Notes under the pieces: model-generated
Seen by the model: the letters and a program-made list of their open reading frames with translations, nothing else
What the model was told of the DNA's origin: nothing
Databases searched by the model: none
Program-made: the position numbers and the translations under genes
In this document: positions 1 to 64,000 of the stretch, piece after piece
How the letters are laid out: each line of letters starts with the position of its first letter
How positions within the stretch are numbered: the first letter of the stretch is position 1
Assembly (NCBI GenBank): GCA_008501765.1
Contig: QQUE01000001.1
Span: forward strand, 1-64,000
Direction: 5' to 3'
From: Calditrichota bacterium
GTDB lineage: Bacteria; Zhuqueibacterota; Zhuqueibacteria; Zhuqueibacterales; Geothermadaptataceae
Length of the DNA stretch: 64,000 bases

Positions 1-200
1 TTGGGCTGCAAATTGACTGATTTTATGAAAAAAACAGCTTGTATTACAGTTTTTGACTCAATAAAAACAATAAGTTAACTTGATTAGGAAATCGCAAATT
101 TAGTAACTCTGTATGTTAATTAAAAACAATAACTTCTGAATTTTGTGAAACCCTATACCATTTAATTCAGGATAGACAAATAGCTCAAGGTGAAAAAATT

Positions 201-1136
201 ATGACAAGCCAAATTCAAATTTATCCCAATGATTTAACAGAAATTGACATGAGTCATCTCATTGATGAACTGCGGATGCAAGTTCGAACAATCCCGCAAC
301 CCGTCAGTGACGATGTATCCGCTGGTATTTCTGAATGGATGAAAAACTGCTATCGACTCCGCGAACTTATTTTGCTCGGCAATCCCGAAAAATTTCTCCG
401 CTGGGATGTTTTGTTACATACCATGGTTGTCACCTCGCCACCGTACATGTCCGTTGAATTAAATTCGTTATTGACATTACCGGAGTGGGCAACTCGATGG
501 CAGACGGCAGTTGCTGAACCGCAAATGGGATGGCCGTTGCCATTTCCAGCCTATCCTGCGAGCAGTGGAAATCTTTTACACCAGGCTTATCATTTGTCTC
601 AATTTGAAAAGAGCACTAAATTACGCATTGACCAGATGGAATATATATTTGAGTTTGGCGGCGGCTACGGTTCCATGGCGCATCTGTGCCACGCCCTGGG
701 ATTTCGCGGCAAATATGTCATCTTTGATTTCCCGATATTTTCCGCGCTGCAAACATTTTATTTAAAAGCTTTGGGATACTCCATGCTGGAATCGGCAGAG
801 GCGTTTCAAAGGGAGTATGAAGGCATTTTTTGTATGTCAGATATCGATCAATTGGAAGAAGTATTGCCTCTGGGCGAGGATATCGATCCGGGATTGTTCA
901 TCGCTACCTGGTCATTAAGCGAGACGCCGTTTGAACTGCGGCAGAAATTTTTATCGCAGATGGATTTATTTCATGCCTATCTGTTCGCCTATCAGGACAG
1001 CTTTGAGAAGAGAGATAATTTCCAATATTTCGAAAAATGGCGGCAACGGCTTGTTGGATTTGAGTCGAAATCGTGGCCTATTAAACATCTGCCGGCAAAT
1101 TACTATATGATGGGCAAACGAGGAATAAATATCTGA
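201..1136 (+). CDS. putative sugar O-methyltransferase-like SAM-dependent methyltransferase
   Basis: This 311-residue protein carries a glycine-rich SAM-binding loop at residues 151-160 (EFGGGYGSMA), followed by an acidic beta-strand end (IFDFP, about 174-178). That arrangement is like the 'putative sugar O-methyltransferase' family, which modifies surface glycans, but the acceptor cannot be read from the sequence. There is no signal peptide or membrane segment, so it should be cytoplasmic. An AAGGTG ribosome-binding site lies about 10 nt before the ATG. No glycosyltransferases flank it and it stands alone before a long non-coding stretch, so membership of a glycan cluster is not supported. 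The methyltransferase fold is fairly secure; the sugar specificity is a guess. Confidence 0.7.
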   Translation: MTSQIQIYPNDLTEIDMSHLIDELRMQVRTIPQPVSDDVSAGISEWMKNCYRLRELILLGNPEKFLRWDVLLHTMVVTSPPYMSVELNSLLTLPEWATRWQTAVAEPQMGWPLPFPAYPASSGNLLHQAYHLSQFEKSTKLRIDQMEYIFEFGGGYGSMAHLCHALGFRGKYVIFDFPIFSALQTFYLKALGYSMLESAEAFQREYEGIFCMSDIDQLEEVLPLGEDIDPGLFIATWSLSETPFELRQKFLSQMDLFHAYLFAYQDSFEKRDNFQYFEKWRQRLVGFESKSWPIKHLPANYYMMGKRGINI

Positions 1137-1396
1137 TCGATATTCCTGATAAATCTATCAATATTTTATAGTGTAGTTGAAAATCGAAATTAGTCGCACG
1201 GGGTTTCATCTGAAATATTTTAATTCCTTGACGTAAATTGATGCATTATGAACGGCCGTTCAACGGGAATTCAAACCTGCATTGCCCTCAAATTAAATCC
1301 GTCTCAGCAGCAACAAGTAAGCAATTGCAATAATTCGCCATTAAAAAATATTTTTGATTAGGTCTTTAACTCCGTTGCCTTTTCCCAGTTGGCCTT

Positions 1397-1508
1397 CGAA
1401 AAATGGCGTTAAGAAATTTTGGATTAATTCCGTTAAGAATTATTTTCTGTTTGAGCGAAGCGAGTTTAAATGATTTAGGAATTAATCCAAAATTTTAGTC
1501 ATTTTTCG
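1397..1508. repeat. long interrupted inverted repeat
   Basis: The arms at 1414-1431 and 1478-1495 are perfect 18-bp inverted copies. Outer 9-bp arms at 1397-1405 and 1500-1508 (CGAAAAATG / CATTTTTCG) also pair. The 46-nt loop contains the near-palindromic motif TTTGAGCGAAGCGAG. It is not followed by a clean T-tract, so it looks like a mobile or REP-type remnant rather than a terminator. Confidence 0.7.
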
Positions 1509-1526
1509 TCAGCCTTGATTTTTTTG

Positions 1527-1554
1527 TTTCTTTTTTGATCAAGCAAAAAAGAAA
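1527..1554. repeat. perfect 11-bp hairpin
   Basis: TTTCTTTTTTG (1527-1537) and CAAAAAAGAAA (1544-1554) are perfect inverted copies around a 6-nt loop. The hairpin lies immediately next to the larger inverted repeat and may belong to the same element. Confidence 0.6.
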
Positions 1555-2050
1555 AGATTAAATGGTTAATACTAAAGTAGTTATTCGCTTAAATGCGGAG
1601 TTAAAGGCTCAATCAAAAATATTTTATTGCTTTAATGTCCCAAAATTAATAGAATAGAAGGGTTATCATATATTATCTATTCGATGCTCTTTGATTTTGG
1701 CGAAACCGGAGAATTTGCAGGGAGAAACATTTCGTTTTATTTAATACTGCAACTGATTATTACGCAATAACTTGTAAATTGCCCTATTTTACCAAAAAGT
1801 TTACTTTTATAACTTCCTTCTGAACCGAATTCATCCATTGCCCAACCGCTCAATAAAAGTAAAAAGGGGCCAAGTGGATAGCACATACGATTTCGTACCG
1901 CTTGTGCCTGCTTAATTTGGAGCATTCATATTTAATTCGTTTTGGCAGTCGTTCCATGGTATTAAAAGGCATTAGCTATTCAGCAGTCCCTCTTTTTACC
2001 CAGCGAGAGCGCTCCTGCAGTTTTTCAGATTTTCCCAAGGAGGTATTATT

Positions 2051-2260
2051 ATGGCAGAGCGGCAAAGAGGCGTCGTGAAGTGGTTTAACGCGAACAAAGG
2101 CTACGGATTTATCGTGTCCGAAGGAGGAGAGGAAGTCTTCGTACACTATTCAGCCATCGCGGGGGATGGTTTTAAAACGCTGGAAGAAGGAGTCAACGTC
2201 GAATATGATTTGACCGAAAATGAACGGGGGAAACAGGCACGCGAAGTGACCGTTGTTTAG
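2051..2260 (+). CDS. csp: cold-shock domain protein (CspA family)
   Basis: This 69-residue single cold-shock domain protein has the typical family length. The nucleic-acid-binding motifs RNP1 (KGYGFI, about residues 17-22) and RNP2 (VFVHYS, about 29-34) are both intact, as is the opening GVVKWFN strand. Such proteins bind single-stranded RNA or DNA and act as RNA chaperones. A strong AAGGAGGT ribosome-binding site sits at 2037-2044. A rho-independent terminator follows at 2277-2310, so the gene is monocistronic. The upstream leader contains a GAGAGCGCTC palindrome that could be structured. The identity is secure; the particular paralogue is not. Confidence 0.95.
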
Positions 2261-2276
2261 CCGGCCAGGAAATTCA

Positions 2277-2310
2277 ATGCAGTGTTTATCAAGAGCACTG
2301 CATTTTTATT
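2277..2310 (+). terminator. rho-independent terminator of the cold-shock gene
   Basis: ATGCAGTG (2277-2284) pairs with CACTGCAT (2296-2303) around an 11-nt loop, followed by a T-rich tract. It overlaps the last codons of the convergent asparagine-synthase gene, so it may serve both strands only weakly in the reverse direction. Confidence 0.85.
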
Positions 2311-4033
2311 TTATCTTGTTCCCCTGCCGCCAAAACTCAAACGCGAGCCACCAATCCAGTTCATTTGCTCGTGAAATATCCCCTGAATAAAAATCTGCAG
2401 CACACTTTTTGAGATAATTTAGGTTAATAAACGGATATTGTTTTGTTGACTGCGAATGAATGATGCCCAGAATATAATCCTGTAATGCGAGTAAAAAATC
2501 AATGTGCAGGGTGTCAACAAAGGCTAAATTGAGTTTTGTTTTGACCGCCGTCCAGGTTCTGGCAGCCATGGTGCCGTACGAAAAAGGATATGTCGTGCTG
2601 CCTTTGACCAGCGGAAAAGAATTTAGTTGCGCATTGTTTTTTGCAATCATTTGTCGGAATAACGAACTGTTTTGCCGTTGGGATACGGGAAGATTGAGCA
2701 ATAATTCGACGATATCCGGTTGTGCGAACGGCATGAAATTGGGCACGATGGCATCGAGACGGGCTTGCTCATAGGCATAATAATTTGGCAACCGTGTGCG
2801 AACTGAAAATAGGTCGAGAAAATTGTCGATGCCGATTTCCCTGATTTGCGGCATTTCCTGCCAGACATTTTGCAATTCGATTATCGCACTCTTTTGTAAT
2901 TCATGCCCAAAGTCAGTATCGAAAAAATTGCCGCGGAAAAGGTTAAAATATCGGAATACCGCAGTGAAATCAGGGTGCTGCAGCCGGTTACCCAAATTTA
3001 TTTTTAACCGGTTTAAAAATTGCCGCCGTCCGATTTCCCCAAATCCACCGTCGATCATAATTTTATTGTGCCGATTCAATTGATCGTAATTACCTAACCG
3101 CAGGGCTGTCGAAGCAGGCGCGATGAGGTTTGTGGCGCAGCAATATTCGCGAGCCAAGTCTATAACAAAATCCACATCCCCATTTATATCGGGAAAGTGG
3201 GCATGGGCGAGGCCAAAATCATCAGCTATTTTTTTGGAGATTACCACATCCGGGTGCGCTGCAACACCGAAAACATGGGTGGCGAATTCAGATTTGTCTT
3301 TTTTATGTGTCAGACTGAGCAGAAGCCGGGAATCCAAACCACCGGAAAGTCCAATGGATGGCTGCCTGATTGATTCGATGTTTATTGTGGAAATGAGGGA
3401 TTGCGTGAGCTTCATTTCATTGGAGTCACCGGTCGATTTATACTCCCAGGGCACATTCTTTATTTTCAATCCTGATTTATCGAAAGTGGCAAAACCGCCT
3501 TGCCCCAGTCGTTTTGAATTTGTGGTTAACGCCTGATCGCAGCTCAAACCGTTAAATGCCAACCAATGGCTACCGAAAGTATTTGTGTTAATTTCAGTCG
3601 AATCCACCATTTGATTAAGCCAATCAGCACGGGATGAGAAATGAATTCCGGGCCCATTTTCACGAAAATAAATTGTCCGCAAGCCGAGGGAATCGCTAAA
3701 AAACCGAATGTGCGTGGCATCCCATAAAACGATAGCAAAATGGCCATTGATATGACTTAGTACTGGCTCATTCACGTTTAGTATTTCGATCCAATGTTCT
3801 GTCGCGAGGGGCACACATTTTTCGGCTTTCAGATTCAATCCCAATCCAGTGACAACAAATCCGGAATGTTCATCGAGCTGGTGATAAAGGCAGGTTTCGG
3901 GGAGCCCGGCGCAGCGCAAGTGAAAGTGCGGTATTTCAAGTTCATAAAGCGGTTTGGGGATGATTTTGGTGAGAAAGGCGCTGTACCGTGCGGCAGTTTT
4001 ATCAAGCGAAAAATATCCAATCAATTGGCTCAT
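2306..4033 (-). CDS. asparagine synthase-like protein lacking the glutaminase cysteine
   Basis: This 575-residue protein has the two-domain layout of glutamine-hydrolysing asparagine synthase: an N-terminal Ntn-like domain of about 1-190 and a C-terminal AMP-forming synthetase domain with the pyrophosphate loop SGGLDSR at 230-236. Standard AsnB starts MCGI and uses Cys2 as the glutaminase nucleophile. Here the start is MSQLIGYFS, so there is no nucleophile. Loss of Cys2 is known in lasso-peptide cyclases and in beta-lactam and carbapenam synthetases, and in ammonia-dependent forms. No lasso precursor, leader-binding protein or protease lies nearby, so the product cannot be assigned. The gene is isolated, with the hairpin array immediately upstream of its start. 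Confidence 0.85.
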   Translation of the reverse strand: MSQLIGYFSLDKTAARYSAFLTKIIPKPLYELEIPHFHLRCAGLPETCLYHQLDEHSGFVVTGLGLNLKAEKCVPLATEHWIEILNVNEPVLSHINGHFAIVLWDATHIRFFSDSLGLRTIYFRENGPGIHFSSRADWLNQMVDSTEINTNTFGSHWLAFNGLSCDQALTTNSKRLGQGGFATFDKSGLKIKNVPWEYKSTGDSNEMKLTQSLISTINIESIRQPSIGLSGGLDSRLLLSLTHKKDKSEFATHVFGVAAHPDVVISKKIADDFGLAHAHFPDINGDVDFVIDLAREYCCATNLIAPASTALRLGNYDQLNRHNKIMIDGGFGEIGRRQFLNRLKINLGNRLQHPDFTAVFRYFNLFRGNFFDTDFGHELQKSAIIELQNVWQEMPQIREIGIDNFLDLFSVRTRLPNYYAYEQARLDAIVPNFMPFAQPDIVELLLNLPVSQRQNSSLFRQMIAKNNAQLNSFPLVKGSTTYPFSYGTMAARTWTAVKTKLNLAFVDTLHIDFLLALQDYILGIIHSQSTKQYPFINLNYLKKCAADFYSGDISRANELDWWLAFEFWRQGNKIK

Positions 4034-4102
4034 GAAGGGAATTTACAGCTTGTTTGTCCTCAATTGCAAATTGTTTATCGTAATCCGCACTCAGTGATGA
4101 TG

Positions 4103-4711
4103 GGCAGGCCACAAGGGCCTGGGCTACGTGTTCGATTGAACGGAGATTTTGAGATTAGCCAACGAAAAAGATCGTAGCCCCACCCCTTGTGGGTGGATGA
4201 GATCGATGATACTCGTCAGGCAGGCCACAAGGGACAGGGCAACGGTTTCGATTGAATGAAGATTTTGAGAATCGCCAATTGAAATAAAATCGTCGTCCCA
4301 CCCCTTGTGGGTGGATGAGATCAAAAATAATCGTTGGGCAGGCCACAAGGGCCTGGGCTACGTGTTCGATTGAACGGAGATTTTGAGAATCGCCAACGAA
4401 AAAGATCGTAGCCCCACCCCTTGTGTGTGGATGAGATCGATAATTACCGTCAGGCAGGCCACAAGGGCCTGGGCTACGTGTTCGATTGAACGGAGATTTT
4501 GAGATTAGCCAACGAAAATAATCGTAGCCCCACCCCTTGTGGGTGGATGAGATCGATAATTACCGTCAGGCAGACCACAAGGGCCATGGCAACGGTTTCG
4601 ATTGAATGAAGATTTTGAGAATCGCCAATTGAAATAAAATCGTCGTCCCACCCCTTGTGGGTGGATGAGATCGATGATACTCGTCAGGCAGGCCACAAGG
4701 GCCTGGGCTAC
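4103..4711. repeat. tandem array of ~117-bp hairpin-forming units
   Basis: Five full units start at 4103, 4219, 4337, 4453 and 4569, and a truncated sixth starts at 4687, giving periods of 116-118 bp. Each unit begins with a CCACAAGGGCCTGGGCTACG-like arm and carries a near-complementary CGTAGCCCCACCCCTTGTGG-like arm about 80 bp later. Two unit types exist (about 116 and 118 bp), in the order A-B-A-A-B. Units are contiguous and do not preserve a reading frame, so this is neither CRISPR nor coding. Confidence 0.9.
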
Positions 4712-4771
4712 GAAAGGGTGTGCGTTTTGTCTGAAGTGGTGCGCCGATAGATGCATCGGCGCAGATGAATG

Positions 4772-6235
4772 TTAATTCAAATCACTTAAATCCGGCAATT
4801 TTCCGAGCACATCTTCGATGCTGAAATGTTTAATTTCACCGAGATTGAGCGCTTTCAAACCGGGTTCTATCTTTTCACGGTCACCAACGATTACGATGGC
4901 CATTTGCTCAGGCAGCACATATTTCTGCGCTACTTTGGCAACGTCCATGGCAGGCACTTTGAGAATGTTTTCAACGTAAACGTTAAAATAGTCTGCGGGC
5001 AGGCCGTAAAAAATCATGTTATGAATGGCACCCGCAATCGCTGCATTGGTTTCAAAGTTCCCGGGATATCCCAATGCGTCATAGTTTTTACCACGCTGCA
5101 ACTCATCGGCAGGAATCGGTTGGTGAATACTCTTGAATTCTTTCATGAATTCGACAATTGCTTTGTCGGTGACGTCGGTTTGCACGTTGGAATAGGCAAG
5201 AAATCGACCTTCGGTTGGGCGATAGTCCCACTGCGATCCAGCGCCGTAGGTATAGCCTTTATCTTCACGCAAATTGCTGTTTAACCGGGCAGCAAACGAC
5301 CCTCCGAGAATGGTATTCATCACCCGCAGAGCGAAGTAATCGGCTGTTTTGCGTTTAACGCCGACATGCCCAATACGCAGAACAGACTGTGCTGAACCGG
5401 GCTTGTCTACCAGGAAAATCGTCCGCTTCTCGACCTGTTGCGCGGTGGGGACCTCAACTTTGTTTAGCGTACCTTTTTTCCAAGCACTGAAATTTTTCTC
5501 TAATAACGGCAGGAGTTGCTTTTGGGTAACATCGCCAACAACGATAAAAACGGCATTATTAGCTATGAGATTGTTTTTGTAAAAATCTGTTAAATCGTTG
5601 ATTTTCACTGAGCGCAGGGATTTTTCATCGCCGGAAGTACTGCGGCCATAGGGATGAGTTTCACCGAAAATAGTTTTATTAAACATATGCGTGGCTATGG
5701 TTCCCGGTTGATCATGATTTTGAACCAGACCGTTCAATCGTTGTTTAACGATACGCTTGAGTTCATTTTCAGGAAAATCCGGGCGCAAAGTGACATCGGC
5801 CATCAAAGCAAGGGCAGCCCCCATTTTTGAAACTGGAGTATTCAAACTCACCTCGGATGAATGCAAGCCGGCGCTCGTACTTAAATTGGCGCCGAGAAAA
5901 TCGATCGCGTCAGACAAGGCCAACGCATCTTTTCCAGCGGCTCCTTCATTCAGTAAATCCATTGTCAGCGAAGCAAGCCCGAGCTTGTCCGCAGGGTCAT
6001 TCACCGATCCGCAGCCGATGTGCAGGTTCACCTGAACCAGCGGGACATTATGCTTTTCCATCAAATAAACTTGAATACCGTTTTTAAGTACAAATTGCTG
6101 GAGCGGCGGCAAGTTAAGCGAAGCGACAGGGCCAAGTTCCGGGGGAGCAGAACGGTCGGGTTTTTGCGCAAATCCATTTGTCATACCGGCAAAAACCAGC
6201 AGCGACGATAATAGCATTTTCAAATATTTTCCCAT
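4772..6235 (-). CDS. M16 family peptidase-like protein, catalytically degenerate partner
   Basis: This 487-residue protein begins with a Sec-type signal peptide (charged start, hydrophobic LLSSLLVFAG, NGFAQ cleavage region), so it is exported. The two-lobed M16 (insulinase-like) fold is recognisable, including the HPYGRSTSGDEKSL stretch and the GYTYGAGSQWDYRP segment of the second lobe. Where an active M16 enzyme has HxxEH, this protein has GLASLTMDLLNEG, so the zinc site is absent. Paired M16 proteins often combine one active and one inactive subunit into a heterodimer. Its start codon overlaps the stop of the upstream active gene (TAATG), implying coupled translation at fixed stoichiometry. 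Confidence 0.88.
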   Translation of the reverse strand: MGKYLKMLLSSLLVFAGMTNGFAQKPDRSAPPELGPVASLNLPPLQQFVLKNGIQVYLMEKHNVPLVQVNLHIGCGSVNDPADKLGLASLTMDLLNEGAAGKDALALSDAIDFLGANLSTSAGLHSSEVSLNTPVSKMGAALALMADVTLRPDFPENELKRIVKQRLNGLVQNHDQPGTIATHMFNKTIFGETHPYGRSTSGDEKSLRSVKINDLTDFYKNNLIANNAVFIVVGDVTQKQLLPLLEKNFSAWKKGTLNKVEVPTAQQVEKRTIFLVDKPGSAQSVLRIGHVGVKRKTADYFALRVMNTILGGSFAARLNSNLREDKGYTYGAGSQWDYRPTEGRFLAYSNVQTDVTDKAIVEFMKEFKSIHQPIPADELQRGKNYDALGYPGNFETNAAIAGAIHNMIFYGLPADYFNVYVENILKVPAMDVAKVAQKYVLPEQMAIVIVGDREKIEPGLKALNLGEIKHFSIEDVLGKLPDLSDLN

Positions 6236-7608
6236 TATTTTACCCCTCCTTTTTCGCCGGCCAGTTCGGTTTTTCCTTCCGGTACAATACTTAAAATCAC
6301 CCGCGCATCATCGTTGAGATAGGTGTTGGCGATCGCGCTCAGATCGTTGGGAGAAATTGCCTGATAACGGGCGAGATCTTCATTAAAATAATCAGGATTG
6401 CCGGTGTAATAAAAATAAGTATTGAGCTGGTTCGCCTTGCCACCGAAGCCTCCGGATTTTTCGAGACCACGGTAAAAATCAGCTTCGTATTGATTCAAGG
6501 CACGTTGCAATTCCCGGTCAGATGGGACTTCATTTTTTATTTTATCGAGCTCTTCCTGAATCACTTTTTCCAGTTCGGCCAATGTATGGCCAGCCCGCGC
6601 TGTTGCGATGATATAAAACTCACCGGAAAGTTTATTTGAACCATTATATGAATTGACTGACTGGGCAATTTGCAATTCATAAACCAGGCGTTTGTACAAC
6701 CGTGAATTTTTGCCTTCCGTGAGCACAGATGTGAGCAGATCAAATTCAGCATCTCCCGGCTGGAAACGGGCAGGGGAGAGCCATGCCATGTACAGGCGAG
6801 GGAGCTGAACTTTGTCTTCGAGCACGATTCGTTTTTCTTCACTGAGCACAGCCGGTACCGGATCAACAGGCGGGGCCGTTGCCCGATTCGGGACGTCGCT
6901 AAACCATTTTTCGGTGAGTTTGCGTGCTTCATCTGTATTCACATCGCCGGCGATTACAAGCGCGGCGTTTGATGGTGTGTAGTAGTTGTTGAAAAATTCT
7001 ACCACATCATCGTAACTGGCAGCCGAAAGGTCTTCCATCGATCCGATGACAGACCAGGAGTACGGATGCTCTGCGGGGTAGAGATTTTTCGATAATAATT
7101 CCCATGCACGGCCGTAAGGCTGGTTATCGACGCGCTGACGTTTTTCATTTTTCACCACATCCCGTTGTCCGTCTACTTTTTCCGGGGACATGGCTTCGAT
7201 CAAATAACCCATGCGGTCGGATTCGAGAAACAGGGCCAATTCGAGGGCATTGCTGGGCAGGTCTTCGTAGTAATTCGTCCGGTCATTGGTCGTGGAACCG
7301 TTGTTGTTGGCCCCGGCTGCTTCGAGCCACTGGTCGAACTTGCCTTCGGGAACATGTCCGGAACCTTCAAATAAGATGTGCTCGAATAAATGAGCGAAAC
7401 CGGTGCGGCCAACTTTTTCGCTGCCCGAGCCGACATGGTACCAAATATTGACGGATACACGCGGAACTGTGTGATCCTCGTGCACAATGACGGTGAGACC
7501 GTTTGGCAAAGTAAAACGGGTGTAGGGCGCCGAAAGTTTGTCACCGGCTGGCACGTTGCTCAGCCCGGCAAACAAAAATAATAACGCCATAAGAGATAAT
7601 TTTCGCAT
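6235..7608 (-). CDS. M16 family zinc metallopeptidase (active subunit)
   Basis: This 457-residue exported protein has a signal peptide (MRKLSLMALLFLFAGLSNVPAG). The inverted zinc motif HLFEH is present at residues 73-77, and the downstream glutamate ligand lies in NEKRQ near 155. This is therefore the catalytic member of the pair. Relatives degrade peptides in the periplasm or at the envelope inside a clam-shell chamber; the natural substrate here is unknown. The second-lobe segment GDAEFDLLTSVL is present. The gene is the promoter-proximal member of a two-gene operon, ending in a TAATG overlap with the inactive partner. Confidence 0.92.
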   Translation of the reverse strand: MRKLSLMALLFLFAGLSNVPAGDKLSAPYTRFTLPNGLTVIVHEDHTVPRVSVNIWYHVGSGSEKVGRTGFAHLFEHILFEGSGHVPEGKFDQWLEAAGANNNGSTTNDRTNYYEDLPSNALELALFLESDRMGYLIEAMSPEKVDGQRDVVKNEKRQRVDNQPYGRAWELLSKNLYPAEHPYSWSVIGSMEDLSAASYDDVVEFFNNYYTPSNAALVIAGDVNTDEARKLTEKWFSDVPNRATAPPVDPVPAVLSEEKRIVLEDKVQLPRLYMAWLSPARFQPGDAEFDLLTSVLTEGKNSRLYKRLVYELQIAQSVNSYNGSNKLSGEFYIIATARAGHTLAELEKVIQEELDKIKNEVPSDRELQRALNQYEADFYRGLEKSGGFGGKANQLNTYFYYTGNPDYFNEDLARYQAISPNDLSAIANTYLNDDARVILSIVPEGKTELAGEKGGVK

Positions 7609-8028
7609 ATTCTCCTCTTCAGTTATTTGGGGTAATTGCAGTTTTGTTCAATTGCAAAGTAGACGATCAAAAGTGAAAAATGTTCACGGAAAGTTAAACC
7701 GGATCCAGCTCTTTACTAATCATTATCCCGATTAAGTTTCCGCGATGATTCGAAAATAAAAATAACTACTGCGATGAAAATTCCATCCAAAATAATAAAT
7801 AATTTTAAGCCAGCTTGGTTTACGGTGCACACGAGCGAATAATAAAATATTTTTTTCACCCTGAAAAAAGATTTTTCAAACCGGAGATGGTTGCCTATCT
7901 GATAATTTTTCAAATATTTAAATATTGACCAAATGAATAAATTTATTTCTTTTTAAATTTATTTCCCTATCTTGGCAATCTGTAATCTGACGGTCATTTA
8001 TTGTGACCCATTATTATCGTCTGGCTTG
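7609..8028. other. divergent intergenic region
   Basis: This AT-rich region lies between the divergently transcribed M16 operon and the RRM gene and must hold both promoters. I see no confident -35/-10 pair. A minus-strand frame of 65 codons (7716-7913) has no domain and no ribosome-binding site and is not called. Confidence 0.4.
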
Positions 8029-8071
8029 TGTGTGTTTTGCATTCGATAGTAGAACTTTTAAAAAACACACA
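8029..8071 (+). promoter_or_regulatory. hairpin in the leader of the RRM gene
   Basis: TGTGTGTTTT (8029-8038) and AAAACACACA (8062-8071) form a perfect 10-bp stem with a 23-nt loop. It ends about 16 nt before the ATG of the RNA-binding protein, next to the AGAGAAG ribosome-binding region. A weak, AU-rich stem here could act as a temperature- or protein-responsive switch; that role is inference. Confidence 0.5.
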
Positions 8072-8086
8072 GAATAGAGAAGAATT

Positions 8087-8359
8087 ATGAACTTGTACGT
8101 TGGCAACCTGTCCTATGAAACTTCAGAAGAAGATTTAAAAGCGCTCTTTGATGAATTCGGTGAAATTGAAAGTGTAAACGTCATCAAAGACAGGCAAACA
8201 GGCCAGTCAAAGGGATTTGCTTTTGTGGAAATGCCAAGCAATTCGGACGCAGATAAAGCTATAAAAGCTTTGAATGGTCAGGATCTCAAAGGCAGAAATC
8301 TCAAAATTAACCAGGCAAAACCAAGAGAAAAGCGCCCGCAACGTCGCCCGCGATTTTAA
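8087..8359 (+). CDS. RRM-type RNA-binding protein
   Basis: This 90-residue protein consists of one RNA recognition motif. RNP2 (LYVGNL, residues 3-8) and RNP1 (KGFAFVEM, about 43-50) are intact. A short basic tail rich in R, P and K (REKRPQRRPRF) follows. Such small glycine-poor RRM proteins occur in cyanobacteria and many FCB and proteobacterial lineages, often cold- or stress-induced. The gene is monocistronic, with a hairpin in its leader and a rho-independent terminator 60 nt downstream. It may functionally parallel the cold-shock protein gene at 2.1 kb, since both bind single-stranded RNA. Confidence 0.95.
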   Translation: MNLYVGNLSYETSEEDLKALFDEFGEIESVNVIKDRQTGQSKGFAFVEMPSNSDADKAIKALNGQDLKGRNLKINQAKPREKRPQRRPRF

Positions 8360-8416
8360 TATTAAATCTTAATTTCAGTATTCATTCTCGGCTTACGACA
8401 AAAAAATATATCTCCC

Positions 8417-8443
8417 ATGGGACCTTGTGTCCCATTTTTTGTT
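8417..8443 (+). terminator. rho-independent terminator of the RRM gene
   Basis: ATGGGAC (8417-8423) pairs perfectly with GTCCCAT (8429-8435) around a 5-nt loop, followed by a run of six T residues. Confidence 0.9.
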
Positions 8444-8555
8444 TGAATTATCTTCAATCCAGCACCAGCGCCCCTTCATAATTTTTCATCACTACGGTTA
8501 TAATTACCAGCCCGCTTAAAATGCGGGCAATTATCGCATCGGGATATTAGCAGGC

Positions 8556-9374
8556 TCACGGCTCGCTGTAAAGAACGGGTGTCTGTTCATTGGCGGCGGC
8601 ATGTCCCGGTTTCAATCCGGGGTAAAAAGCATTAAAGTCAATTTGTTGATTTGCGTTGCCGGGTTGGAGCAATTTTGTTCCTGCCGGATAATAAATGATC
8701 GTCATCACTTCACGTGTTTGCCCTGTCTTGTTCGCTGCAGCGCCGTGCAGTGTCAAGCCATTGTGAAATGTTGCATCGCCCGCCCGCATTTCCCCGGAGG
8801 GACAAATGCGAAAATCATGATTTTTGATGTAATCTTTAAAATACGAGTCCGATTCATCCGAGATCGGGATGTCTTTTAATCGACCATTTTTGTGGGAGCC
8901 ACTGGCAAAATCCATCGAACCCATCGAAGCGGATACGTCGACCAGCGGCATCCATAAAGTGAGGCTCTGGCTTGTGTCAAGCGGCCAGTAAAATTGATCC
9001 TGATGCCAGGGCGTGAGTCCGCCAAACCCCTCTTTAAACAGAGCCTGATCGTGATAAAGTTGAATGGCATTTGCACCTGCAAGCCGGGCTGCGATCTGGG
9101 CAAATCGACGCGCAAAAACAAACTTTTTCACGGCTTCGTTGCGTTTCCAGAGATTGCCAATTTGCAGAAAGGCTTTGCCATACGTATCACGTTCGCTCAA
9201 ATCTTTTTGCTTTTTCGCGTGTTGAGCGACGACAGCCGCAATGTGAGAGCGAAACGCCGCGATTTCAGCTTTTGAGCAGACATTTCGCAAAAGGATGTGC
9301 CCGTCTCGTTGATACTGCGAAATCTGATCGTGCGTCAATTTATATTCTGAATTAAGCTCAGGTAATTTTAGCAT
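8556..9374 (-). CDS. phytanoyl-CoA dioxygenase (PhyH) family protein
   Basis: This 272-residue protein is a member of the Fe(II)/2-oxoglutarate-dependent PhyH family. The facial triad is visible: H124 and D126 in WHQD, and the distal H210 in TLHGA. R221, in a TREVMTI context, fits the 2-oxoglutarate carboxylate ligand. The N-terminal YQRDGHILLRNV segment is typical of the family. Members hydroxylate lipids, osmolytes or secondary metabolites; the substrate here cannot be told. It lies at the 3' end of a co-oriented run that includes DUF72 and aldo/keto reductase genes, with a 45-nt gap upstream. It is cytoplasmic, with no signal peptide. Confidence 0.9.
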   Translation of the reverse strand: MLKLPELNSEYKLTHDQISQYQRDGHILLRNVCSKAEIAAFRSHIAAVVAQHAKKQKDLSERDTYGKAFLQIGNLWKRNEAVKKFVFARRFAQIAARLAGANAIQLYHDQALFKEGFGGLTPWHQDQFYWPLDTSQSLTLWMPLVDVSASMGSMDFASGSHKNGRLKDIPISDESDSYFKDYIKNHDFRICPSGEMRAGDATFHNGLTLHGAAANKTGQTREVMTIIYYPAGTKLLQPGNANQQIDFNAFYPGLKPGHAAANEQTPVLYSEP

Positions 9375-9419
9375 TTTTGCGCTCTCCCGACCGATGTAGC
9401 GTTCTGCCTCTCAAAACAA

Positions 9420-10286
9420 TCAAGACAATCGGCTTAAAATTTTATCTATTGTTTTCGGCGCCGAACCCTCATAATGGTTGTTGACATGAAAAACAATTTC
9501 GACTTTATTTTCCATTAATTCTTTGACAATTTCAATAATTTTAACGAGTTCATCATCTTTCGGCGCAACTATTTTATCCCATTTATTACCGGTCGTTTTT
9601 TCGATTTCTTTCCTGTTGGGCCCGTGCAGTCGGATTACGGTCGAATCGGTTAAATACGATTTAAATTTCTCATAAATTCCGATGATCGATGGCATGAAAT
9701 ATCCCTGCAAAAAGACATGCGAAAGTTGATTTTGCAGTAAAAAATCGAAATAATTTTTATTCAGATAATTAGGATTCCTCGTCTCGATGGCATAATGAAA
9801 TCCGGTGGGCGCGTTTGCCAAAAACTCCTGCAACTTATCGAAAAAAATCTGCTGGGCGGGCATTTTTTGTTTATTTAAATATTCAAATTGAAAAATGAGC
9901 GGGCCCAACTTGTGCTCAAGCGGAGTGAGGTTTTGTAAAAATCGCTCAAATAGATCGTTCGACATAAAATGAGGATTTTCAACCAGTTCAGATTTCTTGT
10001 CGTGATTATAATAGTGTGTTAAGGTAATGCTGTTTGGCACTTTGATGGTGAAGCGGAAATCGTCGGGCACGGCGGCTGCATAGGTGGCCGCAACGCCAGG
10101 ATCGGGCAATTTTATCGGACTATTGGGGAATAGCGACCAAAACCACTGATCAACTTCGACAATTGGATAATGCGCTGCGTATTCGTGCAGGTAATTGCCA
10201 CGAATCATTTCCGAATAAATTAGACCAACCCAGGAATCGTATTTCCAGCTGCATGTGCCAATTTTAAAAAGTTTATCATCACTCAT
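9420..10286 (-). CDS. DUF72 family protein (YecE-like)
   Basis: The N-terminus KIGTCSWKYDSWVGLIYS and the VEVDQWFWSLFP strand are hallmarks of DUF72, a TIM-barrel family related to YecE. The family also shows FRFTIKVPNSITL and a later FHYAIETRNPNYL strand, both present here. The biochemical role of the family is unsettled. I start at the ATG at 10286 (MSDDKLFKIG) rather than a TTG seven codons earlier, because family members begin close to the first strand; the ribosome-binding site is poor for both. It sits between the aldo/keto reductase and PhyH genes in one orientation. Confidence 0.88.
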   Translation of the reverse strand: MSDDKLFKIGTCSWKYDSWVGLIYSEMIRGNYLHEYAAHYPIVEVDQWFWSLFPNSPIKLPDPGVAATYAAAVPDDFRFTIKVPNSITLTHYYNHDKKSELVENPHFMSNDLFERFLQNLTPLEHKLGPLIFQFEYLNKQKMPAQQIFFDKLQEFLANAPTGFHYAIETRNPNYLNKNYFDFLLQNQLSHVFLQGYFMPSIIGIYEKFKSYLTDSTVIRLHGPNRKEIEKTTGNKWDKIVAPKDDELVKIIEIVKELMENKVEIVFHVNNHYEGSAPKTIDKILSRLS

Positions 10287-10352
10287 TTTTGCCGCATCCG
10301 CGTTCAATTTCTGAATAGAGTATTTTAAGAATACCCACGTATTGTAAAATAG

Positions 10353-11264
10353 CTACGGCACCCCGTGGCCTTTGGAAGCAACCCAGATGCGAAACCATTG
10401 TTGTTGATTCAACTCCAGAGAACAAGCATTGGCAGCACTTTTAATCCGTGAAATTTTACCCGATCCCAAAACGGGCTGAATTTTTGCCGGGTGCTTGAGT
10501 AGCCAGGCGATGGCAACCTGATCGATGCCTGTGGCGCCAATTTCCTGAGCGATCTTTTCACATTCTGCACGTACGCGCTGCGCTTGGGCCTCTGTTCCGG
10601 TGAACAGCCCACCACGTGCGAAAGGCGACCAGGCCTGCGGGACTATTCGATGCTGCTGGCACTGGTCCAAAGTGCCGTCGTGCATAACATTAAATTCCAG
10701 TGGCGAAATCTCAACCTGATTGGTAATCAGTGGGAAATCGAGTCTGGATTGCAAAAGATCGAACTGCCAGGGCGCAAAATTCGAAACGCCGAAATGCAGA
10801 ACTTTACCATCCTTCTTCAGTTGCGAAAATGCAGCGGATACCGCATCCGCATCAAAAAGCGGATCGGGGCGGTGAATGAGCAATAAATCGATAAAATCGG
10901 TACCAAAGTTTTGCAGTGATTTTTCCGCTGTTTCGATGATGACTTCGCGGCGTGTATCGTAGTGGCCAAGCTCGTTTTGCGGTTTTGCCTCACACATAGT
11001 TTCGATTCCACACTTGGTGATAATTTGAATCCGGGCCCGTAAATCCGGAGCATGCCGTAGCGCGGCCCCGAAGGCTTTTTCGCATTGGTATCCCCCGTAA
11101 ATGGAGGCGTGATCCGTGGTCGTAATTCCCAACTCCAATGCCTGTTCGACAAAATCGACAATTTGTGCTGGTGTATAATTCCATTCCATCAAGCGCCAGA
11201 AACCGATGGCGAGACGCGACATTTCCGGGCCATTGGGCGTCATTTTTATTTGCTGAACGTGCAT
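10353..11264 (-). CDS. aldo/keto reductase (YdhF-like)
   Basis: This 303-residue NADPH-dependent oxidoreductase has a TIM barrel. The catalytic tetrad is visible: Asp and Tyr in TTDHASIYG, Lys in ITKCGIE, and His in LLLIHRPDP. The cofactor phosphate-binding end reads QPVLGSGKISRI. Overall it most resembles the YdhF (AKR11-like) group. Substrates of the group are broad carbonyl compounds. An 82-nt gap separates it from the beta-lactamase-like gene upstream, and 66 nt from DUF72 downstream, so co-transcription is possible. Confidence 0.92.
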   Translation of the reverse strand: MHVQQIKMTPNGPEMSRLAIGFWRLMEWNYTPAQIVDFVEQALELGITTTDHASIYGGYQCEKAFGAALRHAPDLRARIQIITKCGIETMCEAKPQNELGHYDTRREVIIETAEKSLQNFGTDFIDLLLIHRPDPLFDADAVSAAFSQLKKDGKVLHFGVSNFAPWQFDLLQSRLDFPLITNQVEISPLEFNVMHDGTLDQCQQHRIVPQAWSPFARGGLFTGTEAQAQRVRAECEKIAQEIGATGIDQVAIAWLLKHPAKIQPVLGSGKISRIKSAANACSLELNQQQWFRIWVASKGHGVP

Positions 11265-11346
11265 TATGTTCCTTCCAGATTTTTATATTTCAAAGTTAAA
11301 ATTGCAAAGTGATTTGGGTTACTCTACGAAAATCTATCGAAGCGGA

Positions 11347-12147
11347 CTATTCCGGTAACAATCCCCGGGCTTGCAAAACTTTCCGTGCGATTCCAGCACG
11401 TGCTTTGGCCTCATCATTTTTGTAGATGTCGATATTTAAGGCAAACAGGTACACTTCATCCTGTTTTTCGAGATAGCCGACATACCAGCCGATCTCCGAC
11501 TTCCCCTGTCCACCCCAGCCTGTTTTGGCGCGCAAAACATAGTCCTGCCCGCGCTCAACGACGAGAATTTCTTTTACTTTTTTAAAGTTTTCCGAAGAAA
11601 ATGGCAAGTCCTCTTGATAAAATTTCTTCAGAAAACTTATCTGCTCGATTGCGCTGATTCTCAGGTCGCCCCGCAGCCAAAATGAATCCAGTTCGCCGCC
11701 GATATTTTTGTTGCCATAGGCTGATTTATCCACAAAATGCTGCATTTTTTCGGCGCCAATCCGGCGCGCCAATTCCTGATAAAACCACACGGCTGACACT
11801 TTGATGGCTGAGCTCAAATTGTGGTCTCGATTCCATTGCTCGATGCTGCGCACTGTTCCGTCCCATTTGATGATTTCATTCGTGTCAGAAATAGCGCCGC
11901 TTTCCAGGGCGATGAGAGAGTTGAGTATTTTAAATGTTGATGCGGGGATATAGGGCTGTGTGCTTCGTTTTTCATTGTAAATTTGCATTTTTCCCGAATA
12001 CAATTCCTGTAAAACAAATGTGCCGGTGACACCAGATTCATCGAAAATTGCTGCAAAATCAACAGATTGCGAGTCTGTGGTACACTTTACGAGTGTTGAA
12101 AATATCAGAACGGTTTGAAAAAGTTGTCTAATGAGTTGATGTCTCAA
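11347..12147 (-). CDS. class D beta-lactamase-like (OXA family) protein
   Basis: All class D motifs are present, numbered from the TTG start: the serine nucleophile in STFK (70-73), SAV (118-120), YGN (144-146) and KTG (208-210). The WFYQE segment after SAV and a GWYVGY strand match active enzymes and the BlaR-like sensor fold. The length of 266 residues is typical. I start at TTG 12147, preceded by AGAGGGA eight nt upstream. A longer frame would run 71 codons into the Mut7-C gene without family resemblance. The N-terminus (RQLFQTVLIFSTLV) is a signal peptide; a cysteine follows, but K at -1 makes a lipobox doubtful. It overlaps the upstream gene by 20 nt. Confidence 0.9.
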   Translation of the reverse strand: MRHQLIRQLFQTVLIFSTLVKCTTDSQSVDFAAIFDESGVTGTFVLQELYSGKMQIYNEKRSTQPYIPASTFKILNSLIALESGAISDTNEIIKWDGTVRSIEQWNRDHNLSSAIKVSAVWFYQELARRIGAEKMQHFVDKSAYGNKNIGGELDSFWLRGDLRISAIEQISFLKKFYQEDLPFSSENFKKVKEILVVERGQDYVLRAKTGWGGQGKSEIGWYVGYLEKQDEVYLFALNIDIYKNDEAKARAGIARKVLQARGLLPE

Positions 12148-12895
12148 TTTTAAATTCCCTCTGCAGTTTTTTTTGTAGTTTTTGAAAGTGCGATCCCTTC
12201 CAGTAAATTCGGTCACAGGAAACGCATTGAAAAAAATCATTGAAATAACGAATAGTTTTTGGCTGAAGTCGGTGTAGAATGGATTGCTTTGGCACGGGCT
12301 GTATTCTCCCATTGCAGGCCGTGCAGCGATGAAATGGTTGCACCGAGGCGTGCAGATCAAACCGGTTTAAAACTTCCTCAACCTGTTGCAAAGCGTCGGT
12401 TGAGCGCACCCAATATCCGTGCGTAACCTCTTTGGCGTAAAATACACGCCGGTCACGGGTGAGAATAATGCGATTCTCGGTCAAGGAAATTTGTACAATT
12501 TCCGGGTCATCAAAATCATTTTCATATTTGATATCAAAGCCGAGCAGACGCAGCATGCGGGCTAATTTCCCCAAGTGCACATCAAGCACAAAAGCCGGGC
12601 GCCGCAGTGGCTTTTCCCGCAAACGCACGATGGGGCTGATATCCAAACTTTCAAAAACAGGATAAACAGCGACGCGATCACCGTGCTGCAATTGATACTC
12701 AAAACCGACAGATTTACCATTGACGACAATCAGATCAACTTCGGTGTGCGGCACCCTTTGCGCTTCGATGGGATCTTTGATACCCGGATGACCATTAAAT
12801 TCAAAAACACACGTCTGCTTGCGTTTTTCCGGGGGTAAAAAATCATTAAGCTCCTCGTAGAAGCGAAAGTCTGCCTTGTATTCCCGTTTTTTCAT
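12128..12895 (-). CDS. Mut7-C RNase domain protein with N-terminal ubiquitin-like fold
   Basis: This 255-residue protein has three parts. A Mut7-C ubiquitin-like domain (about 1-95) contains HTEVDLIVVNGKSVGF, as in MoaD/ThiS-like folds. A PIN-type Mut7-C RNase domain begins FVLDVHLGKLARMLRLLGFD, with acidic residues also in ILTRDRR. A C-terminal zinc ribbon carries CTAC and CVSC. This is the standard architecture of a widespread bacterial family presumed to be RNases. It lies 8 nt after the sirtuin gene and overlaps the beta-lactamase-like gene, so these three form one transcript. The RNA target is unknown. Confidence 0.92.
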   Translation of the reverse strand: MKKREYKADFRFYEELNDFLPPEKRKQTCVFEFNGHPGIKDPIEAQRVPHTEVDLIVVNGKSVGFEYQLQHGDRVAVYPVFESLDISPIVRLREKPLRRPAFVLDVHLGKLARMLRLLGFDIKYENDFDDPEIVQISLTENRIILTRDRRVFYAKEVTHGYWVRSTDALQQVEEVLNRFDLHASVQPFHRCTACNGRIQPVPKQSILHRLQPKTIRYFNDFFQCVSCDRIYWKGSHFQKLQKKLQREFKIETSTH

Positions 12896-12903
12896 TGAGA
12901 AAT

Positions 12904-13662
12904 TTATAATCCCATTTCTACGGCCGCAGGCAGGAAATCAGCAACGTCGCCATCGATGCGCAGGCGCACTTGCTGCAGACCGTCGTGGTCTGTTGCGCCG
13001 CGATTGATAATAACATACGGAATCTGACGCCGGGTCGCAATAAGCGGCAGGCTCGCCGCGGGATGCACAGAAAGGGTCGAACCGAGCGCGATCACACAAT
13101 CACATCGTGAGGCGGCTTCACTGGCTTTTTGCAAATCTTCCTGCCGTAAACTTTGCCCGAAACTGATTGTGGCCGGTTTTAAAATGCCATTGCATTTGGC
13201 GCACATAGGTGGTTCGTTGGTTTTTTTGAAGAGCTCAAAGTGGGCATCCGGATTGGTAAATTCGTGGCAATTCATACATTCCACCAGGCGGTCGGTGCCA
13301 TGAATTTCAACCAATTTTTGCCGGGAACTTCCGGCAATAGCATGCAGGCCATCGACATTTTGTGTGACCAGCATCAGCATTTTACCGGCTTCTTCAATTT
13401 TTGCGACAGCATGATGAATTGAGTTGGGCTGCACGGTTTTGTAATTTTCCCAGCTTTCAAGCTTGAAATCCCAGTATTCAACGCGGGAATCGTCGGAATT
13501 CATAAAATCATCAAAATAGACAGGCTGTCGTGTTTTCCAGACACCCTGCGGACCGCGGTAGTCCGGTATGCCGCTGTTTGTTGAAATGCCGGCGCCGGTA
13601 AAAAACATAATTTTTTCTGCCTGCCGGAGAATTTCATTCAGTTCTTTTATTTGATTTTTCAT
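12904..13662 (-). CDS. cobB: NAD-dependent protein deacylase (sirtuin)
   Basis: This 252-residue Sir2-family enzyme has the NAD-binding GAGIS motif at 23-27, QNVDGLH at 101-107, the catalytic His at 121 (EIHG), and a complete zinc site (C129, C132, C154, C157). GSTLSVHP and VIINRG complete the Rossmann half. Sirtuins remove acyl groups from lysines using NAD+. The zinc-containing form and length suit the bacterial CobB class, although residues that decide deacetylase versus desuccinylase preference are not clear. It is the first gene of a tight three-gene unit with Mut7-C and the beta-lactamase-like gene. Confidence 0.95.
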   Translation of the reverse strand: MKNQIKELNEILRQAEKIMFFTGAGISTNSGIPDYRGPQGVWKTRQPVYFDDFMNSDDSRVEYWDFKLESWENYKTVQPNSIHHAVAKIEEAGKMLMLVTQNVDGLHAIAGSSRQKLVEIHGTDRLVECMNCHEFTNPDAHFELFKKTNEPPMCAKCNGILKPATISFGQSLRQEDLQKASEAASRCDCVIALGSTLSVHPAASLPLIATRRQIPYVIINRGATDHDGLQQVRLRIDGDVADFLPAAVEMGL

Positions 13663-13797
13663 AGGCTTTGGACGAATATGTTTGAGAGTGGGAGGGGCGT
13701 AACTGCCAACGTTTTTCTTGCGAAATGTTGTTTAAATAATAAATTAGCACATCAGCGTTAATACGCAAGAAAGATTTCGGAAGAGTTATACTTCGGC

Positions 13798-13845
13798 GTT
13801 TCGACAAGCTCAACGAGCAGCGGTCCCTGAGCCTGTTGAAGGGTG
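13798..13845. repeat. REP-like imperfect palindrome
   Basis: The arms TTCGACAAGCTCA and TGAGCCTGTTGAA pair with two mismatches around a short GC-rich loop. The sequence type (TTTCGACAAGCTCAACG ... TGAGCCTGTTGAAGG) is a commonly dispersed intergenic palindrome in bacteria. It lies in the 399-bp region before the TonB receptor; nothing else was recognised there. Confidence 0.65.
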
Positions 13846-14061
13846 ATTAGCCACATTTTTTAAAAACATTTCATTCGAAATTAGAACAACGGGAACACGA
13901 TTTAAATCTAAGCGTTTCTTTAGCACAAAGAAAATCTAATTTAACACGGAGAGCAATTCGCACATTTTGATACGGTAGATAATTGAGCACATTTTGCAAT
14001 CATGGCAATTTCAGTGACTTAGATTTCGTAGAAAAATATTCGTGAATTATAAGGTCAATCC

Positions 14062-16428
14062 GTGCGATTAACACTCATCCTTGCAATCATATCCAGCTTT
14101 TTGTACCCACTTGCTGCCCAGGATTCTCAGCGTATCCTCTCCGGAATAATTCTCGATATTTCCAGTGGCAAACCCATCACCGATGTCAATATTCTCACAA
14201 AAAAGCAACGCGTCGGCACGGCCAGCGATTCATCCGGCTCTTTTCAATTGCGCATTAATAGCAAAGAAGATGTCCTGCTCATCCGGCATATTGGCTATTT
14301 TCAAAAAACAATCGCCCTGGCCAGCGGTAGTAAAAATCGAGAAATTCGTATCCAGCTCGAGCCGAAAACTATCCAGATGCCGGAAGTTGGAGTACAGGCA
14401 GAACGAATCGAAAATGAACCGCAGACTTTTCGGCTCAGCGGCCGGTTTTTAAAAGAAATACCAGATTTTTCAGGCGAGAGCCTCGCAGCCGTCAAAACTT
14501 TTCCTGGTGTTTCTTCCAACAATGAAATGTCGAACCAGTTCAGCGTGCAAGGTGGCAGTCCCGATGAAAATCTTATTTTGTTGGAAGACGTCACCATCAG
14601 CCGTTCGCAGCGCATCCGTTCCAGCAGCCACGAAAATATCAGTCCCATCAACCGCATGCTGATGCACGATATGAGTTTTACCGCCGGCGCTTACCCGGCA
14701 CCGTACGGCGAACGCCTGAGTTCTGTGTTGGTCACGCGCTATCGAAAATCTGCGCCAAAAAAAATAACCGGCGAGGCGGAAATCGGTTTTTTGAATATTA
14801 GTGGCATGATTGCAGGGCAGCCTGACAGCAGTTTGTACTGGGCTGTTGCTGGCCGCTATGCCGACCGCAAAATGGTGTTGGGAACGCTGCAAACTGAAGG
14901 CGAACTTTTGCCGCGCGCCTATGATGCCCAGGCCGTAGTCAGTTATCGCCCATCTGCAAAAACACACCTGCTTTTGATGGCCATTCATGGGAAAAATCAG
15001 TTTGAATCGAAACCGGTTTCATTTGTGTCGCATGCAAATATTGGACTTTTTCAGTTCAATACTTACATCACCGACTACAGCGGTTATGAAAATTTTTCCC
15101 ACACACGCTCGATTGGTTCGGCAATTTTTAAAGCAAGGCTGGGGCAGAATTTTTACTTAAAACAGAGCTTGTCTCTGAGCATTTCTGAAGAAAAGGAAGA
15201 TGTCGACAAGCAGTTCGAAACCTCGGTTTTCCTGTTTTTGCCAACCATTGGATATGCCGAAGAACCGCAGATTGTAAATGATGGATTAGTTCGCCGGCTC
15301 GATATTTTGCAGCAACGGACGACGCAGACAAAAACACAGCTAACCTGGCAGATGAGTGATAGCGCTGCGCTGGAAAGCGGCATCGAATTTGAGCACAATC
15401 GCTTTTCTGATGATTTGGATGAATTTGAACAGGAGGGTGCTGCCCGCATTGCCGGCGCTGCCGCAGTCTCAGGCTACATTTTTGATTATTCCGCGAAATC
15501 AGAACTCACAACACAGACGGTCTCCGGTTTCGCCAGCTTGCGTTTGGCAACGGGAATTGTCGGCCTCGAAACCGGATTGCGGCTCAGTCATTATCAGCCT
15601 TCTGATGAGTTGATCATTAAACCACGAATCAGCGTGACGATTTCACCCTCAAGCTTGACGAAGTTCAATTTAGCTTATGGACGCTATTCCCAACCGGCAG
15701 GCTATCACGAGCGGCGAATGGAAAGCGGGCGTTTTTTGGAAAACGGTGCTGCGCAACGCGCCAGCCATGTCGTTGCCGGATTGCAGCATTTTTCGCGCAA
15801 AGGGACCGAGTACCAGGTGCAGTTATTTTATAAAGAACTTTCGAACGTAATCCCCTATAAAACAGACGATCTTTTCATTCGCTACCAACCGGAACTAAAT
15901 TCCACGGCTGAAATCTACGGCGCCAGTGCGTACTGGAAAGGGCAGGTGACGCAAAATATGACAAGCTGGTTCAGCTACACTTATCTTTTTGGCGAACAGG
16001 ATATCTCTGGAGAAGGCAAATCACGCCTGCCATTTGACCAGCGCCATACTTTTTCCTGCGTGATTCAGGATAATATGCCGCGCTTTCCCAACTCCAAAGC
16101 GCACGTACGGTTTTTATTGGGCAGCGGATATCCCTACACTTTTGAAGGGATTTTATACAATCCCGTCACCGGGCAGAAAGAAAAACTGACCGGGCAGCGC
16201 AACGCATTGGACCTGCCATTTTACCGCCGCGTCGATATTGGTTATAGCTATGATTTTGAACTGAAAAATGCCCGTCAAATGCGCGTGAGTTTCGATGTGT
16301 TTAATATTTTCGATTTCCGCAATATCCTCGGCTACGGCCTGATATCAAACAGCCTGGGACAGACAGAGATTTTTCGCTATAATTTGAGCAGACGGTTTTA
16401 CAGCGCGAAAGTGAATTTTGTGTTTTGA
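14062..16428 (+). CDS. TonB-dependent receptor with carboxypeptidase-like N-terminal domain
   Basis: This 788-residue outer-membrane protein starts at GTG with a signal peptide ending near PLAAQ. Residues of about 25-110 form a carboxypeptidase-regulatory-like beta-sandwich (ILSGIILDISSGKPITDVN ...). A plug domain of about 115-225 follows, with FSVQGGSPDENLILLEDVTI and AGAYPAPYGERLSSVL. The rest is a beta-barrel ending in an aromatic residue (KVNFVF). This architecture is standard for FCB-group importers. No TonB box or cognate lipoprotein gene (SusD-like) is adjacent, so the substrate is unknown. The ribosome-binding site is weak. Confidence 0.9.
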   Translation: MRLTLILAIISSFLYPLAAQDSQRILSGIILDISSGKPITDVNILTKKQRVGTASDSSGSFQLRINSKEDVLLIRHIGYFQKTIALASGSKNREIRIQLEPKTIQMPEVGVQAERIENEPQTFRLSGRFLKEIPDFSGESLAAVKTFPGVSSNNEMSNQFSVQGGSPDENLILLEDVTISRSQRIRSSSHENISPINRMLMHDMSFTAGAYPAPYGERLSSVLVTRYRKSAPKKITGEAEIGFLNISGMIAGQPDSSLYWAVAGRYADRKMVLGTLQTEGELLPRAYDAQAVVSYRPSAKTHLLLMAIHGKNQFESKPVSFVSHANIGLFQFNTYITDYSGYENFSHTRSIGSAIFKARLGQNFYLKQSLSLSISEEKEDVDKQFETSVFLFLPTIGYAEEPQIVNDGLVRRLDILQQRTTQTKTQLTWQMSDSAALESGIEFEHNRFSDDLDEFEQEGAARIAGAAAVSGYIFDYSAKSELTTQTVSGFASLRLATGIVGLETGLRLSHYQPSDELIIKPRISVTISPSSLTKFNLAYGRYSQPAGYHERRMESGRFLENGAAQRASHVVAGLQHFSRKGTEYQVQLFYKELSNVIPYKTDDLFIRYQPELNSTAEIYGASAYWKGQVTQNMTSWFSYTYLFGEQDISGEGKSRLPFDQRHTFSCVIQDNMPRFPNSKAHVRFLLGSGYPYTFEGILYNPVTGQKEKLTGQRNALDLPFYRRVDIGYSYDFELKNARQMRVSFDVFNIFDFRNILGYGLISNSLGQTEIFRYNLSRRFYSAKVNFVF

Positions 16429-16464
16429 AAGGAAATGTCTTGCGTAATTCGCAATTAAAACTAA

Positions 16465-16487
16465 CTTAGTCTATCAGGTAGACTAAG
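16465..16487 (+). promoter_or_regulatory. operator-like palindrome of the Phd/PIN toxin-antitoxin operon
   Basis: CTTAGTCTA (16465-16473) and TAGACTAAG (16479-16487) are perfect 9-bp inverted copies with a 5-bp spacer, 22 bp before the antitoxin ATG. There is no T-tract. A possible promoter (TTGCGT at about 16440, TAACTT at about 16462) would overlap it. Autoregulation by the antitoxin is expected for this class. Confidence 0.7.
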
Positions 16488-16509
16488 AAAATAAAGAGGT
16501 GATATTAGC

Positions 16510-16737
16510 ATGATTCAAGTAAATATCCATGAGGCCAAAACGCATCTTTCGAAACTCATTGCAAAAGTAACTGCAGGCGAAGAAATTATTATTGCCAAAG
16601 GCAATAAACCCGTCGCCCGGCTTGTTCATATTCCGGAGACAAAACCAAAACGGAGCCTGGGTTCGGCAAAAGGGCAAATTCATATCTCCAAAGATTTTGA
16701 TGAACCCCTGGATGAATTTAAGGAATATATAATTTGA
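16510..16737 (+). CDS. type II antitoxin, Phd/YefM family
   Basis: This 75-residue protein opens with the family signature MIQVNIHEAKTHLSKLI and the GEEIIIAKGNKPVARLV beta-hairpin of the DNA-binding Phd fold. A flexible C-terminal tail (HISKDFDEPLDEFKEYI) would wrap the toxin. An AAGAGGTG ribosome-binding site precedes the ATG. The stop overlaps the toxin start (TTGA), so the antitoxin is made first and the toxin by coupled initiation. The palindrome just upstream is the likely operator. Confidence 0.95.
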   Translation: MIQVNIHEAKTHLSKLIAKVTAGEEIIIAKGNKPVARLVHIPETKPKRSLGSAKGQIHISKDFDEPLDEFKEYII

Positions 16738-17120
16738 GATACTTATTGGACACGCATGCCTTATTATGGCTAATCGATGATTCTACCTTACTTGGAACAG
16801 CAGTCAAAGAAGTCTATTTGGATGAAGATAACATCATTTTTTTAAGCATGGCAAGCATTTGGGAAATAGCCATAAAAAAAAGTGGCAAGAAACTGCAAAT
16901 TCCGGGGAGCCTTTCCGAGTTTGTCACAAATCATGTCCGCGGCAATAAAATTGACCTTATGCCCATTGAACTCAACCATCTTTATCAATTGGAAAATTTG
17001 ATGTTCAATCATAAAGATCCGTTTGATCGATTAATCATATCACAGGCAATTGCTGAAAACATACCTGTTTTAAGCAAAGATAAGGCTTTTGATGATTATC
17101 CGGTTGAGAGAGTTTGGTGA
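16734..17120 (+). CDS. type II toxin, PIN domain (VapC-like)
   Basis: This 128-residue PIN-domain RNase starts at a TTG within the antitoxin stop. Acidic residues expected for Mg2+ coordination are visible in LLDTHALLW (D6), in the SIWEIAIK helix (E), and in HKDPFDRLI (D). It belongs to the Sll0205-like PIN subgroup that pairs with Phd-type antitoxins, rather than to classical VapB/VapC. Such toxins cleave tRNA or rRNA; the target here is unknown. The non-ATG start should keep toxin synthesis below that of antitoxin. Confidence 0.94.
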   Translation: MRYLLDTHALLWLIDDSTLLGTAVKEVYLDEDNIIFLSMASIWEIAIKKSGKKLQIPGSLSEFVTNHVRGNKIDLMPIELNHLYQLENLMFNHKDPFDRLIISQAIAENIPVLSKDKAFDDYPVERVW

Positions 17121-17808
17121 GAATTTTTAATTATGCTATTGAAAATGGGCATATAATAATCTGATTAATTCTCGCAACAAGGCTCTCGACCGCAGCGCAT
17201 TATGCATCCCAAAATGATGCAACAAAGATGGGCGACATACATCAAAATCCGGTTCAACGTGGGAATGTGGAAGTGCCGCGCACTTCTGAAGTGCGCGGCA
17301 CTTAGTAACGGTAAATCTTAATAACTCGTTGCACCTCTTACTCCAGTGCCCGGAATTACAAAGGCGAACCGGGATTGCTTGATGTGTTAGTGTGCCGGGA
17401 AGCATAATGAAATGAGACATCATCGGAGAACATTTTCACCTACCTTCCAAAAGTAAACAAAGCCTCCTCTCTTTCCATAAATTACATATAAATTGATTAT
17501 CCGGATAATTCGCTTGGATGCATTCTAATTATTAGCTATAATGATTGTTATTAAAATGATTTATATTTTCTAATGGTTGGCAGTTTATCATACCACAGTA
17601 TTGCACTTCAATCTTTATTTTTTTTCTGATACTTCTCCAGTCATTTCATCGATTTAATTATCTTTCTGCTGTTTTGAGTACCATGAAAATTATTTTTAGA
17701 GTATATCAAAAAAATAAAATGCTTGCTAAATGGAATATCCATTAACGGGATGTTAAACATTAATTTATGTAGAGAACAATATTTAAAACCAAATGAAAGG
17801 TTCAAATC
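17121..17808. other. intergenic region with perfect palindrome
   Basis: Beyond the palindrome at 17272-17304, the region holds a 21-bp stretch (17366-17386) that recurs with one mismatch at 18884-18904. The last 350 bp are strongly AT-rich. No gene is supported here. Confidence 0.5.
17272..17304. repeat. perfect 16-bp-arm palindrome
   Basis: AAGTGCCGCGCACTTC (17272-17287) and its exact inverse (17289-17304) are separated by one base. There is no T-tract, so it does not look like a terminator. It lies between the toxin gene and the MddA-like gene. Confidence 0.85.
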
Positions 17809-18546
17809 TTGAAAAAATCAATCGCTTTTATCTATGGACTATTGGCATATCTTATTTTCCTAATTGCTTTTCTTTATGCTATAGGATTTGTGGGTAATTT
17901 TATCGTTCCAAAATCAATCGACTCTGGAACTGAAACTAATTTTTGGCAAGCATTATTGGTCAACGCGCTTTTGTTGAGCTTATTTGTTATACAGCATAGT
18001 ATTATGGCAAGACCTGCGTTTAAAAAATGGTTTACAAAGTTTATTAGTCCAGCAATAGAACGCAGTACCTTTGTTCTTTTAACGAGTTTAATTCTGCTTT
18101 TAATTTTTTGGCAATGGCAACCAATAACATCAGTCGTCTGGAAAGCCGAAAATATAACCGTTGCTATGATTTTAACTGGAATTTTTATCTTTGGATGGCT
18201 TATTGTATTTCTCTCTACGTTTATGATTAATCATTTTGAACTCTTTGGGTTAGAGCAGATTTTTGATAATTTGAAAAACAAACAATCACAATCCCATGTC
18301 CTCCAGGTAAATTTCTTTTACAAAATAGTGAGACACCCCATTATGTTAGGCTTTATTATTGCTTTTTGGGCAACACCTTTAATGACCCTTGGGCATCTAA
18401 TATTCGCTATTGGTACAACAGTATATATCGTTCTTTCAGTAAAATATTTAGAGGAAAAAGACCTTCGAAGTTATATTGGTAAAGATTACGAGGATTATCA
18501 AAAGAAAGTACCAATGCTAATTCCTTTTATGAAATCTGGAAAATAA
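17809..18546 (+). CDS. mddA: methanethiol S-methyltransferase-like membrane protein (MddA family)
   Basis: This 245-residue integral membrane protein has about six hydrophobic helices. It carries the motifs VIQHSIMARPAFK and IERSTFVLL, and the isoprenylcysteine-methyltransferase-like signature FFYKIVRHPIMLGF with an EEKDLRSYIG..YEDYQKKVP tail. This combination is characteristic of MddA, which uses SAM to convert methanethiol to dimethyl sulfide. NnrU-related proteins share the fold, so sulfur specificity is likely but not certain. The start is TTG with a GAAAGG ribosome-binding site. The gene is A+T-richer than its neighbours and stands alone in an accessory patch, consistent with transfer. 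Confidence 0.85.
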   Translation: MKKSIAFIYGLLAYLIFLIAFLYAIGFVGNFIVPKSIDSGTETNFWQALLVNALLLSLFVIQHSIMARPAFKKWFTKFISPAIERSTFVLLTSLILLLIFWQWQPITSVVWKAENITVAMILTGIFIFGWLIVFLSTFMINHFELFGLEQIFDNLKNKQSQSHVLQVNFFYKIVRHPIMLGFIIAFWATPLMTLGHLIFAIGTTVYIVLSVKYLEEKDLRSYIGKDYEDYQKKVPMLIPFMKSGK

Positions 18547-19025
18547 AAAAAGGATATGAAGGAGTCCTGTTTATTGATTAATTTAGATAATCCATGCCTA
18601 ACAATATATTCAAAAAAACAGGTGCAACAGTCCTAAATTCCAGGGTTGTTGTCCGCTTCAACCTTACTTTATTGTGAAAGCAAATTGCATTCAAAATTGC
18701 TTACTTTTTACATTCTTGCCGTTTAAACCAAGTGGTGGGCTACTAAACTATCATGGTAAACAAAGGCGCACATAACTAAGCGCATTAAGCTGAGGCCAAA
18801 CGCGCGCGGGGCGCCTGGTCTGAGTTTGTTCCGGCCACGTAATTTAGCGGGTGAACTCGACTGGCTGCCTTCTTTACATGTGTGAACCAGGATTGCTTGA
18901 TGTGGATACGGAGGGTAGTGATTGTTTTGGTGGACACTGAGCAGCGCGGGAGCGTAGCCATGAAGACTGTGGCTGCGAGTGAAAGACTTTACACTGAAAT
19001 TTTTATTCTGCCAATTCTTTGCTAA
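18547..19025. other. intergenic region with degenerate repeat
   Basis: No gene is seen. At 18947-18981 a degenerate relative of the palindrome at 19791-19817 is recognisable (GGGAGCGTAGCCA ... TGTGGCTGCGAGTG). The 21-bp stretch at 18884-18904 repeats 17366-17386. Confidence 0.45.
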
Positions 19026-19469
19026 TTATTCTTCACCTAAAGCTTCTAAATCTGACAAATCTTTTTTTCGACCCGTGCTGCGTTTATTTAAAATGAATTG
19101 TTTTCGTTCAATATATTTTACCGGAACATCCCCATACATACCGTGAACACCATGGGAAAAGGCATCTGCTGTACTAACACCGCTAATCGAAGTAAGTATA
19201 TCAATTCTGACCGGTGGGACTCCCAATTGTATTACTTTATCGGGAAATTGAAAATCTTCTTTTTTTATTCCGATTGCACCAAAACCAAATTCCTCAAGGG
19301 CATTCATTACCTTTTTAGAATTTTCTGCCGTGGGCAATACAAAAATGTCAATATCACCTGTAAAACGAGGAGCCCCATGAAAAGCCAGAGCATAGCCACC
19401 AACTATGATATATTCAACTTGATGGGCGTTGAACAACTTTAGCAACTCTTTGAAGTCTGACTGTACTTC
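19026..19469 (-). CDS. nucleotidyltransferase (DUF6036 / AbiEii-like fold)
   Basis: From the ATG at 19469 the product is 147 residues. The polymerase-beta-type nucleotidyltransferase signature GG(Y)ALAFHG...GDIDIFV is intact, followed by a VRIDILTSISGV strand that supplies the third acidic residue. A C-terminal GRKKDLSDLEAL helix closes the fold. This family resembles AbiEii toxins and MNT-like proteins. Its start lies inside the preceding small gene (19414-19602), an overlap of 56 nt in another frame, so the two are coupled. A role as a two-gene toxin-antitoxin-like unit is plausible but not shown. Confidence 0.85.
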   Translation of the reverse strand, partial: EVQSDFKELLKLFNAHQVEYIIVGGYALAFHGAPRFTGDIDIFVLPTAENSKKVMNALEEFGFGAIGIKKEDFQFPDKVIQLGVPPVRIDILTSISGVSTADAFSHGVHGMYGDVPVKYIERKQFILNKRSTGRKKDLSDLEALGEE

Positions 19470-19602
19470 CATGCTGCTGTCTCCGTAATAGTTCAACTGC
19501 ACTAATTCTCTCATCAGTTGTTTTAGTTAGCCAAAACGCTAAATCTCGCTTTTGCTGATGCGGGTCATCTAAATTGTAAATATTCACTATTTTTTCTATC
19601 AT
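19414..19602 (-). CDS. small conserved protein paired with the nucleotidyltransferase
   Basis: This 62-residue protein (MIEKIVNIYNLDDP ... RRQQHGSTVRLQRVAKVV) resembles short proteins that I recall next to nucleotidyltransferase genes, with the pattern DLAFWLTKTTDERISAVE. No domain name can be given. AGAAGGG lies 6 nt before the ATG at 19602, which I prefer over an upstream ATG at 19662. Its 3' end overlaps the nucleotidyltransferase start by 56 nt. It is predicted to be helical and basic at the end, compatible with nucleic-acid or partner binding. Confidence 0.65.
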   Translation of the reverse strand: MIEKIVNIYNLDDPHQQKRDLAFWLTKTTDERISAVELLRRQQHGSTVRLQRVAKVVQRPSS

Positions 19603-19790
19603 TTTTTCCCTTCTCAAAAATATCGACCCACTAAAAGTAGCTTTTTCTATTATAGGGTTCAATATACAACGATACGGTTAAAAAGCAATTTTTTTGTCGG
19701 ATTCATACTATTGAATTCAGGTATGGTTTTAGAAAAATGGTTGTGATATCATAATAAAATAGAAGAGGGAGAACACGGGGTATTCCGGGA

Positions 19791-19817
19791 GCACAGCCAC
19801 GGCGACCGTGGCTGTGC
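19791..19817. repeat. perfect 12-bp-arm palindrome
   Basis: GCACAGCCACGG (19791-19802) and CCGTGGCTGTGC (19806-19817) surround a 3-nt loop. No T-tract follows on either strand. It lies in the narrow gap between the small nucleotidyltransferase-pair gene and the zinc-ribbon gene. Confidence 0.85.
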
Positions 19818-19822
19818 GTGAT

Positions 19823-20368
19823 TTACCTGTTGAACGGATTCTTTTGAAAGCTTACCATCGTATCGTGTATTTCAGGATGAAGACTTAAAATACGATATTG
19901 GAGAAATCTCAGAATGGTCGAAAAATCTTTCCATTCAGATAAAAATGATTCAGGGTTGGATATCAGCTCTTTCGCTTCTTCTACCGTAGCTTTCACATAG
20001 TCATTTACCGATTTTGTGAGCAATTCTTCTTCCAGGGCAGCAATAATATTCTCAAGTTCATTCTTATCGAGCCAAGTGCCTTTGCATTGTTTGCAGTAAT
20101 CTATCTCAATTTTTGTATTGTCATAATCCAGCACATCCATCGCCTGCTTGCAATTGGGACAATGGTTTTTAGCTGATTTGGCTTTGAATCTTTCGGGATG
20201 TTTCCAGATATCAAAATCCATCCAATTTAGGTCGGAATCAGTTTTATCCTTTACCTGTTTCAGTTCATCGTTATCACACCAGATACCTTCACATTTCTCG
20301 CATTCATCGACTTCTATTCCTTTAATGGACTTTTTGTTCAATTCGATTTTGCACACCGGACAATCCAT
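19823..20368 (-). CDS. double zf-TFIIB zinc-ribbon protein
   Basis: This 181-residue protein contains two TFIIB-type zinc ribbons. One lies at residues 1-40 (CPVC ... CEKCEGIWCDNDEL) and one at about 68-107 (CPNC ... CKQCKGTWLDKNEL). Each shows the usual CxxC pair followed by a G-x-W-x-D/L-x-x-E-L helix. The C-terminal 75 residues are helical without known motifs. Proteins of this type are widespread and functionally undefined. There is no signal peptide. It is a single gene on the minus strand between palindromic repeats. Confidence 0.85.
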   Translation of the reverse strand: MDCPVCKIELNKKSIKGIEVDECEKCEGIWCDNDELKQVKDKTDSDLNWMDFDIWKHPERFKAKSAKNHCPNCKQAMDVLDYDNTKIEIDYCKQCKGTWLDKNELENIIAALEEELLTKSVNDYVKATVEEAKELISNPESFLSEWKDFSTILRFLQYRILSLHPEIHDTMVSFQKNPFNR

Positions 20369-20689
20369 CTTTGGTTCTCCTTTTTTTAGCTACAAATGAA
20401 ACATCGATCTGTTCGCCTCACATGTTCCTCGTGGATTTTTACAGGTGACAAATCTGTGTTGTGAAAGGCTTTTGGCGCCTGTTAATCTTAGTCTATGGAA
20501 AGTATCGATATTAAGCAAGATAAAAAACGAAGTACATTGAGTTCAATTGTATGATTTCTGATATACTTGCACCACAAACAAGGTAGATGGGAAAGTATCT
20601 TTGATGGGAGGAAGGGAAAATCAGGAAGCAGGGATTTCGACAGGAATGAGCGATCCCATCACTGCAAGTGATGCGATCGCTACAACAAA
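20369..20689. other. intergenic region, palindrome at its right end
   Basis: Apart from the palindrome at 20649-20681, nothing is recognised in these 321 bp. They separate the pntB fragment from the zinc-ribbon gene. Confidence 0.4.
20649..20681. repeat. near-perfect 15-bp-arm palindrome
   Basis: AGCGATCCCATCACT (20649-20663) and AGTGATGCGATCGCT (20667-20681) pair at 14 of 15 positions around a 3-nt loop. It lies 9 bp beyond the stop of the pntB fragment. No T-tract follows. Confidence 0.8.
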
Positions 20690-20893
20690 CTAAATCTCTT
20701 TCAGTTCTTTCACAACTTCCGTCATCATCTGTTTGGCATCGCCGAACAGCGTCATGGTTTTGTCGTCGTAGAAAAGTGGGTTGTCTACACCGGCAAAACC
20801 CGGGGAAAGACTGCGTTTCACAATCATTACCGACTTAGCATAATCAACATTGAGAACAGGCATGCCGTAAAGCGGGCTGCTTCTGCTTGTGCG
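20690..20893 (-). pseudogene. 3' fragment of a second pntB (NAD(P) transhydrogenase beta subunit)
   Basis: The translated segment SSPLYGMPVLNVDYAKSVM through KELKEI matches the last ~65 residues of the intact PntB encoded at 21659-23065. Homology begins abruptly at codon 20893, only 20 bp past the hicB stop. The two DNA copies differ at roughly a fifth of positions, mostly silently, and keep the same orientation and a stop codon. It lacks the membrane domain and most of the NADP-binding domain, so it cannot function alone. The open frame extends to 20944, but that part is unrelated. It is either a displaced original 3' end or the remnant of a lost second copy. Confidence 0.85.
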
Positions 20894-20912
20894 CACAATG
20901 GGAAAGTATTTT

Positions 20913-21248
20913 TTATTTATGCTCAAATGCACTTGATACAACATCCACTACCCATTGGTTGATACTTTTTCCTGCTGCCGCGGCTTCAACTGAAATTTTG
21001 TTGTGAAGCTCCTTGCTCATACGAAGATTAAATTTACCAGAAAAATCTCGTTTTGCAGGAACTCCCTTTTCCTTGCATACGTCTAAAAATGTTTCGAGAG
21101 ATATTTTAAATTCCTTTCGAAGTTCTTCCGGTGTTTTACCATAAAAATCAGCGCCGCCATTTAAGCCTAATATTTCACCCCGAAAAAGATCAATTTCAGG
21201 GTCGTATTCTATTTTGGCATAGTAGCCATTAACAGTCATAATGTTCAT
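20913..21248 (-). CDS. hicB: type II antitoxin HicB family
   Basis: From the ATG at 21248 the product is 111 residues. The N-terminal degraded RNase-H-like fold (YYAKIEYDPEIDLFRGEILGLN) and the EELRKEFKISLETFLDVCKEKG helix are typical of HicB. The C-terminus KFNLRMSKELHNKISVEAAAAGKSINQWV is a ribbon-helix-helix DNA-binding domain. The ATG overlaps the hicA stop (ATGA). Order hicA-hicB is the usual one. The palindrome in the promoter is the probable binding site of the RHH domain. Confidence 0.95.
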   Translation of the reverse strand: MNIMTVNGYYAKIEYDPEIDLFRGEILGLNGGADFYGKTPEELRKEFKISLETFLDVCKEKGVPAKRDFSGKFNLRMSKELHNKISVEAAAAGKSINQWVVDVVSSAFEHK

Positions 21249-21499
21249 GGTCGAACTCCATGGATTTCCAGCCATTTGCGAAAACTCACAACCGCGCCTT
21301 TGTCTGTTTCGGGCGACGGATGAGGTCGTTGGAACATGTGCACTTCATCAAATAAAATTACGGCAACTCGTGATCCTTGCCGTTCCGTAATCTCCCCTCC
21401 AAGAGCGATGAAGAGTGATTCAATATCTGTCCATTTTATATTCGCTCGAACTGGACGTGAATAAATATGTTCTAAGGTTTTTCGGTGTTTACGATTCAT
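21245..21499 (-). CDS. hicA: type II toxin HicA family
   Basis: This 84-residue protein (MNRKHRKTLEHIYSRPVR ... WTDIESLFIALGG) belongs to the HicA dsRNA-binding-fold toxins that cleave mRNA. It is the subgroup with GSRV at the usual GSHH position and a later FQRPHPSPETDKGAV segment, so the histidine involved in catalysis differs from classical HicA. Its ATG coincides with the expected transcription start of the promoter at 21506-21534, so the message may be leaderless. The module interrupts the region between pntB and a displaced pntB 3' end. Confidence 0.92.
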   Translation of the reverse strand: MNRKHRKTLEHIYSRPVRANIKWTDIESLFIALGGEITERQGSRVAVILFDEVHMFQRPHPSPETDKGAVVSFRKWLEIHGVRP

Positions 21500-21505
21500 T
21501 AGATA

Positions 21506-21534
21506 ATTTTAGTACCAAAAAATGGTACTGTCAA
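21506..21534 (-). promoter_or_regulatory. hicAB promoter with embedded palindromic operator
   Basis: On the minus strand TTGACA (21534-21529) and TAAAAT (21511-21506) are spaced by exactly 17 nt. The palindrome AGTACCA-N5-TGGTACT (21511-21529) fills the spacer, ideally placed for repression by HicB. The predicted start lies within a few nt of the hicA ATG. Confidence 0.85.
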
Positions 21535-21615
21535 GTGTTTTATTGAAGGGAAAATAAAAGTGGCAGTGTGATAAATAGAGTAGTCTCCGGCAAGATCATA
21601 ATAGAATAACCAACC

Positions 21616-21648
21616 ACCTTTGCGAAGGTTCAAAACCTTCGCAAAGGT
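21616..21648. repeat. perfect 15-bp-arm palindrome downstream of pntB
   Basis: ACCTTTGCGAAGGTT (21616-21630) and its exact inverse (21634-21648) surround CAA. It lies 10 bp after the pntB stop. It could form a transcript-end hairpin, but there is no U-tract; palindromes of this composition are commonly dispersed in FCB genomes. Confidence 0.85.
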
Positions 21649-21658
21649 TTAGGAAAAT

Positions 21659-23065
21659 CTAACTATCCTTCAATTCCTTCACAACAGCAGTCATCATGTC
21701 TTTGGCATCGCCAAAGAGCATCATCGTCTTGTCAGCGTAGAACAGTGGGTTGTCCACACCAGCGAACCCTGGGGAAAGGCTGCGCTTAACGATCATCACT
21801 GATTTGGCATAATCCACATTGAGAATCGGCATGCCGTAGAGTGGACTATCTTTGTCCGTACGGGCTGCCGGATTCACAACATCGTTGGCGCCGAGAATAA
21901 GCGCGAGATCGGTATTCTGGAATTCTTCGTTGATCTCATCCATTTCATATAGCAAATCATATGGCACATTGGCTTCGGCTAAAAGCACGTTCATGTGGCC
22001 GGGCATTCGACCCGCGACTGGGTGAATTGCGTAACGAACTTTGATATTGCGATCTTGCAGCATGGTGGCCAATTCGTGCACAATGTGCTGCGCTTGTGAA
22101 ACCGCAAGACCATAACCGGGTACGATCAAGATGGAGCTGGCTGCTTCAAAAACCATGGCAGCATCTTCCGGTGTGTATTCGGTCACCTTCGAGCGATCAC
22201 CGCGGGTGCTGGTTCCGGTGCTGTCATCGGTTCCGACAGCAGCAAAAAGAACGTTGGCCAGCGAGCGGTTCATGGCTTTACACATGATTTGTGTCAGAAT
22301 CAAACCAGACGCACCCACCAGCGCACCTGCGATGATGAGCATGTTATTGCTGAGCACAAATCCGGTTGCTGCGGCAGCGAGACCGGAGTAGGAATTGAGC
22401 AAAGAAATCACCACCGGCATATCCGCGCCACCAATAGGAATAACAGCGAGAATTCCCAGCAAGGTTGAAATAGCGATAATTATGAGCAGGTATTGTTCCT
22501 GTGTGTAGTCACCTGTGAGCATGTAGCCCAGAACTGCGATGGCAACCAAACCAAGGGCATTAACAACCTGCTGCCCTTTGAAAGTAATAGGAGCACCGCG
22601 CATAATACCTTGCAATTTGGCAAATGCGATGAGACTTCCGAAAAAGGTAACCGTGCCGATGAGCACACTGAGCACGATTGAAATTGTGACATCGTTGGCA
22701 GGTGCAGTAGCCTCTGAGCTCACACGCATGTATTCGGAATAGGCAACAAAGGTGGATGAGCCACCGCCGAAGCCGTTGAACAAAGCGACCATTTCCGGCA
22801 TCGAAGTCATTTGTACTTTTTTAGCGACAACGGCTCCGATAGCACCACCAACAATCAATCCGGCAATAATATAAGTATAATCAAGAATTTGTTCATTGAG
22901 CAAAGTCATGACAATTGCCAGAAGCATACCGATCATGGCGAATTGATTTCCGCGACGGGCGGTCTTCGGGCTGCCCAGCTTTTTCAAGCCGAGAATAAAG
23001 AAAAACGATGCAATAAGGTAGACAAAATATACAATAATTTGTTTGGAATCTAATAATTCAGACAT
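21659..23065 (-). CDS. pntB: NAD(P) transhydrogenase subunit beta
   Basis: This 468-residue protein is the beta subunit of proton-translocating transhydrogenase, which couples hydride transfer from NADH to NADP+ with the proton gradient. About nine membrane helices (1-270) are followed by the soluble NADP-binding domain III with VPGYGLAVSQAQH, GRMPGHMNVLLAEA, ILGANDVVNPAA and IVKRSLSPGFAGVDNP. I start at ATG 23065, with GAGGAG directly upstream, rather than a longer frame. It is third in the operon, 45 nt after pntAB. Its 3' end is echoed by the diverged fragment at 20690-20893. Confidence 0.97.
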   Translation of the reverse strand: MSELLDSKQIIVYFVYLIASFFFILGLKKLGSPKTARRGNQFAMIGMLLAIVMTLLNEQILDYTYIIAGLIVGGAIGAVVAKKVQMTSMPEMVALFNGFGGGSSTFVAYSEYMRVSSEATAPANDVTISIVLSVLIGTVTFFGSLIAFAKLQGIMRGAPITFKGQQVVNALGLVAIAVLGYMLTGDYTQEQYLLIIIAISTLLGILAVIPIGGADMPVVISLLNSYSGLAAAATGFVLSNNMLIIAGALVGASGLILTQIMCKAMNRSLANVLFAAVGTDDSTGTSTRGDRSKVTEYTPEDAAMVFEAASSILIVPGYGLAVSQAQHIVHELATMLQDRNIKVRYAIHPVAGRMPGHMNVLLAEANVPYDLLYEMDEINEEFQNTDLALILGANDVVNPAARTDKDSPLYGMPILNVDYAKSVMIVKRSLSPGFAGVDNPLFYADKTMMLFGDAKDMMTAVVKELKDS

Positions 23066-23110
23066 CTCCTCTTCTCCGTGGGTTTGAGGGTCATCTGGCA
23101 AAAAAGCCGT

Positions 23111-23407
23111 TTATTTGTTTTCTTTTTTATCTTTTTTAAACATTTCAAGCATGCGATCAGTAACCATAAACCCACCCACGACATTAATCATGGCGAAGAT
23201 AAGGGCGCAAAGGCCAAGAATTTTGCTCAAAGCAACATTTTCCGCACCGGCGCTAATAAGTGCACCAACGACAGTGATGCCGGAAATCGCGTTCGATCCG
23301 GACATCAATGGTGTATGCAGCAGTGGCGGCACTTTTGTGATGAGCTCAAATCCGACAAAAATAGCAAGTGCAAAAATATAAATTAAAAAAATAATGGTCG
23401 CGTCCAT
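23111..23407 (-). CDS. pntAB: NAD(P) transhydrogenase subunit alpha part 2 (membrane)
   Basis: This 98-residue protein has three to four hydrophobic helices and the conserved HTPLMSGSNAISGI segment, which forms part of the proton channel with PntB. A split alpha subunit (PntAA plus PntAB) is one of the common bacterial arrangements. The start codon overlaps the pntAA stop (TAATG), indicating translational coupling. The basic C-terminal tail (KKDKKENK) should lie in the cytoplasm. Confidence 0.96.
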   Translation of the reverse strand: MDATIIFLIYIFALAIFVGFELITKVPPLLHTPLMSGSNAISGITVVGALISAGAENVALSKILGLCALIFAMINVVGGFMVTDRMLEMFKKDKKENK

Positions 23408-24549
23408 TACTTATCTCCTTTCGGATAGAGTACATTTTTCACCAATTCATTGACGATTTCACCATCGCGGGTAATGCAAGCGCCGCTGGTGACTTCATCT
23501 TCAAAATCCAGGGTCGCATCCTCTTTTGCAAAGGTGTTTTTAAAGAGATTCGTGATGTTTTTTGAATACATTTGACTGGCGTGAACAGGTAACGTGGCAG
23601 GCAAGTTAAGCGTACCCATCATTGTGACACCGTGTTTTTCGACATCTTTACCCGCTTCGGTCAGTTCGCAGTTGCCACCTTGTTCGGCAGCTAAATCCAC
23701 GATAATTGAACCGGGACGCATCAATTTTACCATCGCTTCTGTGATCAGGATTGGAGCCGCTTTTCCGAAAATTTGTGCTGTGGTAATCACAACATCAATT
23801 TTTGGCAAACGGGCAGCGATGGCTTCCTGTTCTTTTTTCAGAAATTCATCCGACTGTGCTTTGGCGTAGCCACCTTCGGTTTCTGCATCTTCCGGCATTT
23901 CCATTTCGATAAACATGGCGCCAAGGCTTTCGACCTGCTCTTTTACCGCGATACGCGGATCGAAGGCTTCGACTTTTGCGCCGAGGCGTTTAGCCGTAGC
24001 GATAGCCTGTAAACCGGCCACACCGGCGCCAAGAATAAATACACTTGCCGGGGGAACGGTTCCGGCTGCCGTCATCAAAAGTGGGAAGAATTTACCCAAT
24101 TTTGCTGCGGCTAATAGAACTGCTTTGTATCCGGAAACCGTCGCCATGGAGCTCAAGGAGTCCATACTTTGCGCCCGGGTGATGCGTGGAATAAATTCCA
24201 TCGCAAAAGCAGTTATTTTCTTTTTGTTTAAAATATCGATAACTTCTTTTTGGTACAAGGGCGCCATATAACCGATATAAATGCTGCCGTCTTTTAACTG
24301 CTGGGCTTCATCTTTTGTCAATGGCTGAACTTTAATAGTCACATCCGATTCACCAAAAAGTGTTTTGTTGTCTTTCACAATTTTCGCACCTGCTTTTTCG
24401 TACGCTGCATCGGCAAAGGAAGAACCCTCACCAGCGCCTGCGGCGATGCTAACTTCGTGATTTTGTTTGGTGATCAAACCAACCATGGACGGTACGAGCG
24501 CAACTCGTGTTTCTCCATCCAGGCTTTCTTTTGAAATACCGACTTTCAC
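23407..24549 (-). CDS. pntAA: NAD(P) transhydrogenase subunit alpha part 1 (NAD-binding)
   Basis: This 380-residue soluble domain I is related to alanine dehydrogenase. It shows GISKESLDGETRVALVP at the N-terminus, the RAQSMDSLSSMA loop, and the Rossmann motif ILGAGVAGLQAIATAKRLGA with the acidic residue in VEAFDPR. It binds NAD(H) and donates hydride to domain III of PntB. AGGAGGTAATC precedes the ATG. It is the first gene of pntAA-pntAB-pntB and its promoter must lie in 24550-24717. Confidence 0.97.
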   Translation of the reverse strand: MKVGISKESLDGETRVALVPSMVGLITKQNHEVSIAAGAGEGSSFADAAYEKAGAKIVKDNKTLFGESDVTIKVQPLTKDEAQQLKDGSIYIGYMAPLYQKEVIDILNKKKITAFAMEFIPRITRAQSMDSLSSMATVSGYKAVLLAAAKLGKFFPLLMTAAGTVPPASVFILGAGVAGLQAIATAKRLGAKVEAFDPRIAVKEQVESLGAMFIEMEMPEDAETEGGYAKAQSDEFLKKEQEAIAARLPKIDVVITTAQIFGKAAPILITEAMVKLMRPGSIIVDLAAEQGGNCELTEAGKDVEKHGVTMMGTLNLPATLPVHASQMYSKNITNLFKNTFAKEDATLDFEDEVTSGACITRDGEIVNELVKNVLYPKGDK

Positions 24550-24717
24550 TGATTACCTCCTAAATGACTTCGAATTTATTACGCTTAATAATCTATTTAA
24601 AAATTACACTTATATATTTAAAATTGCAGAGTGCACCGGCAGCTTTTACGCTCATTTCAAGTATCCCCAAGGAAAGAAACCTCGCGCTAAAATGTGATCC
24701 TGCAAGTTGCTAAAGAA

Positions 24718-25161
24718 CTAAAGCCTTTTTGTCATCGCTGCAGCGGTTTGACAAATGGCTGATGTAAACTGAACCGATGTTTGCACATCGTGGGGAAACG
24801 CATCCCTTTTGATGTGGGTAAATCCGAGCCTTTCAAAATAGGCAGGGACGCTGTCGGTTAACAGGTAAAATTGATAAATGCCGTTATTTTTAGCAGCTTC
24901 TGCCAAGGAATAATAAAGCTGCGTGCTGATGCCCAAACCCTGCCAATTGTCACCGACTGCCAGAGAGCGCAGCAGGGCATTGCGACCGTAAATTTCCATT
25001 GCAATCGTGCCAATAATTTTCTCTCCTTGCTTAGCCATATAAATGTGGGGCAAACAGTTTTCAATTCCTTCGGTTGGCAGATTCAATGAAAGCAACAGTT
25101 TTTTTATCGCCGGTAAATCTTCCGGCTCTGCATGTGCTATAATCGTATTTTTTTTATGCAC
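24718..25161 (-). CDS. GNAT acetyltransferase, ArsN2-like
   Basis: This 147-residue GNAT-fold protein has the acetyl-CoA pyrophosphate loop in NWQGLGISTQL (Q/R-x-x-G-x-G/A). The pattern LLRSLAV, YLLTDSVPAYFERLGF and a C-terminal SICQTAAAMTKRL is like the ArsN2 subgroup, which is often found with arsenic resistance genes. No ars genes occur here, so the arsenic link is weak. It lies 12 nt after the threonine-dehydrogenase-like gene and is probably co-transcribed with it. Confidence 0.8.
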   Translation of the reverse strand: MHKKNTIIAHAEPEDLPAIKKLLLSLNLPTEGIENCLPHIYMAKQGEKIIGTIAMEIYGRNALLRSLAVGDNWQGLGISTQLYYSLAEAAKNNGIYQFYLLTDSVPAYFERLGFTHIKRDAFPHDVQTSVQFTSAICQTAAAMTKRL

Positions 25162-25173
25162 TTATATTTCTTA

Positions 25174-26136
25174 TCAAACGGCTAAATCTGTTTTTGCTTT
25201 AATTTGTAAATTTTCAATCATATCTGCCGTAATTCTCTGCAGATCAAAATCATGCTGCCACTGCCATTGTTCGCGGGCAAGTGAATCATCGATGGATCGC
25301 GGCCACGAGTCTGCGATTTTTTGGCGATAGTCGGGAGAATAAATGCACGAAAATTCGGGAAAATGCTTTTTGATTTCGAGCTCTAATTCACGCGCCGCGA
25401 AACTGATACCTGTCACGTTATAACTCGTTCGAACTTGTATTTTTTCTTTATCCGCACGCATAATATCAATTATCGATTTGATTGCATCGGACATGTACAT
25501 CATCGGTAAAGTGGTTTCTTCGGTTACAAAACACGGATACTGTTCATTGCGCAAAGCATAATAAAACATATCGACTGCATAATCTGTCGTTCCACCGCCT
25601 GGCGGTGTGTCATAACTAATAATTCCCGGGAAGCGGATGCTGCGAACATCAATGCCAAATTTATGATAATAATAATTGCAGAGGAGTTCACCGGCAACTT
25701 TTGTGATACCATAAATTGTCGTCGGATCAAGAATGGTATTTTGTGGTGTATTGTCTCTTGGTGCGGAAAGTCCAAAAGCTGCGATGGAGCTGGGCCAGAA
25801 AACCTTGAGATTAAATTCCCGTGATAAATCAAGGATGTTTTTCAGGCTGGTCATGTTGACGTGCCAGGCTAAATCGGGATTGTTTTCACCCTTTGCTGAA
25901 AGAATTCCGACGAGATGAAATATCGTGGTGATTTCATATTTTTTAATGACTTCTCTTAATGCGTCTTTGTCTGTGGCGTCGCGGACTTCGAACAATCCGT
26001 CCTCGCTCCATTGCAACTTTTGTGGGGGGCGAATATCTAATCCGACCACATGATCCACGCCTTCGTCTTCGCGGTAGAGCTCAAAGAGCTCGGAACCAAT
26101 CTGCCCATCGACACCGGTGATGAGTATTCGTTTCAT
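25174..26136 (-). CDS. NAD-dependent epimerase/dehydratase family; L-threonine 3-dehydrogenase-like SDR
   Basis: This 320-residue extended SDR has the NAD motif ITGVDGQIGSEL (GxxGxxG) at the N-terminus and the catalytic YGITK. The segments FPGIISYDTPPGGGTTDYAV and YMSDAI are diagnostic of the SDR-type threonine dehydrogenase group, distinct from the zinc MDR enzyme. That enzyme oxidises threonine to 2-amino-3-oxobutyrate. The glycine C-acetyltransferase partner (kbl) is not adjacent, so the pathway step is inferred from sequence type only. Confidence 0.88.
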   Translation of the reverse strand: MKRILITGVDGQIGSELFELYREDEGVDHVVGLDIRPPQKLQWSEDGLFEVRDATDKDALREVIKKYEITTIFHLVGILSAKGENNPDLAWHVNMTSLKNILDLSREFNLKVFWPSSIAAFGLSAPRDNTPQNTILDPTTIYGITKVAGELLCNYYYHKFGIDVRSIRFPGIISYDTPPGGGTTDYAVDMFYYALRNEQYPCFVTEETTLPMMYMSDAIKSIIDIMRADKEKIQVRTSYNVTGISFAARELELEIKKHFPEFSCIYSPDYRQKIADSWPRSIDDSLAREQWQWQHDFDLQRITADMIENLQIKAKTDLAV

Positions 26137-26214
26137 CTAATTTCAACCTTACCAGAAAAATCACCTAAATTACCGCCGCACCTAAATTGCAGATTGTTGG
26201 AATGAAACAAATAT

Positions 26215-26937
26215 TTAGTGCTGAAAATAATGACTGAAGCCAATGACACACAAACCCAAACCAAATGTCATGAGGGTCGGAATACGATTCGACTCAGCCG
26301 AATGAACTTCAGGCAAAAGATCATCAGCAGCAACATGCAAAAAAGTGCCCGCGGAAAAGGCAATTAACCAACCAATAATTGTTTTGTTTAAGCCTGCCAC
26401 AAGAAAATAAGTCACAGTACCACCAATGGGCACAGCCAAAGTAAAAATCCCGAGAAGAACCAGGATCATTTTTCGGGAGAAATTTTCGTGCAGCAGTATG
26501 CTTGTTAACGAAAATGAAGCCGGAAATTTGTGCAACATAATAGCAAGAAAAATGACCAGACTCAGTTCCGGGACAGCCAGGCCCGTACCGAGCACAAGAC
26601 CATCAGTCAAGCTATGTACACCCAGGCCGATAAAAGCAGACCAGCCGAGAGTGTGGTAATTGCAATCATGGGCTTCACATGTATGAACCATGATAAATTT
26701 TTCAATTATATAGAGTGCGAGAAATCCAATGAGTAAAGGCAAGCCCACATTGTGACCTAAATATTCGGCGGCAAGTGGGATCATGTGAAGAAAGGCAGCG
26801 GCTAATAAAATACCCGCCCCAAAACTAACGAAGAGTCGAATTGTCGATTGCTGCCATTTAATGAGCAGTGGGATTATTCCACCGATGATTGAAATACAGG
26901 TTATGAGCAGAATATATGTTATAAGATTTGCAGCCAT
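26215..26937 (-). CDS. ZIP family metal transporter
   Basis: This 240-residue membrane protein has about eight helices. The metal-site motifs HSLTDG in helix IV and HKFPASF in helix V correspond to the HxxxD/N-G and HExP-type residues of ZIP carriers; a third, HVAADDLLPE, lies in the C-terminal half. It should import Zn2+ or another divalent metal. It is divergent from a MarR-type regulator 413 bp away, which might control it. Confidence 0.92.
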   Translation of the reverse strand: MAANLITYILLITCISIIGGIIPLLIKWQQSTIRLFVSFGAGILLAAAFLHMIPLAAEYLGHNVGLPLLIGFLALYIIEKFIMVHTCEAHDCNYHTLGWSAFIGLGVHSLTDGLVLGTGLAVPELSLVIFLAIMLHKFPASFSLTSILLHENFSRKMILVLLGIFTLAVPIGGTVTYFLVAGLNKTIIGWLIAFSAGTFLHVAADDLLPEVHSAESNRIPTLMTFGLGLCVIGFSHYFQH

Positions 26938-27350
26938 TCAATTTTTGTTTTAAATCTTTTAAAAATAAATATTTTACTTGTTTGTTTTTGTCAGCAATTT
27001 ATTTATTAAGACGGGAATATAAGAAAAATTACTACACATGCAAAGGATTTTAAACGAAACGATTTAAGACCCGATACAGCACCCGATTTAAGTAATAATT
27101 AATCAATCGATTACAGATATTTTAAATATAGTTTTTAATGAGGATGCCTTCAAATAATCTACTCGCTTATCGGAGGCAGCAGGTGAAGTTAGCCTGCAAT
27201 AATTGTAGTATTCGTCTATTAGTTTTTGCAGTTTTGATAGAACTTTGTCCGTTTTTTATCTTTGAAAGAAATCGCAACTGTGGTTTATTAGTTTGCTTTT
27301 TTCATATTTCACTTTCATTAAATTAAATTCTGAATATTCGAGATCTCAAA
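26938..27350. other. divergent intergenic region between the ZIP transporter and marR-type genes
   Basis: This is a strongly AT-rich control region of 413 bp. A short imperfect dyad (TAATC-N4-GATTA, 27100-27113) is the only symmetry seen and is too small to call an operator. Confidence 0.35.
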
Positions 27351-27791
27351 ATGAATCATACCGCTACCAAATCTCTGGAATTGCAGCACTTCTTCAATAA
27401 ATTGAATTCGAGTTTTGCCGCATCTGATAACTCAATCTTGCATAAATTCAAATCATTTTCCCGGCACGATTTGAATATCATTGTATTTTTAGGATTGCAT
27501 GGGGCAACTAAAATGCAGGATTTGGCGCATGTGCAAGCCATGCCGATGAGTACATTAACCGGTGTCATCGATCGATTAATTGAAAAATCAGCCATCGTGC
27601 GTGACCGTTCAGAAAAAGATAAACGCATAATTAAAGTCAGTCTGACACCCGAGGGAATTTCGCTGTTTCAGGCTGTGCAGGAGCAGCGGTTAATTCTGAC
27701 AGAAAATTTAATGGGATTGTTAAAACCTGAGGAGCAGGATATTTTACTTTTGCTTTCGCGAAAGATGAGAAAATATTGGGCAGTGGAATAG
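27351..27791 (+). CDS. MarR family transcriptional regulator
   Basis: This 146-residue protein has the MarR winged-helix arrangement. The recognition region is MSTLTGVIDRLIEKSAIVRDRSEKDKRI, and the wing has the typical D-x-R-(x)n-D-K-R pattern. The wing is followed by VSLTPEGISLF and dimerising helices. MarR dimers repress by binding palindromes and release on ligand binding. The nearest divergent gene is the ZIP transporter. A MITE-like element inserted 15 bp after its stop may now supply the transcript end. Confidence 0.92.
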   Translation: MNHTATKSLELQHFFNKLNSSFAASDNSILHKFKSFSRHDLNIIVFLGLHGATKMQDLAHVQAMPMSTLTGVIDRLIEKSAIVRDRSEKDKRIIKVSLTPEGISLFQAVQEQRLILTENLMGLLKPEEQDILLLLSRKMRKYWAVE

Positions 27792-27811
27792 GCAGAAGTT
27801 GGCGATAAATT

Positions 27812-27976
27812 AACGTGAGTTCGATGTAAGCTGTAAAATTCTTTACCAAGCATAACTAAAATAGAGCGAAGGCGTCTCGCCGAGCGTTTCGTGCGTTATC
27901 CTCGGCGGGACGCCTTCGGACTAAATCCTATGATTAATTCGTTTTGTCCCAATTATTCTTATATCGAACTCACGTT
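27812..27976. mobile_element. 165-bp MITE-like element, copy 1
   Basis: The ends AACGTGAGTTCGATGTAAG and CTTATATCGAACTCACGTT are 19-bp terminal inverted repeats with one mismatch. A 5-bp direct repeat AAATT flanks it (27807-27811 and 27977-27981), which is the target-site duplication of a transposition. An inner dyad (CGAAGGCGTC...CGCCGAG with CTCGGCG...GACGCCTTCG) would fold into a strong hairpin. It has no reading frame. It is about 96% identical to 41865-42029 (7 differences), so the family was mobile fairly recently. Confidence 0.9.
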
Positions 27977-28210
27977 AAATTACCACTTTCCGGTAGCAAT
28001 GGGAATTTAGTCCATTTTGTAAAAGAGAATACGCGCAATCATTTTTTGATAATTTGATTGCCTTGTTAGCCCGGTTTTCACAGAAAGAAATACCAGGAAC
28101 TGCTGTCGTCGACTGAGAGCCGTGATTAAAAACACAAAGCCTGGTGATGAAAGATGCTGATTTGATAGAAGACGCGTGGGAATCTATATTATCGCACAAT
28201 AGTTTATCAA

Positions 28211-29002
28211 TTAAGCTTTGCGCCCATACCAAATTTGTCGCGGAGTATTTTCCCCAAAATCGATCCCATCATAATCCCCCAAAGTTCCCTCGGGCGAGAG
28301 TCCGCTTTTTTGCAACATTCGCTTAAATTTGTCCGGCTTGTAGAGCCGCACAGACTCAGTGTATTCCCGTTTCCCGGCCTCATCCGAAATTTCGATAATC
28401 TTTTCAACGCGATCACCGATTAATCGTCTTTTTTCTACAACTCTCGCCAATCCGTGCGGCCCTTTTATGTTCCGTTTAGTCTCCGGCACCAGGGAATCAG
28501 TGAGAAATATCGGATTCGGAAGATCGATCCACCACCAGCCATTTGGCTTCAAAACTTTTGCAATAGTGCGCAAGACAATACAATCTTGTTCAGCGTCTTT
28601 GAAATAACCAAAGGAAGTAAACCACATTGTCACGGCATCAAATTCTTCTGAAAAAGGCAATTTTCGCATGTCATGTTTTTCCAACCGCACAGGAAGGCCC
28701 ATTTTTACGAAGCGCTTTTTCGCCTGAGCAAGCATGGTATCGGAGAGATCAATGCCGGTGACGTTGGCACCCTGCTGTGCGAAGGCCTGTAAATGCCGCC
28801 CCGTGCCGCACGCGATGTCTAAAAGCTGGTGTCCCGGCGAAAAGGGAACATGATCGATGGCCATTTTTACGTGTTTTTCGGCTTCGGAATCATCGCGGTG
28901 GGAATAGATGTAAAGATAATCGCGATTAAAAGCTTGTTCGAACCAGTCGCGGTCGGATTGACTTTGCTGTTGCTGAAATTCTACTGTCATAAGGATATAC
29001 AT
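28211..29002 (-). CDS. class I SAM-dependent methyltransferase
   Basis: This protein of up to 263 residues (or 259 from an inner ATG at 28990) has SAM motif I LLDIACGTGRHL, the acidic post-I residue in VTGIDLSDTML, and motif II FDAVTMWFTSFGY. A PNGWWWIDLPNP strand is also present. Family resemblance is to generic Methyltransf_25/11 enzymes acting on small molecules. The substrate cannot be told. The ribosome-binding site is poor for both starts. Confidence 0.88.
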   Translation of the reverse strand: MYILMTVEFQQQQSQSDRDWFEQAFNRDYLYIYSHRDDSEAEKHVKMAIDHVPFSPGHQLLDIACGTGRHLQAFAQQGANVTGIDLSDTMLAQAKKRFVKMGLPVRLEKHDMRKLPFSEEFDAVTMWFTSFGYFKDAEQDCIVLRTIAKVLKPNGWWWIDLPNPIFLTDSLVPETKRNIKGPHGLARVVEKRRLIGDRVEKIIEISDEAGKREYTESVRLYKPDKFKRMLQKSGLSPEGTLGDYDGIDFGENTPRQIWYGRKA

Positions 29003-29245
29003 TTTTATTCGATAAATGGAGAGTTTGCGGTTGTTTTTGGCTGCTTACAAATAGAATAAACAGTTAGTAAGTGTACATGAAGATATAAAAAGAAGCAAGG
29101 ATTTATTCAGCTTTACTGGAAGCAATGGCGGGAAACAGCAATCCATATTCATTGAAAAGTGTACCGGGCACGCGGGTATCCAATGTTTGGTTGCTGGTAA
29201 TTGTGCAACGACAATCTCGCTGTAGTAATACAGAGGCGAATTCGA

Positions 29246-29590
29246 TTATCCGATATAGTTTTCCGGAATTTTGCGCTCGAGCTCTTCCTCAATCGACCAA
29301 TGATTCGATTCTGAAAACAGCCCCAGTTCTTTTTCGATAAGTTCACAATCGAGCGTTGAAACTATCTCCGGAATGGATTTTTTCTGTTCCTTTTGTACCC
29401 AGCAGAGCAATTTCATTTTATAGGTTTTGTCAAAAACAAAGTGATCCTCCTGCTGTGAACTTGGTGGAAATGGCAAGGGATCAACAGAACGGGCAATTAA
29501 AGCGGCGATGCCCTGGCGCTGAACGTGCAGCATCGAGGCAATTTCCCCGATAGCGCCTGCCTGGCTTTGATTTTTTACCGCTGTGGCCAT
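29246..29590 (-). CDS. small helix-turn-helix protein, hypothetical
   Basis: This 114-residue protein is preceded by a strong AAAGGAG ribosome-binding site, so it is a real gene. The N-terminal AGAIGEIASMLHVQRQGIAALIARS looks like an AlpA/excisionase-type helix-turn-helix, followed by a beta-hairpin-like FVFDKTYKMKLLCWVQ. The C-terminal half is acidic and helical. No partner gene is adjacent. A DNA-binding role is an inference from the helix-turn-helix pattern only. Confidence 0.65.
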   Translation of the reverse strand: MATAVKNQSQAGAIGEIASMLHVQRQGIAALIARSVDPLPFPPSSQQEDHFVFDKTYKMKLLCWVQKEQKKSIPEIVSTLDCELIEKELGLFSESNHWSIEEELERKIPENYIG

Positions 29591-30276
29591 CAGATATCTC
29601 CTTTACGTTTTTTATTGCAAGGGCACTATATAAAAAATTATGCCTGGTTTTTAAATTTGTGGTGCAAAATCCAAAAACAGGGAATATGAGTCGTTTGGGA
29701 AAATTATGAATTGGTCTTCAGTAGAGTGTTACGGTTCGAAATAAACAGGATTTGGGGAGTAGCAAAATCCTGGATAGAAAATCCCTGTTGCACCAGCGGA
29801 TATCGACCAATATTAAAAATAATAAAATTTTTTTGAGATGGAAGGTTTTTTAATTTTTTTTTATAACTTTTGCGAAATTTTGATAATGACGATAGGATAT
29901 CGTCTGTTAAGCCATTGTGTAATATTAAGAATTTTCACAAAGAATTTTACTTCAGCCTCAATCGTCATCCAGTTTGTGTTTTTTGCTATAGCGGGGTCTC
30001 CCTGAATCCGGGTTAGATGTCAGGAGCTCCCGGTCTTTCACGCTGTGAAAAGCGGGATGATACGCCCTCAACCCTGATATTATTTAGTTGGTGCATCCAA
30101 TTTTGTACAACGGGGGATGTTAATATTTACATTCCGGCGGCGCAGCGCAAGTGATAGATTTCGATTTCAAAAATACGTCTTATTGCCTTTTAACGAATGG
30201 TTGATTACATTTTAAAAATGATTTTGAATCTCTACTTTTTTTCTTAATTCCAGCTACTTCGGGTAGAATAAATTTT
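29591..30276. other. intergenic region with REP-like repeat
   Basis: The 686-bp region is AT-rich. It contains the 70-bp REP-like repeat at 29991-30060 and otherwise nothing I recognise. Confidence 0.45.
29991..30060. repeat. REP-like dispersed repeat, copy A
   Basis: Seventy bp match 44107-44176 at about 56 positions, including GGGGTCTCCCTGA and a hairpin made of CTCCCGGTCTTTCAC and GTGAAAAGCGGGA. Copy B has an additional upstream hairpin that is truncated here. Confidence 0.75.
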
Positions 30277-32412
30277 ATGTTAATTCAAGCAATCGAATTC
30301 AAGTTCCGCGCACAATCGATACCTAAGCACCTGGAATTGAAAACCGGAATCATGGGAATTGAGACAGCAGAATCAGACCGTTTTTATAAAAATATCTGTT
30401 TCCTGACTCGTTCAACTTTTCAGGAGTCTGGGAGCGAAAATCGCTCCTCAACGCTTGCAATAGAGCTTGAAAAATTAATGGCGACAATCATTTTCGACGA
30501 AAACGAAGCGCCGGTTTATCTAAATTTATTACCCGGAAAACACGATACACGATTTGAGATAAACCGGAAATTTCTCTCCAGTTTCCCTTTTGCCAACGCG
30601 GACTTTTATATTATGAATAAATCCAGAAAAGATTGGATTTTGAATTTTATTACTACACCCTTTGGCACCGATCCAGCCGAGATCGCCGACGAGCTGCAGG
30701 CATTTTTTTACGAGAGTTCCTGCGCTTCGCTGCCCGAGTTAGCCGATTTAACGCGAAAAATAATGCTGGAAATGGATGCAAAAAATTTGATAACAACAGC
30801 GCTAATCAGCGCTCTGAACCAGCTAGAACATGCTCGAGAGAATTTTCAAAATCAAACAATTTTGCAGGATCATTATTCGGAATTGTGTGAGAAACTGACT
30901 CACACAGAACAGAAATTGACACGCTTTTCCAAGCAAAATCAGGATTACCGGGCCAAGCTCAAGCGAATTAAAAATCAGGAAAAACAAGTGCTCCAGTTGC
31001 ATGACAGTCTTGCTGTGCGGAATGATTTGGCAACCAAATTAGCAGACCTGAAAAAAATACAACGGCTGTATGAGCAGAAAGTGGAACTGGAAAACCGGCA
31101 GAATTACTTTCGAAATGAACTTATCCAGGAGCAAAAAATAAAAGACCGCTTGCAGCTTGAGATAGAAAGAATTGGCGATATTGCTGCGTTAGAACTGGAT
31201 ATTCAAGATCAGGAGGCCGATTTTGAATCATTTGTCATTGAAACGGAAGAATGGCTTTCCAGAGCAAACGAAGAATTAATCAAAATTAAAAAGAATGGAT
31301 TGCGTTTAAAAAAAGAGCTTGAAACTGCCAAGCTGGTTGCGTCCGGGACGCTAAAGGAAGTGGCTTTATTAGAAGAAAAATTAACCCAATTGCGTCAGCT
31401 TTATTCAGAAAAAACAAAGGAATATGCGGACACAATCTCGCGGTTGAAAAGCTATAAATCAAAAGAAAAAAAGTTTGAAAAATTACGAAATGAGTTGCAG
31501 ATTAATAAAGAGACCATCGCAAAAAAAAAGGTGATGATGTCAAAATGCGAAGAACGCTATCAAATGTTACAGCAATCGCTGACTGCTATAGTTAATAAAT
31601 TGGCTGCAATCGGCAGCGTCGATTTTGATGCTGCTGAATATGAGAACATCAGTACAGAACTCGCCCGGCAGGAAAAGCTATTATCGCATTTGCAAAAGCT
31701 GAACGAAGAAAAGAAATTGAAGCCGCAGTACGAAATCCAGAGTACCTCAAATGATTTACAAGTCGAGGAGTTGGTAAATCGTGCAGCTGGATTGAGAAAA
31801 GAAATCGAGGAATTGCCATTTGTAGAAACCGAATTTGACAGCAGCCGGGATCGCTATGACAAGCGGCGTGCGGAACGGGATTCGTTGCAACAAAAACTTG
31901 CGGACACAATAGCTGTAGTGCAGCGCCTTGAGCAAAAAATTGAGGAACTACAAGCACAATTACTCAAACAAAAACACGTGCAGCCGCAATTGGCCGAGGC
32001 CGTAAAAACGCAATTTAATGAACTTATGGACCGTGGTCAGACTTTTCTTAATAATTTGTTTCGCACCTCAGATTTAGTGAAATCACCCACAATGGATACA
32101 CTCGATTTGCGAAGTTGCGCGGAACCGAATTGGTGGAGTTCTCTTCCGATGGCAAAAATGCGGCTGGCACAACTGTGTTTGAGCTTCGCCTGCCGCGAGA
32201 TGCTTGCTGAGCGCGGGGTGCGGCTTCCTCAATTCTTGATTATCGATGATGGCATTGCTCCGGAAACGGCTGAGGGACGATTTCGCCATCAACCAATTTT
32301 GAATTTTTTACAGCGCTATTATGCACAAGTTTTTTTTATTTCAAAATCGATTAATCAGAATGCCGTATTAAATTCACGGTATAATCCGGTCTTAAATTTT
32401 AAAACTGAATAA
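30277..32412 (+). CDS. SMC/Rad50-like coiled-coil protein without Walker A motif
   Basis: This 711-residue protein has a globular N-terminus of about 160 residues, then roughly 430 residues of heptad-rich coiled coil (about 190-620), and a globular C-terminus. The C-terminus resembles an SMC/Rad50 ATPase head: SLPMAKMRLAQLCLSFACREML sits where the ABC signature helix lies, and PQFLIIDDGIA looks like Walker B. The N-terminus has no GxxxxGK[ST] P-loop; the nearest sequence, SGSENRSST, lacks the lysine. It may bind partners or DNA without ATP hydrolysis, or depend on another ATPase. It precedes an esterase and an SDR gene with 35- and 15-nt gaps. Confidence 0.7.
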   Translation: MLIQAIEFKFRAQSIPKHLELKTGIMGIETAESDRFYKNICFLTRSTFQESGSENRSSTLAIELEKLMATIIFDENEAPVYLNLLPGKHDTRFEINRKFLSSFPFANADFYIMNKSRKDWILNFITTPFGTDPAEIADELQAFFYESSCASLPELADLTRKIMLEMDAKNLITTALISALNQLEHARENFQNQTILQDHYSELCEKLTHTEQKLTRFSKQNQDYRAKLKRIKNQEKQVLQLHDSLAVRNDLATKLADLKKIQRLYEQKVELENRQNYFRNELIQEQKIKDRLQLEIERIGDIAALELDIQDQEADFESFVIETEEWLSRANEELIKIKKNGLRLKKELETAKLVASGTLKEVALLEEKLTQLRQLYSEKTKEYADTISRLKSYKSKEKKFEKLRNELQINKETIAKKKVMMSKCEERYQMLQQSLTAIVNKLAAIGSVDFDAAEYENISTELARQEKLLSHLQKLNEEKKLKPQYEIQSTSNDLQVEELVNRAAGLRKEIEELPFVETEFDSSRDRYDKRRAERDSLQQKLADTIAVVQRLEQKIEELQAQLLKQKHVQPQLAEAVKTQFNELMDRGQTFLNNLFRTSDLVKSPTMDTLDLRSCAEPNWWSSLPMAKMRLAQLCLSFACREMLAERGVRLPQFLIIDDGIAPETAEGRFRHQPILNFLQRYYAQVFFISKSINQNAVLNSRYNPVLNFKTE

Positions 32413-32447
32413 ATAATACAAATATTAAAGTTAAGAAAGGAAATTGG

Positions 32448-33110
32448 ATGGCATTACACCGTTTGCGCATCGAGCAAACTGTTTATTACACGGTTCAGGA
32501 GCCGGGTTTTCCAAAAGAAACGCCACCGGATTTATTGTTAGTTCTGCACGGTTATGGCCAACAGTCTGAAAAATATATCCGGACATTTGCTGGCCTAAAA
32601 ACTCGAAATTTGTTGGTTGTTGCACCGCAGGCTCCACACCAGTTTTATATGAAAATTCATCCGAAAATCGTTGGGTGCACATGGCTTACAATATTCGAGC
32701 GGGATCAGTCAGTCGATGATTTTTTTAAATATATGCAGACGCTCTTCCTGCAATTGGGAGAAGAGTTTGTTTTCAATCATAACCGGATATTTCTGCTTGG
32801 TTTTAGTCAGGGTGTTTCAATGGCATACCGTCTCCTGGTTGCAGAGCGGATTCCAGTTGCCGGATTGATTGCCTGTAGCGCCGATATCCCGCCCGACGTG
32901 CTGCCGGATTTACCAAAACTAAACCGCACACCTGTATTAATCACCCACGGCAATGAGGATTCAATCGTTTCGCGAACGGAAGCCGACAGAGCAGAACGCG
33001 AACTGGCACGATTGCATTTTAACGTAGAAAAATATATTTTCCCGGGAGGGCATTCGATCCCGGTGTCGGTTGCAGAGCAGATTTACAGGTGGTGTCAAAA
33101 AACCGGATAA
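32448..33110 (+). CDS. alpha/beta hydrolase, phospholipase/carboxylesterase family
   Basis: This 220-residue serine hydrolase has the oxyanion-region LLLVLHGYGQ, the nucleophile elbow GFSQG, an Asp in HGNEDSIV and a His in FPGGHSIP, giving a complete catalytic triad. It resembles the Abhydrolase_2 group (YpfH/carboxylesterase type) that cleaves short acyl esters or acyl-proteins. There is no signal peptide. GAAAGGA precedes the ATG. It lies in one transcript with the coiled-coil gene and the SDR. Confidence 0.9.
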   Translation: MALHRLRIEQTVYYTVQEPGFPKETPPDLLLVLHGYGQQSEKYIRTFAGLKTRNLLVVAPQAPHQFYMKIHPKIVGCTWLTIFERDQSVDDFFKYMQTLFLQLGEEFVFNHNRIFLLGFSQGVSMAYRLLVAERIPVAGLIACSADIPPDVLPDLPKLNRTPVLITHGNEDSIVSRTEADRAERELARLHFNVEKYIFPGGHSIPVSVAEQIYRWCQKTG

Positions 33111-33125
33111 TTGTGGAGGTGATAA

Positions 33126-33917
33126 ATGGATTTAGGAATAAAGAAGAAGCATGCTTATGTTGCCGCATCAAGTCGCGGATTGGGATTTGCCGCTGCATTG
33201 GAATTGGCTCGGGAAGGGGCCCAAGTTTCCATTTGTGGGCGTAATTTGAAAACCATTACTGCGGCCGCCAAAGAAATTACACGACTGACCAAAGCCGACG
33301 TACTCCCGATCGTAACCGACATCTCCACGGCGGAAGAAATAGAAAAATCGGTTGCTGCAGCTCGCGAAAACTTTGGTCCAATTGAAATACTGGTTAACAA
33401 TGCCGGTGGGCCTCCCGCCGGATTGTTTGACGACATCGGCGAAGACGGGTGGCAACGGGGTTTTGAACTTACATTGATGAGCGCCGTTCGTCTGATTCAT
33501 GCGGTGCTTCCCGGAATGAAGAAACGAAGCTGGGGGAGAATCGTCAATATCACCAGTATTTCCGTAAAACAACCGATTCAAGGCCTGTTCTTATCCAATG
33601 CATTGCGCCCCGGGATTATTGGCATGGCCAAATCTTTGGCAGAAGAAGTGGCGGGATTGGGCATAACCATTAACAACGTGTGCCCGGGTTGGACCGAAAC
33701 CGAGCGTGTGAATGAAATTCTGCAAGCCCGGATTGAATCATCAGGTAAAACGATGGATGAGGAAATGCGGCTGGCAACGGAGTCAATACCAATGGGGCGC
33801 ATGGGAAAACCGGCGGAATTGGCTGCGATGATCGCCTTTTTGTGCTCGGAACGGGCCAGTTACATAACCGGCGTTTCAGTACCAGTGGATGGTGGTTCAT
33901 TCAAAGGCTTAATGTGA
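33126..33917 (+). CDS. SDR family oxidoreductase with altered catalytic YxxxK
   Basis: This 263-residue Rossmann protein of the FabG type has a modified cofactor loop SSRGLGFAAA, the NNAGG motif, and a C-terminal PVDGGSFKGLM. At the usual S...YxxxK position it reads LSNALRPGIIGMAKSLA, so Tyr is replaced by Ser and Lys by Arg. I recall a recognisable SDR subgroup with this SNxxR pattern; its reaction is not established. GGAGGTG precedes the ATG. It is the last gene of a three-gene operon. Confidence 0.9.
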   Translation: MDLGIKKKHAYVAASSRGLGFAAALELAREGAQVSICGRNLKTITAAAKEITRLTKADVLPIVTDISTAEEIEKSVAAARENFGPIEILVNNAGGPPAGLFDDIGEDGWQRGFELTLMSAVRLIHAVLPGMKKRSWGRIVNITSISVKQPIQGLFLSNALRPGIIGMAKSLAEEVAGLGITINNVCPGWTETERVNEILQARIESSGKTMDEEMRLATESIPMGRMGKPAELAAMIAFLCSERASYITGVSVPVDGGSFKGLM

Positions 33918-34122
33918 TTTCTCCCTGATAATTATGGAATGTTCAATTTTTGAGGCCGTTTTCGGAATTCTGATTTTTAGCCTTTCTGAACACGTTTTGC
34001 TTGACTTTAGATATTAATTAATTTAAATTTATAGACACTTAATTCTGGGAAAAATCCAAAGAAATCCAGCCAGGAAAAATAATAACCGGAAATCAAAGGC
34101 TGGTTATAGACCGAGGAAACCA

Positions 34123-34899
34123 ATGAAAAAACAAATTTTTACGCTCCTCTTATTAGCACTTCCAACTTTCGCTCACGCACAGGGATTAAATGTACACCCC
34201 CGTTATTTGATTAGCATCCCAATTGCTTCCACTTTGCCTCGGGCCAGTTTTGATGTCAGCATGCAGTCTTTTGCCTATGGCGGCTTGCTTTCAGGCGTGG
34301 AGGTAGGAATGACCGAACGGTTCATGTTTGGCGTCACTTTTGGTGGCATCAATGTCCTCGGAGAAAATGAGGTGGATTGGCATCCATTTGCCGGAGCCTC
34401 CGCCCGATTTCAGGTCGTGCGAGAAACATACACATTGCCTTCATTATCCTTCGGTTTTAACTCACAGGGGCATGGCAGCTACCACGAGAAGTACAATCGA
34501 TTTGAGAGAAAATCCAGTGGTTTTTTTACAGTTGTAAGCAAAGTATACGAAGTATTTGACCATCTGAGCTGCAGTGTCGGCATGAATTATTCGTTGGAAA
34601 ATGATGATAAAGACGATGATGTAAATATCTTCGCAGGTATTGAACTGGGCCTTTCCACCGATCTGGCTTTGATGGTTGAATATGATTTTGCATTAAACGA
34701 TAACAGCGAAGAATTATCTCAGGTATTTGACAGCCACAACAATCCGATTTCCGGCCGCGGGGAAGGTTATCTCAATCTCGGCTTTCGCTATCGCATTAAA
34801 AATGCTGTATATTTCGAAGCCAATCTTATCGATTTAACCGAGAATAAATTTCAGGGAACACGCCGATCTATTAAAATAACCTATTTTGAGTTTTGGTAG
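34123..34899 (+). CDS. exported outer-membrane beta-barrel-like protein, hypothetical
   Basis: This 258-residue protein has a clear signal peptide (MKKQIFTLLLLALPTFAHAQ). The mature part alternates polar and hydrophobic residues in many short strands and ends in an aromatic residue (KITYFEFW), both typical of outer-membrane barrels. Segments such as VGMTERFMFGVTFGG and LNLGFRYRIKN fit barrel strands. No family name can be given. The lipoprotein gene begins 9 nt downstream, so the two are co-expressed and may interact. Confidence 0.75.
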   Translation: MKKQIFTLLLLALPTFAHAQGLNVHPRYLISIPIASTLPRASFDVSMQSFAYGGLLSGVEVGMTERFMFGVTFGGINVLGENEVDWHPFAGASARFQVVRETYTLPSLSFGFNSQGHGSYHEKYNRFERKSSGFFTVVSKVYEVFDHLSCSVGMNYSLENDDKDDDVNIFAGIELGLSTDLALMVEYDFALNDNSEELSQVFDSHNNPISGRGEGYLNLGFRYRIKNAVYFEANLIDLTENKFQGTRRSIKITYFEFW

Positions 34900-34908
34900 A
34901 GGGATTGG

Positions 34909-35472
34909 ATGAATAATTTACATAAAACATTCTTTATATTACTGATCGCATCCTTATTTTTTAGCGGATGTTACACACTTTTGAAACACCCCACCCTGAA
35001 TAATGACCGGCAGCAGCGCACTGATTTTGATGATATTGAGTCGGTTCAGTTCAGATCGGATTGTATCGAATGCCACAGCAGCTCCGCTGATTATTACAAC
35101 AAAACATTGCCTTACGGCCATTATTACGGAAATAAATCCGATAGATGGCTTTTTTATTATGATTCACCCTGGTGGGTGCAGCCGTTTTATTACGGTGGTT
35201 CAGCACCGGCGGCAAGTGAAGGGGCAGCGAATCCGCGAAAATTTGGTCGGCGTGGTGCCACGAATCCGGATGCACCTGCGACTGTAAATACACCCGCGGC
35301 GCCGGCGCCAAATTCCTCCAGCGGCACGGCGGCGAAAAGGTCGGATGGTTCCGAACAGCCGACTGTCAAAAAAGAGGCGAATGAAGATAAACGCCGGCAT
35401 GCAAGGACTGAACAGGGGCAAAGCACTCAGAAAGAAAAAGCAAGCAAGCGGACTCGCAAAAAAGAAGATTAA
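34909..35472 (+). CDS. lipoprotein with single CxxCH motif and basic tail
   Basis: This 187-residue protein has a lipobox (LFFSGC) in its N-terminal signal, so it should be a lipoprotein. The mature part contains CIECHSS, a CxxCH sequence that can bind c-type heme or a metal, followed by Tyr/Trp-rich HYYGNKSDRWLFYYDSPWWVQ. The last 90 residues are low-complexity and rich in A, P, K and R, likely disordered. One motif with no other cytochrome features makes heme attachment uncertain. It is co-transcribed with the barrel protein. Confidence 0.7.
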   Translation: MNNLHKTFFILLIASLFFSGCYTLLKHPTLNNDRQQRTDFDDIESVQFRSDCIECHSSSADYYNKTLPYGHYYGNKSDRWLFYYDSPWWVQPFYYGGSAPAASEGAANPRKFGRRGATNPDAPATVNTPAAPAPNSSSGTAAKRSDGSEQPTVKKEANEDKRRHARTEQGQSTQKEKASKRTRKKED

Positions 35473-35560
35473 TGATTTCTTTTGCTTCGAGTTGGCAGAT
35501 GATTGCTTGTTCAATTACCAATTCACTGTGTAACTTCATTACTGAAAACCACGCACCAAA

Positions 35561-37399
35561 CTACGCTGTATCGTCTACCGGTAATCCTTCGATGCGCATG
35601 ATTTCCAAAGCATTCGTCGTTGGGCAAGGGCCTTCTTTTAATAAATAATCAAAAACCATCTGTTGATTTTCGATGTGCTCGCGGAAATGAAAATTGGCTA
35701 TATTTTCAATTTCCTCCGCCAGATGAATCAATTCCAGATCGTGCGTTGAAACGCAGCCAATACTGTTCGTGCCAATCAATGCCCGAATAAAACTGCGGCT
35801 GCCGATGAGTCTCTCCCGGTTGTTTGTGCCTCGGAAAATTTCATCAATAAAAAAGAAAACGGGTATGTCAGTGTTGTTTTGTGTGGCGTTGAGCAAGCTT
35901 TTCAAACGGCGGACTTCCGAATAGAAAAAGGAAAATCCCTCAATAATCGAATCATTGACACGCAGGCAGGTGAAAATTCGAAAAAGGGAGGTGGAAAATG
36001 TATGGGCGCACACCGGTGAGCCAGCGAAAGCCAGGCATAAATTGATACCGATAGTTTTGAGAAATGTGCTTTTCCCGGACATATTTGAGCCTGTAATAAT
36101 CACCAAATCACCGGTCTTTTGCAGATTGAAATCATTGCAAACAGCTTGTTCAACCGGGATGAGAGGGTGCCAGATTTTCTGTGCCGAAAAGATCGGCAAA
36201 CTCGAGCCTCCATCATCCAATATTTGGGCTTGTGTATTCCCTGGATTCAAATAGGCGAAATTAGCCAGTGAGTTCAGGGCTTCCAGCTCGATCAGGCTTT
36301 CCATCCAGATTGGGACGGTTTCTCTGAGCTTGTCCTTGCAATTTTCGAGAAAATGGGCACAGTAGAAATCCCATGGCAGCACCAGATTGAGGCCGAAACC
36401 AACGAGGGGATTCATTCGCAATCCCACCGCAGTGGCAATAGTTTTGATAAACCGCAATTGCGCCGATGGCAGACTTTTTTCCCCACGAAATGGCTGGCAA
36501 ATCTTTTCGAGATGCTGGTTCTTCTGATAGGGATATCTCTCCAAATAAAATAAAATTCCGCGAAAAACCGTAATTTCATCTTCAAGAAAAACAGCATCTG
36601 TCAATAATGATTTTATTGGATTTTGGTTGAAAAAATACAGCAATCCATAGGTGATTAGCGTTACCAACCAATAGGTTTGCCAGCCGGTGATCGATGCCGT
36701 AATAAAGAGCGTAATATTTAATATGGCAAGAATGGACATGCTGGGGAGCAGCCACCGCAGCGATGCTGGACGACGGCGACTACCAAGCCAATTGAGTAAT
36801 CGGTTGCTGTCGAGAACCTCGCCCGAGATAAGTCGAAATGCCAGTTGTAGTTTATCACGGAAAAGTGCTTTGGGTGTGAGTTCAGCGATTATTTTTTGCC
36901 GCTGCAGAATTTCCTGCTTTTGTGGCCTGGTATTCAATAGCCACGATTGCAGTCGTGCACTGCCGTCGGTGGAAATGGTCGTATCCAACACGTGGTGCAG
37001 TGAGCGAAATCCGATGATATCCAAATCGGGGTGAAACGGGTGCTCTGGCCAATCGCGATTGTGGGGTGGTAATGGAATATTTTTCCAATCGAGCTGCATG
37101 CGCGCTACCTGCGATTTTTTGATCGATAGCCAGAGCGTGTGACTCTTCAGGCTGCCGTCAATTTTCCGGTGGTGATAGGCGAGAATGATAAACAGCGCAG
37201 TCAGCACAGCGAATACAAGACCACTATAAAACTCGCCCGCTGTGTAAAAAATTATCGCGGTAGCCGCGATTCCAACGACAAAAATAACAAGTCTGGCTGT
37301 CGATAGCGTATCACTCCGCTCTTGCAGAAATGACGCCCTGTTTTCAATTCGACGAATATGATTTTGCAATGCACGTAATCGGGTTGTTCGCGATACCAT
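35561..37399 (-). CDS. membrane-anchored MutS-family ATPase
   Basis: This 612-residue protein has four hydrophobic segments (about 35-52, 57-75, 215-237 and 243-257), which typical MutS proteins lack. The C-terminal ATPase is complete: Walker A GSNMSGKST at 437-445, Walker B FFFIDEIFRGT, and the CVSTHDLEL switch. A MutS lever/core-like region precedes it (ARLQSWLLNTRP). The mismatch-recognition domain I and its Phe-x-Glu motif are absent. The group is common in FCB bacteria; its role in repair or recombination is unproven. Confidence 0.88.
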   Translation of the reverse strand: MVSRTTRLRALQNHIRRIENRASFLQERSDTLSTARLVIFVVGIAATAIIFYTAGEFYSGLVFAVLTALFIILAYHHRKIDGSLKSHTLWLSIKKSQVARMQLDWKNIPLPPHNRDWPEHPFHPDLDIIGFRSLHHVLDTTISTDGSARLQSWLLNTRPQKQEILQRQKIIAELTPKALFRDKLQLAFRLISGEVLDSNRLLNWLGSRRRPASLRWLLPSMSILAILNITLFITASITGWQTYWLVTLITYGLLYFFNQNPIKSLLTDAVFLEDEITVFRGILFYLERYPYQKNQHLEKICQPFRGEKSLPSAQLRFIKTIATAVGLRMNPLVGFGLNLVLPWDFYCAHFLENCKDKLRETVPIWMESLIELEALNSLANFAYLNPGNTQAQILDDGGSSLPIFSAQKIWHPLIPVEQAVCNDFNLQKTGDLVIITGSNMSGKSTFLKTIGINLCLAFAGSPVCAHTFSTSLFRIFTCLRVNDSIIEGFSFFYSEVRRLKSLLNATQNNTDIPVFFFIDEIFRGTNNRERLIGSRSFIRALIGTNSIGCVSTHDLELIHLAEEIENIANFHFREHIENQQMVFDYLLKEGPCPTTNALEIMRIEGLPVDDTA

Positions 37400-37570
37400 A
37401 AAAAATTCTACCCTGTATTTTTTGTTTAAATTGGTTTGAAAATTGGCATTTAAGTTCTAAATATACAGAATTTTTTGGTGTTTAAAATGAGAAAAATTGA
37501 TCTTGCAATTTTACCGGCTTTAGGCTAATGTGTATTCCTGAATTTGAATTATTAATTATCCGGAGGTAAT

Positions 37571-38086
37571 ATGACCGAAAGTGCGTCTCATCAACATAAA
37601 AAAATGGCGACAGAAAAAGGAGCCATTGAAGTTGCAATTATCACAGTAAGTGATACTCGCACACCGGAAACGGATGTCAACGGCCGGTTTTTGCAACAGG
37701 AGATCGAAAATGCCGGACACAAGGTTGCGGCCTATTTTATCGTTAAAGATGAACCTGCTGAGGTGGAAGCGGCTTTGGATTCGCAGGACACAAAATCTGC
37801 GCAAATTGTGCTGCTGAACGGCGGAACCGGTATTTCCTCCCGGGACCGCACTTTTGATGTCGTCGAGCGCCGTCTGCAGAAAGTGCTGCCGGGATTTGGC
37901 GAAATTTTTCGTATGCTCAGTTGGGAGCAGGTAGGGGCCTCGGCAATACTTTCCCGGGCTGTAGCAGGTGTGGCACATGGCCAGTTTATCGTCTCGACAC
38001 CCGGCTCACCGGCGGCTGTTAAATTAGCCTGGGAGAAATTGATTAAGTCGGAGATGCAGCATTTTGCCTGGGAATTGACGCGATAG
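37571..38086 (+). CDS. moaB: molybdenum cofactor biosynthesis protein MoaB/MogA-like
   Basis: This 171-residue protein has the molybdopterin-binding fold signatures VAIITVSDTRTPETD, LLNGGTGISSRDRT and the STPGSPAAV loop. MoaB/MogA proteins adenylylate molybdopterin before metal insertion. It differs from MogA by its length and from MoeA by lacking extra domains. GGAGG lies 5 nt before the ATG. No other moa or moe gene is near. It is convergent with speD. Confidence 0.93.
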   Translation: MTESASHQHKKMATEKGAIEVAIITVSDTRTPETDVNGRFLQQEIENAGHKVAAYFIVKDEPAEVEAALDSQDTKSAQIVLLNGGTGISSRDRTFDVVERRLQKVLPGFGEIFRMLSWEQVGASAILSRAVAGVAHGQFIVSTPGSPAAVKLAWEKLIKSEMQHFAWELTR

Positions 38087-38124
38087 GGCAAGCGGCAAAT
38101 CATAAATTTAATGGAATGCGTGGT

Positions 38125-38505
38125 TTATCGAATGGGCAGCATGCCACGGCTCAATTCCCGGATTTCAATTGTCGATGCTTCACTGGTTAAAATAACATAT
38201 TTTGCGGCCCAATCCGGGGCACCGGCGCCGCAAAAGAACAAATCCATCCCCAAATAACCATGTTCCGGCCAGGTATGGATCGCGAGGTGCGATTCGGCGA
38301 GTGTCGCGGTGGCTGTGATACCGTGCGGGCTAAACCGATGGACGCACAGATTGATGAGGGTTGCGCCGCTAACACGCACGGCCTCGCGGGTGATGTAAGC
38401 GATCGTCTCTTTATCATTAAGCAAATTCTGCGGGCAGCCCCAGGCATCGACGATGATGTGTGTCCCAAGTTTTATCTCACACTCAAATAGCGGGTCGCGA
38501 TTCAT
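38125..38505 (-). CDS. speD: S-adenosylmethionine decarboxylase proenzyme
   Basis: This 126-residue prokaryotic class 1 enzyme is the source of aminopropyl groups for spermidine. The self-cleavage site is LAE-SHLAIHTWPE, with S72 becoming the pyruvoyl group; H77 and C92 correspond to the processing and proton-donor residues. The length is that of the short Thermotoga/Bacillus-type form. No speE gene is adjacent. Confidence 0.95.
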   Translation of the reverse strand: MNRDPLFECEIKLGTHIIVDAWGCPQNLLNDKETIAYITREAVRVSGATLINLCVHRFSPHGITATATLAESHLAIHTWPEHGYLGMDLFFCGAGAPDWAAKYVILTSEASTIEIRELSRGMLPIR

Positions 38506-38569
38506 GAAAATTCCCAGTTATTGAATCCGTTTAAACTTATATGCGGCTCAATTTACTAATTAAACTTTC

Positions 38570-39160
38570 TCAAGTTAACTCTTTTTGAATTAATTCCAGC
38601 AGTCTCTGAAAAGCGCGCCCCCGATGACTAATTTTGTTCTTTTCATCAAGTGTCATTTCAGCCATGGTTTTGCCGGTTCCGAGCACTTCAAAAACCGGAT
38701 CGTAACCGAAATTACCACTTCCACGTTTTTCTGTTGTAATTGTTCCCAAACACGCACCATCGACAGTTCGCGTTCCCGTGGCAGAAACCAACGCAACAAC
38801 TGTGCGAAAGCGGGCACTGCGGTTCGCAGACGGAACGTGTTTCATTTCGCTTAAAAGTTTGTTGACATTTTCAGCGTATGTGGCGTTCGGTCCGGAATAG
38901 CGGCTGGAAAAAACACCTGGCGCCCCACCGAGGGCATCAACCTCCAGACCGGTGTCATCGGCGATACTGGGTATACCTGTAATTTCAAAAAGAGTTTTCG
39001 CTTTTTTGATGGCATTACCTTCGAGATCAGGAGCGTCCTCGACGACATCCGGCAAATCATCACGGTCAGCGGCTGAAATGAGGTCGATATTAAGTGAGGC
39101 TAACTTGGCTCTGATTTCGATAACTTTATCTCTATTTTTTGTTGCGAGCAAAAATTGCAT
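38570..39160 (-). CDS. rdgB: non-canonical purine NTP pyrophosphatase (RdgB/HAM1)
   Basis: This 196-residue enzyme hydrolyses ITP, dITP and XTP to prevent base-analogue incorporation. The substrate-site motifs are present: LLATKNRDKVIEI at the N-terminus, SIADDTGLEVDALGGAPGVFSSRYSG, GSGNFGYDPVF and the C-terminal KNKISHRGRAF. The length is typical. It is followed after 18 nt by... upstream by the GNAT gene in the opposite order of coordinates, so the GNAT, VOC and rdgB genes are not clearly one unit. Confidence 0.96.
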   Translation of the reverse strand: MQFLLATKNRDKVIEIRAKLASLNIDLISAADRDDLPDVVEDAPDLEGNAIKKAKTLFEITGIPSIADDTGLEVDALGGAPGVFSSRYSGPNATYAENVNKLLSEMKHVPSANRSARFRTVVALVSATGTRTVDGACLGTITTEKRGSGNFGYDPVFEVLGTGKTMAEMTLDEKNKISHRGRAFQRLLELIQKELT

Positions 39161-39178
39161 TTAATAATCCTGTGAGAA

Positions 39179-39613
39179 TTAATCTGCCAATTGTTTTGAA
39201 AATACGAATTGATTTTTCGTTTTTAAATAAATCATTGATTTATAAAATTGGTGCGCACCGGTTCTTTTAATATTGCAACGAACTCGAATATGTATCATGC
39301 CTTTTTTATGAGCCCAGTTTTCGCAGGCCAAAACAAGCTGCTGGCCGATACCCTGTCTCGTGTGCGAATCGGCTACCACCAGTCCGCCAATTTCTGCGAA
39401 AGAACCCGAACCCAATCTCAGCGCTAAAAAAACATGCGCCCAGCCACGAATGGTGCCGTCGTTCTCTGCCACGAAGGCAGCGTGATCCGGGTTGTTCATA
39501 ATTCTGGGGATATTCCGATGCAAATCTTCAGATGATGGCTGATAACCTAAATGTCGGGCAAGCGATTTTATACCAGCGGCATCTTCGAGTGCGATTTTGC
39601 GAATGCGAATCAT
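39179..39613 (-). CDS. GNAT family N-acetyltransferase
   Basis: This 144-residue acetyltransferase has the acetyl-CoA loop RQGIGQQLV and the preceding strand IGGLVVADSH, followed by HIRVRCNIKRTGAHQFYKSMIY. The acceptor is unknown. Its start is 3 nt after the stop of the VOC gene, so the two are translated together. The rdgB gene begins 18 nt further downstream on the same strand. Confidence 0.88.
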   Translation of the reverse strand: MIRIRKIALEDAAGIKSLARHLGYQPSSEDLHRNIPRIMNNPDHAAFVAENDGTIRGWAHVFLALRLGSGSFAEIGGLVVADSHTRQGIGQQLVLACENWAHKKGMIHIRVRCNIKRTGAHQFYKSMIYLKTKNQFVFSKQLAD

Positions 39614-39616
39614 CCC

Positions 39617-40087
39617 TTACTTAATCCATTTCTGCAGTTCGATAATATTGCCTTCGGGGTCGGTGACATATACCCACGTTACGGTTCCTGCGGGAGAAAT
39701 CTCCACAGAAACTACCTCTCCAACAGCACCGCCACCGGCTTTTAATACGATATTTTTTGCCTCATGCACATCTGGCACGGCAAAGCAAATATGCCCGAAA
39801 CCAGGTCTGTTCGCTGCCGGATTGTTTTTTGCGAGTTGTCGATTGTATTGAAATATTTCCAATGTCGGGCCGTCATTGCCGTACCCTGGAAGTCGCAAAT
39901 GGATTCCCTGAATTTCGGCATCTGCAACGCCTGAGCCTTGCTCGAGCCAGTCACCACTTAAATGCCGTTGCGGTGGCACGGGTATGCAGCCGAAAATATT
40001 TTGATAAAATCCGGCTAAATTTTTCCAGTCTCTGGCGATGAGATTTGTATGCACATATTTGGCGGTGATCGCTGCTTTTTGTATCAT
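39617..40087 (-). CDS. VOC (glyoxalase/bleomycin resistance) superfamily protein
   Basis: This 156-residue protein forms two beta-alpha-beta-beta-beta modules. Possible metal ligands are H in KYVHTNL, E in TLEIFQY, H in FGHICFAV and E in GNIIELQKW, the normal VOC positions. The function cannot be narrowed beyond a metal-dependent enzyme or binding protein. It starts a VOC-GNAT pair. Confidence 0.9.
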   Translation of the reverse strand: MIQKAAITAKYVHTNLIARDWKNLAGFYQNIFGCIPVPPQRHLSGDWLEQGSGVADAEIQGIHLRLPGYGNDGPTLEIFQYNRQLAKNNPAANRPGFGHICFAVPDVHEAKNIVLKAGGGAVGEVVSVEISPAGTVTWVYVTDPEGNIIELQKWIK

Positions 40088-40103
40088 ATCAGATCCTGAT
40101 TTC

Positions 40104-41678
40104 CTACTTGATTACAATCATCTTCTTGCTCATCAATTGGCCGTCAGCTTCCACGACATAAAAATAATTTCCGCTGGCCAATTTATATTTTTTCGCATCA
40201 AAGCTTTCGATGTGTTTGCCCATTTCGAAATGTTTGTTGCTAAAAATGACCACGTGCCGTTTTCCGGTAATCGCAATTATTTTCAAAGTCACTTTAGCTG
40301 ACTGGTGCAGTTTGAATGAAATAAAAGTTTCTTTGTTAAACGGATTGGGAAAATTTTGCGATAATGAATGTTGCCCCGGATCTGCAATCTCAGTTTTGAG
40401 GACATCCGTAATTAAATGTGGCTGAACGATTGCTGTCCAGATACTGAGTTCTCCCTCATCCAGCCGTGTCCAAATTGGCCGGATGACATTATCGTGCACA
40501 GAAATGTTAGTGTAATCTCCAAAAAATATCCCATCTACGGGAAAAAATGGCGACTCACTAATTTTAAAGTTTATAAACGTTTCTCCTCCATCATAAGAAA
40601 CAGCCATGAAAACATCGGTATTTTCATCCTTATAATTGCGGCGATCGTAGAATACAAAATAGAGTGCGCCGCTCGTCTGATCGATGGCCATCCAGGTAAA
40701 AAACTGCTGTTTTCCAGCAGGATCATCGTTCACTCTGATAAGTTCCGACCAGCTACGCCCGCCATCGGTTGATTTTTTCAACCAGACATCGGTGTCCTCG
40801 ATGCCGTTTCTCTGGTCAGACCAGTTGATGTAAATCGTGCCGTGATTTTTACCGCCACTGATATCGCACGTTGTGATGGGCATGCCGTTTGAGCGCTGAA
40901 TTCCCGGGATGATGTAATTCCAGCCCCCGGGCATCGGATCGACAGGAATATCGTTTTTTAGCCATGTTTCGCCGCCATCCAAAGATTTGTCGAAGACAAT
41001 GCCTGCCGGCCCTGCCCAGGATACGTAAATTTCGCCGTTCGGCCCGATGCAAGGAACTGCGCCCTCGACCGTGCTGTCGTCATCGACACAGTTTCCGGCC
41101 AGCTCACTGATGCGAATGGCGTCAGACCAGGTTTCGCCGCCATCCATTGATTTTGAAAAGCGGATAATGGTGCTGTCTTCCGGGGCATGGCTGCCGTATG
41201 CATCAAATTGCGTCCAGGTGAGATACATTGCATTTTTTTTGTGATCCATCGCAACCCAATGTTTATCCTGCGCTTTGGTGCCATTCAGTCCGGTAAATGT
41301 CCCATCTGACCAGGTGAGGCCGCCATCTGTAGATTTTTGGCACACAATACGGTCAATCCAGTTCCCGCCCCGGTGATGGGAGAGATGAAAATAATAAAAG
41401 TTGCCGTTGGCATCAACGGAGACAACGGGGTCGCCCCAAACGCCATAAGTTGAAGTGGCTACATTTTCAGTCCAGGTCAATCCTCCATCCGCAGAAGTGT
41501 AGTAATTACTCAAATTTGTCGCTGCCACCATGCGATTGGTATTATTGGGATCGATAATTATGGCAGGTTCATTAGGCTCGTTGGCCTCACTTATGAGAAT
41601 GTTTTGGTGTTGGGCTGCGAGAAATTCAGTACAAAAAAGGAACAATGCGAATAGCAAAATACGAAAATAGTTTATCAT
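40104..41678 (-). CDS. secreted BNR/Asp-box (sialidase-like fold) protein with T9SS-type C-terminal domain
   Basis: This 524-residue protein has a signal peptide (ILLFALFLFCTEFLAAQ). Six Asp-box-like turns (SADGGLTWT, STDGGLTWS, SMDGGETWS, SLDGGETWL, STDGGRSWS, SYDGGETF) mark a beta-propeller as in sialidases; the catalytic Arg triad cannot be assigned, so enzymatic activity is open. The last ~85 residues (NFPNPFNKETFISFKL ... GNYFYVVEADG) are a sorting-type Ig domain, implying secretion to the cell surface by a T9SS-like route. Confidence 0.88.
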   Translation of the reverse strand: MINYFRILLFALFLFCTEFLAAQHQNILISEANEPNEPAIIIDPNNTNRMVAATNLSNYYTSADGGLTWTENVATSTYGVWGDPVVSVDANGNFYYFHLSHHRGGNWIDRIVCQKSTDGGLTWSDGTFTGLNGTKAQDKHWVAMDHKKNAMYLTWTQFDAYGSHAPEDSTIIRFSKSMDGGETWSDAIRISELAGNCVDDDSTVEGAVPCIGPNGEIYVSWAGPAGIVFDKSLDGGETWLKNDIPVDPMPGGWNYIIPGIQRSNGMPITTCDISGGKNHGTIYINWSDQRNGIEDTDVWLKKSTDGGRSWSELIRVNDDPAGKQQFFTWMAIDQTSGALYFVFYDRRNYKDENTDVFMAVSYDGGETFINFKISESPFFPVDGIFFGDYTNISVHDNVIRPIWTRLDEGELSIWTAIVQPHLITDVLKTEIADPGQHSLSQNFPNPFNKETFISFKLHQSAKVTLKIIAITGKRHVVIFSNKHFEMGKHIESFDAKKYKLASGNYFYVVEADGQLMSKKMIVIK

Positions 41679-41804
41679 TTTTTATCTCGATTTATGTGGT
41701 TTTTTGAGGAAAATAAGAGATGGTCGCTGCTACGTAAAATTAAAACTCAGGATTTCTAACACTAAAAAACCACATTCTATTTCTAACTTTAGAAATACGA
41801 TTGC

Positions 41805-41841
41805 ATTCCGGCATTTCCCTGAGGGACAGATATGCCGGAAT
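41805..41841. repeat. perfect 10-bp hairpin between the BNR and FtcD genes
   Basis: ATTCCGGCAT (41805-41814) and ATGCCGGAAT (41832-41841) are perfect inverted copies with a 17-nt loop, 23 bp before MITE copy 2. No T-tract follows on the minus strand. Confidence 0.65.
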
Positions 41842-41864
41842 TGGTTTTATTTTGTCCCTTAAAA

Positions 41865-42029
41865 AACGTGAGTTCGATGTAAGCTGTAACATCCTTTACC
41901 AAGCATAATTATAATAGAGCGAAGGCGTCTCGCCGAGCGTTTCGTGCGTTATCCTCGGCGGGACGCCTTCGGACTAGATCCTATAATTAATTCGTTTTGT
42001 CCCAATTCTTCTTATATCGAACTCACGTT
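41865..42029. mobile_element. 165-bp MITE-like element, copy 2
   Basis: It has the same 19-bp terminal inverted repeats and inner hairpin as 27812-27976, differing at 7 positions. The flanks TAAAA (41860-41864) and AAAAA (42030-42034) fit a 5-bp duplication with one change. Its right end supplies the last two bases of the FtcD stop codon. Confidence 0.9.
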
Positions 42030-43848
42030 AAAAACTACTTTCAACCTGGGTCTGTATTGCATCGCATAATGCTTTTGATTCAGAAAGCAGGCTACCGAGT
42101 TTCGCATTCATTTCTGCGATAAAAGCTTCATCTTTTGTGTGTGGCAAGTTGATGCGCACATTGTGAATCGCGCCCTGAACACCGGCATAAGCCATCAGAG
42201 CACCGACACCGGCATCGCTCATCACCGCCATGTTGCCAATGTTGGCGGCTGCCTGGCAGAAATCCAACACTGCACGGCAAATTTCCGCGGTGCGCAGTGG
42301 GACACGGGCTGCCGATTTATAACCGGCCTGGATTGCCTGTGCTCGCAAATCCAACTGCGCGGCGGTGTCTTTGGCCATGCGCATTCCCGCGATAACTTCG
42401 TTAAATGCTTCGGTATCGGCATCAACCGCTCGAACGAGTTCATCTTTGGCAGCCTGGGCTTTCTCCGCAAGTTCACAGAGCGGGCGATACTGGTCGTCAA
42501 ATTCGCCTTTTCCAACCGAAAGATTGACGACCATGGAAGCCAGAGCTGCGCCAAGAGCGCCCGCCAAAGCAGCAATAGAGCCGCCTCCCGGGGCAGGGGT
42601 GTCGCGGGAAACTTCATCCACAAATTCGGTTATTTTCAAGTTGACCAGCGGCCCTTCCTGCAGCGTCAAACCGATTACTTTTTTATCGATATCAAATTCA
42701 GCGACATCATTCAGTCCCATGGCTTGCACGGCCGTTGTGACGATATCGCGTGCCGGAATCCCTGTTGATTTTTGCATTTGCTGCAGATAAAAGCGCCCGG
42801 CCTTTTGCATCGCATCGTAGGGTACAACACCGACAACTTCGGAACCGGTTACAACGATTCCACGCTCCACAGCCAGCCTGCGAGCCGCCTCGAGTACATC
42901 GTGTGCTGCGGTGATTTTGTAGTTGGTTAAATTCATGGAAATTTGGGCGCAGTGATAGTCTTCCACGACCCAGCCAATGCCTTTGACGTGTGTGAACAAG
43001 CCGTCTTTGTAAACAGGGCGGCCGATTAAATTTTTGGGATCCAGCCCGATGGATTTGTAGCGTTCGTAGAGGTCGTTGCCGTATTTTTCTTTGTAAAATT
43101 TGGCCAATTCTTCGAAAGTACCGGCGACGAAATCAGAATTGCCATCGGCGTATTTGCCTTCTTCGAAATAAACGACATCGCCTTTGTAATAGAACGGAGC
43201 GATATTTCCAATGCGTTTCCAGCGGCCGCGTTCGCGAATTTCGTAGGCAATTTCGTTGGCATAGCGCCGGTCTGTGGTGTTGAGATTGATATTATAAGCG
43301 ATGAGAAATTCCCGCGCGCCAATGGCTGTTGCGCCCGATTTTTTGTTGAATTTTGCGGGGCCAAAATCCGGTTTCCAGTGGGGATTGGCTAATTTGTCTG
43401 GCAGGCCTTCATATTCACCGGAGCGCACTTTGGCGAGATTTTGCCGCTCCGGCACGCTCGCCGCATTTTCATAAAGATAGACGGGAATTGCGAGTTCGTC
43501 TCCAATTCGCTGCCCGACTTCACGGGCAATTGCCACGCAATCTTTCATCGTCGCCCCGGCTACCGGGATAAACGGACACACATCGGTGGCGCCAAAGCGG
43601 GCGTGTTCGCCACTGTGTTTCGTCATGTCTATCAGTTCGCTGGCTTTTTTTACTGCACGAAATGCAGCCTCTTTCACGGGTTCCGGTTCGCCAATGAATG
43701 TGACAACGGTGCGGTTGGTGCTCTCGCCGGGATCGACATCGAGCAATTGAATTCCCTGCACACTTTCGATTGTATCGGTAATTTCTTGGATCACGGCCAA
43801 ATTACGGCCTTCAGAAAAATTGGGTACGCATTCGATGATTTTTTTCAC
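42028..43848 (-). CDS. ftcD: bifunctional glutamate formimidoyltransferase / formimidotetrahydrofolate cyclodeaminase
   Basis: This 606-residue protein starts at GTG 43848 (GAGGG upstream), where the family begins KKIIECVPNFSEGRN. The N-terminal ~300 residues are the formimidoyltransferase (HSGEHARFGATDVCPFIP, the catalytic-His region). The C-terminal ~200 are the cyclodeaminase (DEVSRDTPAPGGGSIAALAGALGAAL). Together they move the formimino group from formiminoglutamate to folate and release ammonia, in histidine degradation. A longer frame adds 112 codons from a REP repeat and is rejected. The stop is formed at the MITE boundary, so a few terminal residues may have been altered by the insertion. 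Confidence 0.95.
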   Translation of the reverse strand: MKKIIECVPNFSEGRNLAVIQEITDTIESVQGIQLLDVDPGESTNRTVVTFIGEPEPVKEAAFRAVKKASELIDMTKHSGEHARFGATDVCPFIPVAGATMKDCVAIAREVGQRIGDELAIPVYLYENAASVPERQNLAKVRSGEYEGLPDKLANPHWKPDFGPAKFNKKSGATAIGAREFLIAYNINLNTTDRRYANEIAYEIRERGRWKRIGNIAPFYYKGDVVYFEEGKYADGNSDFVAGTFEELAKFYKEKYGNDLYERYKSIGLDPKNLIGRPVYKDGLFTHVKGIGWVVEDYHCAQISMNLTNYKITAAHDVLEAARRLAVERGIVVTGSEVVGVVPYDAMQKAGRFYLQQMQKSTGIPARDIVTTAVQAMGLNDVAEFDIDKKVIGLTLQEGPLVNLKITEFVDEVSRDTPAPGGGSIAALAGALGAALASMVVNLSVGKGEFDDQYRPLCELAEKAQAAKDELVRAVDADTEAFNEVIAGMRMAKDTAAQLDLRAQAIQAGYKSAARVPLRTAEICRAVLDFCQAAANIGNMAVMSDAGVGALMAYAGVQGAIHNVRINLPHTKDEAFIAEMNAKLGSLLSESKALCDAIQTQVESSF

Positions 43849-44253
43849 AATCTTGCCCTCGTTCGATTTATTTAATTTGAGAAAGGAAGCGGTTTGAGAT
43901 TTTGATCGCGCTAATATAAATAAGAAGAGCCAGTCGTAAAAGGAAAAAATGGGGTTGTGCGGTACGGTTCTCGTCGTTACATTAAATTGAAGTAAATCCA
44001 ATTCAATTTTAACTGAAATTAAACCGGCGGTGCAAAATAGAATTTTCCATGAGATATCTGTCTGTTCTGCATTTTGCGTCACCCCGGATTGCGTTGTTGG
44101 CAATTCCGGGGTCTCCCTGAGTCTTAATTTGACGTCGGTAGATCCCGGTATTTCACTCTGTGAAAACCGGGATGACCTGATCAATAATCTTTGATCAATT
44201 TAGTTAGACCACGTTATTTTGCCCGGCTAAATTTAAATTTACGAAAAAGAAGA
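43849..44253. other. divergent intergenic region with REP-like repeat
   Basis: It separates ftcD and the TrmB-like gene and is largely filled by the two-hairpin repeat at 44082-44176. Promoters for both genes must lie here but are not evident. Confidence 0.45.
44082..44176. repeat. REP-like dispersed repeat, copy B (two hairpins)
   Basis: Hairpin 1 pairs ACCCCGGATTG (44082-44092) with CAATTCCGGGGT (44102-44113). Hairpin 2 pairs ATCCCGGTATTTCAC with GTGAAAACCGGGAT. Positions 44107-44176 match 29991-30060 at about 80%. The twin-hairpin design is like BIME-type repeats. Confidence 0.75.
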
Positions 44254-44928
44254 ATGAAGCCAGCCAGGAGCCGAGAGATAATCTCAAATCAAATCGGGGT
44301 GCATGAAAAATTGTTCGCGACCTTGGATAAACATTTGCAGAATGTCTATCAGAAGCCGGTGGCTCGCTACAATCTGCATGCATTTACGCAGGCAGCAGAA
44401 CTTGTAGAAGCAGCCGGAAAACCGCTTATTTTCGATTCGGGATGCGGGACAGGGGAGAGTACGCGCTTTCTGGCAAAAAAATATCCGTCGCACTTCGTTC
44501 TTGGCATCGATAAATCACAATTACGGATAGAAAAAGCACTGGCCGACGAAACCGATAGCGGCGAAAACATTGCCTTTGTTCGTGCTGACATTTTTGATTT
44601 CTGGCGACAGGCGCTCGCCGCTTCCTGGCAAGTGGACAAACACTATCTGCTTTATCCCAATCCCTGGCCGAAGAAAAAATATTTGCAACGCCGCTACCAC
44701 GGGCATCCTGTATTTCCGGTTTTGCTGAAACTGGGCAGTTATTTTGAGATACGCAGCAATTGGGAGATTTATTTGCAGGAATTCGCAGCGGCAGTGAAAT
44801 ATGTTTGTGGTGTTGAAGCTGCGATCAATGGTTTTCATCCGGTTCACTATTTGACAAACTTTGAAAAAAAATATCATTCCAGCGGCCACACATTATATAA
44901 AAGTTGTTTTTCTATTCATAAAGATTAA
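44254..44928 (+). CDS. TrmB-like SAM-dependent methyltransferase
   Basis: From the ATG at 44254 the product is 224 residues. The SAM motif IFDSGCGTGESTRFLA, the acidic VLGIDKS strand and the LLYPNPWPKKKYLQRRYHGHPVFP segment are the hallmarks of tRNA (guanine-N7)-methyltransferase-related proteins. The PNPWPKK motif is shared with TrmB, but the spacing and C-terminus belong to a shorter side branch whose tRNA activity is untested. An upstream TTG at 44191 lies in the REP repeat and is rejected. Confidence 0.82.
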   Translation: MKPARSREIISNQIGVHEKLFATLDKHLQNVYQKPVARYNLHAFTQAAELVEAAGKPLIFDSGCGTGESTRFLAKKYPSHFVLGIDKSQLRIEKALADETDSGENIAFVRADIFDFWRQALAASWQVDKHYLLYPNPWPKKKYLQRRYHGHPVFPVLLKLGSYFEIRSNWEIYLQEFAAAVKYVCGVEAAINGFHPVHYLTNFEKKYHSSGHTLYKSCFSIHKD

Positions 44929-45121
44929 GTCCTTGTCGCATCGCACCCTCACAATTTGACTTTTGCAATAATCCACCGATACCATAAAAGGTATGTTTAT
45001 TTGAGTCTGTTATTCGAATTTAACATTCAAACAGAATTATTTTGCGGGAACTAAATCGATAATACAAATCAACAAGGGCGTGTTTTTTCGCAATTATTTT
45101 ACATTTTTCAGGAGCACCCTC

Positions 45122-45535
45122 ATGCCGGATTCCAACGACCAAAGAAAGTTTACTCGCGTTCATATTCAGGTGGAAGTCGAAACTGAAGAAGGATGTGTCC
45201 AGCGGATGCATGGTGAGACCAATGATTTAAGTTTAGGCGGATTTTTTGTCGAGACAGCGGATGAGATGGAAGTAGGTTATGAGGGAAGAATGGAAATTCT
45301 GCTCGATGGTGGGCTTGACGTCGTACCGATTGAAATTCAAGGTAAAGTTGTTCGCGCCTGCGATGACGGCTACGGGATAGAAATTGTGAAGGTTTACGGT
45401 GTTGACAGCTTCAGTCATTTGCGAAATCTTGTGATTTACAACGCGCCGGATGTGCAAAAAGTTCAATCTGAATTTGAGTTTTATGCTGGATTAAAACCCA
45501 TTGATACGCACGGTCAAATCACGGTCATTGATTAA
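45122..45535 (+). CDS. PilZ domain protein
   Basis: From the ATG at 45122 (CAGGAGC upstream) the product is 137 residues. The c-di-GMP-binding signatures of PilZ are visible: RKFTR near residue 7 (RxxxR) and NDLSLGGFFV (D/N-x-S-x-x-G). Binding of c-di-GMP is therefore expected, and the protein would act as an effector for motility or envelope behaviour. It is the gene preceding the HD and NtrC genes on the same strand, with a gap of about 280 bp. Confidence 0.88.
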   Translation: MPDSNDQRKFTRVHIQVEVETEEGCVQRMHGETNDLSLGGFFVETADEMEVGYEGRMEILLDGGLDVVPIEIQGKVVRACDDGYGIEIVKVYGVDSFSHLRNLVIYNAPDVQKVQSEFEFYAGLKPIDTHGQITVID

Positions 45536-45813
45536 TATTTATCTGCGTGTTGTTTTGCAGTTTCTAATATTCGCGGGCATTATTTGCATTAAAATTCGTA
45601 TGATCAGATCAACAGATTTAATTCAGATCGCACTTGCAAAATTCAATTTACCCACCTAAATTAAACTTTTCTCAAAGCAAATAATCCAAGAATTACATTT
45701 CCTCTCATCATCAATGTATAAAACCGGGTTTTTTTATCGAACCGCTGCACATTATTTCGCACTTCTATCCGGCAAACTCCGAGGTTTATAACATCCTGGT
45801 AACGCATGGCCAC

Positions 45814-46287
45814 ATGGTTGCAGAGAAATCGCGGCAAGTTGCTCTGCGGCTGCCAGAGTTGCAGCCGGATTTCGATTTTATTTTTGAATCAGCGATGCTG
45901 CACGATATCGGTATGATCCACACGCACGCCCCCGGAATTGGTTGTACAGGAAAAGAACCCTATATCAAACATGGAATTTTGGGGCGGCAAATGCTCGAAA
46001 AAGAAGGATGGCCGCAGCATGCATTGGTGTGTGAGCGGCATATCGGAACGGGTTTGACAAAGGAAATTATTCTCCGGCATGGGTTGCCTTTGCCAGCGAG
46101 AGACATGCGGCCCCAATCCCTGGAAGAAAAAATCATTTGCTTTGCCGATAAATTTTATTCGAAAAACAGAAATTATCTTGAAAAAGAAAAATCGGTGGAT
46201 CAAATTGTTCACAGCCTTAAAAAACACGGGCAGGAAGTGGCTGAACAGTTCCAAATATGGTTGCGGGAGTTTAAAGAAATTGAGTAG
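45814..46287 (+). CDS. HD domain protein, 5' end uncertain (apparent frameshift)
   Basis: The ATG at 45814 gives 157 residues with the metal-binding motif AMLHDIGMIHTHAP (HD) and a later CERHIGTG histidine. The family resemblance clearly continues upstream in the same frame (FIEPLHIISHFYPANSEVYNILVTHG from about 45733), where the first conserved His lies in VTHGHMVAEKS, but no start codon opens that frame. An ATG at 45714 (MYKTGFF) joins it if one T of the T7 run at 45729-45735 is skipped. The enzyme is probably a small-molecule phosphohydrolase. It lies 29 nt before the NtrC gene. Confidence 0.85.
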   Translation: MVAEKSRQVALRLPELQPDFDFIFESAMLHDIGMIHTHAPGIGCTGKEPYIKHGILGRQMLEKEGWPQHALVCERHIGTGLTKEIILRHGLPLPARDMRPQSLEEKIICFADKFYSKNRNYLEKEKSVDQIVHSLKKHGQEVAEQFQIWLREFKEIE

Positions 46288-46316
46288 AAATATATCCATG
46301 ACACGAGGTTTTTTAC

Positions 46317-47663
46317 ATGCAAAATGATTCGATTCTAATTGTTGATGATGAACGGAAAATGGCCGTCGTTTTGGAAGCGGCCTTTAATGAAGATGGCTAT
46401 GCGGTTGAAATTGCCGGTGGCGGGGAGGATGCCCTGGCAAAATTCCGGCAAAATCCCGTGCCACTGGTGATCACCGATTTGAAAATGCCAGATATTTCCG
46501 GAATTGAATTGCTCTCAAAAATTAAAAAGTTAAGCCCGGAAACGGAAGTTATTTTGATGACAGCCTATGCCACAGCGCAAACGGCGGTGGAAGCCATGAA
46601 ACGCGGCGCCTTCGATTATGTCATCAAACCTTTTTCCCTTGATGAATTAAAAACCAAAGCCTCGCATGTTTTCGAGAAAAAACGGCTGGAAAATAAAACC
46701 CGCGAACTCGAAATTGAGCTGAAACAACGGGGCTCGTTAGAAAATATGATCGGTCACAGCGGCGCCATTCAAACCGTCTATAAAATGATTCAGAAAGTGG
46801 CGCCAAAGGATGCAACGGTTCTGGTTTTGGGCGAAAGCGGCACCGGAAAAGAGCTGGTGGCGCGCGCAATTCACAATTTGAGCCCACGCAAAGATGCACC
46901 ATTTATTGCGATAAATTGTGCTGCCTTCCCGGAAAACTTGCTCGAAAGCGAGCTTTTTGGATTTGAAAAAGGAGCTTTTACCGGGGCGGACAGACGTAAA
47001 CTCGGGCATTTTGAAACAGCAGGGGAAGGCACTATATTTCTTGATGAAATTGGCGAAGTTTCCCCGACGATGCAGGTCAAACTCCTGCGTGTTTTACAGG
47101 GGCGGCAAATTATGCGACTTGGGGGCACAGAATCCATTGCAATGAAGGGGCGAATTCTGACGGCAACCAATCGGAACCTCGATGAAATGATCAAAGATGG
47201 CTCATTCCGGGAAGATTTATATTATCGCATTAATGTTTTTCCAATCGTGGTTCCGCCTTTGCGAAAACGAGCTGAAGACGTGCCTGATTTGGTCAGTCAT
47301 TTCCTGGAAAAATATGGCGAAAATTCTCAGATGAAAAACGAAGCTCTGCAAAAATTGCAGCGATACGACTGGCCCGGAAATGTCCGTGAACTGGAAAATG
47401 TGATCGAGCGCAGTTTAATCATGGCGGGCAATGAACCGATTACCATCAGTGATTTGCCACCATATTTACAGGAAGAGCGGGAAACACCCACTTTATTTGA
47501 TATCCCGGAGGGCGGAATTATTTTGGAGGATCTGGAGAAAAAACTTATTCAGAGTGCGATCGATAAAGCCGAAGGAAACAAAAGCCGTGCGGCACAATTA
47601 CTTGGAATCACCCGGCGAAAGCTCTATTCGATGATGGAAAGGTTTGGCGGCTTTACGGAGTAG
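46317..47663 (+). CDS. sigma-54-dependent response regulator (NtrC family)
   Basis: This 448-residue activator has three domains. The receiver carries the phospho-acceptor D54 in VITDLKMPD. The AAA+ ATPase has Walker A GESGTGKE at 172-179 and the sigma-54-contacting GAFTGA loop at 219-224. The C-terminal Fis-type helix-turn-helix reads NKSRAAQLLGITRRKLYSMM. It needs RpoN holoenzyme. No histidine kinase gene is adjacent, so its signal is unknown; the HD protein is co-transcribed just upstream. A consensus sigma-54 promoter lies about 200 bp downstream, in front of the envelope operon. Confidence 0.95.
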   Translation: MQNDSILIVDDERKMAVVLEAAFNEDGYAVEIAGGGEDALAKFRQNPVPLVITDLKMPDISGIELLSKIKKLSPETEVILMTAYATAQTAVEAMKRGAFDYVIKPFSLDELKTKASHVFEKKRLENKTRELEIELKQRGSLENMIGHSGAIQTVYKMIQKVAPKDATVLVLGESGTGKELVARAIHNLSPRKDAPFIAINCAAFPENLLESELFGFEKGAFTGADRRKLGHFETAGEGTIFLDEIGEVSPTMQVKLLRVLQGRQIMRLGGTESIAMKGRILTATNRNLDEMIKDGSFREDLYYRINVFPIVVPPLRKRAEDVPDLVSHFLEKYGENSQMKNEALQKLQRYDWPGNVRELENVIERSLIMAGNEPITISDLPPYLQEERETPTLFDIPEGGIILEDLEKKLIQSAIDKAEGNKSRAAQLLGITRRKLYSMMERFGGFTE

Positions 47664-47720
47664 CGGCTTACTCGATTAAAATTTGAAAAATCTGCCAAAA
47701 TATTAAAACATAGCAGCAGG

Positions 47721-47764
47721 TGTCCCTGTGAGTACAAGTAATTCTGTACTGGCAGGGACACTTT
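47721..47764 (+). terminator. terminator after the NtrC-type gene
   Basis: TGTCCCTG (47721-47728) pairs with CAGGGACA (47753-47760), and the inner AGTACA/TGTACT arms extend the stem around an 8-nt loop. CTTTTCG follows. It separates the regulator from the downstream operon. Confidence 0.85.
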
Positions 47765-47858
47765 TCGTTAAATATCCGGGATTTCTGAAAAACTGAATTT
47801 TCTATATGTCCTTTGTTTCCAGTATTTTATGTTAATTTTATATTCGTATGCATGCTTT

Positions 47859-47874
47859 TGGCACTCTGGTTGCT
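47859..47874 (+). promoter_or_regulatory. consensus sigma-54 (RpoN) promoter
   Basis: TGGCAC (47859-47864), five bases, then TTGCT (47870-47874) match the -24/-12 consensus, with GG and GC exactly 10 nt apart. Transcription should start near 47885, about 115 nt before the first gene. The NtrC-type gene just upstream is the obvious candidate activator. Confidence 0.85.
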
Positions 47875-47998
47875 AAATTGCAAGCGACTTTCGGTGGAGT
47901 GCATTTAAAAATTATGACCTATGGTAGTTTAAAAAAAAATGAAGATGAATAAAAACTCAGATTCCAGGCAGAACATCCATATGCCGAAGGGATTAATT

Positions 47999-49510
47999 AT
48001 GATCTCATTAAAAAGTAAAGCATATGCTCTTCTCGTATTATTTTTTCTGTTTGCCGCAAGTGGGCAAAATCTGTTGGGACAAACTCGCAGCGTTTCCAAT
48101 CAACGCCTTTTGCAAGAATTCAATCTGCTGAAGCAGAAAATAGAAACGGCGAAACAGCTCCTTTCTGATTATTCCGATCAAAGAATTATTTCTTTAATCC
48201 AGACGGCTGACCAAAAGCGGGCTGAAGCGCAAAAATTCTGGAATGAAAAACAATTTGTCAAAGCCTGGACTGCCGTACAAGTTGGCTTGAAAAACATTAA
48301 TGCTGCTTTGGTTTTTCTACTTCGTGAACCATTGCAACTTCAAGAAAAACAATTGGCTGTGTTGTTGCAGCGAATTGAGCAATTTCCCGATAAAACTCGT
48401 TTGAAAGATGCCGAAATTTTGTACCGGCAGGCGAAGGAAAAAGAAACGCTGGCCAAACGCGCTGTCGGAAGCGGGGATTACGCGAAAGCTATCGAACTTT
48501 ACCGCCTCGGCATTTCGCTGGCGAATAAAGCGTTAACCACCTTTGACAAAAACCAGATTCTGCTTGTTGAACAGTCCCGATTTTTAGAAACTGCGTCTCG
48601 TGTTCGCGAGGCAATCGATGCTTCAAACAATAGTTCCGCCCGACGGGTGTACGAGCAGGCAATCAAACAAGGAAAAAATGCGGCAAATGCTTATCGAAAT
48701 GGACAAACGGCTGCCGCTGCCGGATTGTACACCGAAGGAATGAAATTGTTGCTCCGCGCTTTTGATCTCGCCTCCGTCGGGACAAAAGTGAATGACCATG
48801 ACCTGCGTGTTGAATTGACGGCTGTTAACGACCTTTTGCAGAATGCACAAAATACATTTGGTGACCGGTCTGCACGCGGTGTTAAAATTATGCTCAACCG
48901 TGCGCAAAAAAGTGCATTAAAAGCCGAGGCTGCTCTTGAGAGAGGGGATTATCAGATTGCGAAAGCACAGTTAAAGTTTGCCCGTGGAATCATAAATAAA
49001 TTATACCGCCAGGCAGCCGGGCAAACAGTGCGCGGCGATGAGCGGGCTGTTTCCGAATTGCAGCGCTTGAGGGCAGAAATTGAAGAAGTTTCCATGCGAT
49101 TAGGTTCCACCGGCTCACCCGAAACAAAAGAATTTATGCACTATGCACGTGTAGGCGCGAATCGAGCCCAACGTGCTATTGATAACGGGCGTTATAATTT
49201 GGCACTCAACCGTATTTTGGTTGCACAAAGATTTTTGGCGAAGGCCGAATACGATACCCAAGCCCAGAAAAACACAATATCGGAGCAGATGGCTGCCGCA
49301 CAAATCGCCCTTTTAGAACAAGCGTTGCAGCAATCTGAAATCTCTGAATCAAATGACCAATTCGTAAAATCATTGCTCAACGAAGCCAATCGAATGAAAG
49401 TGCAAGCGAACCAGCGGCTGTCTGATCAACAGTATGCCCTTGCATTTGAACTGGCAGATATTGGGCTTGTTCTCATTAATAAAGCGTTACGCGCGGCGCA
49501 AAATCAATAA
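47999..49510 (+). CDS. exported alpha-helical repeat protein, hypothetical
   Basis: From the ATG at 47999 (GAAGG upstream) the product is 503 residues. The signal peptide is AYALLVLFFLFAASGQNLLGQ. The rest is almost entirely helical, with recurring segments of the form A-x-x-x-x-x-G-x-Y-x-x-A (SGDYAKAIELYRLGISLANKA, RGDYQIAKAQLKFARGI, NGRYNLALNRILVAQRFL), like TPR/Sel1-type helical repeats. Its role is probably periplasmic scaffolding. It is the first gene behind the sigma-54 promoter. Confidence 0.8.
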   Translation: MISLKSKAYALLVLFFLFAASGQNLLGQTRSVSNQRLLQEFNLLKQKIETAKQLLSDYSDQRIISLIQTADQKRAEAQKFWNEKQFVKAWTAVQVGLKNINAALVFLLREPLQLQEKQLAVLLQRIEQFPDKTRLKDAEILYRQAKEKETLAKRAVGSGDYAKAIELYRLGISLANKALTTFDKNQILLVEQSRFLETASRVREAIDASNNSSARRVYEQAIKQGKNAANAYRNGQTAAAAGLYTEGMKLLLRAFDLASVGTKVNDHDLRVELTAVNDLLQNAQNTFGDRSARGVKIMLNRAQKSALKAEAALERGDYQIAKAQLKFARGIINKLYRQAAGQTVRGDERAVSELQRLRAEIEEVSMRLGSTGSPETKEFMHYARVGANRAQRAIDNGRYNLALNRILVAQRFLAKAEYDTQAQKNTISEQMAAAQIALLEQALQQSEISESNDQFVKSLLNEANRMKVQANQRLSDQQYALAFELADIGLVLINKALRAAQNQ

Positions 49511-49647
49511 CGATAAGGAGGTCGACGACAAACAGATTTTTTCATGGAATTGAACCGGACCATCGCGTTCGAATCGAATCACAAGGATAACGATTCTTGC
49601 ACTTGCATCTCAAGGTGTCACATCAATAATATTTTAAGGAGAAAATC

Positions 49648-52600
49648 ATGAAAATGGGAAGTCGATTTATACTAATTAGTTTGATTTTGATGCTTTACTC
49701 GGGCATTGTTTTGGCCCAGGATTTTTCACTATCTGTCACGGTCACGCCGCAAAAAGCTGTGATTGAACCGGGGGCTGGATTGCAATTTGAGGCCCACCTT
49801 TTTACCGCAAATGGAAATTCAGTGAATGATTTCGATGATTTTACCTGGCGCGTAAAGCCCGATTCTCTCGCAAAAATCAACCAGGATGGCTACCTGCAAG
49901 CCGGCAGGGAGCCGGGAATGGTCGTAGTCATTGCAACGATGAAACGCGGCGGCATCCTTTATTACGGTGAGGCAAAAGTTGAAATTGGCAAACCGCAGCC
50001 TCCACGAATTAAAGTCTTAGTCACTCCGTTAAATGCCTATGTGCAGCCGGATAGCACGAAGAAATTTCACGTTGTTGCTGTTGATGCAAACAACCGGAAT
50101 TTTAAAATTGAACACATTCGCTGGCAAGTGAATCCGGCCGGTCTGGGTAAAATTAGCCAGGATGGCCTGTTTAAAGCCGGTTCGAGAACCGGACAGGGGC
50201 AGGTTGTTGCGCTGGTCGATATCGGTGGAGCGGTTTATCGCGGTCATTCGGAAGTTACGGTCACTTTGCCGCCAACAGGCAGCATTGCGGGAAATGTAAC
50301 AGACGATTTGAGTGGTGCTGCATTGGCAAATGCCCAAATTGTGGTTCATCGTCTGGGGCACATCCATTGGATGAAAGCGGCGATGACTGATGAAAATGGC
50401 GATTATGTGGTTGAAAAACTCATCCCCGGGCTTTATGTCGTGAAAGCCAATGCCCGTGATTATTTGCCTGAATTTTACGAGAACGCCAGTCATCTCGCCG
50501 AGGCACTTCCGGTGCAGGTTGATGAAAATTCGGCCGTTTCCCCTATAGATTTTCAGCTTGGACACGGAGCGACGATTAATGGCGCCGTTCTTTCTGACGA
50601 CTCGACAACTGTTCTCCCGGGTTCATTGATTGCAGCCATCCGCAAAACGACCAATACGAAAAGATTTGCTGTGGCCGATTCAATTGGCGAATACAGTTTG
50701 CGCTCGCTGCCTCAGGGTGCGTACGCTGTGCTCGCAACTTCGAGTGGTTATTATCCCGAATATTTTGATGACGCCCAAAATTTGGTTGACGCAACATTGC
50801 TCAGCATCAACCCACCGGATACAACAAACGGCATCGATTTTTATCTGGCCACCGCAACAGCAATCAGCGGTGAAGTTTTGGCGGCAGAAGATGGCAGCCC
50901 GCTCCCCGGAGCAGCTATCCAGATTTATCAAAAAATTTCGACCGATGCCCGTTGGAAGTATTTCCGCAGCACATTTACCGACCGTGAGGGAAAATACATC
51001 GTTGGACTGCCGGCTGGTGTTTATTTTGTGCGCGCCAATGCCCGTGGATTTAGTGGCGAATATTTTGACGATACGCCAAATGCTGCTGAGGCAACGGAGG
51101 TCGTTGTCATCGAAAATCAACACACGACGGATGTCAGCTTTAAATTAGCTCGATTGGGAACGATCGCTGGATTTGTCTTTGATGCTGACAACAAAGAACC
51201 TGTTGCTGAAGCCGTAGTCTCCGCATTTATGGAAATCAATCCACAAAATAGAGATGCGGTTTCAGCGTTCGACCGCCGGCATTTTAAGACCCAGGCAGAT
51301 TCAAGCGGGGCCTACCGGTTTGAAGCATTACCTGTGGGCAAATATTATGTCGAGGCAATCGCCAGAGGATACCTGGCCGAATTTTGGCAAGAAGTTCCTA
51401 CGTTAGCAGATGCCACACCGCTGCTCGTTGAAGTTGGAAATAATATCGAAGGTATCGATTTTACGCTCAGCCATGGTGCTGCGATTGCCGGAAATGTGTC
51501 TGACGCAGCCGATTCATCAGGTCTGGCAGGCGCTGCTGTCACAGTTTGGTCGCGAACCTCGGGTGTTAAGCGACATGTATTTGCCAATCGTGATGGCGAT
51601 TATAAAGTTAGTGGTTTGCCGGCAGGCGACTATTATGCCTACGCCAGCTTAAAAGGTTACGATGGTAAATTTTATGATGGCGTTGACGATTTTGCCAGCG
51701 CAACCATAATTTCATTGCCGGATAATGGAACGGCAGAGGGCATTGATTTCTATCTGCCGAAATTCGCGACACACCTTGGTACAATAGCCGGTGTGGTTAC
51801 CGAAGAAGCCGACTCATTGACGGACGCAGCACCGACACCAATTGCCGGGGCGTTTGTCATCGCCGTGCCTACCACGTCGGGTCCTGCTCATTTTGATGTC
51901 ACAGATCCATTTGGAAATTATCGCATAACACGGCTTTTAAAAGGCCGGTATATCGTATTTTCCTGGGCTCCGGGGCATGCAGGTGAATTTTTTGACAATG
52001 TACAAAACTGGCAGCAGGCGACACGAATTCCCATCGAAGAAAACTCTGAAATCGAAGGTATTAATTTTGCCCTGGCCGAAACAGATCGCGGTCCGTACCA
52101 TATTCGCGGACGCATTCACAGCGGTGAAGGCCAAAACAGGCGTCAAATTGCCAATGCCATCGTTTTTGCAATTGGTGCCAAAGGCATGGCTGCGGCTATT
52201 ACCGATGAAGATGGCCGTTTTGCTATCGGTGAATTGCCTGCCGGTGATTACAAAATTCGCGTCGAAGGAGCCGGAATTCAATCCAGTTATCTCGGTGGCA
52301 CAAACGAAACCGACGCCGAAACTGTGGCGCTGGAAAATGGAATCGCACTCGATATTGGTGACATGGCAGTTGAAGCTGCTGTGACCTCGGTAGGTAGCAC
52401 GGAAGAAGCGATACCTGCAGTTTTTGGACTTGAACAAAACTATCCAAATCCGTTCAATCCCGAAACGACGGTAAAATTTACTTTAGCCCAGAGTGACGAT
52501 GCGGTTGTCCAGATTTTTAATGTTCTCGGACAGCATGTCAGAACTTTAGTAGATGAAAAACTGGATGCAGGGACGCACACAATGCAATGGAACGGCGCTG

Positions 52601-52695
52601 ATAACTTTGGGAACAAAGTCGCAAGTGGAATTTATCTAATGCGACTCACTTCATCTGAACAATCCGCAACAATCCGAATGATTCTCCTGAAGTAA
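49648..52695 (+). CDS. large secreted multi-domain protein with carboxypeptidase-like repeats and T9SS-type C-terminus
   Basis: This 1015-residue protein has a signal peptide (LISLILMLYSGIVLAQ). Two Ig-like (Big2-type) domains (about 25-210) are followed by about seven carboxypeptidase-regulatory-like beta-sandwiches of roughly 100 residues each, starting GSIAGNVTDD, GATINGAVLSD and so on. Each ends with an EYFDDAQNLVDAT-type linker. The final 90 residues (FGLEQNYPNPFNPETTVKFTL ... GIYLMRLTS) are a sorting-type domain. It is a cell-surface or extracellular fibre-like protein; no catalytic motif is seen. AAGGAGA precedes the ATG. Confidence 0.9.
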   Translation: MKMGSRFILISLILMLYSGIVLAQDFSLSVTVTPQKAVIEPGAGLQFEAHLFTANGNSVNDFDDFTWRVKPDSLAKINQDGYLQAGREPGMVVVIATMKRGGILYYGEAKVEIGKPQPPRIKVLVTPLNAYVQPDSTKKFHVVAVDANNRNFKIEHIRWQVNPAGLGKISQDGLFKAGSRTGQGQVVALVDIGGAVYRGHSEVTVTLPPTGSIAGNVTDDLSGAALANAQIVVHRLGHIHWMKAAMTDENGDYVVEKLIPGLYVVKANARDYLPEFYENASHLAEALPVQVDENSAVSPIDFQLGHGATINGAVLSDDSTTVLPGSLIAAIRKTTNTKRFAVADSIGEYSLRSLPQGAYAVLATSSGYYPEYFDDAQNLVDATLLSINPPDTTNGIDFYLATATAISGEVLAAEDGSPLPGAAIQIYQKISTDARWKYFRSTFTDREGKYIVGLPAGVYFVRANARGFSGEYFDDTPNAAEATEVVVIENQHTTDVSFKLARLGTIAGFVFDADNKEPVAEAVVSAFMEINPQNRDAVSAFDRRHFKTQADSSGAYRFEALPVGKYYVEAIARGYLAEFWQEVPTLADATPLLVEVGNNIEGIDFTLSHGAAIAGNVSDAADSSGLAGAAVTVWSRTSGVKRHVFANRDGDYKVSGLPAGDYYAYASLKGYDGKFYDGVDDFASATIISLPDNGTAEGIDFYLPKFATHLGTIAGVVTEEADSLTDAAPTPIAGAFVIAVPTTSGPAHFDVTDPFGNYRITRLLKGRYIVFSWAPGHAGEFFDNVQNWQQATRIPIEENSEIEGINFALAETDRGPYHIRGRIHSGEGQNRRQIANAIVFAIGAKGMAAAITDEDGRFAIGELPAGDYKIRVEGAGIQSSYLGGTNETDAETVALENGIALDIGDMAVEAAVTSVGSTEEAIPAVFGLEQNYPNPFNPETTVKFTLAQSDDAVVQIFNVLGQHVRTLVDEKLDAGTHTMQWNGADNFGNKVASGIYLMRLTSSEQSATIRMILLK

Positions 52696-52702
52696 CTGAA
52701 TT

Positions 52703-52728
52703 GAAGCAGGTGGTTCGCCGCCTGCTTC
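52703..52728 (+). terminator. stable UUCG-loop hairpin downstream of the large repeat protein
   Basis: GAAGCAGGTGG (52703-52713) pairs with CCGCCTGCTTC (52718-52728), one T-G wobble, around TTCG. No T-tract follows, so it is more likely an mRNA-stabilising or partial attenuator structure than a full terminator. Confidence 0.55.
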
Positions 52729-52783
52729 TAATCAGACAATAATTAACAGACGTATTCGTTTGAATTAATAAAATGGAGCAAGA

Positions 52784-53089
52784 GTGATACGTGCAATTGT
52801 TTTAAGTGCTTTAATGGTCATACTTGGAGGAACGGCTTTCATTGCCACAAGTTGTGCAGTGCGCACAGTTTATGTCCGCAAAGCACCGCCACCTCCAAGA
52901 AAAGAAATGAGACCGGCGCGCCCATCGGCGAAAGCAGTTTGGGTAACCGGATATTGGCTGTGGAACGGCAATGCCTACGTCTGGAATCGAGGTTATTGGG
53001 AAAAACGTCCAAAAGGGAGAGTGTGGATAGCAGGCCATTGGCGCAATACACCACGCGGTTATAAGTGGATTCCCGGGCACTGGAAATAA
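52784..53089 (+). CDS. YXWGXW repeat-containing lipoprotein
   Basis: This 101-residue protein starts at GTG with TGGAG upstream. The lipid-attachment Cys is in FIATSCAV. The mature part contains four tryptophan turns (WVTGYW, WNRGYW, WIAGHW, WIPGHW), the mark of the YXWGXW family, of unknown function but usually exported. It is very basic. The next gene begins 1 nt after its stop. Confidence 0.88.
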   Translation: MIRAIVLSALMVILGGTAFIATSCAVRTVYVRKAPPPPRKEMRPARPSAKAVWVTGYWLWNGNAYVWNRGYWEKRPKGRVWIAGHWRNTPRGYKWIPGHWK

Positions 53090-53090
53090 T

Positions 53091-54773
53091 GTGGTACGCA
53101 TCGTGAATAAAAGCTGGTTGAAAAATATCTTTCTGTTGCTCTCACTTTTTACCTCGAGCACTGTGGCGCAGAGTGTCAATTCTGACAGTTCGGAGCAGCA
53201 TATTGACTTTGAAGCAATTTATCAGCTCAATGACTCATTTCTACAAAAATGGCACATAAAAAAGGCCGCCCAATTGGCTGACCGGAATGATCTTGCCGAA
53301 ATTATAGAATTGCAAAATGAAGCCCGCCTTTTTGCAGAGGTCAACGATTTTGAGACTGCAAGTATACTGCTGGACGCCGCTCGTGAATTGGCTGCCTCTT
53401 TCGAAAAAGCTGAGCCCGAAGAATGGGCGGGCGAGGCCACTAATTTTGTCGATCTTTCAGCGTCACAATTTACCAAACAGATCATCTTCGGTACAGATTT
53501 CTGGCAGTTTAAAGATGAATTGGCTTATCAGTTGGATGAGCCGCAAATGGAAGCTTCACTTAATCCGTTTGCAGGGGTGCGCTTATTGGGGAATTTTCAA
53601 ATAGCAAAATTTAACCGTCTGGAAACGATGGCTCAATTTAAAGCCTCCAATGAATATAACAATGCCGAGTTTTATTTTAAAAATACCATCGGATCGGAAA
53701 ATGATAATCAGCTGATCATCGAAAATCGATTCGAAGGATCGAAAGAAACGCGCAGCTTCGATTCGCAGTATGTTGGTAATATACTCAGTTTGAACGGAAA
53801 AATGCACCTCAGCGATCAGGTCGTATTCTCGGTTGGCGATGATTTCCGGGTTCGAAATTATAGCGGTGCTGATGCTTTTTCTGACAATTATCAGCAAAAT
53901 CGTATTTTTTCGACCGTACAATACAGCCCAACGCTCTCGACACGGGCTTATGCAAGTTATAATTTTAATAACCGAAGGCATGCAAAATCGGATTCTCTCG
54001 ATTATGACGAGCACCGGATTGACATTACACTTTTCCAACTGACAGCCCAGAAAACTTCGTTTTTTTTCGAAAATATTTGGACTCGGCGAAATTATTTTAA
54101 TAATAATTCGCAAAACAGTTTTTTTAATTCATATCAGGAAGAATATTTTTTAGGGGATATACGAATTGGGTTTACCGATGTGCTGGCGCTTGGTTTGCGA
54201 GCCGACTTTTTGCTGCGGCACTATGATGAATTTAACGAGCGAGTTATCACAGACGCGAATGCCGAAGAATCTGATTTGTCCCTCGCAATTCCGGATTATC
54301 TGAATTTTTCCTCAAATCCCCGATTTTTGTTTACACTTCTGGGTGATTGGCAGGCTGGAGTTGGCTATTTATACAATATGCGAATTTACCGCGACAATAT
54401 TATCAACTCCGAGCCTGTTTCGCTCACCGATGCTGCTCAAATCAACACACCGCTGCAGACAGAAGTTCTTTTTGATGATTATTATTCCCATGGATTCACG
54501 TTGAGCCTGGAGCTATTTCGAATGAATGGATTTATGCTCAGCATCACCAACCAATATGAGGAACGGCGCTACCCCAATTCACCGGATGTCTCGGGTCGGC
54601 TTTTTAATCATGACACCCGGATTAATTCGATCCTGCTTTTCTCATCCTGGAAAATGGGGCAAAATATCGAGTTGAGCACACTAATTAATTTTGATGATGA
54701 AAAAGCCCGTGACGAGGATGTTGGTGATATGAAAAATACTTTTCTATCGCTCGATTTTTCCTATACATTTTGA
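53091..54773 (+). CDS. exported beta-barrel-like protein, hypothetical
   Basis: This 560-residue protein starts at GTG 53091 or possibly GTG 53103. The signal peptide is IFLLLSLFTSSTVAQ. A helical N-terminal segment (about 40-110, ALLDAARELAASFEKA-like) is followed by about 400 residues of repeated amphipathic strands, ending SLDFSYTF with a terminal Phe, as in outer-membrane barrels. No family is recognised. Its 1-nt spacing from the YXWGXW gene implies coupled translation. Confidence 0.75.
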   Translation: MVRIVNKSWLKNIFLLLSLFTSSTVAQSVNSDSSEQHIDFEAIYQLNDSFLQKWHIKKAAQLADRNDLAEIIELQNEARLFAEVNDFETASILLDAARELAASFEKAEPEEWAGEATNFVDLSASQFTKQIIFGTDFWQFKDELAYQLDEPQMEASLNPFAGVRLLGNFQIAKFNRLETMAQFKASNEYNNAEFYFKNTIGSENDNQLIIENRFEGSKETRSFDSQYVGNILSLNGKMHLSDQVVFSVGDDFRVRNYSGADAFSDNYQQNRIFSTVQYSPTLSTRAYASYNFNNRRHAKSDSLDYDEHRIDITLFQLTAQKTSFFFENIWTRRNYFNNNSQNSFFNSYQEEYFLGDIRIGFTDVLALGLRADFLLRHYDEFNERVITDANAEESDLSLAIPDYLNFSSNPRFLFTLLGDWQAGVGYLYNMRIYRDNIINSEPVSLTDAAQINTPLQTEVLFDDYYSHGFTLSLELFRMNGFMLSITNQYEERRYPNSPDVSGRLFNHDTRINSILLFSSWKMGQNIELSTLINFDDEKARDEDVGDMKNTFLSLDFSYTF

Positions 54774-55001
54774 TGCACCTCCATTTTCTCCCTTTAAACA
54801 TGTAAAACTTGTTTCGATTGATGTTCGATTTAAAACGATGGCCTGCGGCAGGAGCAGATTTTTGTGATAGACACAAACTTTTTGTTATAATTTTTTCTGA
54901 AAATATTGTTCAGTCGAAACAAATTTGTTATCGAGCCGTCAACAGCAGATAACTTTGGAAAACAGTTATTTTTTGCTATATTTGTTTTGAAAGGAGGAGT
55001 T

Positions 55002-55667
55002 ATGGCCAAATCAAACAATCAGGTGATTGGTGGCATTTTTCTAATAGCTATCGGTGCTATATTATTTCTCAATGAATTAAGATATCCCTTTTTGGATGGC
55101 GCAGTTTGGGGGGCATTCGTAATTTTTGTTTTTAGTATGATAGCATTTTGGGGTTATTTTCAGGATCGAGCGCCATGGAAGTTAATTTTGGGAATTTTTC
55201 TCCTGTTTCTCGCCGCTATAATATTGGCGGAACAAATGGGTTATATTTATGGCGATTACCGTGGAGCTTTTGTGCTCTGGAGTTTAGCAGCGGCATTCCT
55301 CGGTGTATTTTTCATTAAAAGAGATCAGTGGTGGGCGTTAATCCCCGCCGGTGTACTTGCAACCCTGGGACTTATTGTTACGCTTGAAGCCGGGTGGTAT
55401 TTTAACGATGATTTTATCCCGGTGATTCTTTTCTTCGGATTTTCAACACCGTTTTGGATTCTCTTTTTTCTTCGTAACGATACCAATAAATTGGGTTGGG
55501 CAATCTGGCCGGCAGCTATTCTGCTGATTTTTTCAGTGATGCTACTTGGTAAAGTCTACTTCTGGGATTTTGAAGAATTTTTCTTCCCCGGTTTACTAAT
55601 TTTGATTGGTGGGTTATTAATTTTTCGCAGCTTGCGGAAAGACCGGAATCCGGGTCCCGGTTTATAA
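55002..55667 (+). CDS. membrane protein, LiaI/LiaF-like (DUF5668-type)
   Basis: From the ATG at 55002 (AAAGGAGGAG upstream) the product is 221 residues with about seven hydrophobic helices in pairs. The opening QVIGGIFLIAIGAILFLNEL and closing FFPGLLILIGGLLIFRSLRK resemble the LiaF/DUF5668 helix hairpin of envelope-stress proteins. There is no soluble LiaF domain. It may belong to the preceding envelope operon or have its own promoter. A terminator follows at 55690. Confidence 0.75.
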   Translation: MAKSNNQVIGGIFLIAIGAILFLNELRYPFLDGAVWGAFVIFVFSMIAFWGYFQDRAPWKLILGIFLLFLAAIILAEQMGYIYGDYRGAFVLWSLAAAFLGVFFIKRDQWWALIPAGVLATLGLIVTLEAGWYFNDDFIPVILFFGFSTPFWILFFLRNDTNKLGWAIWPAAILLIFSVMLLGKVYFWDFEEFFFPGLLILIGGLLIFRSLRKDRNPGPGL

Positions 55668-55689
55668 ACTTTAAAATTTTGATAATATG

Positions 55690-55724
55690 AGGCCAAATAC
55701 AAATTTAGTGTTTGGCCTTTTTTT
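55690..55724 (+). terminator. rho-independent terminator
   Basis: AGGCCAAA (55690-55697) pairs with TTTGGCCT (55711-55718) around a 13-nt loop, followed by an uninterrupted T run. Confidence 0.9.
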
Positions 55725-55908
55725 ATGGGTAAAATTATCTCATTATATTCCTATAACCGATATTGCATTTATCGAGATTTTGTCGTATGGTTAATGTTTG
55801 AATAAGTTGCCCAAACTGCTTCATTTCACGCTTTAATGAAATGCAATGCCAAAACTTCAAATGAACCTGGCATCGTTAAAAGTATTTTCGAAGAATAGGT
55901 AGAAATTA

Positions 55909-57117
55909 ATGCGAACTAAGCCCTACTTGATTGTTACCGCCCAGGGAAAATATCATGCTTACCTCATAAATGATGTGACGAGTGCTGTCACCGACTCTGG
56001 CCTGAATATCGTTGCGGTTGAACAAAATTCATCCTTTGGATTGGCCATTCTTGCGATGGTTACAGAGACCATCGAACCCGACGATTCTGTCTATGCCGCA
56101 CGGGAGCGGCTGCTCAAAAAATTTGGCAAACTCATCAATCATCAGGTCGACGTTAAAATTATTCCACCAGGTGAAATATCCCGCTTCGTCAATAAAAACA
56201 TTCAGGTTTTCACAATTATCGGACGGGACAAGGTTGGTATTTTAAAGGCCATTACCAATGCGTTGGCAAATTTTCGTGTGAGTATTGAAAAAATGCACCA
56301 CATTGCTCGTGGCGAGCTTGTGGTTATGGAGTTGTGGGTTGATGCAAGTGAACTGCGCGATTTAGCTGTTCTCAAAGATGCCATCCAACAGACGTGCAAA
56401 CGCTTCAATTTTGACACTATAATCCAGCCTGATTCACCATTCCGCCAACGGCGCCGTCTGGTCGTTTTTGATATGGACAGGACAATTATTGAAAACGAAG
56501 TTATAGACGAATTGGCGAAAGCGGCGAATGTCGGAAAAAAGGTCTCGGAAATTACATCCAAAGCCATGGCAGGTGAGTTGGAATACAAAGAATCCTTGCG
56601 GGCGCGAGTTAAGTTGCTCAAAGGCCTGTCAGCCGATCTGTTTCACGACGTGGCACAGAATATGAAATTAACCCATGGCGCTCAAGATGTGACCCGCACT
56701 TTGAAAGAGCTTGGATTCAAATTGGCATTAATTTCAGGGGGTTTTTATTATTTTGCAAATATCGTAAAAGAGCGATTAGGTTTTGATTATGTGTACGCTA
56801 ATGAACTGGAAATTAAAGATGGCGTGGTCACCGGTGAGTTAAAAGGGCCGATTATCGATGCGGAAGCCAAAGGCAGAATCTTGAAAGAAATCGCCGAAAA
56901 AGAAGGATTGACTTTAGATGAAGTTGTCGCTGTTGGCGATGGCAGTAACGATGAAATTATGCTGAAAAATGCCGGATTTGGCATCGCATTTAATGCCCAT
57001 GATATTTTAAAAAAGGTTGCAGATGGACAATTGACGCAGAAAAACCTGCACGGTTTGTTATTCTGCCTCGGTGCGACAGGGCAGAATCAAATACCGGATA
57101 CTGCTTCAGCGAGTTAA
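55909..57117 (+). CDS. serB: phosphoserine phosphatase with N-terminal ACT domains
   Basis: This 402-residue protein has two ACT-like regulatory domains (about 1-85 and 96-175, the latter with TIIGRDKVGILKAITNAL) and a HAD phosphatase domain. The catalytic motif is VVFDMDRT (188-192 region), motif II is LISGG, and motif III/IV is VGDGSNDEIML. It makes serine from phosphoserine; ACT domains usually bind serine for feedback. It precedes selA by 43 nt, and serine is the substrate from which seryl-tRNA(Sec) is built, an attractive link. Confidence 0.95.
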   Translation: MRTKPYLIVTAQGKYHAYLINDVTSAVTDSGLNIVAVEQNSSFGLAILAMVTETIEPDDSVYAARERLLKKFGKLINHQVDVKIIPPGEISRFVNKNIQVFTIIGRDKVGILKAITNALANFRVSIEKMHHIARGELVVMELWVDASELRDLAVLKDAIQQTCKRFNFDTIIQPDSPFRQRRRLVVFDMDRTIIENEVIDELAKAANVGKKVSEITSKAMAGELEYKESLRARVKLLKGLSADLFHDVAQNMKLTHGAQDVTRTLKELGFKLALISGGFYYFANIVKERLGFDYVYANELEIKDGVVTGELKGPIIDAEAKGRILKEIAEKEGLTLDEVVAVGDGSNDEIMLKNAGFGIAFNAHDILKKVADGQLTQKNLHGLLFCLGATGQNQIPDTASAS

Positions 57118-57160
57118 TTTTCCTTGGAAATCGGATGAGAAATATCAGTGAATTTATTCA

Positions 57161-58576
57161 ATGAAAAATAAAACGAACAAAATCCTGCAGGAAATTCCTG
57201 CGATTGACCAACTTCTGCAATCGGCGATAGTTAAGCAGTTCGAGCCGGAAATTGCACATAAATATATCGTTGAAATATTAAGAAATGTAGTCGCCGAAGT
57301 CCGCCGGGATGTTGTTTCTCAGCCAGAAAAATATACTGCGGCTTCTCAAATTGTTGATACGATCAACAAAAGCCTTGAATCGCATTTTAATGCACTATGC
57401 AATCCTTCGCTCCATAAAGTTATAAATTGTACCGGGGTGATTCTACACACAGGACTTGGCCGTGCGCCGCTCTCTCCCCGGGCCGTAAATCATGCAAAAT
57501 CAATACTCGATGGCTATTGCAATCTGGAGTTCGATTTGGCCACCGCAAAACGGGGCGAACGGACAGATCATGTGGAAAATTTACTTCGTTTGATCACGGG
57601 GGCAGAAGCTGCTGCTGTTGTGAATAATAATGCAGCCGCCGTATTAATCGCACTGAACTCACTGGCTGACGGAAAAGAAGTTGCTATTTCCCGTGGCGAG
57701 CTTATTGAAATAGGTGGTAGTTTCCGCATCCCGGATGTTATGAGAAAAAGTGGTGCGATTATGGTCGAAGTTGGCACGACAAACAAAACCCATTTAAGGG
57801 ATTTTGAAGAAGTTATTAATGTGAATACTGCCGGTGTTTTGTCTGTTCACACATCAAACTACCGCGTTCAAGGATTTACAGCTCAAGTTAGTTTGAATGA
57901 AACAGTTTCTTTGGCGAAAAAAAATAACATTTTTGTTTTGCACGATCTCGGTGGCGGGATTCTCCTTGATTTCGAAAAATTAGGGTTGCCCAAAGAACCG
58001 CTTGTAAGTGAAAGTATAAATGCCGGAGCTGATGTCGTTACATTTAGTGGTGACAAGGTTGTCGGCGGTCCCCAATGCGGCATAATAGTTGGGAAAAAGG
58101 AATATATTGCAGCAATTCGAAAAAATCCATTAATGCGTGTGTTACGCTGTGATAAATTGACTTATGCGCTCTTGGAAAGCACGCTACAGCTTTTTATAAA
58201 AGATGATGAAAAAGCGATGAATAATGTTGTTATTCATCAGTTTACAGCAGAAGATGCAGAGATAAAAAAACGTGCTGAAACCGTATTAAATGCGATAGTT
58301 AAATTAAACCTGCCTAACTTTGAATTTTCAATTGTTGAAACCAAAGCTCAAGCTGGTAGTGGAACTATGCCACTGGAAAATTTGAACAGTTATGCCTTTG
58401 TTATTAGTGGTAAATCAAAGATTACTCGGCTGGCGAAAGCGCTACGATTAGCCCATCCCGCAATTGTTGGATATTTAAATCAGGACAAACTTTTCCTCGA
58501 TATGCGTTCATGTTTGCCGGAAGATATTGAAAAATTAATTACCGGATTAAAGGCAACACTCGTAAAAAAACAATAA
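57161..58576 (+). CDS. selA: L-seryl-tRNA(Sec) selenium transferase
   Basis: This 471-residue PLP enzyme converts seryl-tRNA(Sec) to selenocysteinyl-tRNA(Sec) using selenophosphate. The PLP lysine is K299 in TFSGDKVVGGPQCG. The VINCTGVILHTGLGRAPL segment, the EVGTTNKTHLRDFEE loop and the GSFRIPDVM stretch are all conserved. The length fits the decameric bacterial form. selB, selD and tRNA-Sec are not in this window and must lie elsewhere if the pathway works. Confidence 0.97.
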   Translation: MKNKTNKILQEIPAIDQLLQSAIVKQFEPEIAHKYIVEILRNVVAEVRRDVVSQPEKYTAASQIVDTINKSLESHFNALCNPSLHKVINCTGVILHTGLGRAPLSPRAVNHAKSILDGYCNLEFDLATAKRGERTDHVENLLRLITGAEAAAVVNNNAAAVLIALNSLADGKEVAISRGELIEIGGSFRIPDVMRKSGAIMVEVGTTNKTHLRDFEEVINVNTAGVLSVHTSNYRVQGFTAQVSLNETVSLAKKNNIFVLHDLGGGILLDFEKLGLPKEPLVSESINAGADVVTFSGDKVVGGPQCGIIVGKKEYIAAIRKNPLMRVLRCDKLTYALLESTLQLFIKDDEKAMNNVVIHQFTAEDAEIKKRAETVLNAIVKLNLPNFEFSIVETKAQAGSGTMPLENLNSYAFVISGKSKITRLAKALRLAHPAIVGYLNQDKLFLDMRSCLPEDIEKLITGLKATLVKKQ

Positions 58577-58694
58577 ACTTGTTTGGGGATCCTGCGAAGT
58601 TTTTACATTCCTCTGTCAATGTGACGCAAAAAATATGTGTTAATAAATATTAATGCAATATGACGTATTTTTTATTAATCCTGGAATAAAAATC

Positions 58695-58722
58695 TTGACT
58701 TTTATGTACAATAGGCTATATT
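58695..58722 (+). promoter_or_regulatory. groESL sigma-70 promoter
   Basis: TTGACT (58695-58700) and TATATT (58717-58722) are spaced by 16 nt, directly ahead of the CIRCE element. Confidence 0.8.
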
Positions 58723-58732
58723 TATTTTCGCT

Positions 58733-58759
58733 TTAGCACTCTAAGTGTGTGAGTGCTAT
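58733..58759 (+). promoter_or_regulatory. CIRCE element (HrcA operator)
   Basis: TTAGCACTC-N9-GAGTGCTAT matches the CIRCE consensus except for the last base. It implies heat-inducible control of groESL through the HrcA repressor. Confidence 0.95.
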
Positions 58760-58813
58760 TAATTCGTTATAAACTATGGCTAAGAATCTATAAAAATTAA
58801 AGGAGAGACAAGC

Positions 58814-59098
58814 ATGAGTTTAAAGCCTTTGGCAGACCGGGTTGTTGTTAAACCGCTCGAGTCCGATGAACAAACGGTTGGTTCTATAATTATCCCGGAC
58901 ACAGCAAAAGAAAAACCAATGCAAGGTGAAGTAATCGCAGTTGGACCTGGAAAAATGAGCGATAGTGGTAAAATCGTGGCTATGGAAGTGAAGGTCGGAG
59001 ATAAAGTTCTTTACGGCAAATATAGTGGTACGGAAGTTTCGGTTGCCAATGAAGATTATCTGATCATGCGTGAGAGCGACATTTTTGCTATTATCTAG
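58814..59098 (+). CDS. groES: co-chaperonin GroES
   Basis: This 94-residue protein is the standard single-ring cap of the GroEL chamber. It shows [14 protein letters not shown] at the start, the mobile-loop region [18 protein letters not shown], and [22 protein letters not shown] lies upstream. It is the first gene of groES-groEL, with a 55-nt gap. Confidence 0.98.
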
Positions 59099-59153
59099 AT
59101 GAAATATATACTCAATTTGACTTTGAAATTACTCAACTAAGGAGAAATAATAG

Positions 59154-60788
<1,635 letters not shown>

Positions 60789-60807
60789 TTCTTAAGTTTT
60801 ATAAAAA

Positions 60808-60838
60808 AGCTCTCTTCTACGGAGGGCTTTTTTTTTAT
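60808..60838 (+). terminator. groESL terminator
   Basis: AAGCTCTCT-like arm (60808-60816) pairs with GGAGGGCTT (60822-60830), including G-T wobbles, and is followed by eight T residues. Confidence 0.85.
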
Positions 60839-61674
60839 CCTTGACATTTTTTATTTATAGCATCTTCTTAAATCCTCCCTAAAATTAAATCTTCAGTCGC
60901 CTCAAAACAAGAGTGCAGCCAATCTTATTACACACGAATTCAAAACAATTCATTTAGACTGAACAATTCAAAAATAAGCAAAATGTGCCGGGCACTTATT
61001 CAATTCTATAAAAAAATATCATGTGCCTTTGGCGATGCCAAAATTGTATTTTGAGCCTAATTACATCTAAATCGAGATTCTATTTTAGAAAGCATTTAAT
61101 TACGCAGATAGATAAAATAAAGATGCATTGTTAAATTTACAAATAACAGCGATGCGTTTTTATCGATATGGAAAATCGTGAAAATGAATATCAAATTTGT
61201 AATGATGATTTCAGAAACGATGGAAAGTTTCGATATTTTTAATACAGTTATGGCGTTTATTATTAGCATTTATGATTTACGAAATTGAATAATCTGATGA
61301 ATTTTGCTTTTACAAAATCACTCTATTTTTCCACATTTTCGCACAAAAAATACGTGCAGGAAAAATTTATATCATGGCTCACTCTAAATTTGAATTTAAA
61401 TTAAATGGTGATTCCTAATTTCAAAATTGGCTGCTGTACCAATTCTTTAAATACTTTTTTGTAATGTAAAAATAAGAGAGCGAGCTGTTCCAAAAAGATA
61501 TAATCCGAGCTGAGTTTTAACACTAAAAAAGATCTAATGATATTTTGGTACCGTTATTGCCTGCAATTTGGCCGGAAGCTGGGAAGTCTTCCCACAGGAA
61601 TCACAAGGATGGATGGCCTGATTGCTCCCGACGTACAGACATCATTAGCCAAGCAACAAAGGACGAGAGCACAA
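60839..61674. other. AT-rich intergenic region
   Basis: This stretch of more than 800 bp is AT-rich up to about 61540, then changes to GC-richer sequence (about 61550-61670) just before the PorP-like gene. That last part can be read in frame with the gene but lacks protein features and may be a leader. No known riboswitch was recognised. Confidence 0.4.
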
Positions 61675-63402
61675 ATGCGCAGAACTGCATCGAGCACTGA
61701 CAACGGCTATAAAGCCCCGTTTTTTATTTTATTTTTCATAATCGCCTTTTGGCTGCCAACCCAATTGGGTGCACAGGGTTATTATCATTGGAACACCGCT
61801 GATAAAAACAAACTCTGGGTAACTGAGATAAATCCTGCAATTGTTTCTTTTCAAAATACAGAAATCTCTGTTGGATTAAAACTTTTCCATGTCGGATTTT
61901 TACAGGGAAATTCGTTCGGATTGCGCGAAAGCCGCATCAATATCAGTGCCCCATACTACCTTCCTTTTGAAATCGGTGTCGGGATGGACATCCGTCATTT
62001 TACCGCCGGAATTTATTCTGAAATATCCAGCGCTTTATTAATAAGCAAAGAAATCTATCCAAAATTTTCTATCGGGGCAAAAGTCGCTTTGGATCACCGG
62101 GGCTTTTCAAAGGATGAATTTAATATTGTCGATGAAGACGATCCACTCATAAATTCAGGATTAAGTGTAAACGCCTTAAATCTCGGCCTCGGTGCATATT
62201 GGACACCCGGAAAATTTCGCCTGGGCATGGGTGTCGATCATTTAAATACGCCAAACGTAGGGCTCATTTCCACATCGGTTTACCCAAAAGAGGTTTCAGG
62301 TGCCATCGGCTATCAGTTGGGCATGTTTACGCCGACATTACTCGTGCATGATAATGGCATCGAAATTAAATATGGATTTTCGGTCGCCTATGAGAAGTCG
62401 AACATTGGTCGTCTGCGCCTTGGCTATGAACGCACAATGCCTGTCAAGATGGAAGCCAGTATCAATTTGACCAAAAAAAGCCAGTTGCATTATGGCATGG
62501 ATTTTCCCAACGAGGGAACGAGCGGTGCTTCGTATGGAACGCAGGAATTTGTTTATTCACAAATCCTGGCAAAAAAGCCGGTTATCGGCCAACCTGAAAT
62601 TTTATTCTCAACCAAAAAATTAGATATAATTTACGAAACCCAAGTTCGCGTTCTGGCACCAGATATTAAAGCTGCAGATCTGCAAAACTCGGGTGAACTC
62701 ATGGGGCAATATTTCACCCCGATCGGCCACAAAGACGATTTGCTTTTTGTCAAAGCTGGCGCTCTCAGCCGGTTTGAAACTGATGAAATCAGGCAAAAAC
62801 GGCACTTGCGGATCATCCGCAGCATTGGGCAAAATATTTACCAAAATCCGACATCCAAAGTTGTTATTTGGGCCGACAAACGAACTCTCGAAGACGCGAA
62901 AGAAATTAAATATCTCCTTGAATCAAAAGCACGCCTCACCGCCGAAAATATTAATATTGCGAAGATAAAAAAACAAACAGCGTTTGATTTGGCAGGTTTT
63001 GAGCCCGGCCGCAAGATGGTAAAACGCAGCAAACCACGGCTGTCAAAAGAGCGCCTGCTGGTTCATTTTCGTGTTTCAAGTCGCACCCGCAAAACCAATG
63101 GCTGGCAATTTGTGATCAAAGATTCTTATGGAAAACCTGTGCGCATTTTTTCCGGCAAGGGTTCGTTGCCCAAATCTCTGGTTTGGGACTGGCAAGACAT
63201 GGACGGGCACACGGCAACGGCCGGCGTTTACACCGGATTTCTCACGGTGAAAGCAGACGGGAATGTCGAGAGGAATGCGCGTTCAGCCGATTTGCCTGTC
63301 TATAATATCAAGCGTACCGTAACGATGAAATTTAAAAGAGAAGCAGAAATAAATTTAACCAAAAAGCAAAATCAGGATTCTGAAATCCTTGATGCTGAGT
63401 AA
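61675..63402 (+). CDS. PorP/SprF-like outer-membrane protein with C-terminal Ig-like tail
   Basis: From the ATG at 61675 (AAAGGACGAG upstream) the product is 575 residues with a signal peptide ending TQLGAQ. The N-terminal ~300 residues (YYHWNTADKNKLWVTEINPAIVSF ... LNLGLGAYWTPGKFRLGMGVDHLN) match the PorP/SprF barrel pattern, a family linked to T9SS and gliding in Bacteroidota. A middle domain (about 330-440, VVIWADKRTLEDAKEIKYLLESK) looks OmpA-like by its helix-strand layout. The tail (WQFVIKDSYGKPVRIFSGKG ... GVYTGFLTV) is FlgD-like Ig. The TolQ-like gene begins 49 nt later. Confidence 0.78.
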   Translation: MRRTASSTDNGYKAPFFILFFIIAFWLPTQLGAQGYYHWNTADKNKLWVTEINPAIVSFQNTEISVGLKLFHVGFLQGNSFGLRESRINISAPYYLPFEIGVGMDIRHFTAGIYSEISSALLISKEIYPKFSIGAKVALDHRGFSKDEFNIVDEDDPLINSGLSVNALNLGLGAYWTPGKFRLGMGVDHLNTPNVGLISTSVYPKEVSGAIGYQLGMFTPTLLVHDNGIEIKYGFSVAYEKSNIGRLRLGYERTMPVKMEASINLTKKSQLHYGMDFPNEGTSGASYGTQEFVYSQILAKKPVIGQPEILFSTKKLDIIYETQVRVLAPDIKAADLQNSGELMGQYFTPIGHKDDLLFVKAGALSRFETDEIRQKRHLRIIRSIGQNIYQNPTSKVVIWADKRTLEDAKEIKYLLESKARLTAENINIAKIKKQTAFDLAGFEPGRKMVKRSKPRLSKERLLVHFRVSSRTRKTNGWQFVIKDSYGKPVRIFSGKGSLPKSLVWDWQDMDGHTATAGVYTGFLTVKADGNVERNARSADLPVYNIKRTVTMKFKREAEINLTKKQNQDSEILDAE

Positions 63403-63451
63403 ATCGAAATAAAAAGAATTTTGCAATAAGTGTAACCAAAGGAGTAACAAA

Positions 63452-64000
63452 GTGACTGCAATCAGGAAAAAGAACTCGAAGATGAATACTTATAAAATTA
63501 TGGCACTGCTTGTTTTTTGTGCCACTTTACTCTTTAGCGCCGAAGCATTTGCACAAAAAAGCAAAAATAAAAAGTCGAATGCAAAAGCACAGACCGAGCA
63601 AGTTACTCAGACCGCCGAAGAAAATCAAGCGTTGACGGCATGGGACATCCTGGAAATGACGAGCTGGCTATTTTGGCCTTTCGTTTTTGTAACCGGTGCC
63701 GGTGTGACTTTTATCTGTTACCGCGGATTGATCGAATATCAGGAAAAAACACGGTCGCAGTCTGTATTGCAGAAGAAAATTGAAGTGCGCGAATTACGCA
63801 GTTTGATTCGCACGATGCAAAAATCGCAGCCGAACCGGGCCTCCCGCTTGTTGCAGCAAATGGTTTCAACGTTTAATAAAACCAACCGTGCAGAACCAAT
63901 CAGTGCGGATGTAACCCAGTTTGTGAATTCTGAACGCGAGGCCTATGAAACATTTAACCGTGTGCTGGGCTTTTTGTCCGATACCGCTGGCGCATTGGGA
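63452..64000 (+). CDS. MotA/TolQ/ExbB-like proton channel protein, partial (runs off the window)
   Basis: The frame from GTG 63452 (AAAGGAG upstream; an ATG at 63482 is also possible) is open to the window end, 183 codons. A signal-like hydrophobic stretch (MALLVFCATLLFSAEAFAQ) is followed by a membrane helix (WLFWPFVFVTGAGVTFICYRG). The last visible residues, FNRVLGFLSDTAGALG, are the start of the conserved MotA/TolQ/ExbB channel segment. It probably pairs with an ExbD/TolR-like gene downstream. Together with the PorP-like protein it suggests an energised envelope complex. Confidence 0.8.
   Translation, partial: MTAIRKKNSKMNTYKIMALLVFCATLLFSAEAFAQKSKNKKSNAKAQTEQVTQTAEENQALTAWDILEMTSWLFWPFVFVTGAGVTFICYRGLIEYQEKTRSQSVLQKKIEVRELRSLIRTMQKSQPNRASRLLQQMVSTFNKTNRAEPISADVTQFVNSEREAYETFNRVLGFLSDTAGALG

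Follow-up and report, generated by a model that had tools for sequence, protein, structure and literature searches.

What kind of element is the tandem array that lies between an M16 peptidase-like gene and an asparagine-synthase-like gene near the start of this DNA, and does it serve those genes as RNA or belong to a system of mobile DNA? The original prediction for the window (the whole stretch of 64,000 nucleotides that was analysed) placed tandem units of 116-118 bp at 4103-4711, in the order A-B-A-A-B plus a partial copy, between these two genes. That description holds. Tandem Repeats Finder called 4103-4712 with a period of 116, 5.2 copies and 85% matches, and the partial copy is of type A. 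The array lies 60 bp 3' of the M16 stop codon and 71 bp 5' of the asparagine-synthase-like start.

4103..4711, no strand assigned: REP pairs repeated in tandem, with five units and part of a sixth, A-B-A-A-B-a
2306..4033, minus strand: asparagine-synthase-like gene on the downstream side of the array, given as context; weak Asn_synthase match (25.1 bits, cut-off 21)
4772..6235, minus strand: M16 peptidase-like gene on the upstream side of the array, given as context

The asparagine-synthase-like protein also scores 24.4 bits against GATase_7, below the cut-off of 25, and it has a relative in three of the seven genomes of the family, each of the three belonging to this genus. As for the array itself, we consider it very probably a tandem cluster of GTAG-tagged REPs (a BIME, or tandem REPIN cluster) whose REPs were dispersed by a RAYT and then amplified locally. 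This explanation rests on the anatomy of the REPs, the genome-wide covariation of their stems, a RAYT gene with these REPs on both sides, and spacers that are specific to each locus.

Each 116-118 bp unit contains two GTAG-tagged REP palindromes in opposite orientation, built to a single 23-nt design: GTAG, two nucleotides, a 6-bp stem and a CTTGT loop. In the window array, the REP that we call X lies on the minus strand with the stem CAGGCC/GGCCTG, and Y lies on the plus strand with the stem CCACCC/GGGTGG. A unit is X plus Y with the GTAG tags facing, which makes it a tail-to-tail heterodimer, and neighbouring units are joined head to head. Folded as single hairpins, X and Y reach -6.4 and -6.2 kcal/mol, respectively (z about -2.7). 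Because tag and loop are common to both, an X can also form a duplex with an inverted Y, 20 nt long with 15-17 pairs and a 3-nt bubble. The 20-bp imperfect inverted repeat of the original prediction is just this, one REP facing another; its arms were correctly seen, its span is about 84 nt in place of about 100 bp, and what had been missed is that each arm is itself a small palindrome. The pattern GTAGCCCNNNCCCTTGTGG, allowing up to three mismatches, matches 11 times in the window, every time inside the array (mean in shuffles, 0.16), and the REPs follow one another as -+-+-+-+-+-, the tandem alternation of orientation that marks a BIME. Another alternating cluster, of 14 REPs, is found at C20:114929 of the same genome (G000). 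The REPs of the window array are as follows.

4105..4127, minus strand: REP, X type, GTAG CC CAGGCC CTTGT GGCCTG
4174..4196, plus strand: REP, Y type, GTAG CC CCACCC CTTGT GGGTGG
4221..4243, minus strand: unit 2 X REP, degenerate, GTTG tag, 4 of 6 stem pairs
4292..4314, plus strand: unit 2 Y REP, tag altered to GTCG, stem intact
4339..4361, minus strand: REP, X type
4408..4430, plus strand: unit 3 Y REP, one stem pair broken
4455..4477, minus strand: REP, X type
4524..4546, plus strand: REP, Y type
4571..4593, minus strand: unit 5 X REP, degenerate, GTTG tag, 4 of 6 stem pairs
4642..4664, plus strand: unit 5 Y REP, tag altered to GTCG, stem intact
4689..4711, minus strand: REP, X type, closing element of the array

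The type-A units (1, 3 and 4) are 94-96% identical to one another and the type-B units (2 and 5) 92%, as against 81-85% between the types. It had been suggested that paired changes maintain foldability across these units. The suggestion finds no support, because pairs are lost in the type-B units, whose tags are also broken (GTTG in X and GTCG in Y), with four of six pairs retained in the type-B X stem. From A to B, the sole foot pair changed on both sides passes from T-A to A.C and is lost as a pair, a G-C pair elsewhere in the unit hairpin turns into G.T, and one further pair is missing in unit 5; folding energies run from -19.6 to -22.3 kcal/mol for type-A units and stand at about -16.5 kcal/mol for type B. 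Compensatory change between the arms of the unit was sought in all five units and none was found. The companion suggestion of gene conversion is plausible: unit 3, though of type A, has a stretch resembling type B, GAATCGCC, and A and B cores occur with mixed linkers along the window array, a pattern that fits gene conversion or unequal exchange. With their damaged tags, the type-B units are probably poor RAYT substrates that have been carried along by recombination. They may even be dead passengers, since a GTTG tag abolished cutting by the S. maltophilia enzyme (PMC8266576), and their GTTG and GTCG tags offer a direct test of the need for an intact tag.

The array has many counterparts in the 5.9-Mb genome. 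An X-core pattern matches 56 times and its reversed control not at all, and a Y-type pattern matches 120 times against 10 for the reversed control, the X and Y sets overlapping. The Y-type loci behind our cluster counts are those of the matches listed, 100 of the 120. A REP scan of 183,320 bases, fetched because they match the X or Y patterns, returned 118 matches as compared with eight in a reversed-sequence control; eight of the 118 were set aside as chance matches or degenerate copies, although the one at C11:154964 is probably a true degenerate REP. Among the matches listed, the 110 REPs kept form 22 clusters, which provides the other copies on which the original prediction depended, and 14 of these clusters have three or more members and hold 100 of the 110. 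The clusters sit between mechanical ORFs, two being overlapped by a short ORF and one containing the RAYT gene. The tag is nearly invariant in the kept REPs (G in 110, T in 110, A in 102 and G in 108), in a scan that itself demanded three of the four tag positions. One locus, L118 (G000:C14:834568-834790), holds five REP-like elements on one strand, 50 bp apart, in a head-to-tail array unlike the others, and four of the five have four of six stem pairs.

The stem arms of these REPs covary. In 124 REPs extracted blind to the variable stem pairs, standard pairs fill 464 of 496 cells (93.5%), compared with 33-49% for slid partners and, on average, 60.1% (maximum 66.1%) for shuffled arms; counting each of the 65 distinct sequences once, the values become 88.1% versus 37-45% slid and 54.1% shuffled. 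Each of the four variable pairs occurs as several standard pair types, and since all four vary and yet stay standard, the stems are evidently kept by compensating change. The covariation once expected between arms is therefore to be found genome-wide in the 6-bp stems of single REPs, and between the unit arms of this array it is absent. With a tag at one foot of the palindrome, a short covarying stem-loop, and high copy number in intergenic DNA, the family has the features of GTAG-tagged REPs. Gene orientation is uninformative: as taken from mechanical ORFs, the 22 clusters divide into 15 same-direction, 4 convergent and 3 divergent sites and the 32 gaps of the window into 23, 5 and 4, so that clusters are enriched at neither convergent nor same-direction gene pairs, and this likeness to background lends the REP-cluster explanation no support.

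The probable source of the transposase activity is a gene with a product of 162 aa, at C20:86169-86657. Its product scores 107.5 bits against NF047646 (REP-associated tyrosine transposase; cut-off 80) and 32.6 bits against PF01797, aligns with the E. coli TnpA-REP structure 4er8 (E 2e-10) through its HUH and Tyr regions, and contains DHLH and YILENPVR. Its C-terminal motif reads NPVRSN, where the published NP(L/V)(R/K)xG ends in G. The gene is bracketed by inverted REPs, one on the plus strand at C20:86115 (about 30 bp before it) and one on the minus strand at C20:86664 (a few bases beyond its end), and more REPs lie to either side; RAYTs flanked by inverted REPs have been described (PMC2817692). 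Judging from its sequence and setting, this RAYT probably spreads the genome's REPs.

A PF01797 profile search of the genome yielded four genes, and four Y1-type genes were encountered besides the RAYT (L048, L049, L050 and L138; three from the profile and one from another search). The array might accordingly derive from a common IS200/IS605 insertion sequence as its miniature form, moved by one of these other Y1 transposases. We give this very little credence, as X/Y-type REPs are absent from the vicinity of all four, other inverted repeats being present there instead, and the bracketed gene exceeds the cut-off of the REP-transposase equivalog. The repeats at these other genes are of their own kinds. 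At L049:1626-2306 (G000:C10), a Y1 gene (1634-2266, plus strand) has palindromic repeats at both ends (GTGCCAGGCACTT...) that do not resemble the window REPs; at L050:1468-2123 (G000:C4), a Y1 gene (1522-2082, plus strand) is bracketed by 41-nt palindromic repeats (CCCTTGCGAAGG...) that are 90% complementary; and at L138:3463-4150 (G000:C6), a RAYT-like gene (3482-4150, minus strand) is bracketed by palindromes with GTAG feet (GTAGTCAGAGC...), which may represent a separate, second REP family.

The spacers separate dispersal of the REPs from amplification of the array. Tag-side spacers are 88.4% identical within a locus, 38.4% between loci and 37.7% when shuffled, and for loop-side spacers the values are 87.7%, 35.1% and 35.0%, whereas the REPs themselves average 78% identity between loci (with the window's pair of degenerate X REPs added by hand, and spacers shorter than 5 or longer than 120 bases left out). 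Spacers that are alike within loci and unlike between them indicate that REPs were dispersed first and that each site was then amplified with its own spacers, which bears out the local expansion originally proposed. The repeat period likewise differs by locus, at 116-118 bp in the window, 146 bp at C20:114929 and about 165 bp on C21 and C8. No sign was seen that a REPIN, a pair with its spacer, was dispersed as one mobile unit, spacer identity between loci being at the level of shuffled sequence. One array, at L036:1397-2415 (G000:C20), is a very regular 146-bp repeat of seven copies with a 97% match, and every unit of it adds to X and Y a third hairpin, GGTGCCCCGGCC...GGCCGG.

By blastn, the spacers of the window array occur nowhere else in the genome, its REPs alone recurring, so that the last step here was local amplification. 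The same result could be read as simple tandem copying of an inverted repeat that arose by chance, without the help of a transposase. As a complete account this has next to no chance of being right: the same 23-nt REPs stand in 22 clusters among the matches listed, with unrelated spacers, and they bracket a RAYT. Plain duplication is contradicted by these dispersed copies and survives only as the last step of the REP-cluster explanation.

Related genomes show the family to be lineage-limited: of the 82 genomes of the phylum, two carry the X REP (at most one mismatch), and both belong to this genus. REPs are present in the congeneric genome G001 (67% complete), where the best match to the RAYT is weak (E 1.9e-6, 24% identity), so that REPs and the RAYT gene are not seen together there; in G002, a congeneric genome that is 97% complete, both the REPs and any match to the RAYT are absent. 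At one intergenic site common to G000 and G001, where the flanking sequences (about 1.5 and 1.3 kb) share 73% identity, G001 has one REP and G000 has two X/Y units, the last X bearing a one-base insertion. An empty orthologous site for the window array was not found in these genomes: G002 carries both neighbouring genes on different contigs, each beside other genes than here, and the M16 contig of G001 starts inside the M16 gene, leaving the gap of the array unassembled.

Alternatively, the array could have been kept for its RNA fold, as a 3'-end stabiliser, terminator or leader in the transcript of the M16 or the asparagine-synthase gene, and the original prediction had placed it in the RNA of one of these genes. 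Flanked by genes on one and the same strand and 60 bp beyond the M16 stop, it would be suitably placed for such a role; the first type-A unit folds better than its shuffles (z -3.55, DNA parameters), and REPs lie closer to the 3' end of the upstream gene than to the start of the following one in 12 of 15 same-direction clusters, a raw count without a baseline. We nevertheless regard this account as very improbable. The first type-B unit folds near chance (z -1.49), spacers of different loci are unrelated, and the M16 orthologue of G002 (72% identity) has other neighbours and no REP array in its flank. Rfam at gathering score gave no match in the 64 kb, either to a riboswitch or to another known RNA. 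Neither a terminator-like site in the array nor a promoter-like site in 3900-4900 was found, counts in the region being no higher than in shuffles. The array is organised like a substrate of DNA transposition, and in annotation the gap between the M16 and asparagine-synthase-like genes is best entered as repeat DNA rather than as a gene-specific regulatory RNA. An effect of the array on the 3' end of the M16 transcript, through stabilisation or termination, is possible as a side effect.

At the level of DNA, we regard the REP-cluster explanation as well supported, and for cutting and amplification we look to what is understood of the transposase family. The RAYT would recognise REP DNA in single-stranded, folded form and nick beside the GTAG-tagged hairpin, so dispersing REPs into intergenic DNA. 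Once an inverted pair stood at a locus, the pair and its local spacers would be multiplied, either by the RAYT or by replication slippage and unequal exchange, and gene conversion would afterwards mix types A and B. A more speculative idea, which we think rather unlikely, starts from the X stem CAGGCC/GGCCTG, present in 47 of the 118 scan matches across loci: X may be near-constant from locus to locus and the Y stem typical of each, its changes compensated, with the transposase reading X by sequence and Y by shape only; a dispersed X would then recruit a Y at its new site, or give rise to one, before amplification in place. If true, the X/Y asymmetry would reflect a spread-then-amplify cycle that accounts for the origin of BIMEs. 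To our knowledge, the route by which BIMEs form is not settled. Fourteen arrays of at least three REPs each share their REPs, not their spacers, and have one cognate transposase, and in such a system dispersal can be separated from local amplification.

Tandem REP or REPIN clusters (BIMEs) with RAYTs are already described in print. In P. fluorescens SBW25, inverted REP pairs are tandemly reiterated with their flanks and clusters adjoin RAYT genes (PMC3116915), an arrangement found here as well; by contrast, the paired REPs here have different stems, spacers are unrelated between loci, and 100 of 110 kept REPs are in clusters of three or more, whereas SBW25 REPINs are mostly singlets (PMC3116915). 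GTAG REPs form tail-to-tail heterodimers in mostly intergenic clusters reiterated with flanking DNA (PMC3733652), and our family shares their terminal GTAG, short stem-loop, heterodimers, dimer clusters and mostly intergenic location, together with the two unpaired bases that follow GTAG in GTAG-1 and GTAG-2. Its stem/loop consensus with the CTTGT loop sets it apart from those families as the text describes them, though it may be identical to one of the 24 (PMC3733652). The alternation of REP and inverted REP in tandem and the homologous transposase are as in E. coli BIMEs and TnpA-REP (PMC8266576; PDB 4er8), but the 6-bp stems here are perfect and have no E. coli bulge, and the layout is closer to that of group 3 REPs such as those of Marinomonas, with a 5-bp stem two nucleotides from GTAG (PMC8266576). 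What sets the present system apart is its REP sequence, the unrelated spacers between loci and the predominance of clusters.
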